A stretch of 36,463 nucleotides of DNA from an uncultured Lachnospiraceae bacterium (GTDB taxonomy: Bacteria > Bacillota > Clostridia > Lachnospirales > Lachnospiraceae): positions 1-36,463 of the forward strand of contig CANQGA010000009.1 in the NCBI GenBank assembly GCA_947600145.1, read 5' to 3'. The translations under genes and the position numbers were made by a program. Shown piece by piece: positions 1 to 36,463 of the stretch (position 1 is the stretch's first letter; each line of letters begins with the position of its first letter). The notes beneath the pieces are model-generated. The model worked only from the letters and a program-made list of their open reading frames with translations. It made no database searches and was not told where the DNA came from.

Positions 1-326
1 GAGGACTGTGTGACCACAGGCCGCCTGGCGGATCTGTTCTGCCGGGCCTGGGGGACGGCGCGTCCTGGCTGGACCGGTACGACGGAGGCCCCCATGAGGC
101 CGCATTTCTTAAGCTGGACTGCGGGAAGGTGAAGGAGACCTTCGGCTGGAACCCCCGGCTGCATGTGGACGAGGCCGTCGGATGGACGGTGGAATGGACG
201 AAGCAGTGGCTTGCGGGCGCGGATATGCCTAAGGTCATGGACGCGCAGATCGGCCGGTTCTTCGGGCCGGGAGACGAGCATGGGCAGGGAGACGAGCATC
301 AAGAAAGGACAGAATCCGATGTTTGA
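1..326 (+). pseudogene. rfbG: CDP-glucose 4,6-dehydratase, 3' part, frameshifted
   Basis: This is the C-terminal part of an SDR-family sugar-nucleotide dehydratase that converts CDP-glucose to CDP-4-keto-6-deoxyglucose; the 5' part lies outside the window. Reading from base 1 gives EDCVTTGRLADLFCRAWG, and after that the family sequence continues only in the frame from base 3 (RYDGGPHEAAFLKLD, then KETFGWNPRLHVDEAV). The switch falls at a run of five G at 50-54, where one extra base would restore a single frame. Without it the first frame stops at 130-132. It overlaps the rfbH start by 8 nt, as expected for a translationally coupled pair. Family assignment rests on these two blocks and on rfbH following. 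Whether the break is a real mutation or a base-calling error near a contig end cannot be told from one sequence. Confidence 0.75.
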
Positions 327-1665
327 GAATATGACAGAGACACAGGCGCGGGAGGAGATCCTTAAGCTGGTCGGCGAATACTGCGACCGCTTCCACGCGA
401 AAAAACCGTATGAGGAAGGAGACCGGATCCCTTATGCGTCCCGGGTATATGACCGGGCGGAAATGATGAATCTGGTGGACAGCTCCCTGGAGTTCTGGCT
501 GACCTCCGGCCGCTACACCGAGGAATTTGAGCGCAGACTGGCCGGTTATCTGGGGATCCGTTTCTGCTCGCTGGTCAACTCCGGCTCCTCCGCCAACCTG
601 ACGGCGTTTATGGCGCTGACCTCGCCGCTTCTTGGGGAGCGCCAGGTGAAGCCGGGACATGAGATGATCACGGTGGCCGCGGGATTCCCCACGACGGTGA
701 CGCCTGCGATCCAGTATGGCGTGAAGCCGGTGTTTGTGGACGTGACGATCCCCCAGTACAATATCGATGTCAGTCAGCTGGAGGCTGCGTATTCGGAGAA
801 TACGCGTCTTGTCATGATCGCCCACACCCTTGGCAATCCGTTCGACCTCACGGCGGTAAAGGCGTTCTGCAGGCGCCATAACCTGTGGCTGATCGAGGAC
901 AACTGCGACGCCCTGGGAAGCCGGTACCGCATCGGCGGGGAGGAGCGTTTTACCGGCACCATAGGCGATATCGGGACTTCCAGCTTCTATCCGCCCCATC
1001 ATATGACGATGGGCGAAGGCGGCGCGGTCTATACGGACGATCCGCTGCTTCACAGGATCATCCGGTCCCTGCGCGACTGGGGACGCGACTGCTCCTGCCC
1101 GCCGGGCCGGGACAATCTCTGCGGACACCGGTTTGATAAGCAGTACGGAGAGCTTCCGCCGGGATATGACCACAAATACGTCTATTCCCATTTCGGATAT
1201 AACCTGAAGGCGACAGATATGCAGGCGGCCATCGGATGCGCGCAGCTGGACAAATTCCCCTCGTTCGTGGAGAGGAGGCGCCGCAACTTCTCAAGGCTTT
1301 ACGAGGCGCTTGAGGGGCTCGGGGACAGGCTGATCCTTCCGCAGGCGGCTGAGGGATCCGTGCCGAGCTGGTTCGGATTTTTGATCACGTGCCGCGAGGG
1401 CGTGGACCGGAACGCGGTCGTGCGGTATGTGGAGGAGAAGGGCGTCCAGACCAGGATGCTGTTCGCCGGCAATCTGACCCGGCATCCGTGCTTTGACCAG
1501 ATGCGCGAAAGCGGCCGGGGATACCGGATCGTCGGCGATCTGGCCAATACGGACCGGATCATGCGGGATACCTTCTGGGTCGGCGTATATCCTGGGATGA
1601 CGGATGAGATGATCGATTATATGGCGCGGACGATCCGGGAGGCCGTGGAGAAGACGGCGGATTAA
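319..1665 (+). CDS. rfbH: CDP-4-keto-6-deoxy-D-glucose-3-dehydrase (RfbH/E1 type)
   Basis: This 448-residue enzyme of the DegT/AspC aminotransferase fold catalyses the C-3 dehydration step towards CDP-3,6-dideoxyhexoses, using PMP and an iron-sulfur cluster. The usual PLP lysine is replaced by histidine in PPHHMTMGEGG (H227/H228), the hallmark of E1 enzymes. Cysteines C258, C260 and C268 (spacing C-x-C-x7-C) with an upstream C196 match the [2Fe-2S] ligand pattern known for E1. The cofactor-site block EDNCDALGS is present. The ATG at 319 is chosen because AAAGGA lies just upstream and it overlaps the rfbG stop; an in-frame extension to 163 reads through the rfbG coding region. The E3-type reductase this enzyme needs is not in the window and may lie upstream. 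Confidence 0.93.
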   Translation: MFENMTETQAREEILKLVGEYCDRFHAKKPYEEGDRIPYASRVYDRAEMMNLVDSSLEFWLTSGRYTEEFERRLAGYLGIRFCSLVNSGSSANLTAFMALTSPLLGERQVKPGHEMITVAAGFPTTVTPAIQYGVKPVFVDVTIPQYNIDVSQLEAAYSENTRLVMIAHTLGNPFDLTAVKAFCRRHNLWLIEDNCDALGSRYRIGGEERFTGTIGDIGTSSFYPPHHMTMGEGGAVYTDDPLLHRIIRSLRDWGRDCSCPPGRDNLCGHRFDKQYGELPPGYDHKYVYSHFGYNLKATDMQAAIGCAQLDKFPSFVERRRRNFSRLYEALEGLGDRLILPQAAEGSVPSWFGFLITCREGVDRNAVVRYVEEKGVQTRMLFAGNLTRHPCFDQMRESGRGYRIVGDLANTDRIMRDTFWVGVYPGMTDEMIDYMARTIREAVEKTAD

Positions 1666-1689
1666 GCGGAACGGACAGAGGGAGAATTC

Positions 1690-2532
1690 GTGGAAAAGAA
1701 TGATTACGGCCTTGAGAAGGTTCATCAGGCCAGCTTAAGCATTTTAAAAGAGATCGATCGGATCTGCCGCAAATACGGCCTTCAGTATATGATGGATTCC
1801 GGGACTCTGCTGGGCGCGGTGCGCCACAAAGGGTTCATTCCGTGGGACGACGACGCGGACGTGGCGTTTACCAGGGATAACTATGAGGCGTTCGCGAAGG
1901 TGGTCCGAAAAGAGCTGCCGAAGGAGATGTTTTTCCTGGAGCCGCGGGAGCTGGGCGGCGGCAGGGCGTTCTATGATTTTACGCCCCGGATCATTTACCG
2001 GAACAGCCGGACTCACGGCGACACGGAGGAAATGCGGTTCTATGAGGGGAAGCTGAACCACCTTTGGGTGGATCTGTTTATCCTGGACGAACTGCCGGAG
2101 CGGAAAATGGCCGCGGACCGGGCGAAGCTTCTGCAGGTTCTGGTGTACGGACTGGCCATGGGACACCGTTATCGGCTGGACTACGGCAAGTACGGTCCGG
2201 CGGGGAAGGCGGCCGTCCGTGTCCTGTCCGGCATCGGGAAGCGGATCCCGATGAAGACGATCCTGAAGCTCCAGTATAAGGCGGCGACAAAGGATAAAAA
2301 GGGAAAGAGCGGGCTTCTGTATTACAGCAACTACCAGCCGGATTTCCTGTATGTGACCGTGAAGAAAGAGTGGAGCGGCGAGGCGGTGGATATGCCATTC
2401 GAGGATACGGTGCTGATGGCGCCCGCGGGCTGGGATCCGGTGCTGCGGGAGGTCTACGGCGATTATATGACGCTTCCGCCGGAGGAGAAACGGGCGCCGG
2501 CCCATTCGGACCAGGAGCTGGAAGTATTCTGA
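1690..2532 (+). CDS. LicD family transferase
   Basis: This 280-residue protein belongs to the LicD family, whose members attach phosphocholine or related phospho-groups to cell-surface glycans such as teichoic acids or capsule. The N-terminal half carries the characteristic SGTLLGAVRHKGFIPWDDDADV block, with acidic residues D53-D55 and D57 as likely metal ligands. It starts at GTG 1690 behind GAGGGAG, 24 nt after rfbH, and ends 21 nt before the next gene, so it sits in the same glycan operon. No licA/licB/licC choline-uptake or activation genes are visible, so the transferred group is unknown. Family call is firm; the substrate is not. Confidence 0.9.
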   Translation: MEKNDYGLEKVHQASLSILKEIDRICRKYGLQYMMDSGTLLGAVRHKGFIPWDDDADVAFTRDNYEAFAKVVRKELPKEMFFLEPRELGGGRAFYDFTPRIIYRNSRTHGDTEEMRFYEGKLNHLWVDLFILDELPERKMAADRAKLLQVLVYGLAMGHRYRLDYGKYGPAGKAAVRVLSGIGKRIPMKTILKLQYKAATKDKKGKSGLLYYSNYQPDFLYVTVKKEWSGEAVDMPFEDTVLMAPAGWDPVLREVYGDYMTLPPEEKRAPAHSDQELEVF

Positions 2533-2553
2533 GGCGGGTGAAGGAGCGGGACA

Positions 2554-3483
2554 ATGGAACGATTATTGTCAGTTGTGGTATCAGTCTACAATGAGGAAGA
2601 GGTCCTGGAGCGGTTTTACCGGGAGACCAGCCGGGTGCTTGAGGGGATCGGCTGGGATTATGAGATCATATTCGTCAATGACGGCAGCGCGGACGCAAGC
2701 CCGGCGATCCTGAAACGGCTGGCCCGGCAGGACGGCCGGGTCAAGGTGGTCAGCTTCTCGCGGAATTTCGGACATGAGGCCGCGATGATCGCCGGGATCG
2801 ATCACAGCAGCGGGGACGGCATCGTGTGCATGGACGCGGATCTGCAGCACCCGCCGGAATGTATTCCTGATATGATCCGGTGCTTTGAGGAGGGCTTTCA
2901 GGTCATCAGCATGGTCCGCACGAAGAACGAGTCCGCCGGATGGTTCAAGAATCTGGCGTCGAAAGCGTTCTATAAGCTGATCAACGTCCTGTCGGACGTG
3001 CGCTTTGAGGACGGCGCTTCCGATTTCTTCGGGATCAGCCGAAAGGTCGCTTCCGTTCTTAAGGAGAATTATCGGGAGAGGATCCGTTTCCTGCGCGGCT
3101 ATGTGCAGAATATCGGATTTAAGCGGACATCGATCGAGTATGAGGCCGGGGCCCGGGCGGGTGGACACAGCAAATACAGCATCCGCAAGCTGTTCCGGCT
3201 TTCCGTCAATACGATCGTCTGCTTCTCCGACCTGCCGTTAAAGCTTGGGATCTACGCCGGGCTCCTGGCGGGACTCATGGGAGCGGTCGTTCTGGTGTAC
3301 ACGCTGTTCACCCGTCAGGGCGCGCCCGGCGGATACGCCACGATCGTGGTGCTTCTGTGCTTTATGTTCGCGGTGCTCTTCCTGCTTGTGGGGATCATCG
3401 GGGAGTATATCGCGGTCCTGTTTACGGAATTAAAGGACAGGCCTATCTATATCGTCGAAGAGACAGAGAATCTGGACCGGTAA
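2554..3483 (+). CDS. GT2 family polyprenyl-phosphate glycosyltransferase (GtrB/DPM1-like)
   Basis: This is a 309-residue membrane-anchored family 2 glycosyltransferase that would load a sugar onto undecaprenyl phosphate at the cytoplasmic face. The GT-A domain fills residues 1-225: it opens with SVVVSVYNEEEV, has VNDGSADAS near residue 41, and the metal-binding CMDADLQHPPE with D94 and D96. FLRGYVQNIGF at 179-189 is typical of the GtrB/ArnC/DPM1 branch. Two hydrophobic helices follow at about 232-252 and 262-288, the usual C-terminal anchor. It is the last gene of the glycan cluster. The partner that would use the lipid-linked sugar (a GT-C enzyme or flippase) is not adjacent, although the DUF6056-like protein at 6192-7814 has a GT-C-like look. 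Confidence 0.9.
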   Translation: MERLLSVVVSVYNEEEVLERFYRETSRVLEGIGWDYEIIFVNDGSADASPAILKRLARQDGRVKVVSFSRNFGHEAAMIAGIDHSSGDGIVCMDADLQHPPECIPDMIRCFEEGFQVISMVRTKNESAGWFKNLASKAFYKLINVLSDVRFEDGASDFFGISRKVASVLKENYRERIRFLRGYVQNIGFKRTSIEYEAGARAGGHSKYSIRKLFRLSVNTIVCFSDLPLKLGIYAGLLAGLMGAVVLVYTLFTRQGAPGGYATIVVLLCFMFAVLFLLVGIIGEYIAVLFTELKDRPIYIVEETENLDR

Positions 3484-3554
3484 GGCGCGGAAAGAGCGTT
3501 TGCGGGAAATGTCGGGCGCGGAAACGATAAGACGACGACAGGGGAGAGCTGGGA

Positions 3555-4331
3555 ATGGAACATGAACGGGAGATTATGGATGTGGCCATTGAAGCGGGCC
3601 ACATCCTTTTGGAGAACGGAGCGGAGATCTTCCGCGTGGAGGAGACGGTTTACCGCATCAGCCGCCATTACGGGATCGACTCCGGGAGTATTTTCACGCT
3701 GAGCAACGGCCTTTTCGTCACGGCGGACAGCGTGGGCGCGGAGCCGTTTGCCAAGGTGATCCATGTGCCGGTGGGCAGCGCCCATCTGGACCGTGTGGCG
3801 GCGGTAAACCAGCTGTCGCGCGAGATCGAGGAAGGGAAGTATACGGTGGGCCAGGCGCGCGCCGAGCTGGAACGGATCCGGCACATGCCGGGCAAATCGT
3901 ACCGGACGCAGGTGATCGGCGCGGCGCTCGGCAGCGCGGGATTCGCTTATATCTACGGAGGCAGTCCCATCGACAGTCTGGCGGCGTTTATCGCCGGGGC
4001 GCTGTTGTATGTCTATATCCTGTTTGTGAGCAGGCCGCATCTTTCCAAGATGGTTGGAAGCATCACCGGCGGCGCCGTCGCGACCGTCGCCAGCATGATC
4101 CTGTACGGTCTGGGACTTGGAGAGCATCTGAACTATATCGTGATCGGGGCCGTGGTATCCCTGATCCCGGGGGTGGCGTTTACCAACGCCATCCGCGATA
4201 TCACAGACGAAAATTACCTGGCGGGCGTGGTGCGGATGCTGGACGCGCTTCTGGTGTTCTTCTGCATCGCCATGGGCGTCGGGCTCGTCTATGCCGTTGT
4301 GCAGCGGATGATGGGAGGTGCGGTGCTGTGA
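3555..4331 (+). CDS. Threonine/serine exporter ThrE-type, large subunit
   Basis: This 258-residue protein matches the N-terminal (DUF1212) half of ThrE-type amino-acid exporters. A soluble region of about 115 residues with the typical ILLENGAEIFRVEETV segment is followed by a hydrophobic C-terminal half of about five membrane helices. Its stop codon overlaps the GTG start of the next gene (GTGA), so the two halves of the exporter are translated as a coupled pair. The intergenic space upstream (3484-3554) shows no clear promoter, so transcription may come from the glycan operon. Substrate cannot be read from sequence; the family is linked to Thr/Ser export. Confidence 0.85.
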   Translation: MEHEREIMDVAIEAGHILLENGAEIFRVEETVYRISRHYGIDSGSIFTLSNGLFVTADSVGAEPFAKVIHVPVGSAHLDRVAAVNQLSREIEEGKYTVGQARAELERIRHMPGKSYRTQVIGAALGSAGFAYIYGGSPIDSLAAFIAGALLYVYILFVSRPHLSKMVGSITGGAVATVASMILYGLGLGEHLNYIVIGAVVSLIPGVAFTNAIRDITDENYLAGVVRMLDALLVFFCIAMGVGLVYAVVQRMMGGAVL

Positions 4332-4774
4332 ACCTGCCTGCGCAGATATTCGCCGCGGTTCTTGGTACCGTCGGCTTCTCGATCATGTTCAGCGTGCCGC
4401 GGGAGTATTACCCGCTGTGCGGGTTTGTAGGCGGCGCGGGGTGGTTTCTTTACTGTCTGGTGCTGCCGTATGCGGCCCCGCCGGAGGCGACGCTGGCCGC
4501 CGCGGTTCTTGTGGTGCTTTTATCACGGCTCTGCGCGATATGGCGGCGCTGCCCGGTGACGATCTTTCTGATCCCGGGCATCATACCGCTGGTGCCGGGC
4601 GGAGATATCTACTGGATGGCATACTATATTGTCATGAATCAGGTGGATCTGGCTGCGGAGAAGGGCTTTGAGGCGGTTAAGATCGCTGTGGCGATCGTGC
4701 TCGGCATTGTGTTCGTGTTCCAGGTCCCGCAGAGGGCGTTCGGCGCGGTCGTCCGTTTGTTCAGGAAAAGGTGA
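4328..4774 (+). CDS. Threonine/serine exporter ThrE-type, small subunit (DUF3815-like)
   Basis: This 148-residue, almost wholly hydrophobic protein supplies the second half of a ThrE-type exporter, with about five predicted membrane helices. FLIPGIIPLVPGGDIY near residues 79-94 is the conserved motif of this half. The GTG start at 4328 has GGGAGG about 10 nt upstream and shares 4 nt with the stop of the preceding gene. The split into two proteins is the common arrangement in Firmicutes and is not a broken single gene. The last residues are basic (RLFRKR), suggesting a cytoplasmic C-terminus. Confidence 0.85.
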   Translation: MNLPAQIFAAVLGTVGFSIMFSVPREYYPLCGFVGGAGWFLYCLVLPYAAPPEATLAAAVLVVLLSRLCAIWRRCPVTIFLIPGIIPLVPGGDIYWMAYYIVMNQVDLAAEKGFEAVKIAVAIVLGIVFVFQVPQRAFGAVVRLFRKR

Positions 4775-4803
4775 CGGCCGGGCGGATAAGGAGGTTATGA
4801 CGG

Positions 4804-6174
4804 ATGTTTTTGGTCAAAAATGGTATGGTGGTCGATCCGGAGAAGCTGGACATGCAGCCGTTCGATGTAGTCCTGGACGGCGGCAGGATCGCCGGGATCG
4901 GTTTCTATGAGGACAACGGCTCCTATGAGACGGTGGTCGACGCCACAGGCTGCGTGGTCGCGCCCGGCCTGGTGGACGTCCATGTCCATTTCCGGGATCC
5001 GGGACTGACTTATAAGGAAGATATCCGAACCGGAGCGGCCGCGGCCGCGGCCGGAGGTTATACCACGGTGGTCTGTATGGCCAACACGAAGCCGCCGGTG
5101 GATAACGCGGAAACGCTCCGCTATGTGCTCGAAGAAGGCAAAAAGACCGGGATCCATGTGCTGTCGGCGGCCACGGTCTCCGTGGGAATGAAGGGTCAGG
5201 AGCTGACGGATATGCGCGCCCTGGCGGCAGCAGGCGCGGCGGGCTTTACGGACGACGGGGTCCCGCTGATGAACGAAGCGCTGGTGCGGGAGGCCATGGA
5301 GCTGGCGGCCGAGCTGGATGTGCCGCTCAGCTTCCATGAGGAAGATCCGGCGTTTATTAAGAATAACGGTATCAATCACGGCGCGGTGTCGGAGAAGCTG
5401 GGGATCTGCGGTTCTCCGGCGGTAGCCGAGGACAGCCTGGCGGCCAGGGACTGCATGATCGCGCTGGACGTGAGCCGGCGCGCGCAGACGCGCGGGAATG
5501 CCGGCGGTTCCGCCGGATGTCCGCTGCCGGCAGACTGCGTCCCCGCGCCCGGAGGCGCCATCGCCAACATCCAGCATATCAGCTCCCGCGCGGCGGTAGA
5601 GCAGGTGCGGCTGGCGAAGCGCCTGGGCGCCCGGGTGTGCGCCGAGGTGACGCCCCACCATTTTACATTGACGGAAGAGGCGGTACTGAAATATAAAGCC
5701 ATGGCGAAGATGAACCCGCCTCTGCGGACGGAGGAGGACCGGCAGGCGCTGATCGCCGGCCTGCGGGACGGAACCATCGATATCATCGCCACGGATCACG
5801 CTCCCCACAGCGCTGAAGAAAAAGCCCGCGCGCTTACGGAAGCGCCCAGCGGCATCATAGGGCTGGAGACGGCCCTGGCGCTGGGGATCACGGAGCTGGT
5901 GCGCCCCGGATACCTGACGCTGCCGGAACTGATCGCGAAGATGAGCCTGAATCCGGCCAGACTATACCGTCTGGACTGCGGGCGGATGCAGACCGGCGCT
6001 GCGGCGGACCTGGTCGTCTTTCAGCCTGACGAGACGTGGACGGTGGAAAAATTCCGTTCGAGATCGGCGAATTCGCCGTTTACGGGGAGAGAACTCTGCG
6101 GAAAAGTAAAATACACGATCTGCGGCGGCAGGATCGTGTACCGGGACCGCGGCGGGCGGGAAGAGCGGCTGTGA
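4804..6174 (+). CDS. pyrC: Dihydroorotase
   Basis: This 456-residue amidohydrolase interconverts carbamoyl-aspartate and dihydroorotate in pyrimidine synthesis. The metal and substrate motifs of type I dihydroorotase are all present: DVHVHFRDPG (H60, H62), GFTDDG, SFHEED, NIQHISS, EVTPHH and ATDHAPH. The ATG at 4804 is set by AAGGAGG at 4788-4794; an ATG at 4797 is out of frame. It is about 25 residues longer than usual because of an insertion between DCMIALDVSRR and GAIANIQHISS (about bases 5485-5560), rich in Gly, Ala, Pro and Cys, which includes a perfect inverted repeat in the DNA. It should fall in a loop before the QHIS strand and leaves every catalytic motif intact. No other pyr gene is adjacent. 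Confidence 0.93.
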   Translation: MFLVKNGMVVDPEKLDMQPFDVVLDGGRIAGIGFYEDNGSYETVVDATGCVVAPGLVDVHVHFRDPGLTYKEDIRTGAAAAAAGGYTTVVCMANTKPPVDNAETLRYVLEEGKKTGIHVLSAATVSVGMKGQELTDMRALAAAGAAGFTDDGVPLMNEALVREAMELAAELDVPLSFHEEDPAFIKNNGINHGAVSEKLGICGSPAVAEDSLAARDCMIALDVSRRAQTRGNAGGSAGCPLPADCVPAPGGAIANIQHISSRAAVEQVRLAKRLGARVCAEVTPHHFTLTEEAVLKYKAMAKMNPPLRTEEDRQALIAGLRDGTIDIIATDHAPHSAEEKARALTEAPSGIIGLETALALGITELVRPGYLTLPELIAKMSLNPARLYRLDCGRMQTGAAADLVVFQPDETWTVEKFRSRSANSPFTGRELCGKVKYTICGGRIVYRDRGGREERL

Positions 6175-6191
6175 CGCGGCTTCGGCGGGGC

Positions 6192-7814
6192 TTACTGCCT
6201 GCCGGCGGCGTTTATCGCGGCGACATCCCCGGCGGCCGGGATCTGATAGTCCAGCGTGACGGTCTCCGGCAGATCGTAGTATTCTCGCATCCAGCGGATT
6301 ATATTGGAAAAATTGGGATCGTAGACCATTTCATAACAGCATAATCCATCAAGGTTCTGATAAAGGGAAACTGTCTCCGGGGCATTTCCCTTTTGTGCTG
6401 CCGCTTCCCGGATCCGGGCTTCGTTATACATGTGTACGGCATAGTTGGCAGCGTAGCCGTGATAGATCTGCCGCATGTTCGGAAGACTGACCGCGGCCAG
6501 AACAAGGAGCGCAGGTACGCACGCCGGCTTCCACTGCAGCTCGGCTGCGGCGAACAGACAGGTCAGAAATGAACAGGACAGAAAGAGAAACGGAAGCATG
6601 GTGCGCAGGGGAAGCTCCGGGGCCAGGACAAGACAGCCCATGGAGGCGACCGCGGCCGCGAAAAGGACGGCCGGCAGGAACCGGTCCTTCAGGTAAAACA
6701 GGAGCAGGATCTCGCAGGCGGAGGCCAGCAGGTACAGATAAAGGCATACCAGCATGACGGTGCTGTGGGCCGCGGCCCCCAGCAGATGCAGCTTCAGTTT
6801 TACGATCAGATAGCACAGTACGGATCCGGTGAACAGGATATAGAATGCGTGGAGCCAGGCCATTTTCCGGTGCAGCCGGATAAGGAGGAGGCCCATGCAG
6901 CCGAAGGCCAGCAAAAGAATGAGAAGATAGTTGATGTTCTCGCCGGAGAAGAACATATTTCCGATGTTTCTCAGGTTGGAGAAGATCTTCTCGGCCAGAC
7001 TCATTTCCATGTACGCCTGATTGTGGGCCATCCTTGAGCGGACGGCCGGGGATGAGAAGATCGGGAACGCGCCTGCAGCTGCCGCGGCGATTACGGCGGC
7101 GTCCGTAAGCTGGAACCTGCCGCCTTTTTTCAGCTTATAGCCGATCACCATGAGGATGCAGGCGATCACGGCGGCTGTCCATTGTTCATGGGAGAACGCG
7201 GAGAGAAAGCCCAGCAGAAGGACGGCGGAAAGAAGCCGCCCGTACCGGGGGCGCGGGGCGTCTGCCCTGGCGGAAGCGGCCGCGAGCTGACGGTCGGCGA
7301 GCCGGGTGTAGAGCGCCGCGAACGATAAGAATACGGGCACCGGGGCAGCATAGAGAAATGAGGCGCTGAACCAGTAGGTGCCGGAGCGCTGGATCATGAT
7401 CCCGATGGTTCCGTAGAGCAGGCATGCGAAGGCGGCCGCGGGGCACTTAAGCCAGCCGGTCAGTCCGCCCGCGCGGACGGCGATGGCAAAGGAGAGGACG
7501 CCGGTCAGCAGCACGGAAGCCGCCAGGAAGACCTGTACGGCCCTGAGTCCGCCCAGCATGTACAGCAGCAGAAAGAGAAATACGAACGGAAGCCGCCCGT
7601 GGGTGATGGTGTAATGCCTCACAAGAAATGTCATAAGCTGTCGGAGATCATATTCGGAGCCGGTTACATCAGGAAGAGCGCCGCCGTAGCTCAGCGACAG
7701 ATATCCGAAATCGTCGTAATAGATGAATACGTTCATAAACTGCCGGATCAGGAAGACAAAAAAGACCAGAAAAATGAGACCGCATATCCAGTTCCAGAAA
7801 CCGACCTTTTTCAT
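6192..7814 (-). CDS. DUF6056-like polytopic membrane protein
   Basis: This 540-residue protein is hydrophobic over most of its length, with roughly a dozen membrane helices starting at residue 8. The first extracytoplasmic loop holds YYDDFGYLSLSYGG, an acidic pair right after the first helix, as in GT-C glycosyltransferases and the DUF6056 family. A soluble C-terminal tail of about 70 residues follows. It is convergent with pyrC (17 nt between stops) and has its own promoter at 7892-7920. A role in transferring lipid-linked sugars to surface polymers would fit the glycan genes upstream, but that is inference. No closer family can be named with certainty. Confidence 0.6.
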   Translation of the reverse strand: MKKVGFWNWICGLIFLVFFVFLIRQFMNVFIYYDDFGYLSLSYGGALPDVTGSEYDLRQLMTFLVRHYTITHGRLPFVFLFLLLYMLGGLRAVQVFLAASVLLTGVLSFAIAVRAGGLTGWLKCPAAAFACLLYGTIGIMIQRSGTYWFSASFLYAAPVPVFLSFAALYTRLADRQLAAASARADAPRPRYGRLLSAVLLLGFLSAFSHEQWTAAVIACILMVIGYKLKKGGRFQLTDAAVIAAAAAGAFPIFSSPAVRSRMAHNQAYMEMSLAEKIFSNLRNIGNMFFSGENINYLLILLLAFGCMGLLLIRLHRKMAWLHAFYILFTGSVLCYLIVKLKLHLLGAAAHSTVMLVCLYLYLLASACEILLLFYLKDRFLPAVLFAAAVASMGCLVLAPELPLRTMLPFLFLSCSFLTCLFAAAELQWKPACVPALLVLAAVSLPNMRQIYHGYAANYAVHMYNEARIREAAAQKGNAPETVSLYQNLDGLCCYEMVYDPNFSNIIRWMREYYDLPETVTLDYQIPAAGDVAAINAAGRQ

Positions 7815-7891
7815 AACCGCAGTTTACTCCTGTTCTCTGATCCTGTTCTTCGGGCGGCTGCCGCGGGAATGCGGCGCCGCGCCCGGAGATT

Positions 7892-7920
7892 ATTCTAACA
7901 TGGGACGGCTCCATTTTCAA
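7892..7920 (-). promoter_or_regulatory. Sigma-A-type promoter for the DUF6056-like gene
   Basis: On the minus strand TTGAAA (7915-7920) and TAGAAT (7892-7897) are separated by 17 bp. The transcript would start near 7885 and cross a GC-rich, hairpin-prone stretch (about 7855-7885) before the start codon at 7814. Confidence 0.55.
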
Positions 7921-7948
7921 CAGAGAAGTGGTTTTTCGGCGAAAACAC

Positions 7949-7976
7949 TTGCAAAATGATTAGATTCATGTACAAT
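7949..7976 (+). promoter_or_regulatory. Sigma-A-type promoter for the ABC-F gene
   Basis: TTGCAA (7949-7954) and TACAAT (7971-7976) are 16 bp apart, placing the start near 7983 and giving a leader of about 55 nt with AGGAG ahead of the ATG at 8039. It lies back to back with the minus-strand promoter at 7892-7920. Confidence 0.55.
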
Positions 7977-8038
7977 AGGATTGATTAAAGAAGCGGACGC
8001 GGAGTGAGCTTAAGTATCATCGGAGGAGAATTGAATTT

Positions 8039-9688
8039 ATGATCAGTGCGAACAACATTACACTGCGGGTCGGAAAGAAGGCGTTATTCGAGGACGTCAA
8101 CATCAAATTTACGGAGGGGAACTGCTACGGCGTCATCGGCGCCAACGGCGCCGGCAAATCCACGTTCCTGCGGATCCTGTCGGGACAGCTGGAGCCTACC
8201 GCCGGCGACGTGGTGATCACGGACGGGCAGCGGCTTTCCTTCCTGCAGCAGGACCATTTCAAATACGACCAGTATACGGTGACGGACACGGTGATCCTTG
8301 GCAATCCCAGGCTTTACGAGGTGATGAAGGAGAAGGACGCCATCTATATGAAGGAGGATTTCTCCGATGAGGACGGCATCCGGGCGGCGGAGCTGGAGTC
8401 GGAGTTCGCCGAGATGAACGGCTGGGAAGCGGAGTCCGACGCGGCCAATATCTTAAACGGCCTCGGCGTGGACACGGATTACCATTACACGCTGATGAAG
8501 GACTTAAACGGCGCCCTGAAGGTGAAGGTGCTGCTGGCCCAGGCCCTTTTCGGCAACCCGGATATCCTGCTCCTCGACGAGCCCACCAACAACATGGACC
8601 TGGACGCCATCGCCTGGCTGGAAGAATTTTTGATCAATTTTGAGAACACAGTGATCGTGGTCTCCCACGACCGCTATTTCCTGAATAAAGTCTGCACGCA
8701 GATCGCCGATATCGACTACGGCAAGATCCAGCTCTACGCCGGAAACTACGATTTCTGGTATGAGTCCAGCCAGCTGATGATCAGGCAGATGAAGGAGGCC
8801 AACCGCAAGAAGGAGGAGAAGATCAAGGAGCTGCAGGAATTCATCCAGCGGTTCTCGGCCAATGCTTCCAAGTCCAAACAGGCGACCTCCCGCAAGCGGG
8901 CCCTGGAGAAGATCCAGCTGGACGACATCAAGCCCTCCAGCCGGAAATACCCGTACATCGATTTCCGGCCCTTCCGTGAGATCGGCAACGAGGTGCTGAC
9001 GGTGACGAACCTGTCGAAGACCATCGACGGCGTGAAGGTGCTGGACGATATTTCCTTTATTTTAAACCGGACCGACAAAGTGGCCCTGGTAGGACCCAAC
9101 GAGCAGGCGAAGACCGTGCTTTTCCAAATCCTTTCCGGGGAGATGGAGCCGGACAGCGGCGATTACAAATGGGGCCTGACCACGACCCAGTCCTATTTCC
9201 CGAAGGACAACAGCGCGGAATTTGCCAATGAGGACACGATCGTGGAGTGGCTGACCCAGTATTCGCCGGAGAAGGACGTGACGTATGTGCGCGGCTTCCT
9301 GGGCCGGATGCTGTTTGCCGGCGAGGACGGCGTGAAGAAGGTGAAGGTGCTCTCCGGCGGCGAGAAGGTGCGCTGCATGCTGTCGAAGCTGATGATCTCC
9401 GGCGCCAACGTGCTGATGCTGGATGAGCCCACGGACCATCTGGACATGGAATCCATCACGGCGCTGAACAACGGCCTGATGAAATTCCCGGGCGTGCTCC
9501 TCTTCTCCTCCCGCGACCACCAGATCGTGCAGACTACGGCCAACCGGATCATGGAGATCGTGAACGGGAAGCTGATCGACAAGATCACGACCTACGACGA
9601 GTATCTGGAGAGCGACGAGATGGCGAGAAAGCGCCAGGTGTTCACGCTGGTGAATACGGACGATGAGGAGCCGGTGACGGAAGAATAG
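8039..9688 (+). CDS. ABC-F family ATPase (YkpA/YbiT-like)
   Basis: This is a 549-residue soluble protein of two ABC domains with no membrane part, of the ABC-F class that acts on ribosomes in translation or antibiotic protection. Domain 1 has Walker A GANGAGKS (34-41), Walker B ILLLDE and switch VVSHDR (H210). A charged linker at about 245-300 (KSKQATSRKR) is the inter-domain arm. Domain 2 has LSGGEKV (438-444) and VLMLDE (458-463). Three sites are unorthodox: the first signature reads LNGALKV; the second Walker A is GPNEQAKT; and the second switch is SSRDHQ, with R492 where His is usual. Similar looseness occurs in YkpA-type proteins. No arm feature marks it as a known resistance factor; a housekeeping role is likeliest. 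Confidence 0.92.
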   Translation: MISANNITLRVGKKALFEDVNIKFTEGNCYGVIGANGAGKSTFLRILSGQLEPTAGDVVITDGQRLSFLQQDHFKYDQYTVTDTVILGNPRLYEVMKEKDAIYMKEDFSDEDGIRAAELESEFAEMNGWEAESDAANILNGLGVDTDYHYTLMKDLNGALKVKVLLAQALFGNPDILLLDEPTNNMDLDAIAWLEEFLINFENTVIVVSHDRYFLNKVCTQIADIDYGKIQLYAGNYDFWYESSQLMIRQMKEANRKKEEKIKELQEFIQRFSANASKSKQATSRKRALEKIQLDDIKPSSRKYPYIDFRPFREIGNEVLTVTNLSKTIDGVKVLDDISFILNRTDKVALVGPNEQAKTVLFQILSGEMEPDSGDYKWGLTTTQSYFPKDNSAEFANEDTIVEWLTQYSPEKDVTYVRGFLGRMLFAGEDGVKKVKVLSGGEKVRCMLSKLMISGANVLMLDEPTDHLDMESITALNNGLMKFPGVLLFSSRDHQIVQTTANRIMEIVNGKLIDKITTYDEYLESDEMARKRQVFTLVNTDDEEPVTEE

Positions 9689-9705
9689 GATCATGCGGGA
9701 AGGAT

Positions 9706-9781
9706 AGAGTCATACAAAATGCAGAGAATCATATGAAATGCAGAGAGTCATACAAAATGCAGAGAGTCATATGAAATGCGG
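9706..9781 (+). repeat. Four-copy 19-bp tandem repeat
   Basis: Four head-to-tail 19-mers begin at 9706, 9725, 9744 and 9763. Copies 1 and 3 are identical (AGAGTCATACAAAATGCAG). Copies 2 and 4 share TCATATGAAATGC and differ from each other at two positions. The block is therefore two copies of a 38-bp A-B unit. It lies between the ABC-F stop and the terminator and encodes nothing evident. Confidence 0.9.
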
Positions 9782-9785
9782 AACG

Positions 9786-9815
9786 AAAAAGGGGCGCCCG
9801 GCGGCGCCCCCATTT
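9786..9815. terminator. Bidirectional rho-independent terminator
   Basis: A perfect 8-bp stem, GGGGCGCC (9791-9798) with GGCGCCCC (9803-9810) around a CGGC loop, is flanked by AAAAA on the left and CATTTT on the right. It sits between the convergent ABC-F and esterase genes. The T-tract is better on the minus strand, so it mainly ends the esterase transcript. Confidence 0.85.
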
Positions 9816-9826
9816 TCATGGGTTTC

Positions 9827-11389
9827 TCAGTGCTGAACTTTGTCCTTGTTCTCTTCGAACTTCTTCATGAACGCCGGACCGGCTTCGCCGGCCATCACCG
9901 GGATCAGCTCCCGGTCGTGGTTGCAGACGACGCGGGTGTGCTCGTCAAAGAGGATCGTCCATTCCTCTTCCGGCGTGCTGGGTTTCCACTGCGGGATCCC
10001 CGCGTGGTTCGGATCGCCGGTGCGGGCAAATGCCATCGCCGCGCCGAAGATCTCGCTCTCCAGCTTCTCGGTCAGGCCGCCTTCCATCTGGGTGTAGGGA
10101 GCGAGCTCCGTGTTGTGGAAGAAGAACGGCACGTCGGAGCAGTGCCACGGCGTGCGGCCGCCGTCGATGGGCATATCCTGATTGAACAGGTAGGCGTAGG
10201 TGCAGCTGTTCATCGCGCTTCTGATCTTGATGTACTGCTGTTCCGGCGCGCGGAAAATGAAATCCAGCGTCATCAGGTTGGCCGGATGGCGCTCCGGATA
10301 AGCCGTCTCGAACATAGGCAGGATCTTAGCCGCCAGTTCCTTGCCCAACAGGGCGCGGACCGCCTCGCGGCCTTCCTCCCGGGTCGCCGTATGGATATCG
10401 ATGGAACTGGGCGCGAAGGAGGTGAACTCGCCGAACACGGAACCGACCATGAGCGGAACCTGCGAGGACTCCCTGCGGAATCCGTTGATGATCGGCTCGC
10501 CCGCGTAGTATTTGTTGGGGATCGGGGAACCGCCCACGTATTTGCCCGCGGCGCGGAGCGCCGGCGTTACCTTCGAGTAGGCCGCGGCCAGGGCCGCGTA
10601 GGGAACGGTCTCCAGCTCTTTGACACTGTCGATCTTTAATTCTTTCATCATCGCGCAAACCAGTTCTTCACCGCTGCCTTTGCTGTCCGCCAGCACCGGG
10701 CCGATGACGCCGCTCATGTTGATGCCCTTGGCGAACAGGCCGTCAGCTGCCGGCATCTGCAGAAGCGTCGTGATCTTGGCGCCGCCGCCGGACTGGCCGA
10801 ACAGGGTCACATTGGCCGGATCGCCGCCGAACTTCGCGATATTGTCATGGATCCACTGAAGGGCCGCGATGATGTCGTCCATGCCGGCGTTGCCGGAATT
10901 GGCGTATTCTTCGCCGAAAGCGGACAGGTCGCAGAATCCCAGCACGTTCAGACGGTGGTTGATCGTGACGACCACCACGTCGCCGTGGATGGCCATATTC
11001 TCGCCTTCGTAGGCAATGTGCTCAATGGCGGAACCGGCCGCGAAGCCGCCGCCGTGGAGCCACACCATGACCGGACGGGCCTTGTCGTCGCAGCCGGGTG
11101 TCCAGATGTTCAGATTCTGACAGTTCTCATTCATGATCCAGTAGCGGTGGGGCACAAGAAGCTCGCCGTTGGGCTTGGGCATATCCAGAAGCGGGCATAC
11201 ATAGCCGAAGCTGGTGGTATCCAGAACGCCTTCCCAGGGCTCGACCGGTTCCGGCGCGTGGAAGCGCTTCGCCTGCGCGTAGGGAACGCCCTTAAAAACG
11301 GACAGGTTCCGGTACTCATAGCCGCGGATCTTTCCCTGCGTGGTCTCGACCACAGCTGTCTGCGGGTCGTAGGAGAATTGGTAGCTCAT
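9827..11389 (-). CDS. Type-B carboxylesterase (alpha/beta hydrolase)
   Basis: This 520-residue protein belongs to the carboxylesterase/para-nitrobenzyl-esterase family and should hydrolyse carboxylic esters in the cytoplasm; no signal peptide is seen. The oxyanion motif HGGGF is at 112-116. The nucleophile elbow is GQSGGG with S200, unlike the common GESAGG. E321 (VFGEFTSF) and H416 (TPWHCSDV) complete the triad. The ATG at 11389 is preferred because AAGGAG lies 8 nt upstream; the in-frame GTG at 11398 overlaps that site. It has its own promoter at 11466-11494 and ends in the terminator at 9786-9815. The natural substrate is unknown. Confidence 0.92.
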   Translation of the reverse strand: MSYQFSYDPQTAVVETTQGKIRGYEYRNLSVFKGVPYAQAKRFHAPEPVEPWEGVLDTTSFGYVCPLLDMPKPNGELLVPHRYWIMNENCQNLNIWTPGCDDKARPVMVWLHGGGFAAGSAIEHIAYEGENMAIHGDVVVVTINHRLNVLGFCDLSAFGEEYANSGNAGMDDIIAALQWIHDNIAKFGGDPANVTLFGQSGGGAKITTLLQMPAADGLFAKGINMSGVIGPVLADSKGSGEELVCAMMKELKIDSVKELETVPYAALAAAYSKVTPALRAAGKYVGGSPIPNKYYAGEPIINGFRRESSQVPLMVGSVFGEFTSFAPSSIDIHTATREEGREAVRALLGKELAAKILPMFETAYPERHPANLMTLDFIFRAPEQQYIKIRSAMNSCTYAYLFNQDMPIDGGRTPWHCSDVPFFFHNTELAPYTQMEGGLTEKLESEIFGAAMAFARTGDPNHAGIPQWKPSTPEEEWTILFDEHTRVVCNHDRELIPVMAGEAGPAFMKKFEENKDKVQH

Positions 11390-11465
11390 AATGGTCACTC
11401 CTTATCGTTTATTATCGCGTCAGCATCCGGGAGATGCGCGGATGACGCAACATTCAGGTACAATC

Positions 11466-11494
11466 AGTATATCATCAGAAATATTGCCCTGCAA
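11466..11494 (-). promoter_or_regulatory. Promoter for the carboxylesterase gene
   Basis: On the minus strand TTGCAG (11489-11494) and TATACT (11466-11471) are 17 bp apart. Transcription would start near 11459, giving a leader of about 70 nt. Confidence 0.6.
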
Positions 11495-11531
11495 TAGTCA
11501 AGATATCGTATTTGCGACCGGCATCATTTCA

Positions 11532-11566
11532 CATACGATCGTTTCCCGTATGATCGTTTCGCATAC
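11532..11566. promoter_or_regulatory. Alternating inverted repeat upstream of the esterase promoter
   Basis: Half-sites CATACG (11532-11537), CGTATG (11547-11552) and CATAC (11562-11566) occur at exact 15-bp steps in alternating orientation, with ATCGTTTC repeated between them. They lie about 40-75 bp upstream of the esterase -35 box, where an activator or repressor array could sit. The protein that would bind is unknown. Confidence 0.5.
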
Positions 11567-11585
11567 CGGCGCCCTCTTCGCATGG

Positions 11586-11618
11586 AAATAAAAAGGGGAC
11601 TGCCCTCCGGCAATCCCC
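11586..11618 (-). terminator. Rho-independent terminator of hpf
   Basis: A 10-bp stem, GGGGACTGCC (11595-11604) with GGCAATCCCC (11609-11618), has one G-T pair and a 4-nt loop. On the minus strand it is followed by TTTTTATTT. It lies 15 nt past the hpf stop. Confidence 0.88.
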
Positions 11619-11632
11619 CGCGGTATTCAGTT

Positions 11633-12163
11633 TCAGAACTCCGGCTCGATCAGGCCGTATGTATTGCCTTTGCGCTTGTACACCACGTTTACCTGGTCGG
11701 TCTCCGCGTTCAGGAACATATAGAAATTATGCCCCAGAAGCTCCATTTCCACGCAGGCGTCCTCCGGGAACATGGGCTTCATGCCGAAGCGCTTGGTCTT
11801 GACGATATTGATCTCCTCGTCCTCCGCCGGCTCGTCCGACTCCAGGAACAGCTGGGAGAAGGACTGGGCAGACTGCTTCCTGTCGATGATCTTCTTCTTG
11901 TATCTGCGCACCTGCCGCTCGATCACTTCTTCCACCAGATCGATGGACACGTACATATCGCTTGAGGCCTCCTCGGCCCGGATGATCCCTCCTTTGATCG
12001 GTATGGTCACCTCGATCTTCTGCTCACCGCGCTGGATGCTTAAGGTGACGATCACCTCCGTTGTGGGGGTGAAATAATGTTCCAGTTTCCCGAGCTTCTC
12101 CTCGATAGCCGCTCTCAGCCCCGAGGATACTTCCATGTTTCTTCCGGTAATGGTAAAACGCAT
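11633..12163 (-). CDS. hpf: Ribosome hibernation promoting factor, long form
   Basis: This 176-residue protein binds the 30S decoding region and, through its C-terminal domain, pairs ribosomes into inactive 100S dimers in stationary phase. The N-terminal domain (about 1-100) starts MRFTITGRNMEVSSGLR, typical of HPF/YfiA. A linker with acidic and polar residues leads to the C-terminal domain (about 118-176), which contains IVKTKRFGMKPM and the VVYKRKGNTYGLIEP end. The second ATG (12163) is chosen because AAGGAG is 9 nt upstream; the ATG at 12169 lies only 3 nt from it. A promoter at 12195-12223 and a terminator at 11586-11618 make it monocistronic. Confidence 0.95.
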   Translation of the reverse strand: MRFTITGRNMEVSSGLRAAIEEKLGKLEHYFTPTTEVIVTLSIQRGEQKIEVTIPIKGGIIRAEEASSDMYVSIDLVEEVIERQVRRYKKKIIDRKQSAQSFSQLFLESDEPAEDEEINIVKTKRFGMKPMFPEDACVEMELLGHNFYMFLNAETDQVNVVYKRKGNTYGLIEPEF

Positions 12164-12194
12164 ATTCATCAGCTCCTTCTATTGGGATACCTAA

Positions 12195-12223
12195 AGTATA
12201 CCATACGTATTCTAAACATTCAA
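12195..12223 (-). promoter_or_regulatory. Promoter for hpf
   Basis: On the minus strand TTGAAT (12218-12223) and TATACT (12195-12200) have a 17-bp spacer; transcription would start near 12188, 25 nt before the start codon. Confidence 0.65.
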
Positions 12224-12349
12224 CCAGATTCTTCGGAGTTTTCTGAAATCTAAAAAGGCGGTACGGACGGCGGAAAGGCAAAAAAATTTGTCGAAAACGC
12301 AAAGTTTATGAGATGTGAACAAAAATCTGTTTTTTCGACGGAAAAGCGG

Positions 12350-12500
12350 ATTCGAACATACTTTTCTGCTGAAAAACGGTGGATAATGTGGATAACTCGG
12401 TGTATAACTGGTATTTCCCGAAAAATCGACACTTTTTTTCTGTGGAAAAATGAACCCGCCGACCGGAGCGCATGGCCGCCTGCCCGGCCATTCGAACATA
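12350..12500 (+). repeat. Direct repeat pair flanking the DnaA-box-like cluster
   Basis: ATTCGAACATA occurs at 12350-12360 and again at 12490-12500, 140 bp apart, each followed by a T-rich run. The segment between holds the DnaA-box-like cluster and a 6-bp hairpin (ATGGCC at 12472-12477 with GGCCAT at 12486-12491). The whole gap 12224-12540 shows no convincing coding sequence. It is AT-rich on the hpf side and carries several TTTTC/GAAAA inverted motifs (near 12289, 12331, 12362, 12414 and 12434). Confidence 0.6.
12378..12449 (-). promoter_or_regulatory. DnaA-box-like cluster
   Basis: Read on the minus strand, four 9-mers match the DnaA box TTATCCACA. TTATCCACA (12387-12395) is exact. TTATCCACC (12378-12386, directly adjoining), TTATACACC (12399-12407) and TTTTCCACA (12441-12449) each have one or two differences. 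All have the same orientation and lie in an AT-rich gap between hpf and the LacI-type regulator. No dnaA, dnaN, rpmH or rnpA is nearby and gene direction does not flip as at oriC. A DnaA-titrating or regulatory cluster is therefore more likely than the origin. DnaA binding is inferred from sequence alone. Confidence 0.6.
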
Positions 12501-12540
12501 ATTTTTGTGCAATCTGTCTAAGTTACCATAATGAAAAATA

Positions 12541-14733
12541 TTATGTTATCTTCCGCGTGCCGGAGCGGCCGTACATGACCTGGGCCATATTGACCGCTTC
12601 TTCCGGAGACATGTCGCCGGCGATCATATTTTTGACCGCGGTGCCGATGGAAAATTCGTAATCCCAGATGGAGCAGCCATCCGGCGTCGGCTGGGAGCTG
12701 ACGCCGCGGCTTCCCAGGGCGAAGCTTTCCTGAGTGGCCGGCAGCCACGGGAAGATCACAAAGTTTTTGAAATTATTGTAGGTATCTGCCAGAGGAGAGG
12801 TGCCGCCCAGCCGCACGATCATCGTGGAGATGTCCGGCGTAAAGTACCAGCGGAGGAATTCCCGGCAGGCTTCCACGTTCTTTGAATAGCGGCAGATGCC
12901 GACTACGCCGCCTCCCAGAAGAGGCCGGCGGCCGGGTACTACGGCAGCGCCGATCTTGCCGATCATATGGGACCGGCCGGAGCTGATGATATTGGCGGCG
13001 TAATTGGAGTAGACGACGGTCATAGCCACGGATCCCTCCGTCAGCAGCCGGACGCAGCCGCGCCATGACTGAGGCCGGCCGGCAAAATCCAGCATTCGGA
13101 GATACTGGCGCATGGCCTCGGCCATTTCCCCGGTCCGGATGGCGGGGCCGGAAGCTTTCTGCGGGGCGTCCGGGACGTTCGCCAGGTAATAAGGCATGAA
13201 ATCGCTGGCAGTGGCAAAAGCGGTCTGATCCATGATGGTGGTTCCGTACCGGGTAGGCGAATTGGGACTGCAGGCGGCGGTGAAAAACTCCGCGGTCTGC
13301 AGGTACTGCCCGATGGTAACAGGCACGGACAGAGTCTCATGATACCGCTCAAAATAAGCGCGGCGCAGCAGCGTGTCGTCGAACAGGTCGCTCCGATACA
13401 GCAGAAGCTGGACGCTGGGATCGAAGGGCAGGGTGTACATGGCGCCGCCGGAAAGGGAATAATTGTCATAATTCCCCCGGATCAGCGTCTGCGGAAGAGT
13501 CTCGGGCGTGATGCCGGCCTCGCTTAAAGGCATATAGGTCTTTCTGCCCATAACGTCCATGCGGGCCACATCCATCCGGATCAGGTCATAGCAGAAGTCG
13601 TCGCTCAGCATGTCGGCGGTAGCGGCCAGATCCTCCGCGGAGGTGCGTATCAGCTTTAAATGGATCCCGCTTTCCGCCTCAAACATAGGCAGAAGCTTAT
13701 CCAGCGCGTTGGTCGTGGGAGTGTCAAGCGTGAGCATGGTCAGCGTGCGGACAGCTTTTTTCGGGATCTGAGGCAGAGCCTGCGGGAAACCGCCGTCTTC
13801 CATGGTGATGACCGGCGGCATGGATTCTTTTTGACGCGACCAGCGGATGATCTGATCCGCGATCCGCACGCCCATCTGGCTGAAATCCAGCCGGCAGGCA
13901 AGAAAATCCGCCGGCGCCAGACCGCCGGAATTGGAAAGCGTGATGATCTCCGGGCGTTCTTTCGCGTAGGAGATCCGCAGAGCGCTCTGAACGGCTTCTG
14001 CCCGGGAAAGGCTGCTGGTCACGATGGCGTCGAAACGGACGCCGGCCTGGACGATGTCGAAGGCGGTGTTGATGGCCAGGTTAAAGGTCGAGGTGAAATG
14101 CCGGATGGAGACAGCGCTGCCGTTTACGGCGTCTTCCAGACCTTTTATCAGCAGCTGATCGCGGGAAAAGGAGGGCGGCGTGGAGAACACGGCTACCTCC
14201 CTGCGGCCGCTGTCCAGGATATGGCGTCCGATGGCCGCGCCGATCTTCTCATAGTCAAAGCGGATGAACATATCGTTGGGCCGGACGGGTTCGCCGTCCC
14301 GGTCGATGTATATGACAGGGCACGGAAGATCCCTGTAGAGTTCTTCGCCGGAATTTCCCAGGCAGGAAACAGTCACTACGGCTGTCAGTCCCGACTGGGG
14401 AATGCGTTTCAGGATCGCTTCCTCGATACTGGCGATATCGTTGGTCGGATAGACGTTCACATCATAATCCGCCTTGAAAAGCGTGGTCTGAACCGCGTTG
14501 TAAAGATCCAGATAGATATCCTCGCAGAGAGAGGGAAGGATCAGGGCGACCGTCCGCGTGATCCCCTGCTTCAGCAGCTGGGCCTGAACGTTGGGCACAT
14601 AACCCAGCTTTTTGGCGGCGTTCTCCACCAGACGGATCTTCTCGATACTGACTTTGCCGGTTTTGTTCAGAACGTTGGATACGGTGCCGTGGGAAACGCC
14701 CGCTTCCCTGGCGATGTCTTTGATCGTAGGCAT
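12541..14733 (-). CDS. LacI-family regulator fused to a second ABC-type solute-binding domain
   Basis: This 730-residue protein has three parts. Residues 1-47 are a LacI helix-turn-helix (PTIKDIAREAGVSHGTVSNVLN). Residues about 60-320 are a LacI-type periplasmic-binding-like sensor. Residues about 327-725 are a complete solute-binding domain of the ABC-transporter type (SBP_bac_1-like), recognisable by LLTEGSVAMTVVYSN and by GGGVVGICRYSKNVEACREF followed by GGTSPLADTY. An ordinary LacI protein ends near residue 340. There is no signal peptide, so both binding domains should be cytoplasmic. The hinge block AQLLKQG has Gln where Arg is usual. The ATG at 14733 is set by AGGAGG 6 nt upstream; longer in-frame starts have no such site. 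It is divergent from the transport operon, its likely target. Confidence 0.9.
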   Translation of the reverse strand: MPTIKDIAREAGVSHGTVSNVLNKTGKVSIEKIRLVENAAKKLGYVPNVQAQLLKQGITRTVALILPSLCEDIYLDLYNAVQTTLFKADYDVNVYPTNDIASIEEAILKRIPQSGLTAVVTVSCLGNSGEELYRDLPCPVIYIDRDGEPVRPNDMFIRFDYEKIGAAIGRHILDSGRREVAVFSTPPSFSRDQLLIKGLEDAVNGSAVSIRHFTSTFNLAINTAFDIVQAGVRFDAIVTSSLSRAEAVQSALRISYAKERPEIITLSNSGGLAPADFLACRLDFSQMGVRIADQIIRWSRQKESMPPVITMEDGGFPQALPQIPKKAVRTLTMLTLDTPTTNALDKLLPMFEAESGIHLKLIRTSAEDLAATADMLSDDFCYDLIRMDVARMDVMGRKTYMPLSEAGITPETLPQTLIRGNYDNYSLSGGAMYTLPFDPSVQLLLYRSDLFDDTLLRRAYFERYHETLSVPVTIGQYLQTAEFFTAACSPNSPTRYGTTIMDQTAFATASDFMPYYLANVPDAPQKASGPAIRTGEMAEAMRQYLRMLDFAGRPQSWRGCVRLLTEGSVAMTVVYSNYAANIISSGRSHMIGKIGAAVVPGRRPLLGGGVVGICRYSKNVEACREFLRWYFTPDISTMIVRLGGTSPLADTYNNFKNFVIFPWLPATQESFALGSRGVSSQPTPDGCSIWDYEFSIGTAVKNMIAGDMSPEEAVNMAQVMYGRSGTRKIT

Positions 14734-14784
14734 AAAATACCTCCTGACTGATGCCCTGCCTTGTGGAAATCTATCTATATTAAT

Positions 14785-14813
14785 AAGATAACAGAAAACG
14801 GAAGGATTCGCAA
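14785..14813 (-). promoter_or_regulatory. Promoter for the LacI-SBP regulator gene
   Basis: On the minus strand TTGCGA (14808-14813) and TATCTT (14785-14790) are 17 bp apart, giving a leader of about 45 nt. Confidence 0.5.
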
Positions 14814-14818
14814 GAGAA

Positions 14819-14839
14819 ATTGGACAAATATTGGACAAA
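14819..14839 (+). promoter_or_regulatory. Direct repeat ATTGGACAAA x2
   Basis: ATTGGACAAA occurs at 14819-14828 and 14830-14839, an 11-bp step of about one helical turn, immediately upstream of the regulator's -35 box. A related ATCGGACATA lies near 14957. This looks like an operator or activator site for the regulator gene, possibly autoregulatory. Confidence 0.45.
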
Positions 14840-14905
14840 AAAATCAAACAAAGATTTATAGATGAAATTCAGCAATAAAATTAGAACGAACCAATTGCAA
14901 AAATA

Positions 14906-14955
14906 GGCGCCGTTTCCGCAGATTACTGCAAATATTTGGAAATAAATACGGCGCC
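14906..14955. promoter_or_regulatory. Spaced inverted repeat in the divergent control region
   Basis: GGCGCCGT (14906-14913) and ACGGCGCC (14948-14955) are perfect 8-bp arms 34 nt apart; each contains the GGCGCC palindrome. Between them is another perfect palindrome, CAAATATTTG (14929-14938). They lie midway between the divergent promoters and stand out as GC islands in AT-rich DNA. Paired operator sites for a dimer-of-dimers regulator would look like this. Confidence 0.5.
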
Positions 14956-15011
14956 AATCGGACATATATAAAATAATTCGAAAATTAAGTCATAAAATTT
15001 GAAAATTAATA

Positions 15012-15040
15012 TTGACACGTACCAATCAATGGTATATAAT
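15012..15040 (+). promoter_or_regulatory. Perfect-consensus sigma-A promoter of the transport operon
   Basis: TTGACA (15012-15017) and TATAAT (15035-15040) are separated by exactly 17 bp. The spacer holds an imperfect palindrome, ACCAATCAATGGT (15021-15033). A promoter this strong implies tight repression, presumably by the divergent LacI-type protein. Confidence 0.85.
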
Positions 15041-15066
15041 CATGATCATAGGATATCCTGATCATG
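15041..15066. promoter_or_regulatory. Nested palindrome at the transcription start (candidate operator)
   Basis: A perfect 10-bp palindrome, AGGATATCCT (15050-15059), is enclosed by CATGATC (15041-15047) and GATCATG (15060-15066). The block begins right after the -10 box and covers the expected +1, the classic position for a LacI-type repressor. It could also fold as a hairpin at the very 5' end of the mRNA. Confidence 0.65.
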
Positions 15067-15127
15067 TAACTGAAGACAATGGGGTGGACGGCCGGCGCAC
15101 ATGCGGAACGGCCGGAGGGGAAGGAGA

Positions 15128-16078
15128 GTGAAAGGCTTTGTGAATCAACAGGCAGCTCAAAAAATCCGGAAGCGCGCGAAAACCTGGAAGCTGATGAAGA
15201 AAAACTGGCTCCTGTATATGTTTCTGCTTCCGGCGGCACTTTATATCGCCATATTTCATTACGGGCCCATGTACGGGCTGCAGATCGCGTTTCGAGACTA
15301 TAAGGCGGTCAACGGAATATGGGGAAGCAAATGGGTAGGACTGAAGTGGATCACCACCTTCATGAATACGCCGCGGTTCTGGATGATCTTTAAGAATACG
15401 CTGAAGATCAGCCTGTATTCTCTGATCAGCTTTCCGTTCCCGATCATTCTGGCAGTGTTTTTGAACAATGTGCGGAATGTGCGCAGGAAGAAATTCGTCC
15501 AGACCGTTACTTACATGCCCCATTTTATCTCCACAGTGGTGCTGGTGGGCATGCTCTCGCTGTTTTTGTCGCCGCGCAACGGCATTGTGAATATGCTGGT
15601 TGGATTGTTCGGCGGCCCGACCGACACGTATTTCATGGGACAGGCGGATTACTTTTCCCACATCTATGTCTGGTCCGGGATCTGGCAGAGCATGGGATGG
15701 GGTTCCATCATCTACGTGGCGGCGCTGACCGGCGTGGACCAGGAGCTGCATGACGCGGCCCAGGTGGACGGGGCCAATAAGCTCCAGCGGATCTGGCACA
15801 TCGACATTCCGTCGATCCTGCCGACGATCATCATTATGCTGATCTTAAGGCTCGGAAGTATCATGGGCGTGGGCTATGAGAAGGTGTACCTGATGCAGAA
15901 CTCATTGAATCTCACTTCTTCGGAGGTGATCTCTACCTACGTGTATAAAATGGGTCTGCAGGATCAGCGGTTCAGCTACTCAGCGGCGATAGGTCTGTTC
16001 AACAACGTGATCAATTTTATCGTGCTCATCATCGCCAATAAGACGGCGGATAAGGTGAGCGGATCCAGTCTGTGGTAA
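15128..16078 (+). CDS. ABC sugar-type permease, LplB-like
   Basis: This 316-residue inner-membrane permease has six membrane helices. It is of the binding-protein-dependent type (LplB/YteP group) that serves oligosaccharide importers with large lipoproteins. The EAA loop reads HDAAQVDGANKLQRIWHIDI, followed by PSILPTI, where it docks to the ATPase. The start is uncertain. GTG 15128 is preferred, with GGAGGGGAAGGAG just upstream; ATG 15101 has no ribosome-binding site and GTG 15140 is rather far from one. It is the first gene of the operon, about 80 nt after the predicted transcription start. No ATPase gene is present, so a shared MsmK-type ATPase is expected. Confidence 0.9.
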   Translation: MKGFVNQQAAQKIRKRAKTWKLMKKNWLLYMFLLPAALYIAIFHYGPMYGLQIAFRDYKAVNGIWGSKWVGLKWITTFMNTPRFWMIFKNTLKISLYSLISFPFPIILAVFLNNVRNVRRKKFVQTVTYMPHFISTVVLVGMLSLFLSPRNGIVNMLVGLFGGPTDTYFMGQADYFSHIYVWSGIWQSMGWGSIIYVAALTGVDQELHDAAQVDGANKLQRIWHIDIPSILPTIIIMLILRLGSIMGVGYEKVYLMQNSLNLTSSEVISTYVYKMGLQDQRFSYSAAIGLFNNVINFIVLIIANKTADKVSGSSLW

Positions 16079-16090
16079 GGAGGGCGGCCT

Positions 16091-17014
16091 ATGCAGAGTA
16101 TGATCCGAATCCGGAAACGTTCGGCGAACGGGATCCGGCAGTCCTGGGACAACAGACTGTTCGACGCGCTGGCAAACACATTTCTGATCCTGCTTACCAT
16201 CGTTACGATCTATCCGCTGTGGTTTATCCTTGTGGCGTCGTTTACCGATTATAAGCTGATCAACGCCGGATCCCTGCTTCTGTATCCGAAGGGATTCCAT
16301 TTGATGGGATATCAGCGGGTGTTTGCGGACTGGAGGGTCTGGTCCGGATACATGAACACATTAATCTATACGGTAGGTGGTACGATCTTCGGATCGATGG
16401 TGACGATCCTGGCGGGGTACGCTTTTTCCAGAAAAGACCTGCCGGGCAGCGGGATTTTGATGAAGCTGTTTATTTTTACGATGTATTTCGGCGGCGGTCT
16501 GATCCCGACATACATCATGATCAAGAATCTGGGGCTTCTGGACACGCGGCTTCTGATGATCCTGCAGAGCAGCATTTCGGTACATAACATCATTGTAGTG
16601 AGGTCTTTTATGAAGACCAATATCCCGGACGAACTTCTGGACGCGGCGACTATCGACGGCTGCGGGAACGGAACGTTTTTCGTGTCGATCGTGATGCCGC
16701 TGTCGAAGGCGATCTTCGCGGTGATGGTACTGTATATCGCGGTGAGCCACTGGAATTCATATTTCAACGCGCTGATCTATCTGACGGACAGGTACAAATA
16801 TCCGCTTCAGGTGTTTTTAAGGGAGATCCTGCTGCAGACGACGCAGAATCATGAGATCATGGAGGATGCGGAGATGGCCCTTCAGGTGCAGCAGATGACG
16901 GCGACGATTCGGTACAGTGTGATCGTGGTATCGACGGCCCCGATCCTCTGTGTGTATCCGTTTATTCAGAAGTATTTTGTGAAGGGAGTTATGATCGGCT
17001 CGGTCAAAGGCTGA
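16091..17014 (+). CDS. ABC sugar-type permease, LplC/YtcP-like
   Basis: This 307-residue permease has about six membrane helices and forms a heterodimer with the preceding gene product. Its EAA loop reads LLDAATIDGCGNGTFF, followed by IVMPLSKA. The long extracytoplasmic segment and the C-terminal FVKGVMIGSVKG end are typical of the YtcP branch. The ATG at 16091 is preceded by AAGGAGG and follows the first permease stop by 12 nt. Confidence 0.92.
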   Translation: MQSMIRIRKRSANGIRQSWDNRLFDALANTFLILLTIVTIYPLWFILVASFTDYKLINAGSLLLYPKGFHLMGYQRVFADWRVWSGYMNTLIYTVGGTIFGSMVTILAGYAFSRKDLPGSGILMKLFIFTMYFGGGLIPTYIMIKNLGLLDTRLLMILQSSISVHNIIVVRSFMKTNIPDELLDAATIDGCGNGTFFVSIVMPLSKAIFAVMVLYIAVSHWNSYFNALIYLTDRYKYPLQVFLREILLQTTQNHEIMEDAEMALQVQQMTATIRYSVIVVSTAPILCVYPFIQKYFVKGVMIGSVKG

Positions 17015-17063
17015 GCTGATCGGGAATGGTATATCATTTTCTAAAACGAACAGGAGGTATTTT

Positions 17064-18818
17064 ATGAAAAAGCAGGTATTGGCGGCTATACTGACGGCGG
17101 CATTGGCGGTATCGGCACTGGCGGGATGCGGAAATGGAAATTCCGCGCAGCAGACGACGGCGGCGACGACCGCGGCAAAACAGGAAACGCAGGCGGCGAC
17201 GGCGGCTTCTTCCGGGGAGACGTCACAGGAGGCTGCGGAAACGGGAAAAGAGATCACATCAAATGGACTTCCCGTAGACTACTTTGCGGGAACGACTCTG
17301 AATATCTATACAAAGCCGTCCGCGGAGCTTGATACTTCCGCGAATCCAAATGATAAAGCGATTTATCAGATGGTCGAGGAAGCGACGGGAATCCATGTGA
17401 ACTGGACGCTTCTGACCAGCCAGGCCTGGTCGGAGCAGGTAAATCTGAAGCTGTCCAGCGGCGATATGCCGGACGCGTTCCTTTCTAACGTGGGAGAGAG
17501 CACGGTCAGCAACAATATGGATATGTTTTACGATCTCAGCAAGGATGATATCTTAAAGACTTATGCGCCGGATGTGCTGGCGACGATCGAGGCAGTTTAT
17601 CCCAATGGGATTGGAGCGATCACGTGGCCTGACGGTTCCATCCGCTCTCTTCCTACATCGAGACTGGAGACCGTCTATAAGGAAGCGAACTGGGTTCCGA
17701 TGATCAATACAACATGGCTTAAACGCGTAGGTATGGATATGCCGACGACTACCGATGAGTTATATGAAGTATTATGCGCATTCCGTGATCAGGATGCCAA
17801 TGGGAACGGTGATCCGAACGATGAAATCCCCTTTGGATTTGCTGATAAGTACAGCGACTGCCATATTCATCATTCCGCTAATTTCTTCGGCATTGCCAAC
17901 GCGAGAGACGGAGATTCCGGACATTATAAAATGGTGAAAAATGGAGTCGTAACGCCTACTGCCGATACGGACGCATGGCGCGCGTGGCTGGAGTGGCTGC
18001 ACAAGCTTCTGGAGGAAGGGCTTCTGGATGTGGAAGGATTCTCGCAGACGGGCGATGAATGGACCGCGAAGCTGAGTCAGGATCTTTACGGCATGACCTT
18101 TATGTTCAGTCCGGCCCACAACGGTTTGAATTATGATGACTGGGATGTGGTCATGGTTCAGGGTCTTGAGGGCGTGGAGCCTGTGATCGATGGCAACCGT
18201 TATCATGATACGACGGTCAAACTGGGTCTTACTATCGCTGCGGACAGCGAAAATGTTCCGGCACTGCTGCACTGGTGGAATTACATTTCCAGTTCCCGTG
18301 AATTGAAGATGATCGATTTTGCCGGAGAGCAGGGGATTCTGTGGGATGTCTATGACGGAGAGATCTACTTAAGCGATGACTGGAAGAAGAAACCTGAGTT
18401 TGCCAATGAATCGGCCAGCAGCCTGACTAATACGCGGGGCGAAGGCGGTAAGAGCGTACTGATCTCGGTTGAAGAGTATGCAGTGGATCCGCAGAATATC
18501 CATCTGGTTGACGGAGTGCCGACGGAATTGGAGTTCGATCACACGGATACGACACAGGGCCGGATCAAGATTCAGGAGAAGGTCATGGATTACCTGCAGT
18601 ATGAGTATATTCCAGCTAAGTTCGAGGATCCTGAGGCGGTCAGCGAGAGGACGTTTCTGGAGACGGATCTGATGCCGATGATGTCCAATTTCCTGTCTAC
18701 CAGCATCATGGACGGCATCACCGACGAGTCCTGGAACGCGTATCTGAAGGATCTGGAGACCTACGGCTACTATGACTGGATCGAGTGGTATCAGAAGAGT
18801 CTTGACGGAGAACTTTAA
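17064..18818 (+). CDS. Extracellular solute-binding lipoprotein, LplA-like
   Basis: This 584-residue lipoprotein captures the ligand for the two upstream permeases. It has a short signal peptide ending in the lipobox LAGC with C22 as the lipidation site. A Thr/Ala/Gln-rich tether (about 26-60) follows, then a large two-lobed binding domain of the kind paired with LplB/YtcP permeases. DQDANGNGDPNDEIPFGF looks like the calcium-binding loop often seen in this group. GGAGG is placed well ahead of ATG 17064. By eye the gene is less GC-rich than its neighbours, so its history may differ. The ligand is unknown; relatives bind oligosaccharides. Confidence 0.92.
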   Translation: MKKQVLAAILTAALAVSALAGCGNGNSAQQTTAATTAAKQETQAATAASSGETSQEAAETGKEITSNGLPVDYFAGTTLNIYTKPSAELDTSANPNDKAIYQMVEEATGIHVNWTLLTSQAWSEQVNLKLSSGDMPDAFLSNVGESTVSNNMDMFYDLSKDDILKTYAPDVLATIEAVYPNGIGAITWPDGSIRSLPTSRLETVYKEANWVPMINTTWLKRVGMDMPTTTDELYEVLCAFRDQDANGNGDPNDEIPFGFADKYSDCHIHHSANFFGIANARDGDSGHYKMVKNGVVTPTADTDAWRAWLEWLHKLLEEGLLDVEGFSQTGDEWTAKLSQDLYGMTFMFSPAHNGLNYDDWDVVMVQGLEGVEPVIDGNRYHDTTVKLGLTIAADSENVPALLHWWNYISSSRELKMIDFAGEQGILWDVYDGEIYLSDDWKKKPEFANESASSLTNTRGEGGKSVLISVEEYAVDPQNIHLVDGVPTELEFDHTDTTQGRIKIQEKVMDYLQYEYIPAKFEDPEAVSERTFLETDLMPMMSNFLSTSIMDGITDESWNAYLKDLETYGYYDWIEWYQKSLDGEL

Positions 18819-18830
18819 GCAGGTGTGAGT

Positions 18831-19661
18831 ATGAACGAGCTGAACGAATTATGCAGAAGTAAAGGCGTCCTGGTGGCGGCGCACCAGGGACTTGGCGGGG
18901 CGAATATTCCGGCCAATACGATCCCTGCGTTTGAGCTGGCCGTCAGAAACGGCGCGGCGGTTCTGGAGATGGATCTGTTTAAGACGGCGGACGGGGAGCT
19001 GTTCATTTTCCATACGGGCAAGGAACGGCTCCGGCTCCGGCTGGAGGCCGATGTCAGGACTATGACCGCGCAGCAGGTGCGGGAGCTCCGGTTTATCAAC
19101 GCGGACGGGGCGGCGACCCACTACGGCCTGGACTCCTTCGACGACGTGCTGGAGCATTTCCGGGGGCGATGCCTGATGAATCTGGACCGCTGCGGCGGCT
19201 TTCTGGAGGATGTAGCGCGCTGCGTAGATCGCCACGGGATGCGGGAGCAGATCCTTCTCAAGACGGATCCGTCGGAGGAACGGCTGGCGGAGGTGGAGGC
19301 GTTCGCGCCGGAATACATGTATCTGCCGGTCTATAAGGAGACGGATACGGCTACTGAGCGGATCCGCGGGAGGAATATCCATATGGTCGGGGCGGAGCTG
19401 GTATTCGCGCGGGAGGATTCGCCGATCGCCTGCCAGGAATATATCGACTCGATGCGCCGGATGGGAATGGTACTGTGGGTCAATACGCTGATCTACAATG
19501 AGAATGTGCCTCTGAGCGCCGGCCACAATGATGATGTCTCGCTCCTTAAGGATCCGGATGACGGCTGGGGCTGGGCGGCCCGGAAGGGCTTCGGCATCAT
19601 TCAGACCGACTGGACGGCCCAGTGCGCGGAGTGGCTTAAGCATCACGGGTTCAGCTATTAA
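18831..19661 (+). CDS. Glycerophosphodiester phosphodiesterase family protein
   Basis: This 276-residue TIM-barrel protein is of the GDPD family, which splits glycerophosphodiesters into glycerol-3-phosphate and an alcohol. The two catalytic histidines (H18 in AHQG, H61 in FHTG) and metal ligands E46 and D48 (LEMD) are kept. The usual HRG is HQG, PENT is PANT and HD is HT, so the active site departs from the standard. No signal peptide is seen, implying action on imported substrate. ATG 18831 is preferred, with AGGTG upstream; a GTG at 18825 is possible. It starts 12 nt after the lipoprotein gene, so a phosphodiester may be part of the imported ligand. Another phosphodiester or sugar-phosphate substrate is possible. 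Confidence 0.82.
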   Translation: MNELNELCRSKGVLVAAHQGLGGANIPANTIPAFELAVRNGAAVLEMDLFKTADGELFIFHTGKERLRLRLEADVRTMTAQQVRELRFINADGAATHYGLDSFDDVLEHFRGRCLMNLDRCGGFLEDVARCVDRHGMREQILLKTDPSEERLAEVEAFAPEYMYLPVYKETDTATERIRGRNIHMVGAELVFAREDSPIACQEYIDSMRRMGMVLWVNTLIYNENVPLSAGHNDDVSLLKDPDDGWGWAARKGFGIIQTDWTAQCAEWLKHHGFSY

Positions 19662-19677
19662 GATGGGAGAGGCTTAT

Positions 19678-20373
19678 ATGAGGATGAGTTTTTCGGGTGT
19701 CGGCGCGGCGTACAGGCCTTCCTGGGGCAGCAACAGTGCGTTTTTCATGGCGGAGGACCAGCTTTACCTGATGGACTGCGGAGAAACGGTGTTCGGCCGT
19801 ATGGCGGACCGGCCGGAGCTTGCGCGGTGCGCGGCGGTGAATATATTGGTTACCCACCGCCACCCGGATCATATCGGCAGTCTGGGCTCGCTGGCTTCTT
19901 ACTGCAGGTACGTGTTGGGCAAGCCGGTACTGGTGGCTTCGCCCGACGCGGGACTGCCGGTGATACTGGAGCTTATGGGGATCTGCAGGGAGGCGTATCA
20001 GTTCCGGACGGATTTTTCGGAGCCGTTTCCCGGCGGGATCAGGGTGACGCCGCTTAAGGTATGCCACGCTCCCGGGATGGACTGTTACGGCTATTATCTT
20101 TCCGACGGAAAGGAAACCGTTTTTTACAGCGGCGATTCCAATAAGATGCCGGAACAGGTGATCGAGGGGCTGAAGGCGGGTACATTGGCCCATGTCTATC
20201 AGGAGACCACCTATGAGAAGAAGGAGAATCCCGAGCACTGTTCTTTGAAACAGCTGTGCGAGTGTATTCCCGGCGGACTGCGCGGCCGCGTCACCTGCAT
20301 GCATTTTGGAGAGGAATTCCGGGAGGCGGTGGAGAAGAACGGTTTCCTCGCGGCTCGGGTATGCGAACTGTGA
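19678..20373 (+). CDS. MBL-fold metallo-hydrolase
   Basis: This 231-residue protein has the metallo-beta-lactamase fold with a full dinuclear metal site: THRHPDH (H60, H62, D64, H65), H120, D143 in YSGDSN, and H199 in CMHF. The layout resembles small phosphodiesterase members such as RNase Z-like or PhnP-like proteins rather than beta-lactamases. ATG 19678 is chosen because GGAGAGG lies 5 nt upstream; an ATG at 19663 has none. It is the last gene of the operon, 16 nt after the GDPD gene, and is followed by a strong terminator. Working after or alongside the GDPD on the same imported compound is a reasonable inference; the substrate is not known. Confidence 0.85.
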   Translation: MRMSFSGVGAAYRPSWGSNSAFFMAEDQLYLMDCGETVFGRMADRPELARCAAVNILVTHRHPDHIGSLGSLASYCRYVLGKPVLVASPDAGLPVILELMGICREAYQFRTDFSEPFPGGIRVTPLKVCHAPGMDCYGYYLSDGKETVFYSGDSNKMPEQVIEGLKAGTLAHVYQETTYEKKENPEHCSLKQLCECIPGGLRGRVTCMHFGEEFREAVEKNGFLAARVCEL

Positions 20374-20437
20374 GCACTGCGAAGATCTGTAAAGAAACCG
20401 GGTGAATAAGCGAAACTTCGGCTGCCGGTATTTGTCG

Positions 20438-20475
20438 AAAGCTGCGAATCGATGGAGGTGATTCGCAGCTTTTTT
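20438..20475 (+). terminator. Strong rho-independent terminator of the transport operon
   Basis: A perfect 13-bp stem, AAAGCTGCGAATC (20438-20450) with GATTCGCAGCTTT (20460-20472) around a 9-nt loop, is followed by a T-run ending at 20475. It separates the operon from the AraC remnant and the GH88 gene. Confidence 0.95.
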
Positions 20476-20484
20476 AATTAATGA

Positions 20485-20655
20485 AAAAAGTTTGAATACG
20501 CGGCAGAACTTTTAAAGGGGACTTCGTACAGGATCGCTGATATCGCCGGGATGCTGGGATACATGCAGACGTCCGGCTTTATCCGCCAGTTCCGAAATTA
20601 TTACGGCATGACGCCCAGGGAATACAGAGACTCGATTGCGGCGGAGGAAGAATGA
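20485..20655 (+). pseudogene. AraC-family regulator remnant (C-terminal HTH only)
   Basis: The reading frame 20485-20655 encodes the last 55 or so residues of an AraC/XylS DNA-binding domain: YAAELLKGTSYRIADIAGML, then GFIRQFRNYYGMTPREYRDS. That covers the second helix-turn-helix only; the first helix-turn-helix and the sensor part are missing. A stop codon (20482-20484) closes the frame at its start and there is no ribosome-binding site or start. It begins within 10 bp of the operon terminator, so the rest of the gene was probably lost when that operon arrived or was rearranged. AraC regulators commonly accompany LplABC-type transporters and glycan hydrolases. Confidence 0.85.
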
Positions 20656-20677
20656 AGCATCCCGCGATTTTTGGGAC

Positions 20678-20706
20678 TGGAAAAATCCGGCGATAAGCGC
20701 TATGAT
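20678..20706 (+). promoter_or_regulatory. Possible promoter of the GH88 gene
   Basis: TGGAAA (20678-20683) and TATGAT (20701-20706) are 17 bp apart. The weak -35 box, sitting in a small inverted repeat (GATTTTT/AAAAATC), fits a promoter that once needed an activator such as the AraC protein now lost. Confidence 0.4.
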
Positions 20707-20770
20707 AGAGGCGTCACCGGATGCGGACAGGCAATTGATCGGCGGGGCGGAAGAAAGGAAGAAGAAAGCG

Positions 20771-21931
20771 ATGCATGAAGAGGATAAGATCTGGGCGCGG
20801 AATGTTCTGGCGCGTATCACAGAAAAGATGGAGAAGGTAAGCGTCCGCTCTGCGGACAAGATCCCCTATACGACGGAGAACGGCGTCCACGACGACTGGT
20901 CGGGAGACGACAAGATCGGCTGGTGGACCAACGGCTTCTGGGGCGGCATGATGTGGCAGATGTACGAGCTGACCGGGCAGGAGCGATATAAAGCGGTCGC
21001 GGAGAGCGTGGAGCGGAAGCTGGACCGGGTGCTGATGGACGCTCAGTCCATGGATCACGACAGCGGATTTAAATGGCTGCCCACGTCGGTGAATAACTAC
21101 CGGCTGACAGGCGATCCGGCGTCGCGGAACCGGGCGCTTCTGGCGGCCAATAACCTGGCGGGGCGTTTTAACCACGCGGGGCAGTTCATCCGCGCGTGGA
21201 ACGACTGGGGCGGCAACGGGCCGGACCGGCGGGGCTGGGCCATCATTGACTGTATGATGAACCTGCCGCTTTTGTATTGGGCAAGCGAAGAGACGAAGGA
21301 TCCGCGCTTTGCCCAGACGGCCATGCGGCACGCGGACACGGCGGCGCGGTGCTTCGTGCGTGAGGACGGCTCTGTCAATCATATCGTGGAGTTCGATGTG
21401 GACAGCGGTGAAATGGTGCGAAGCTACGGCGGCCAGGGATACGGGGACGGCTCGTCCTGGACCCGGGGGCAGGCCTGGGGGCTTTACGGATTCGCGCAGA
21501 GCTTCCGGCATACGGGGAAGCGGGAGTACCTGGATACGGCCATGCGGATCGCGGACTATTTCATCGCGCATATTCCGGAGAGCGGCCTGATCCCGGTGGA
21601 CTTCTGCCAGCCGGCGGAGCCGGCGTGGGAGGATTCGACGGCGGCGGCGATCGCGGCCAGCGGGCTTCTGGAGATCCGGCAGCTGCTTGGGGAGAAGAAA
21701 AAAGAAAGCGCCGGGAGTGCGGAAAATGGACCGGGAGAAGACGGCCGGAAGTATCTGGAAGCCGCGGCCAGACTTCTGCGCGCCCTGACCGAACGGCGGG
21801 TGAACTGGGACGATGCGGCGGACAATCTTCTGGAGAAATGCACCGCGGCCTATCACGATAAGAACCATGAATTCTCCATCATCTACGGGGATTATTATCT
21901 GATCGAAGCGCTGATGAAGCTGGCGCTGTGA
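20771..21931 (+). CDS. GH88 unsaturated glucuronyl hydrolase
   Basis: This 386-residue (alpha/alpha)6-barrel enzyme releases the unsaturated uronic acid left at the non-reducing end of glycosaminoglycan or pectin fragments after lyase action. Family features are WWTNGFWGGMMWQMYE (51-66), MDHDSGF with D97, and GWAIIDCMMNLPLL with D160; D97 and D160 correspond to the two key aspartates of GH88. GSSWTRGQAWGLYGFA is also typical. No signal peptide is seen, so it acts on imported disaccharides. A Lys/Glu/Gly-rich loop (GEKKKESAGSAENG) is an unusual insertion. ATG 20771 is chosen because AAGGAAG precedes it; an upstream in-frame ATG at 20636 would read through the AraC remnant. GH88 versus GH105 is judged by motif only. 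Confidence 0.88.
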   Translation: MHEEDKIWARNVLARITEKMEKVSVRSADKIPYTTENGVHDDWSGDDKIGWWTNGFWGGMMWQMYELTGQERYKAVAESVERKLDRVLMDAQSMDHDSGFKWLPTSVNNYRLTGDPASRNRALLAANNLAGRFNHAGQFIRAWNDWGGNGPDRRGWAIIDCMMNLPLLYWASEETKDPRFAQTAMRHADTAARCFVREDGSVNHIVEFDVDSGEMVRSYGGQGYGDGSSWTRGQAWGLYGFAQSFRHTGKREYLDTAMRIADYFIAHIPESGLIPVDFCQPAEPAWEDSTAAAIAASGLLEIRQLLGEKKKESAGSAENGPGEDGRKYLEAAARLLRALTERRVNWDDAADNLLEKCTAAYHDKNHEFSIIYGDYYLIEALMKLAL

Positions 21932-21970
21932 AAGATTCGTTAATTTTTTGTGAACAACTCTGTTATTTGG

Positions 21971-21999
21971 TTGAATAAAACTGCGGTTGGTGGTAGAAT
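21971..21999 (+). promoter_or_regulatory. Promoter for secA
   Basis: TTGAAT (21971-21976) and TAGAAT (21994-21999) have a 17-bp spacer; the transcript would start near 22006 with a leader of about 120 nt. Confidence 0.6.
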
Positions 22000-22043
22000 A
22001 TCTAAGATTATACCTAAACACGCAGTTTTATTACGTTAACAGG

Positions 22044-22102
22044 CAGAAGCGGCGGCCGTCCTGAGGGGCCGCTTTCTGACGCGGCGAAAGCGGCTGCTTC
22101 TG
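22044..22102 (+). promoter_or_regulatory. Structured secA leader with mutually exclusive hairpins
   Basis: Two stems share one strand. AAGCGGC (22047-22053) can pair with GCCGCTT (22068-22074), or GCCGCTTTC (22068-22076) can pair with GAAAGCGGC (22086-22094). An outer pair CAGAAGC (22044-22050)/GCTTCTG (22096-22102) could close the whole. The ribosome-binding AGGAG (22115-22119) lies just downstream. No T-run follows, so any effect would be on translation or RNA stability rather than termination. Confidence 0.5.
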
Positions 22103-22127
22103 TAAAAATTTATCAGGAGAGTGACAG

Positions 22128-24704
22128 ATGAATCTCGTAGAGAAGATTTTCGGTACCCACAGCGAGCGGGAACTGAAGATGATATATCCCATCGTGGACA
22201 GGATCGTGGCCATGCGGCCGGAGATGATGGCATTAAGCGATGAGGAGCTGAGGGGGAAGACAAAGATATTCAGGGAGCGGCTTGCGGCGGGGGAGACCCT
22301 GGACCAGATCCTGCCGGAGGCCTTCGCGGCTGTGCGCGAGGCGGCCCGCAGGACCCTCAATATGGAACATTTCCCGGTGCAGCTGATCGGCGGCATCGTC
22401 CTTCATCAGGGGCGTATCGCTGAGATGAAGACCGGCGAAGGCAAGACCCTGGTGTCTACCTGCCCGGCTTATCTGAACGCGCTGGCGGGCAAAGGCGTCC
22501 AGATCGTGACGGTCAACGATTACCTGGCCAAGCGTGACGCCGAGTGGATGGGCCGCATCCATGAATTCCTGGGCCTGAGCGTGGGCGTGGTGCTCAACTC
22601 CATGACGTCCGAGGAGCGCAAGAAGGCGTACGCCTGCGATATCACCTATGTGACGAACAATGAACTGGGCTTTGATTATCTGCGCGACAACATGGCTCTT
22701 TATAAAGAGCAGATGGTGCTGCGGGAGCTGGACTACGCGATCATCGACGAGGTGGACTCGGTGCTGATCGACGAGGCGAGGACGCCGCTTATCATTTCCG
22801 GTCAGAGCGGCAAGTCCACGAAGCTCTACGAGGTCTGCGATATCCTGGCGCGGCAGCTTCAGCGCGGCGAGGCGTCCGGCGAGTTCACGAAGATGAACGC
22901 GATCATGGGCGAGGATATCGAGGAGACCGGCGACTTCGTGGTCAACGAGAAGGATAAGGTGGTGAACCTGACCGAGGATGGCGTGAAGAAGGTGGAGCAG
23001 TTCTTCCACATCGAGAACCTGGCCGACCCGGAGAATCTGGAGATCCAGCACAATATCATCCTGGCGCTGCGCGCCAACAACCTGATGCACCGGGACAAGG
23101 ATTATGTGGTCAAGGACGACGAGGTCCTGATCGTCGATGAATTTACGGGCCGCATCATGCCGGGCCGCCGCTATTCCGACGGTCTCCATCAGGCGATCGA
23201 GGCCAAGGAGCATGTCAATGTGCGCCGCGAGAGCAAGACGCTGGCGACGATCACGTTCCAGAACTTCTTCAACAAGTTCCGCAAGAAGGCCGGCATGACC
23301 GGTACGGCGCTGACGGAGGAGAAGGAGTTCCGCAACACTTACAGCATGGACGCCATCGAGATCCCGACCAACAAGCCGGTGATCCGGGTGGACCATAACG
23401 ACGCGGTCTATAAGACGAAAAAGGAGAAATTCAAGGCGGTCGTCGACGAGGTGGAGGAGGCCCATTCCAAAGGGCAGCCGGTGCTGGTGGGCACCATTAC
23501 CATCGAGACGTCCGAGATGTTAAGTAAGATGCTGAACCGCCGGGGCATTCCGCATAAGGTATTAAACGCCAAGTTCCATGAGCTGGAGGCGGAGATCGTG
23601 GCGGACGCCGGACTTCACGGCGCGGTGACCATCGCCACCAACATGGCCGGCCGTGGTACCGATATCAAGCTGGATGAGGAAGCCAGGGAGGCGGGCGGCC
23701 TGCGGGTCATCGGTACGGAGCGCCATGAGGCGCGGCGTATCGACAACCAGCTGCGCGGCCGTTCCGGACGTCAGGGAGACCCTGGCGAGTCCAGGTTCTA
23801 CATTTCCCTGGAAGACGATCTGATGCGCCTGTTCGGTTCCGAGCGGCTCATGGATATGTTCAATGCCCTGGGCGTGCCCGAGGGCGAGCAGATCGAGCAT
23901 AAGATGCTCTCCAGCGCCATCGAAAAGGCCCAGAAGAAGATCGAGAACAACAACTACGGAATCCGCGAGAACCTGCTGAAATATGACGAGGTCATGAACG
24001 AGCAGCGCGAGGTCATTTACGCGGAGCGCCGCAGGGTGCTTGACGGCGACAACATGCGCGATGTGATCCTGAAGATGGTGACGGATATCGTAGAGCACGC
24101 GGTGGATATGGCGATCGCCGAGGACGCGGCGCCGGAGAACTGGGACCTGAAGGAACTGAACTCCCTGCTGCTGCCCATCATTCCGCTTCCGCCGGTCGTA
24201 TTGAATGATACGCAGAAGGAGCGGATGAAGAAGAAGGAGCTGGTCCACCAGCTGAAGGAGGCCGCCATCAAGCTGTATGAGGCGAAGGAGGCGGAGTTCC
24301 CGGAGGCGGAGCAGATCCGTGAGATCGAGCGGGTGATCCTTCTGAAGGTCATTGACAATAAATGGATGTCCCATATCGACGATATGGATCAGCTGCGGCA
24401 GGGCATCGGGCTGCAGGCCTACGGACAGAAGGATCCGCTTGTGGAGTACAAGATGAGCGCCTACGAGATGTTCGACGGCATGACGGCGGCGGTGAAGGAG
24501 GATACGGTCCGGATCCTGTTCCATATCCGCGTTGAGCAGAAGGTGGAGAGGGAGCCGGCGGCGAAGGTGACGGGAACCAACCGCGACGACTCCGTGGCGA
24601 AGGCGCCGGTGCGCAAGGAAGTGAAGAAGATCTATCCGAACGATCCGTGCCCGTGCGGGAGCGGGAAGAAGTTTAAGCAGTGCCATGGGCGGAAGCCGGT
24701 TTAG
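22128..24704 (+). CDS. secA: Protein translocase subunit SecA
   Basis: This 858-residue ATPase drives preproteins through SecYEG. Walker A is MKTGEGKT and Walker B is [17 protein letters not shown]. The preprotein-binding domain, the second nucleotide-binding domain ([12 protein letters not shown], then [13 protein letters not shown]), the helical scaffold and wing regions follow in the usual order. The C-terminus ends in a zinc-binding SEC-C motif, [14 protein letters not shown]. Length is normal for Firmicutes. It starts at ATG 22128 with AGGAG 8 nt upstream. prfB follows, the common secA-prfB neighbourhood of Firmicutes. Confidence 0.98.
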
Positions 24705-24716
24705 AAATGATGCCGC

Positions 24717-24739
24717 GGGAGGTATCCTCCCATAGGAGG
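24717..24739 (+). promoter_or_regulatory. Alternative hairpins in the secA-prfB gap
   Basis: CCTCCC (24726-24731) can pair with GGGAGG (24717-24722) before it or, through CCTCC, with GGAGG (24735-24739) after it. No T-run follows. It may influence read-through or processing between secA and prfB; the function is not established. Confidence 0.35.
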
Positions 24740-24787
24740 ATTGAGGTAGCTATAAGTTTTGGCACAGTATAGAAAGAAGGTGACACG

Positions 24788-25907
24788 ATGGTTGAGCTTG
24801 ACCAGTTCAAGTATACGTTATCGACATTTCAGAAACCATTAGTGGAAGTGAGGGATTCACTTTGACCTGGACAACAAGGTCAGACGAATCGCGGAATTAG
24901 ACCGCTCGATGGAGGAGCCGGGATTCTGGGACGACCCGGAGCGGTCCACAAAGCTGATGAAGGAAGCCAAGAACCTGAAGGATACGGTGGAGGGCTTCCA
25001 TAAGCTGGAGCAGCAGTATGAGGATATTGAAGTCCTGATCGAGATGGGGAACGAGGAGAACGATCCGGATGTGATCCCGGAGGTCCGCCAGATGCTTGAC
25101 GAGTTTACGACGGAGCTGGAGGATCTGCGGATCAGCACCCTGCTTTCGGGACAGTATGACAATAATAACGCGATCCTGCGGCTGAACGCGGGGGCGGGCG
25201 GCACAGAGTCCTGCGACTGGTGCAGCATGCTGTATCGGATGTACTGCCGCTGGGCGGATAAGAAAGGCTTCACAACGGAGCTTCTGGACTATCTGGACGG
25301 CGAAGAGGCGGGCATCAAGTCCGTGACGATCCAGATCAACGGCGTGAACGCCTACGGGTATCTGAAGTCGGAGCACGGCGTGCACCGGCTGGTGCGCATT
25401 TCCCCGTTCAACGCGGCGGGCAAGCGGCAGACCTCTTTTGTGTCCTGCGATGTGATGCCGGACATTGAGGAGGATCTGGATGTGGACATCAATCCGGACG
25501 ACCTGCGGATCGACACCTACCGGTCCAGCGGCGCCGGCGGCCAGCATATCAATAAGACGTCCTCGGCGGTGCGCATCACCCACATCCCCACGGGCGTGGT
25601 GGTGCAGTGCCAGAACGAGCGGTCCCAGTTCCAGAACAAGGATAAGGCCATGCAGATGCTGAAGGCCAAACTGTTCATCTTAAAGCAGCAGGAGAACGCG
25701 GCGAACCTTTCCGACATCCGCGGCGACGTGGCGGATATCGCGTGGGGCAGCCAGATCCGCTCCTATGTGCTGCAGCCCTATACGATGGTGAAGGACCACC
25801 GGACAGGCGAGGAGAGCGGCAACGTAAACGCGGTTCTGGACGGCGGCCTGGATCCGTTCATCAGCGCTTACCTGCGGTGGGTCAGGCTGGGCGGAGAGAA
25901 AAAGTAG
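24788..25907 (+). CDS. prfB: Peptide chain release factor 2 (programmed +1 frameshift)
   Basis: RF2 releases peptides at UGA and UAA codons. Translation starts at ATG 24788 behind AGAAGG and reads 25 codons to CTT TGA at 24860-24865. Skipping T24863 joins the long frame at GAC 24864 and gives a 372-residue protein of normal RF2 length. The site CTTTGAC with AGGG 6 nt before it is the classic autoregulatory signal: low RF2 slows reading of the UGA and favours the shift. The codon-recognition motif SPF is at 205-207 and the catalytic GGQ at 250-252. The coding segments are 24788-24862 and 24864-25907; the in-frame TGA is not damage. Confidence 0.97.
24851..24866 (+). other. Programmed +1 ribosomal frameshift site
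   Basis: AGGG (24851-24854) acts as an internal Shine-Dalgarno-like element just upstream of the slippery CTT (24860-24862), followed by the TGA stop and C. This is the arrangement known from most bacterial prfB genes. Confidence 0.95.
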
Positions 25908-26000
25908 ATCATATGTAAGGTCAGGATAAGCGGGTGATTCTGCGTGACAGTGTCATTCGCTTTTTGGAACTTGCTTTTACGGACAGGAGGCGTGACGGCC

Positions 26001-26978
26001 GTGATCTATACAGTGACGCTTAACCCGGCTATTGACAAAACGGTGGAGATCCCTTCTTTCACCGTCGACGCGGTGAACCGGGCTGTCCATGTCCGGAAAG
26101 ATCCGGGCGGGAAAGGAATAAATGTTTCGAAAGTGATCGAAAGCCTGGGCGGAGACAGTGTGGCGTATGCCGTGCTGGGAGGCGGTACGGGAGCGGAGCT
26201 TGAGAAAATGTTGTCCGGTTCCCGTTTCCGGCTTGAAAGTATCCGGACCGGGCAGGCGACCAGGACGAATACGAAAGTGGTCGATCCGGTTCTGCATACG
26301 AACACGGATATTAATGAACCGGGCGCGCCCTTTGGCAGCGAAGCGGCGGCGGAACTGAAGCGGAGGCTGGAGGCGCAGCTTGAGGCAGGGGATATCCTGG
26401 TGCTTTCGGGCAGCGTGCCGGCCGGAACAGACAAAAATATCTATAAGGATCTGACCCTGATGGGAAAGGCGCGCGGCGCGAAGGTATTTCTGGATGCGGA
26501 CGGCGAGCTGTTCGCGAGAGGAATTGAGGAGGCACCGTTTCTTGTAAAGCCCAACCGGGTTGAACTGGAGCAGTATTCGGGGAGGAAGCTTAAGACGCGG
26601 GAAGAACTTTGCGAGGCCGGAAAAGAACTGCTGGAGAAAGGCGTCGGCGCGGCGCTGATCTCACTGGGCAGCGACGGGGCTTTGCTGTGCCGGAGAGAAA
26701 AAATTGACGGCAGCCGGGACAGTTTCCTGTGGGCGGAAAGTCTGCCCGTATCGGTCGCCAGTACGGTAGGCGCCGGGGATTCCATGATCGCGGCGTTTGC
26801 GTACAGCCTGGATAAGGGGATGGATTATGCGGATGCGTTTCGACTGGCTGTTGCGGCAGGTTCGGCGGCAGTGACCTGTTCCGGTTCCCAGGCACCGGAC
26901 GCGGAACTGGTGTGGAAGCTGTATGATCAGACGGAACTGCGCGGAAGCGGAGAAAAAACTCAGAAAGGCAGGAGATAA
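26001..26978 (+). CDS. 1-phosphofructokinase family hexose kinase (PfkB fold)
   Basis: This 325-residue ribokinase-fold enzyme phosphorylates a sugar phosphate, most likely fructose-1-phosphate or tagatose-6-phosphate. It opens with MIYTVTLNPAIDKTVEI, typical of FruK/LacC proteins. The PfkB signature GGKGINVSKV is at 36-45 and the second signature with the catalytic base is STVGAGDS (D260). GTG 26001 is preferred, with AGGAGG ending 10 nt upstream; a GTG at 25992 lies too close to that site. No fructose PTS or tagatose genes are near. Instead its stop overlaps the ribosome-binding site of the GH3 gene, linking it to glucoside breakdown. The basic tail (SGEKTQKGRR) is unusual. Confidence 0.88.
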   Translation: MIYTVTLNPAIDKTVEIPSFTVDAVNRAVHVRKDPGGKGINVSKVIESLGGDSVAYAVLGGGTGAELEKMLSGSRFRLESIRTGQATRTNTKVVDPVLHTNTDINEPGAPFGSEAAAELKRRLEAQLEAGDILVLSGSVPAGTDKNIYKDLTLMGKARGAKVFLDADGELFARGIEEAPFLVKPNRVELEQYSGRKLKTREELCEAGKELLEKGVGAALISLGSDGALLCRREKIDGSRDSFLWAESLPVSVASTVGAGDSMIAAFAYSLDKGMDYADAFRLAVAAGSAAVTCSGSQAPDAELVWKLYDQTELRGSGEKTQKGRR

Positions 26979-26980
26979 CT

Positions 26981-29458
26981 ATGGGAAAATGGCAGAGACA
27001 TTTATACCAGCCGGTACTCCCTCTGGGAGAGGACGGCAGGCGGGTGACCGGAAGCGAGGCGCATATCGCGCTTTCCCGGCGGGCGGCCGGGGAAGGAATG
27101 GTACTTCTGAAAAATGAGAAGGAGTGCCTTCCGCTTGCCGCGGGCGCGAAGGTGGCGCTGTTCGGCAAGGGGACGATCGACTATGTAAAAGGCGGAGGCG
27201 GAAGCGGCGACGTGACGGTCGCCTATGTGCGCAGCCTGTACGAAGGCATGAAGCAGATGGAGAGCCGGGGAAAGGTGGAGCTGTTCCACGAGCTTCCGCT
27301 GTTTTATGAAAAGGAGATCGCCGCCCAGTACGCGGCTGGGGCGGTTCCCGGCATGACGAAGGAGCCGGCTCTGCCGGAGGAGCTGCTTGAGCGGGCCGTG
27401 AAGGCGGCGGACGTCGCCGTCGTGACCTTCTGCCGGTTTTCGGGAGAGGGATGGGACCGGGTCAGCGCTGATGGCGCCGCGCAGAGGCAGAAGGCTGAGG
27501 AGAGTCCGGTCCTGCGCATGGGAAAGGATATCTTTGAGCGGGGCGATTTCTATCTGACGAAGGCGGAAGAGGCGCTGCTTGAGGCAGTCTGCGGCCGGTT
27601 TGCCCGGGTGATCGCGGTGATGAATGTGGGCGGCATGGTGGACAGCAGCTGGTTTAAGGACAATGACCGGATCGGCGCGGTGCTGATGGCCTGGCAGGGC
27701 GGCATGGAAGGCGGAACGGCAGCAGCGGAGGTGCTGTGCGGCGACGTGAATCCGTCCGGGCGGCTGGCGGATACATTTGCGGCGTCGCTGGAGGATTATC
27801 CGTCGACGGCGGGTTTCCATGAATCGGACGACTATGTGGATTATACCGAGGATATTTACGTTGGTTATCGGTACTTTGAGACGATTCCGGGGGCCGCGGG
27901 GAAGGTCAATTATCCGTTCGGGTTCGGACTTTCGTATACCGGTTTCGATATCAGCGTTAAGAGCGGGTCAGCGCAGGGAGACGAGATCGTCTTTGACGTG
28001 CGTGTGAAGAATACGGGCAGCCGCGCGGGAAAGGAAGTCGTTCAGGTCTATTTCGGAGCGCCTCAGGGGAAGCTGGGGAAGCCGGCCAGAACGCTTGCCG
28101 CGTTTCAGAAGACGAAGCTGCTGGAACCGGGGGAAGAAGCAGATCTTCGGCTGTCATTTCCGGTCGCGTCCATGGCCTCCTACGACGATACGGGGAAGGT
28201 GCGCGCCAGCGCGTACGTCCTGGAGCCGGGAGAATATGTCTTTTATGTCGGAAACAATGTGCGCGACGCGGTGAAGGCGGATTTCGTATACCGGCAGGAA
28301 AATGTTCAGGTGACGGAGCAGCTGGCATCCCAGGCGGCGCCTCACAGGCTTTCTAAACGGCTTCTGGCCAGCGGGGAATACGAGAACCTGCCGGCGGGCG
28401 AGGCGGAGACAGGCGCGGCAGCCGCATGCCGGGCGGAGCCGGAAACGGCCGGACCTGCCTGCCCGGAAACAGGCGCGGAAGCGGCTCTTCTGCCCCAGGA
28501 TCCGGCGGAACTGGAAGGCGTGCAGCCTGCCGCAAGAGGGATCGGCCGGATCCGCCGTGACCGGCTCGGGGACAGGCCCCAGCTTCTGGATGTGGCGGAA
28601 GGCCGGATGACGCTGGATGATTTTGCGGAGCAGTTAAGCGACGACGACCGGATCCATCTGCTGGGCGGCCAGCCCAATACCGGCGTGGCCAATACCTTCG
28701 GCATGGGCAATATTCCGGAGTACGGCGTGCCGAACGTGATGACGGCGGACGGACCTGCGGGTCTGCGCATCCGGAAGCCCTGCGGGATCTTTACGACCGC
28801 GTTTCCATGCGCGACTTTGCTGGCGTGCACCTGGGATCCGGAACTGGCGGAGCAGATCGGGGCCGCGGCGGCGGACGAACTGAAGGAGAATAATCTGGCC
28901 GTCTGGCTGGCGCCGGCGGTGAATATCCACCGCAGCCCTCTGTGCGGACGGAATTTCGAGTACTATTCCGAAGATCCGCTGCTGGCCGGAAAGGCAGCCG
29001 CCGCGATGGTGCGCGGCATCCAGTCGAAGAAGATCGGCGCCTGCGCGAAGCATTTTGCCTGCAACAACAAAGAGACGAACCGCAAGGACAGCGATTCCCG
29101 CGTATCCGAGCGGGCACTGCGGGAGATCTACCTGAAAGCGTTCGAGATCATTGTGAAGGAATCACAGCCGTATATGATCATGACCTCCTATAACCTGGTC
29201 AACGGCGTGCGGGCTTCCGAGAATAAGGACCTGCTGACCGGAATCCTGCGTGGCGAGTGGGGCTATACCGGTCTTGTGACCACGGACTGGTGGACCCGCG
29301 GCGAACATTACCGGGAGATCAAGGCCGGCAACGACGTGAAAATGGGAACCGGCTATCCGGAGCGGGTGAAGGAGGCCCTGGAGAAAGGACTGATCAGCCG
29401 GGAGGAGATCACGGCCTGCGCGCGGCGCGTGCTGGAGATGATACTCAAGCTGGAATAA
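26981..29458 (+). CDS. GH3 beta-glucosidase with reversed domain order
   Basis: This 825-residue cytoplasmic glycoside hydrolase has its usual parts swapped. The GH3 C-terminal sandwich domain comes first (about 25-300, with LLKNEKECLPL and CRFSGEGWDR), then a fibronectin-III-like domain (about 320-410), a Glu/Ala/Pro-rich linker (about 465-520) and finally the catalytic (beta/alpha)8 domain (about 540-825). The catalytic domain contains TADGPAGLRI, GRNFEYYSEDP, AKHFACNNKETNR and the nucleophile region VTTDWW (D769). The same order is known in some rumen clostridial beta-glucosidases. No signal peptide is present. ATG 26981 has AGGAG 6 nt upstream, inside the end of the kinase gene, so the two are translationally coupled. 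Confidence 0.92.
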   Translation: MGKWQRHLYQPVLPLGEDGRRVTGSEAHIALSRRAAGEGMVLLKNEKECLPLAAGAKVALFGKGTIDYVKGGGGSGDVTVAYVRSLYEGMKQMESRGKVELFHELPLFYEKEIAAQYAAGAVPGMTKEPALPEELLERAVKAADVAVVTFCRFSGEGWDRVSADGAAQRQKAEESPVLRMGKDIFERGDFYLTKAEEALLEAVCGRFARVIAVMNVGGMVDSSWFKDNDRIGAVLMAWQGGMEGGTAAAEVLCGDVNPSGRLADTFAASLEDYPSTAGFHESDDYVDYTEDIYVGYRYFETIPGAAGKVNYPFGFGLSYTGFDISVKSGSAQGDEIVFDVRVKNTGSRAGKEVVQVYFGAPQGKLGKPARTLAAFQKTKLLEPGEEADLRLSFPVASMASYDDTGKVRASAYVLEPGEYVFYVGNNVRDAVKADFVYRQENVQVTEQLASQAAPHRLSKRLLASGEYENLPAGEAETGAAAACRAEPETAGPACPETGAEAALLPQDPAELEGVQPAARGIGRIRRDRLGDRPQLLDVAEGRMTLDDFAEQLSDDDRIHLLGGQPNTGVANTFGMGNIPEYGVPNVMTADGPAGLRIRKPCGIFTTAFPCATLLACTWDPELAEQIGAAAADELKENNLAVWLAPAVNIHRSPLCGRNFEYYSEDPLLAGKAAAAMVRGIQSKKIGACAKHFACNNKETNRKDSDSRVSERALREIYLKAFEIIVKESQPYMIMTSYNLVNGVRASENKDLLTGILRGEWGYTGLVTTDWWTRGEHYREIKAGNDVKMGTGYPERVKEALEKGLISREEITACARRVLEMILKLE

Positions 29459-29505
29459 TTTCTGCCGGGATTATTCCCGCGCCGGTTCGCACCCGAAAAA
29501 AATAG

Positions 29506-29534
29506 TTGCATATCCCGGATAAATATGCTACTAT
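29506..29534 (+). promoter_or_regulatory. Promoter for the ACT-domain/hom operon
   Basis: TTGCAT (29506-29511) and TACTAT (29529-29534) are 17 bp apart; the leader would be about 45 nt, with GGGAGGA before ATG 29585. Confidence 0.6.
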
Positions 29535-29584
29535 CTTTCCCATGGACACAAATGTGCTTGCCAGACGAACAGAGGGAGGACTGC

Positions 29585-30028
29585 ATGGGAGAGAGCAACA
29601 AGTACTATGTGGTGACGAAGAAGGCGGTGCCGGAGGTGCTTCTTAAAGTGGTGGAGGCCAGACGGCTTCTGGAATCCCAGAAGGTGCTGACGGTGCAGGA
29701 AGCCACGGACGCCGTGGGCATCAGCCGCAGTTCATTTTACAAGTACAAAGACGACATTTTGCCGTTCTATGATAATGCGAAAGGGAAGACAGTGACCTTT
29801 GTGACCATCATGGATGACGAGCGGGGGCTGCTGTCTGATCTTTTGCGCATCGTGGCGGTCTATAAAGCCAATATCCTGACGATCCACCAGAGTATTCCGG
29901 TGAACGGCGTGGCGACGATGACGCTGAGCGTGGAGGTGCGGTCCGACACCGGCGACATCTCCGCCATGGTGGAGGAGATGGAAGCCATGAATGGCATTCA
30001 TTCGGTGAAAATAATCGCGCGGGAATGA
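29585..30028 (+). CDS. ACT domain-containing protein (PheB-like)
   Basis: This 147-residue protein has an N-terminal helical part with a helix-turn-helix look (VQEATDAVGISRSSFYKYKD, about 37-56) and a C-terminal ACT domain (about 70-147, TVTFVTIMDDERGLLSDLLR) of the kind that binds amino acids. The family (PheB/YszB) commonly precedes homoserine dehydrogenase in Firmicutes, as here, and is thought to be regulatory. ATG 29585 has GGGAGGA 4 nt upstream; an in-frame ATG at 29525 overlaps the promoter. Its exact partner is unproven. Confidence 0.9.
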   Translation: MGESNKYYVVTKKAVPEVLLKVVEARRLLESQKVLTVQEATDAVGISRSSFYKYKDDILPFYDNAKGKTVTFVTIMDDERGLLSDLLRIVAVYKANILTIHQSIPVNGVATMTLSVEVRSDTGDISAMVEEMEAMNGIHSVKIIARE

Positions 30029-30109
30029 GGCAGGATCCGGTTCCGCGGGGATGAGTGCTGCGGATGTGGGCAGAAAGACGAAGAAAAATACAGCCAGGGA
30101 GTGAATGAT

Positions 30110-31378
30110 ATGGTATATGCAGCGATCATGGGATACGGAACCATCGGTTCCGGCGTATTTGAGGTGCTGACGGTCAACCGTGCGCAGGTGGCGGCCGCGG
30201 CCGGGCAGGAGATCGAGGTGAAATATGTGCTGGATCTGCGGGATTTCCCGGGGAGTCCGGCTGAGGATAAGATCGTCCATGATTTCTCGGTGATCGTAAA
30301 TGACCCGGAAGTGAAGCTGGTGGTGGAGACCATGGGCGGACTGCAGCCGGCCTATCCCTTCGTGAAGGCGTGCCTGGAGGCGGGAAAGCATGTGGCGACG
30401 TCCAATAAAGCGCTGGTAGCGGCTTATGGAACCGAGCTTCTTGCGATCGCCCGCAAAAAGCATGTGAATTTCCAGTTTGAGGGGAGCGCGGGCGGCGGGA
30501 TCCCCATTATCCGCACGCTGTACCGGTGCCTGGGCGGCGAGCGGATCTCGGAGATTACCGGGATCTTAAACGGCACGACCAATTACATTTTGACGAAAAT
30601 GGACCGGGAGGGCATGTCTTTTGAGCAGGCCCTTAAGCAGGCCCAGGAGCTGGGATACGCGGAGAAAGATCCGACGGCGGATGTGGAAGGCCATGATACC
30701 TGCCGCAAGATCGCGATCCTGACGGCGATGGCGTCCGGCAAAGAGGTGGATTACGAGGACATTTACACGGAAGGCATCACGAAGATCCACGCGTCGGACC
30801 TGAAATACGCCGCGGCCATGGAGATGGCCGTCCGCCTGCTGGGTTCCGCCCAGATGGCCGGGGACGCGGTCTCTGCCTGGGTGGCCCCGGTGATGGTGGG
30901 ACGGGAAAACCCGCTTTCCGGAGTGAACGACGTATTTAACGGCATTCTGGTCCGCAGCAATATGCTGGGCGTCAGCATGTATTACGGCAGCGGAGCGGGA
31001 AAGCTGCAGACCGCCAGCGCCGTGGTGGCGGACCTGATCGAGGAGACGGTCCATCTGAATGAGAACGTGCCGATGGGCTGGAGCGGCGAGAAGCTTTCCA
31101 TCATGCCGGTATCCGACGTGCGCTGGGCGTATTTCCTGCGGATCGGCGGCGCTTATGACGCGGTAAAGGATCTGCTGGCGAGGTATCTGGGCGAGTGCCG
31201 CGTGGTGACGCTGCCGGAGCTTGGCGGAGAGGAATTCGGCCTGTTGACAGGCGTTATGAGCGAAGGGTTTATGGATGCGGCGCTTGAGGCGCTGGTTCCG
31301 GCGCTTGAGGCGGCGGGAAGCGGACTGAGGCAGAAGATCCGGGTGGAGACGCTTAACGAGGCGGAGATCCTGCCGTGA
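30110..31378 (+). CDS. hom: Homoserine dehydrogenase
   Basis: This 422-residue enzyme reduces aspartate semialdehyde to homoserine for threonine and methionine synthesis. The nucleotide-binding loop is IMGYGTIGSGV (6-16). Catalytic-domain motifs include SNKALVA, GSAGGGIPII, GILNGTTNYIL and ADVEGHDTCRK. A C-terminal ACT-like region (about 335-422, from YFLRIGGAYDAVKDLL) is the usual site of threonine feedback. ATG 30110 is chosen because GGGAG lies 8 nt upstream; the GTG at 30101 overlaps that site. It is co-transcribed with the ACT-domain gene. Confidence 0.95.
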   Translation: MVYAAIMGYGTIGSGVFEVLTVNRAQVAAAAGQEIEVKYVLDLRDFPGSPAEDKIVHDFSVIVNDPEVKLVVETMGGLQPAYPFVKACLEAGKHVATSNKALVAAYGTELLAIARKKHVNFQFEGSAGGGIPIIRTLYRCLGGERISEITGILNGTTNYILTKMDREGMSFEQALKQAQELGYAEKDPTADVEGHDTCRKIAILTAMASGKEVDYEDIYTEGITKIHASDLKYAAAMEMAVRLLGSAQMAGDAVSAWVAPVMVGRENPLSGVNDVFNGILVRSNMLGVSMYYGSGAGKLQTASAVVADLIEETVHLNENVPMGWSGEKLSIMPVSDVRWAYFLRIGGAYDAVKDLLARYLGECRVVTLPELGGEEFGLLTGVMSEGFMDAALEALVPALEAAGSGLRQKIRVETLNEAEILP

Positions 31379-31456
31379 CGTGAGATCGCGGCGCGGACAG
31401 AAGGTTTCGTAAACAGCGGATCGCGGATATCAGAACGGTTCTGCGCGGCGGACCGG

Positions 31457-31834
31457 ATGGGGGATCACGTGGAAATGGTCGAGACGATTAAGATATTATG
31501 GCAGATGCTGACCGGGCAGGGGATTCCCTGCCCTTTCAAATTCCTGACGGGGCTTTACTGCCCCGGGTGCGGCGGGACCCGGGCGGTCTGGCTCCTTCTG
31601 ACCGGACACATTTTCCTGAGTATCCAGTACCATCCGCTGGTATTCTATACGGCGTTTATGGCGGCAGTGGAACTGATCGGATACGGCCTGGCGAAAAAAC
31701 TGAGGCGGCCCGGACTCTACCTGGGGCGCTATGGCCTTGTGGTATCCGTCGGGGTCGCCATTGTGCTGGTCAACTGGATCTTCAAAAACTATATGCTGGT
31801 GGCGCGGGGCGTGGATCTGCTGCCGCCGCTGTGA
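31457..31834 (+). CDS. DUF2752 family membrane protein
   Basis: This 125-residue protein carries the DUF2752 signature CPFKFLTGLYCPGCGGTR (about 25-42), whose three cysteines may bind metal or form disulfides, followed by two to three membrane helices. Function is unknown. The start is uncertain: ATG 31457 has no clear ribosome-binding site, while GTG 31469 and ATG 31475 lie 4-10 nt after GGGGGA. It ends 8 nt from the stop of the convergent zinc-ribbon gene, leaving no room for a terminator. Confidence 0.8.
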   Translation: MGDHVEMVETIKILWQMLTGQGIPCPFKFLTGLYCPGCGGTRAVWLLLTGHIFLSIQYHPLVFYTAFMAAVELIGYGLAKKLRRPGLYLGRYGLVVSVGVAIVLVNWIFKNYMLVARGVDLLPPL

Positions 31835-31842
31835 AACAGCCC

Positions 31843-32526
31843 TTACCGGTAATCATCATAGATCGATTCGTAAATGGAATCGAGGTCTTCCCCCTCCCCG
31901 CCGTAGACCGATTCGTAGAGCGATTCATACTCATCGAAAATGTCCTGGAATTCCGGGCTGTTTAAGAAATCCTGATACTGCGGGCTGCGGACAAGGCCGA
32001 TCATGATTGTCATCAGGATACTGAGCAGGATGGCAAAGATCGACATGATCAGTCCCGCGATCGCGTAGCCGCTGAACGGCTTGCCGCGTTTGGACAGGAT
32101 CATCAGTACGATGGAGACTACAGCCAGCGGGAACTGGATCAGCGGGCTGCAGCAGCAGGTGATCAGGGCCAGAAGACCGGTGATCATGGACGCCAATGCC
32201 AGAGGGTTATTCTCCTTCGGGGGAACCTGCTGATAAGGAGCCTGTTGATATGGATTCTGCCGGTACGGGTCCTGCTGATATGGCTGTTGCTGATACTGCT
32301 GCTGTTGATACGGGTTCTGCTGATACGGGTTTTGCTGCCGGCTGCCCTGAGGAGCCGGTCTGCCGCAGTAAGAGCAGAAATTGCCGGTATTGACTGTGCC
32401 GCAGGAACAGGTCCAGCTGCCGTTCTGAGGCGGCGCTGCTGCAGTCTCATCGTCCGGTTTATGCCAGCCGTCGCCGGTCGGGATTGGGATCTCATCGTAT
32501 CCGTTGTGTTCTTCATATTCATCCAT
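31843..32526 (-). CDS. Zinc-ribbon membrane protein with NPYQQ repeats
   Basis: This 227-residue protein has an acidic N-terminus, then a zinc ribbon with C40, C42, C51 and C54 (CSCG, CSYCG). A Gln/Tyr/Pro low-complexity tract (64-101) is built from NPYQQ-like units. Two to three membrane helices lie at about 109-143 and 152-178, and a strongly acidic Tyr/Ser-rich tail follows. The domain order matches zinc-ribbon DUF4190-type proteins of Firmicutes, whose role is unknown. The ATG at 32526 has GGAGGG 7 nt upstream, and a promoter candidate lies at 32656-32684. Confidence 0.8.
   Translation of the reverse strand: MDEYEEHNGYDEIPIPTGDGWHKPDDETAAAPPQNGSWTCSCGTVNTGNFCSYCGRPAPQGSRQQNPYQQNPYQQQQYQQQPYQQDPYRQNPYQQAPYQQVPPKENNPLALASMITGLLALITCCCSPLIQFPLAVVSIVLMILSKRGKPFSGYAIAGLIMSIFAILLSILMTIMIGLVRSPQYQDFLNSPEFQDIFDEYESLYESVYGGEGEDLDSIYESIYDDYR
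32227..32337 (-). repeat. In-frame NPYQQ-coding repeat tract
   Basis: Degenerate 15-bp and related units (CTGCTGATACGGGTT-like on the plus strand) encode seven to eight NPYQQ/QPYQQ/APYQQ copies inside the zinc-ribbon gene. Such tracts can change length by slippage without breaking frame. Confidence 0.8.
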
Positions 32527-32655
32527 TGTGCTGCCCTCCGCTGCTCCGAAGCCGCGGCCCGAAGGGCAGCTGGTTCGGAGAATTCACAATTATTCAAACA
32601 GGCGCGGTTCTGCATACGCTCTCATCTGAGCGGAACTCTGCCTGATTGTATTTTC

Positions 32656-32684
32656 ATCCTATCACAAAATACGTTTTCTGTCCA
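32656..32684 (-). promoter_or_regulatory. Possible promoter of the zinc-ribbon gene
   Basis: On the minus strand TGGACA (32679-32684) and TAGGAT (32656-32661) have a 17-bp spacer, giving a leader of about 120 nt. Confidence 0.45.
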
Positions 32685-32695
32685 GCTATGCAGAA

Positions 32696-32746
32696 CACCT
32701 CTTTACCAGACGCGAAAACTGTTTCCGCGCGCCGGATAAAGAGGTG
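32696..32746. terminator. Long inverted repeat, possible terminator of the coiled-coil gene
   Basis: CACCTCTTTA (32696-32705) and TAAAGAGGTG (32737-32746) form a perfect 10-bp stem, extended by CC/GG around a bulged A, with a GC-rich loop that can fold further. It lies 16 nt past the minus-strand gene's stop. A T-run is lacking, so its role as a terminator is uncertain. Confidence 0.5.
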
Positions 32747-32761
32747 CTGTATTCTTGGCTG

Positions 32762-33112
32762 TCAGCCGATAGCCATGGCTTTTTTTATCTGCTTGACGTC
32801 GTATTCCAGAGAAGTTACTCTGAGCTGCAGCATTTCTTTCTCGTTGTTGATCTTTAAAGCGTCATCAAGCTTCCGCGCCAGATCCAGGTGACCTTCCGCG
32901 ATGATGCTGATCTTCTTATCGAGTACATTCTCAATATAAAAGTTCGTATCACGCTGACCGGTCTCCAGCCGGATTATGTCGGCCTTGACCTCGGCCATTT
33001 CGGTCTTGAGCTGAGCGGTGTCGGTTTTGAGTTCGGCGATATCACTTTTGATTGGCGCCAGGGATCGCGTCATGATCCCTTCGATTAGTTTCAGATCGTT
33101 ACTATCCAGCAT
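32762..33112 (-). CDS. Small coiled-coil protein of unknown function
   Basis: This 116-residue, soluble, highly charged protein is mostly coiled coil. From residue 20 onward, heptad-like units IAELKTD, TAQLKTE, MAEVKAD and IIRLETG repeat every seven residues, and a second coiled segment fills about 85-112 (EMLQLRVTSLEYDVKQIKKA). No enzyme motif, signal peptide or membrane helix is seen. The ribosome-binding site is unusual: a run of seven G on the coding strand (33123-33129) ends 10 nt before the ATG. The gene has its own promoter about 140 nt upstream. I do not recognise a named family. Confidence 0.75.
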   Translation of the reverse strand: MLDSNDLKLIEGIMTRSLAPIKSDIAELKTDTAQLKTEMAEVKADIIRLETGQRDTNFYIENVLDKKISIIAEGHLDLARKLDDALKINNEKEMLQLRVTSLEYDVKQIKKAMAIG

Positions 33113-33255
33113 ATCAGTCTATCCCCCCCGCATTTGATCTATAAGGACCCTGTCATGTCCTTCTATAAATATAAAACGCGAGAATCTGCGAAACATATCA
33201 CATTTTATTAAGGAAATAAAGTTTCTGCGGGCGGCCTTTCGCCCTGCGTGTTTCT

Positions 33256-33284
33256 ATTCTACATGAAAACAATGGATTTTGCAA
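33256..33284 (-). promoter_or_regulatory. Promoter of the coiled-coil gene
   Basis: On the minus strand TTGCAA (33279-33284) and TAGAAT (33256-33261) have a 17-bp spacer. The leader of about 140 nt carries a GGGCG/CGCCC hairpin (about 33225-33245) and an AAGGAC/GTCCTT inverted repeat (33143-33162) just before the poly-G ribosome-binding region. Confidence 0.55.
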
Positions 33285-33307
33285 GTTCGAATTTATGAAG
33301 AAACTCT

Positions 33308-33346
33308 GAAAAAGAGGTCCGAAAAAGAGGTCCGAAAAAGAGGAAA
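33308..33346 (+). repeat. Three-copy 13-bp tandem repeat
   Basis: GAAAAAGAGGTCC occurs at 33308-33320 and 33321-33333, with a third copy (33334-33346) ending AAA instead of TCC. It lies exactly between the divergent promoters of the coiled-coil gene and tex. Confidence 0.9.
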
Positions 33347-33356
33347 AATTACTGGC

Positions 33357-33385
33357 TAGACGCAAAGGCATTTTCGGGCTATAAT
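33357..33385 (+). promoter_or_regulatory. Promoter for tex
   Basis: TAGACG (33357-33362) and a perfect TATAAT (33380-33385) have a 17-bp spacer; the leader is about 70 nt. Confidence 0.6.
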
Positions 33386-33462
33386 GGAGATGCCTGATGC
33401 GGGCCGCCGCGCTCTGACGGTCTGCGTATGGTGTTATTCAGTAATCGGAAAGGATTTTACAT

Positions 33463-35604
33463 ATGGATATTATCAGGGTTCTGCAGGACGAATTGAAGAT
33501 CGCCCGCGGCCAGGTTGAGGCCGCCGTGAAGCTTATAGATGAAGGCAATACGATCCCGTTTATTGCCCGCTACCGCAAGGAGGCCACCGGTTCGCTGAAT
33601 GACGAGGTGCTGCGTACACTGGACGAGCGCCTGCGCTATCTGCGGAATCTGGAGGAGAAGAAGGAGCAGGTGCTGGCGTCGATCCGGGAGCAGGACAAGC
33701 TGACCCCGGAGCTGGAGGCGCAGATCGCCGCCGCGGAGACGCTGGTGGCGGTGGAGGATCTTTACCGGCCTTACCGGCCCAAGCGCCGCACAAGGGCGAC
33801 CATTGCCCAGGAGAAAGGTTTGGCGCCGCTGGCGGACCTGATCGCGCTGCAGATGACGCGGGAGCCGCTGGAAGTGGCGGCAGCCGCCTATATTTCCGAA
33901 GAAAAGGGCGTCGCGAGCGCGGAAGAAGCCATCGCCGGGGCGAAGGATATCCTGGCGGAGCGGATCTCCGACGAAGCCGATTACCGGACATACATCCGCA
34001 ATGTGACCATGAACCAGGGGCTTCTGCATTCCGAGGCGAAGGACGAGACGGCGGAATCGGTCTATGAAATGTATTATCATTATGAAGAGACGATCCGGAA
34101 AGCCGCCGGGCATCGGATCCTGGCACTGAACCGGGGCGAGGAGGAGAAGGTGCTGACCGTGAAGGTCCTGGCGCCGGAGGAGCAGATCCTTCGCTTTTTG
34201 GAGAAGCGCGTGATCACGCGGGACAATCCATACACGGCGCCGGTGCTTCGCGAGGTCATCGAGGACAGCTACAGCCGCCTGATCGCGCCGTCCATCGAGC
34301 GGGAGGTGCGCGGCGCCCTGACGGAAATGGCCGAGGAGGGAGCCATCAAGGTCTTCGGCAAGAATCTGGAGCAGCTTCTGATGCAGCCCCCGATCGTGGG
34401 CCGCGTGGTCCTGGGCTGGGACCCGGCCTTCCGCACCGGCTGCAAGCTGGCCGTGGTGGACGCCACCGGCAAAGTTCTGGACACGGTGGTCATTTACCCC
34501 ACCGCCCCCCAGAACAAGGTGGCGGAGGCGAAGACGGTCTTAAAGCGCCTGATCAGAAAGTACAATATTTCCCTGATCTCCGTGGGCAACGGCACCGCCT
34601 CCCGCGAGTCGGAGCAGGTGATCGTGGATCTGCTGCGTGAGATTCCGGAGAAGGTCCAGTATGTGATCGTAAATGAAGCCGGCGCGTCGGTCTATTCCGC
34701 CAGCAAGCTGGCGACGGAGGAATTCCCGAATTTCGACGTGGGGCAGCGGAGCGCCGCGTCCATCGCCCGCAGGCTTCAGGATCCTCTGGCGGAGCTGGTG
34801 AAGATCGACCCGCGTTCCATCGGCGTGGGCCAGTACCAGCACGACATGAACCAGAAGAAGCTGAGCGAGGCCCTGCAGGGCGTGGTCGAGGACTGCGTGA
34901 ACAAGGTGGGCGTGGATCTGAATACCGCATCCGCCCCGCTTCTGGAATACGTCTCCGGCATCAGCAAGGCGCTGGCGAAGAATATCGTGGCATACCGGGA
35001 GGAGAACGGCGCGTTTACCAGCCGCGCGCAGCTACTGAAGGTGGCCAAGCTGGGCCCCAAGGCTTACGAGCAGTGCGCCGGGTTCATGCGGATTACCGGA
35101 GGAAAGAATCCCCTCGACGGTACCTCCGTTCATCCGGAGAGCTACGAGGCGGCAAAGACTCTGCTTGCGAAGCTGGGCTATAAGCCGTCCGAGATCGCCG
35201 CGGGCGGTCTGGCTGGGATCAGCCGGAAGGTGACGGACTATAAGAAGCTGGCGGAGGAACTGGGAATCGGCGAGATCACGCTGCGGGATATCGTAAAAGA
35301 GCTGGAGAAGCCGGCCCGCGATCCCCGTGACGAGATGCCGAGGCCGATCCTTCGGACCGACGTGCTGGAGATGAAGGATCTGACGCCGGGCATGGTGTTG
35401 AAAGGAACTGTGAGAAATGTGATCGATTTTGGGGCGTTTGTGGACATCGGCGTCCATCAGGACGGGCTGGTGCACATTTCCCAGATGTCGGACAAATATA
35501 TCAAACACCCCATGGAAGTGGTCAGCGTGGGGGATATCGTGGAAGTGAAGGTGTTAAGCGTGGATCCGGTGAAGAAGCGGATCGCGCTGACGATGAAGCT
35601 GTGA
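33463..35604 (+). CDS. tex: Tex family RNA-binding transcription accessory protein
   Basis: This 713-residue nucleic-acid-binding protein is conserved from bacteria to eukaryotic Spt6. The N-terminal helical domain has VEAAVKLIDEGNTIPFIARY and YRPYRPKRRTRATIA. A YqgF/RNase H-like domain begins at VLGWDPAFRTGCKLAVVD (about 311-328). Helix-hairpin-helix repeats contain VGVDLNTASAPLLEYVSGI. A C-terminal S1 domain (about 643-713) has GMVLKGTVRNVIDFGAFVDI. Length is normal. ATG 33463 has AAAGGA 8 nt upstream. It probably acts in RNA metabolism or transcription; its exact role in Firmicutes is unsettled. Confidence 0.96.
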   Translation: MDIIRVLQDELKIARGQVEAAVKLIDEGNTIPFIARYRKEATGSLNDEVLRTLDERLRYLRNLEEKKEQVLASIREQDKLTPELEAQIAAAETLVAVEDLYRPYRPKRRTRATIAQEKGLAPLADLIALQMTREPLEVAAAAYISEEKGVASAEEAIAGAKDILAERISDEADYRTYIRNVTMNQGLLHSEAKDETAESVYEMYYHYEETIRKAAGHRILALNRGEEEKVLTVKVLAPEEQILRFLEKRVITRDNPYTAPVLREVIEDSYSRLIAPSIEREVRGALTEMAEEGAIKVFGKNLEQLLMQPPIVGRVVLGWDPAFRTGCKLAVVDATGKVLDTVVIYPTAPQNKVAEAKTVLKRLIRKYNISLISVGNGTASRESEQVIVDLLREIPEKVQYVIVNEAGASVYSASKLATEEFPNFDVGQRSAASIARRLQDPLAELVKIDPRSIGVGQYQHDMNQKKLSEALQGVVEDCVNKVGVDLNTASAPLLEYVSGISKALAKNIVAYREENGAFTSRAQLLKVAKLGPKAYEQCAGFMRITGGKNPLDGTSVHPESYEAAKTLLAKLGYKPSEIAAGGLAGISRKVTDYKKLAEELGIGEITLRDIVKELEKPARDPRDEMPRPILRTDVLEMKDLTPGMVLKGTVRNVIDFGAFVDIGVHQDGLVHISQMSDKYIKHPMEVVSVGDIVEVKVLSVDPVKKRIALTMKL

Positions 35605-35672
35605 GACGGCCGCAGGCCGGATACCGTGATAAAATAGCGGCAGCAATGTTCAAAAAGAAAGAAGGAGTTTTT

Positions 35673-36179
35673 GTGGATCAGAAGAAAGAGCTTCGTTTCC
35701 GCGTCCGCATGACGGCGAACGATCTGTGGCGTTTTTCCATGTACCACGCCAATAAGGGCTATCTGGGCGTTTTCAACGTGCTGTTCACGCTGACGGCGCT
35801 GTTCCTGCTGGTTTTCCAGAGCGGGCAGATGCTTCTGCCCCAGCGGCTTCTTCTGGTGGTGTGCGCGCTGATGTTCACTGTCTGGCAGCCTATGCTTCTT
35901 CTGGTGAAAGCCAGGAAACAGGCGGCGGGCCGGGGGATGAAGGAACCCATCGATATGTTCTTCGGGGACGAAGGCATCCGCGCGGAGCAGGGCGGCGAGA
36001 GCGTGGAGCTTGCCTGGGACGACGTGCGGCGGGTGAAGAAGATCCCCGGCGAGCTGATCATTTATACGGACCGGATCCACGCCTATCTGCTGCCGGATGC
36101 GGCGGTGGGCGGTCAGCGGGAGGAACTGAATAAACTCCTCCATGAGAAGCTGCCGAAGGAAAAGTGCGGGAAGATCTGA
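35673..36179 (+). CDS. YcxB-like membrane protein
   Basis: This 168-residue protein has a short N-terminal segment (FRVRMTANDLWRF), two membrane helices at about 30-49 and 56-78, and a C-terminal cytoplasmic domain of the YcxB/PH-like kind with FFGDEGIRAEQGGESVEL and IPGELIIYTD. GTG 35673 is preferred, with AAGGAG 5 nt upstream; the in-frame ATG at 35646 has no such site and would add nine residues. It follows tex by 68 nt with no terminator between them. Function is unknown. Confidence 0.78.
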   Translation: MDQKKELRFRVRMTANDLWRFSMYHANKGYLGVFNVLFTLTALFLLVFQSGQMLLPQRLLLVVCALMFTVWQPMLLLVKARKQAAGRGMKEPIDMFFGDEGIRAEQGGESVELAWDDVRRVKKIPGELIIYTDRIHAYLLPDAAVGGQREELNKLLHEKLPKEKCGKI

Positions 36180-36303
36180 GAGGTATTCGCGGACAGGAAT
36201 TTGCGCGGGTATGCCGTGCTGCCTGCAGCTTTTGGGGTATGCAGTCGATTGGGATGCGGCTGGAACGGCTGTGAAAACGCAGGAACAGAGAATGGAGTCG
36301 GAC

Positions 36304-36463
36304 ATGAAGATCTATGAAACGGCCTCGCCCGGGGAGACCCGTCAGCTGGGCTATGATATGGGAAAATGCGCCTGTGCCGGGCAGGTTTACTGCCTGGACG
36401 GCGATCTGGGCTCCGGCAAGACCGATGCCCACGATGGCGAAGAGGCGCGCGTCGCGCGTGAAG
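36304..36463 (+). CDS. tsaE: TsaE, tRNA threonylcarbamoyladenosine ATPase subunit (5' part)
   Basis: TsaE is the P-loop ATPase needed with TsaB and TsaD to make t6A37 on ANN-decoding tRNAs. The visible 53 codons begin MKIYETASPGETRQLGYDMG and reach the Walker A block DGDLGSGKT. ATG 36304 has GGAG 6 nt upstream. After the GKT codons (end 36423) the sequence reads DAHDGEEARVARE, which does not match the T-x-x-x-G-x-A pattern that should follow, although the frame stays open to the window end. The last 40 bp may be an assembly or read-end artefact. Confidence 0.75.
   Translation, partial: MKIYETASPGETRQLGYDMGKCACAGQVYCLDGDLGSGKTDAHDGEEARVARE

Follow-up and report, generated by a model that had tools for sequence, protein, structure and literature searches.

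Within a stretch of 36,463 nucleotides from an uncultured Lachnospiraceae bacterium (GCA_947600145.1, contig CANQGA010000009.1; hereafter the window), a single ORF of 730 aa (12541–14733, minus strand) joins a LacI-type repressor to a solute-binding protein (SBP) domain beside an import operon. A first-pass annotation considered it a regulator with two sensors, which could read both the compound taken up and one of its breakdown products. The locus raises the question of which of the two binding folds senses a ligand, and what the protein does with the signal.

Architecture and distribution of the fusion

The initial description, in which a single cytoplasmic protein combines a LacI helix-turn-helix (HTH) and a LacI-type core with an SBP-type domain that is complete, was borne out by domain searches, which recovered both LacI HTH and SBP_bac_1, and by fold comparison. 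The N-terminal HTH (residues 3–48; 14590–14727, minus strand), with recognition helix VSHGTVSNVLN, matched the Pfam LacI profile PF00356 above its cut-off (1.7e-15). Alignment and fold comparison placed the LacI core at residues 59–320 (13774–14559, minus strand), a complete periplasmic-binding-protein type 1 fold whose anchoring R and D are replaced (L195 and S267). The two-domain make-up of LacI/GalR proteins is exceeded by a third domain of 404 residues, C-terminal to the core, that domain and fold comparison identified as a full-length SBP_bac_1-type fold (residues 327–730; 12544–13755, minus strand). SBP_bac_5, HTH_18 and Peripla_BP_2 had no match at E≤1 in a domain search of the window fusion. 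A Shine–Dalgarno sequence of the gene, AGGAGG, was read at 14740–14745 on the minus strand.

Hydropathy of the first 60 residues revealed no export signal in any of 64 fusions. With the signal peptide absent, an exported protein is ruled out, and the proposed recruitment into the cell of a normally exported fold stands; as in cytoplasmic regulators of the SgrR/Btr type, DNA-binding and SBP domains share one chain without a signal peptide. A sequencing merge of two genes was ruled out by a paralogue in the same genome and by relatives that share the architecture at full length, in Lachnospiraceae, other Clostridia, Paenibacillus, Spirochaetes and enterobacteria and on E. coli plasmids. A role as a defence system was also rejected: the sole PADLOC match, to mad1 (17.9 bits, residues 2–26, E 6.6e-4), was taken as an HTH match.

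The paralogue, on contig C75 (L037), is 31% identical to the window fusion and is flanked by the same gene set, its module comprising a GH3-like gene, two permeases, an SBP, a GDPD-family phosphodiesterase and the fusion regulator. The window itself encodes, at 26981–29458, a GH3-type glycoside hydrolase whose two domains have changed places (Pfam C-terminal domain at 40–319, N-terminal domain at 582–819). GH3 enzymes of reversed order are already known.

A count of the architecture in Lachnospiraceae, proposed in the first-pass annotation, gave 29 of 299 genomes matching the fusion at E≤1e-20; in 27 of these the open frame exceeded 700 aa. At genus level, 10 of 21 genomes matched at E≤1e-50. 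In a phylum-wide sample, full-length fusion matches at E≤1e-60 occurred in at least 2 of 398 genomes, a lower bound given that two candidates were scored per genome, and the remaining matches were stand-alone LacI or SBP proteins. The scan of named genomes retrieved at least 79 fusion loci, hosted by Lachnospiraceae, other Clostridia, Paenibacillus, Bacillus, Erysipelothrix, Spirochaetes, Gilliamella, Budvicia, Erwinia and Klebsiella. Three of the 79 (L132, L141 and L179) had no ORF above 300 bits, leaving the 76 loci used below. LacI HTH and SBP_bac_1 were present together in 41/41 relatives scanned.

Relatives of the Klebsiella gene were found in 46 of 5,426 complete E. coli genomes and were plasmid-borne at 44 of 46 places. 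All 20 E. coli fusions among the matches listed bear the RefSeq name 'extracellular solute-binding protein', and the suspicion that fused forms may exist in databases proved correct: the architecture is common there under another name. On E. coli plasmid p1-H9 (L182, 4849–10175) and related plasmids, the fusion is accompanied by a metallo-hydrolase, an MFS transporter and an MgtC/SapB gene.

A tree built from 79 fusion SBP domains, with 20 stand-alone SBPs as a narrow outgroup, puts all the fusions on one side of a single branch (support 94/98; recovered in 92% of the bootstrap trees). The tree does not reject a single origin of the fusion. The idea that the SBP domain was copied from the SBP of the neighbouring transporter is unsupported, as fusion SBP domains group apart.

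Neighbouring genes and the likely ligand

The fusion is indeed divergent from the import operon, which lies on the plus strand. Its genes encode an ABC permease (BPD_transp_1, UgpA-like, by domain and model search; 15101–16078), a second permease (UgpE/GlcU-like, by model search; 16091–17014), an SBP of 584 aa with a signal peptide (domain search and hydropathy; 17064–18818), a GDPD-family phosphodiesterase with DUF4996 (domain search; 18825–19661) and a PhnP/Apyc1-like metallo-beta-lactamase-fold phosphodiesterase (19663–20373; the ORF is listed from 19528, and the start at 19663 is our reading), in this order and all on the plus strand. An importer and a GDPD also share a single operon in UgpBAEC-UgpQ of E. 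coli, and the window permeases score with the UgpA and UgpE models. However, that operon is under PhoB and CRP, whereas a LacI-SBP fusion is found here.

Transporter genes adjoin the fusion in 70 of the 76 loci. Within 8 kb, with each cluster labelled after one or two of its members, the neighbours were ABC permeases (56 loci), GDPD (45), ABC ATPases (37), 2-aminoethylphosphonate-type SBPs (32), the MgtC family (28), PhnP-like metallo-beta-lactamase folds (26), SBP_bac_1 proteins of about 448 aa (16) and nucleoside-symporter-like MFS transporters (11). A GDPD or PhnP-like gene lies near the fusion in 60/76 loci and both do in 11, while neither was found in 16, some of which lie on short contigs. 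The GDPD profile had no match in any of the 31 loci whose fusions are more distant. Beside the distant fusions L042–L072, ORF lengths resemble those of ribose-type ABC operons. The MgtC/SapB-family gene, whose 28 occurrences beside fusion and operon fall within L103–L181, is perhaps tied to phosphate homeostasis.

The catalytic H, E, D and H are kept in all 46 GDPDs compared. The window enzyme (18825–19661) has AHQG where its relatives have AHRG (R in 41/46, Q in 3/46), and its substrate may possibly be shifted.

Because a phosphodiesterase is the constant partner while the transporter type varies, a phosphodiester, or a piece of one, is the likeliest candidate for the ligand. A sugar or glycoside is also possible, since the kin of the SBP domain, including its best matches, bind sugars. 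The SBP_bac_1-type proteins compared, namely Arad_9887 (5iai), a trehalose/maltose-binding protein (1eu8), SmoF (7yzs) and UgpB with glycerophosphocholine (6r1b), are exported and feed transporters, unlike the fusion, which has no signal peptide. That transporters vary (ABC types, MFS symporter) under an unchanged regulator argues against the SBP domain being a spare transporter part.

Predicted operator and promoter

The predicted operator, newly described here, is a palindrome close to ATTGGAACGTTCCAAT. The motif set was drawn from the 48 of 76 loci whose recognition helix contains VSHGT; 40 upstream regions were used, the other eight being near duplicates or having unsure starts. At widths 18 and 20, an EM palindrome search returned ATTGgaACGTtcCAAT with scores of 179.1 and 188.4, compared with 34.4 and 32.6 in a shuffled control (one run, 30 vs 60 starting seeds). 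At up to three mismatches, 64 sites occurred in 145,482 non-coding bases versus 19 in 1,280,533 coding bases; when the non-coding sequence was shuffled ten times, each shuffle gave 0–3 sites. Such sites were present in 47/76 loci, before the transport/phosphodiesterase operon in 43 and before the fusion in 28; non-coding DNA of the other 29 loci had none at this threshold. Fifteen loci contain paired sites less than 400 bp apart, with a spacing of 98–189 bp in 14. TTGAC occupies the −35 position in 41 site orientations, and at least five of the six TATAAT letters follow 16–18 bases downstream in 25 of these (raw count).

Two copies, 131 bp apart, lie in the single intergenic region between the fusion and the import operon of the window. 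The pattern search placed the distal copy, ATTAGAACGAACCAAT, with three mismatches to the consensus, at 14880–14895, and the proximal copy, ATTGACACGTACCAAT, at 15011–15026 (both plus strand). The latter holds the import operon's −35 box, and the promoter of this operon is a full consensus match: TTGACA (15012–15017), a 17-base spacer and TATAAT (15035–15040). Across the organism's own genome (3.49 Mb), the pattern with one mismatch occurs at three places, two in the window and one beside the paralogue (C75:13306), versus two for a reversed control pattern, a count that is weak on its own. Seven loci outside the motif set, three of which lie on contigs equal in length to those of L133, L140 and L149 (within the 76 and outside the 40), all had a site at up to four mismatches and six had one at up to three. 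A 52%-identical relative has two sites 139 bp apart, its promoter-proximal one identical to that of the window, and on the E. coli plasmid two sites lie between the metallo-hydrolase and fusion genes.

Other candidate operators were discarded. TACCA-N5-TGGTA, a first guess located in the promoter spacer, was present only in L103 and L105 of the 76 loci, and exact inverted-repeat counting returned mostly AT-rich repeats, the best in 7 loci vs 2–3 in shuffles. A separate inverted repeat, ATGATCA-N10-TGATCAT, is located at 15043–15066 of the window, just 3′ of the −10 box; its core, TGATCA-N10-TGATCA, was counted in no loci other than L103, L104 and L105.

Sensing, mechanism and relation to known regulators

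Ligand-anchoring residues in this family occupy the columns of LacI R197/PurR R196 and LacI D274/PurR D275, which we take to be equivalent. In our alignment, the arginine is present in 26/26 stand-alone LacI controls and 0/99 distinct fusions, and the aspartate in 22/26 and 2/99, respectively, the controls having been found with the same profile as the fusions and chosen for likeness to them. By our reading of the alignment, the arginine is also missing in 3d8u (Q) and S. aureus CcpA 7e5w (V). Averaged over pairs among 64 fusions, identity reaches 67.3% in the HTH, and the SBP domain, at 35.6%, is better conserved than the LacI core, at 24.8%. Pairwise tests, on small counts, place all three domains under purifying selection, with dN/dS of about 0.07–0.18 for the LacI core (five pairs, few changes).

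Because the LacI core is kept while its usual pocket is lost, we read it as a dimer scaffold and relay, and the SBP domain as the likelier sensor. Since the core remains under purifying selection, a role beyond that of scaffold is possible. The core may also accommodate a non-canonical ligand. A true two-sensor regulator, whose LacI core and SBP domain would bind different ligands and combine their outputs, agrees with the completeness of both folds and with selection on both domains. Nevertheless, this reading is unlikely considering that both canonical anchors are replaced family-wide (R lost in 99/99 fusions, D in 97/99) and that the core is the least conserved domain. The earlier two-sensor claim finds partial support: both folds are complete, but sensing by both domains is unsupported as first put, and the joint reading of an imported compound and its breakdown product has nothing behind it except these folds.

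Taking together the architecture, the anchor loss, the conserved sites overlapping the −35 box and the recurrent phosphodiesterase neighbours, all sequence-based, we consider it rather probable that the protein is a one-component repressor, with a LacI-HTH dimer on the operator, the LacI core as relay and the cytoplasmic SBP domain as ligand switch. It would probably sense the imported compound inside the cell through the SBP domain, releasing the import and cleavage genes. The HTH of the dimer would bind the palindrome ATTGRNACGTNYCAAT, and an occupied site over the −35 box of the divergent operon would block RNA polymerase, while a second site some 100–190 bp away could permit looping that strengthens repression, as well as self-regulation. 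The core would still dimerise and stay allosterically coupled to the DNA-binding domain, its canonical pocket being out of use. The appended SBP domain, having lost its export signal, would close on the imported compound in the cytoplasm, and this closure, relayed via the core, would take the dimer off the DNA so that transporter and phosphodiesterase genes are expressed. Four points here are our inferences: repression over activation, which way the ligand acts, looping, and the class to which the ligand belongs.

Were the fusion instead an activator that recruits RNA polymerase when ligand-bound, the second, upstream site at several loci would be accounted for, but a promoter-proximal site over the −35 box and the full-consensus window promoter suit a repressor, and activation seems improbable. 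We give just as little credence to the SBP domain being an anchor that docks the repressor to the cytoplasmic side of permeases or to some other protein and keeps it sequestered while transport proceeds. SBPs are built for permease contact and the fusion nearly always has transporter genes beside it, but SBPs dock at the outer face of permeases, and the transporter type changes freely, even to an MFS symporter without an SBP.

The closest known regulators are SgrR and Btr. Btr (YbbB) of Bacillus subtilis is an activator with an AraC-type HTH, a Peripla_BP_2 domain and a siderophore ligand. Its cytoplasmic SBP domain senses an imported compound and controls the importer, as proposed for the fusion, which has a LacI HTH and SBP_bac_1 instead. 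With LacI/GalR repressors (LacI, PurR and CcpA), the fusion shares the HTH, the core fold, a central-CG palindromic operator (predicted here) and the divergent gene order. It differs in carrying a further domain of SBP type, about 400 residues long, at its C-terminus and in its replaced canonical pocket residues; LacI factors are described as two-domain proteins in a passage of Ravcheev 2014 (PMC4052901). In siderophore clusters, Table 1 of PMC13293324 has Peripla_BP_2 with HTH_18 as a common combination and 148 SBP_bac_1 genes without a second domain. Passages of two further papers (PMC13060122, PMC7786190) describe SgrR and DsvR as an HTH with a C-terminal SBP_bac_5 domain whose presumed ligand is a small molecule, and sgrS is activated by SgrR according to a passage of a third (PMC4021124). 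These are likewise one-component regulators with an intracellular SBP domain; the fusion has a different HTH, a different SBP family and, in addition, a LacI core. The first-pass statement that no example has been characterised holds for this exact architecture: no characterised LacI-SBP_bac_1 regulator was found in the open-access literature searched. It does not hold for HTHs fused to other SBP families, as in SgrR and Btr. HTH-SBP regulators are known as a kind; the LacI variant, whose other binding fold has probably fallen out of use, appears to be new to that literature.

Tentatively, the fusions may constitute a widespread class of repressors in which sensing shifted from the LacI core, now a dead-pocket relay, to the SBP domain, with one operator from Lachnospiraceae to enterobacterial plasmids and an exchangeable module for phosphodiester import and cleavage. 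The predicted operator makes this directly testable. If true, a sensor has been relocated between binding folds within one repressor, the old sensor being retained as a relay, and the protein would serve as a ready-made switch: its ligand domain is an ordinary SBP, and many specificities of that fold, engineered ones included, are known. The analysis also corrects a misleading database name that labels a DNA-binding protein as extracellular, and it points to a putative module of phosphodiester-use genes under shared control in gut bacteria and on E. coli plasmids.
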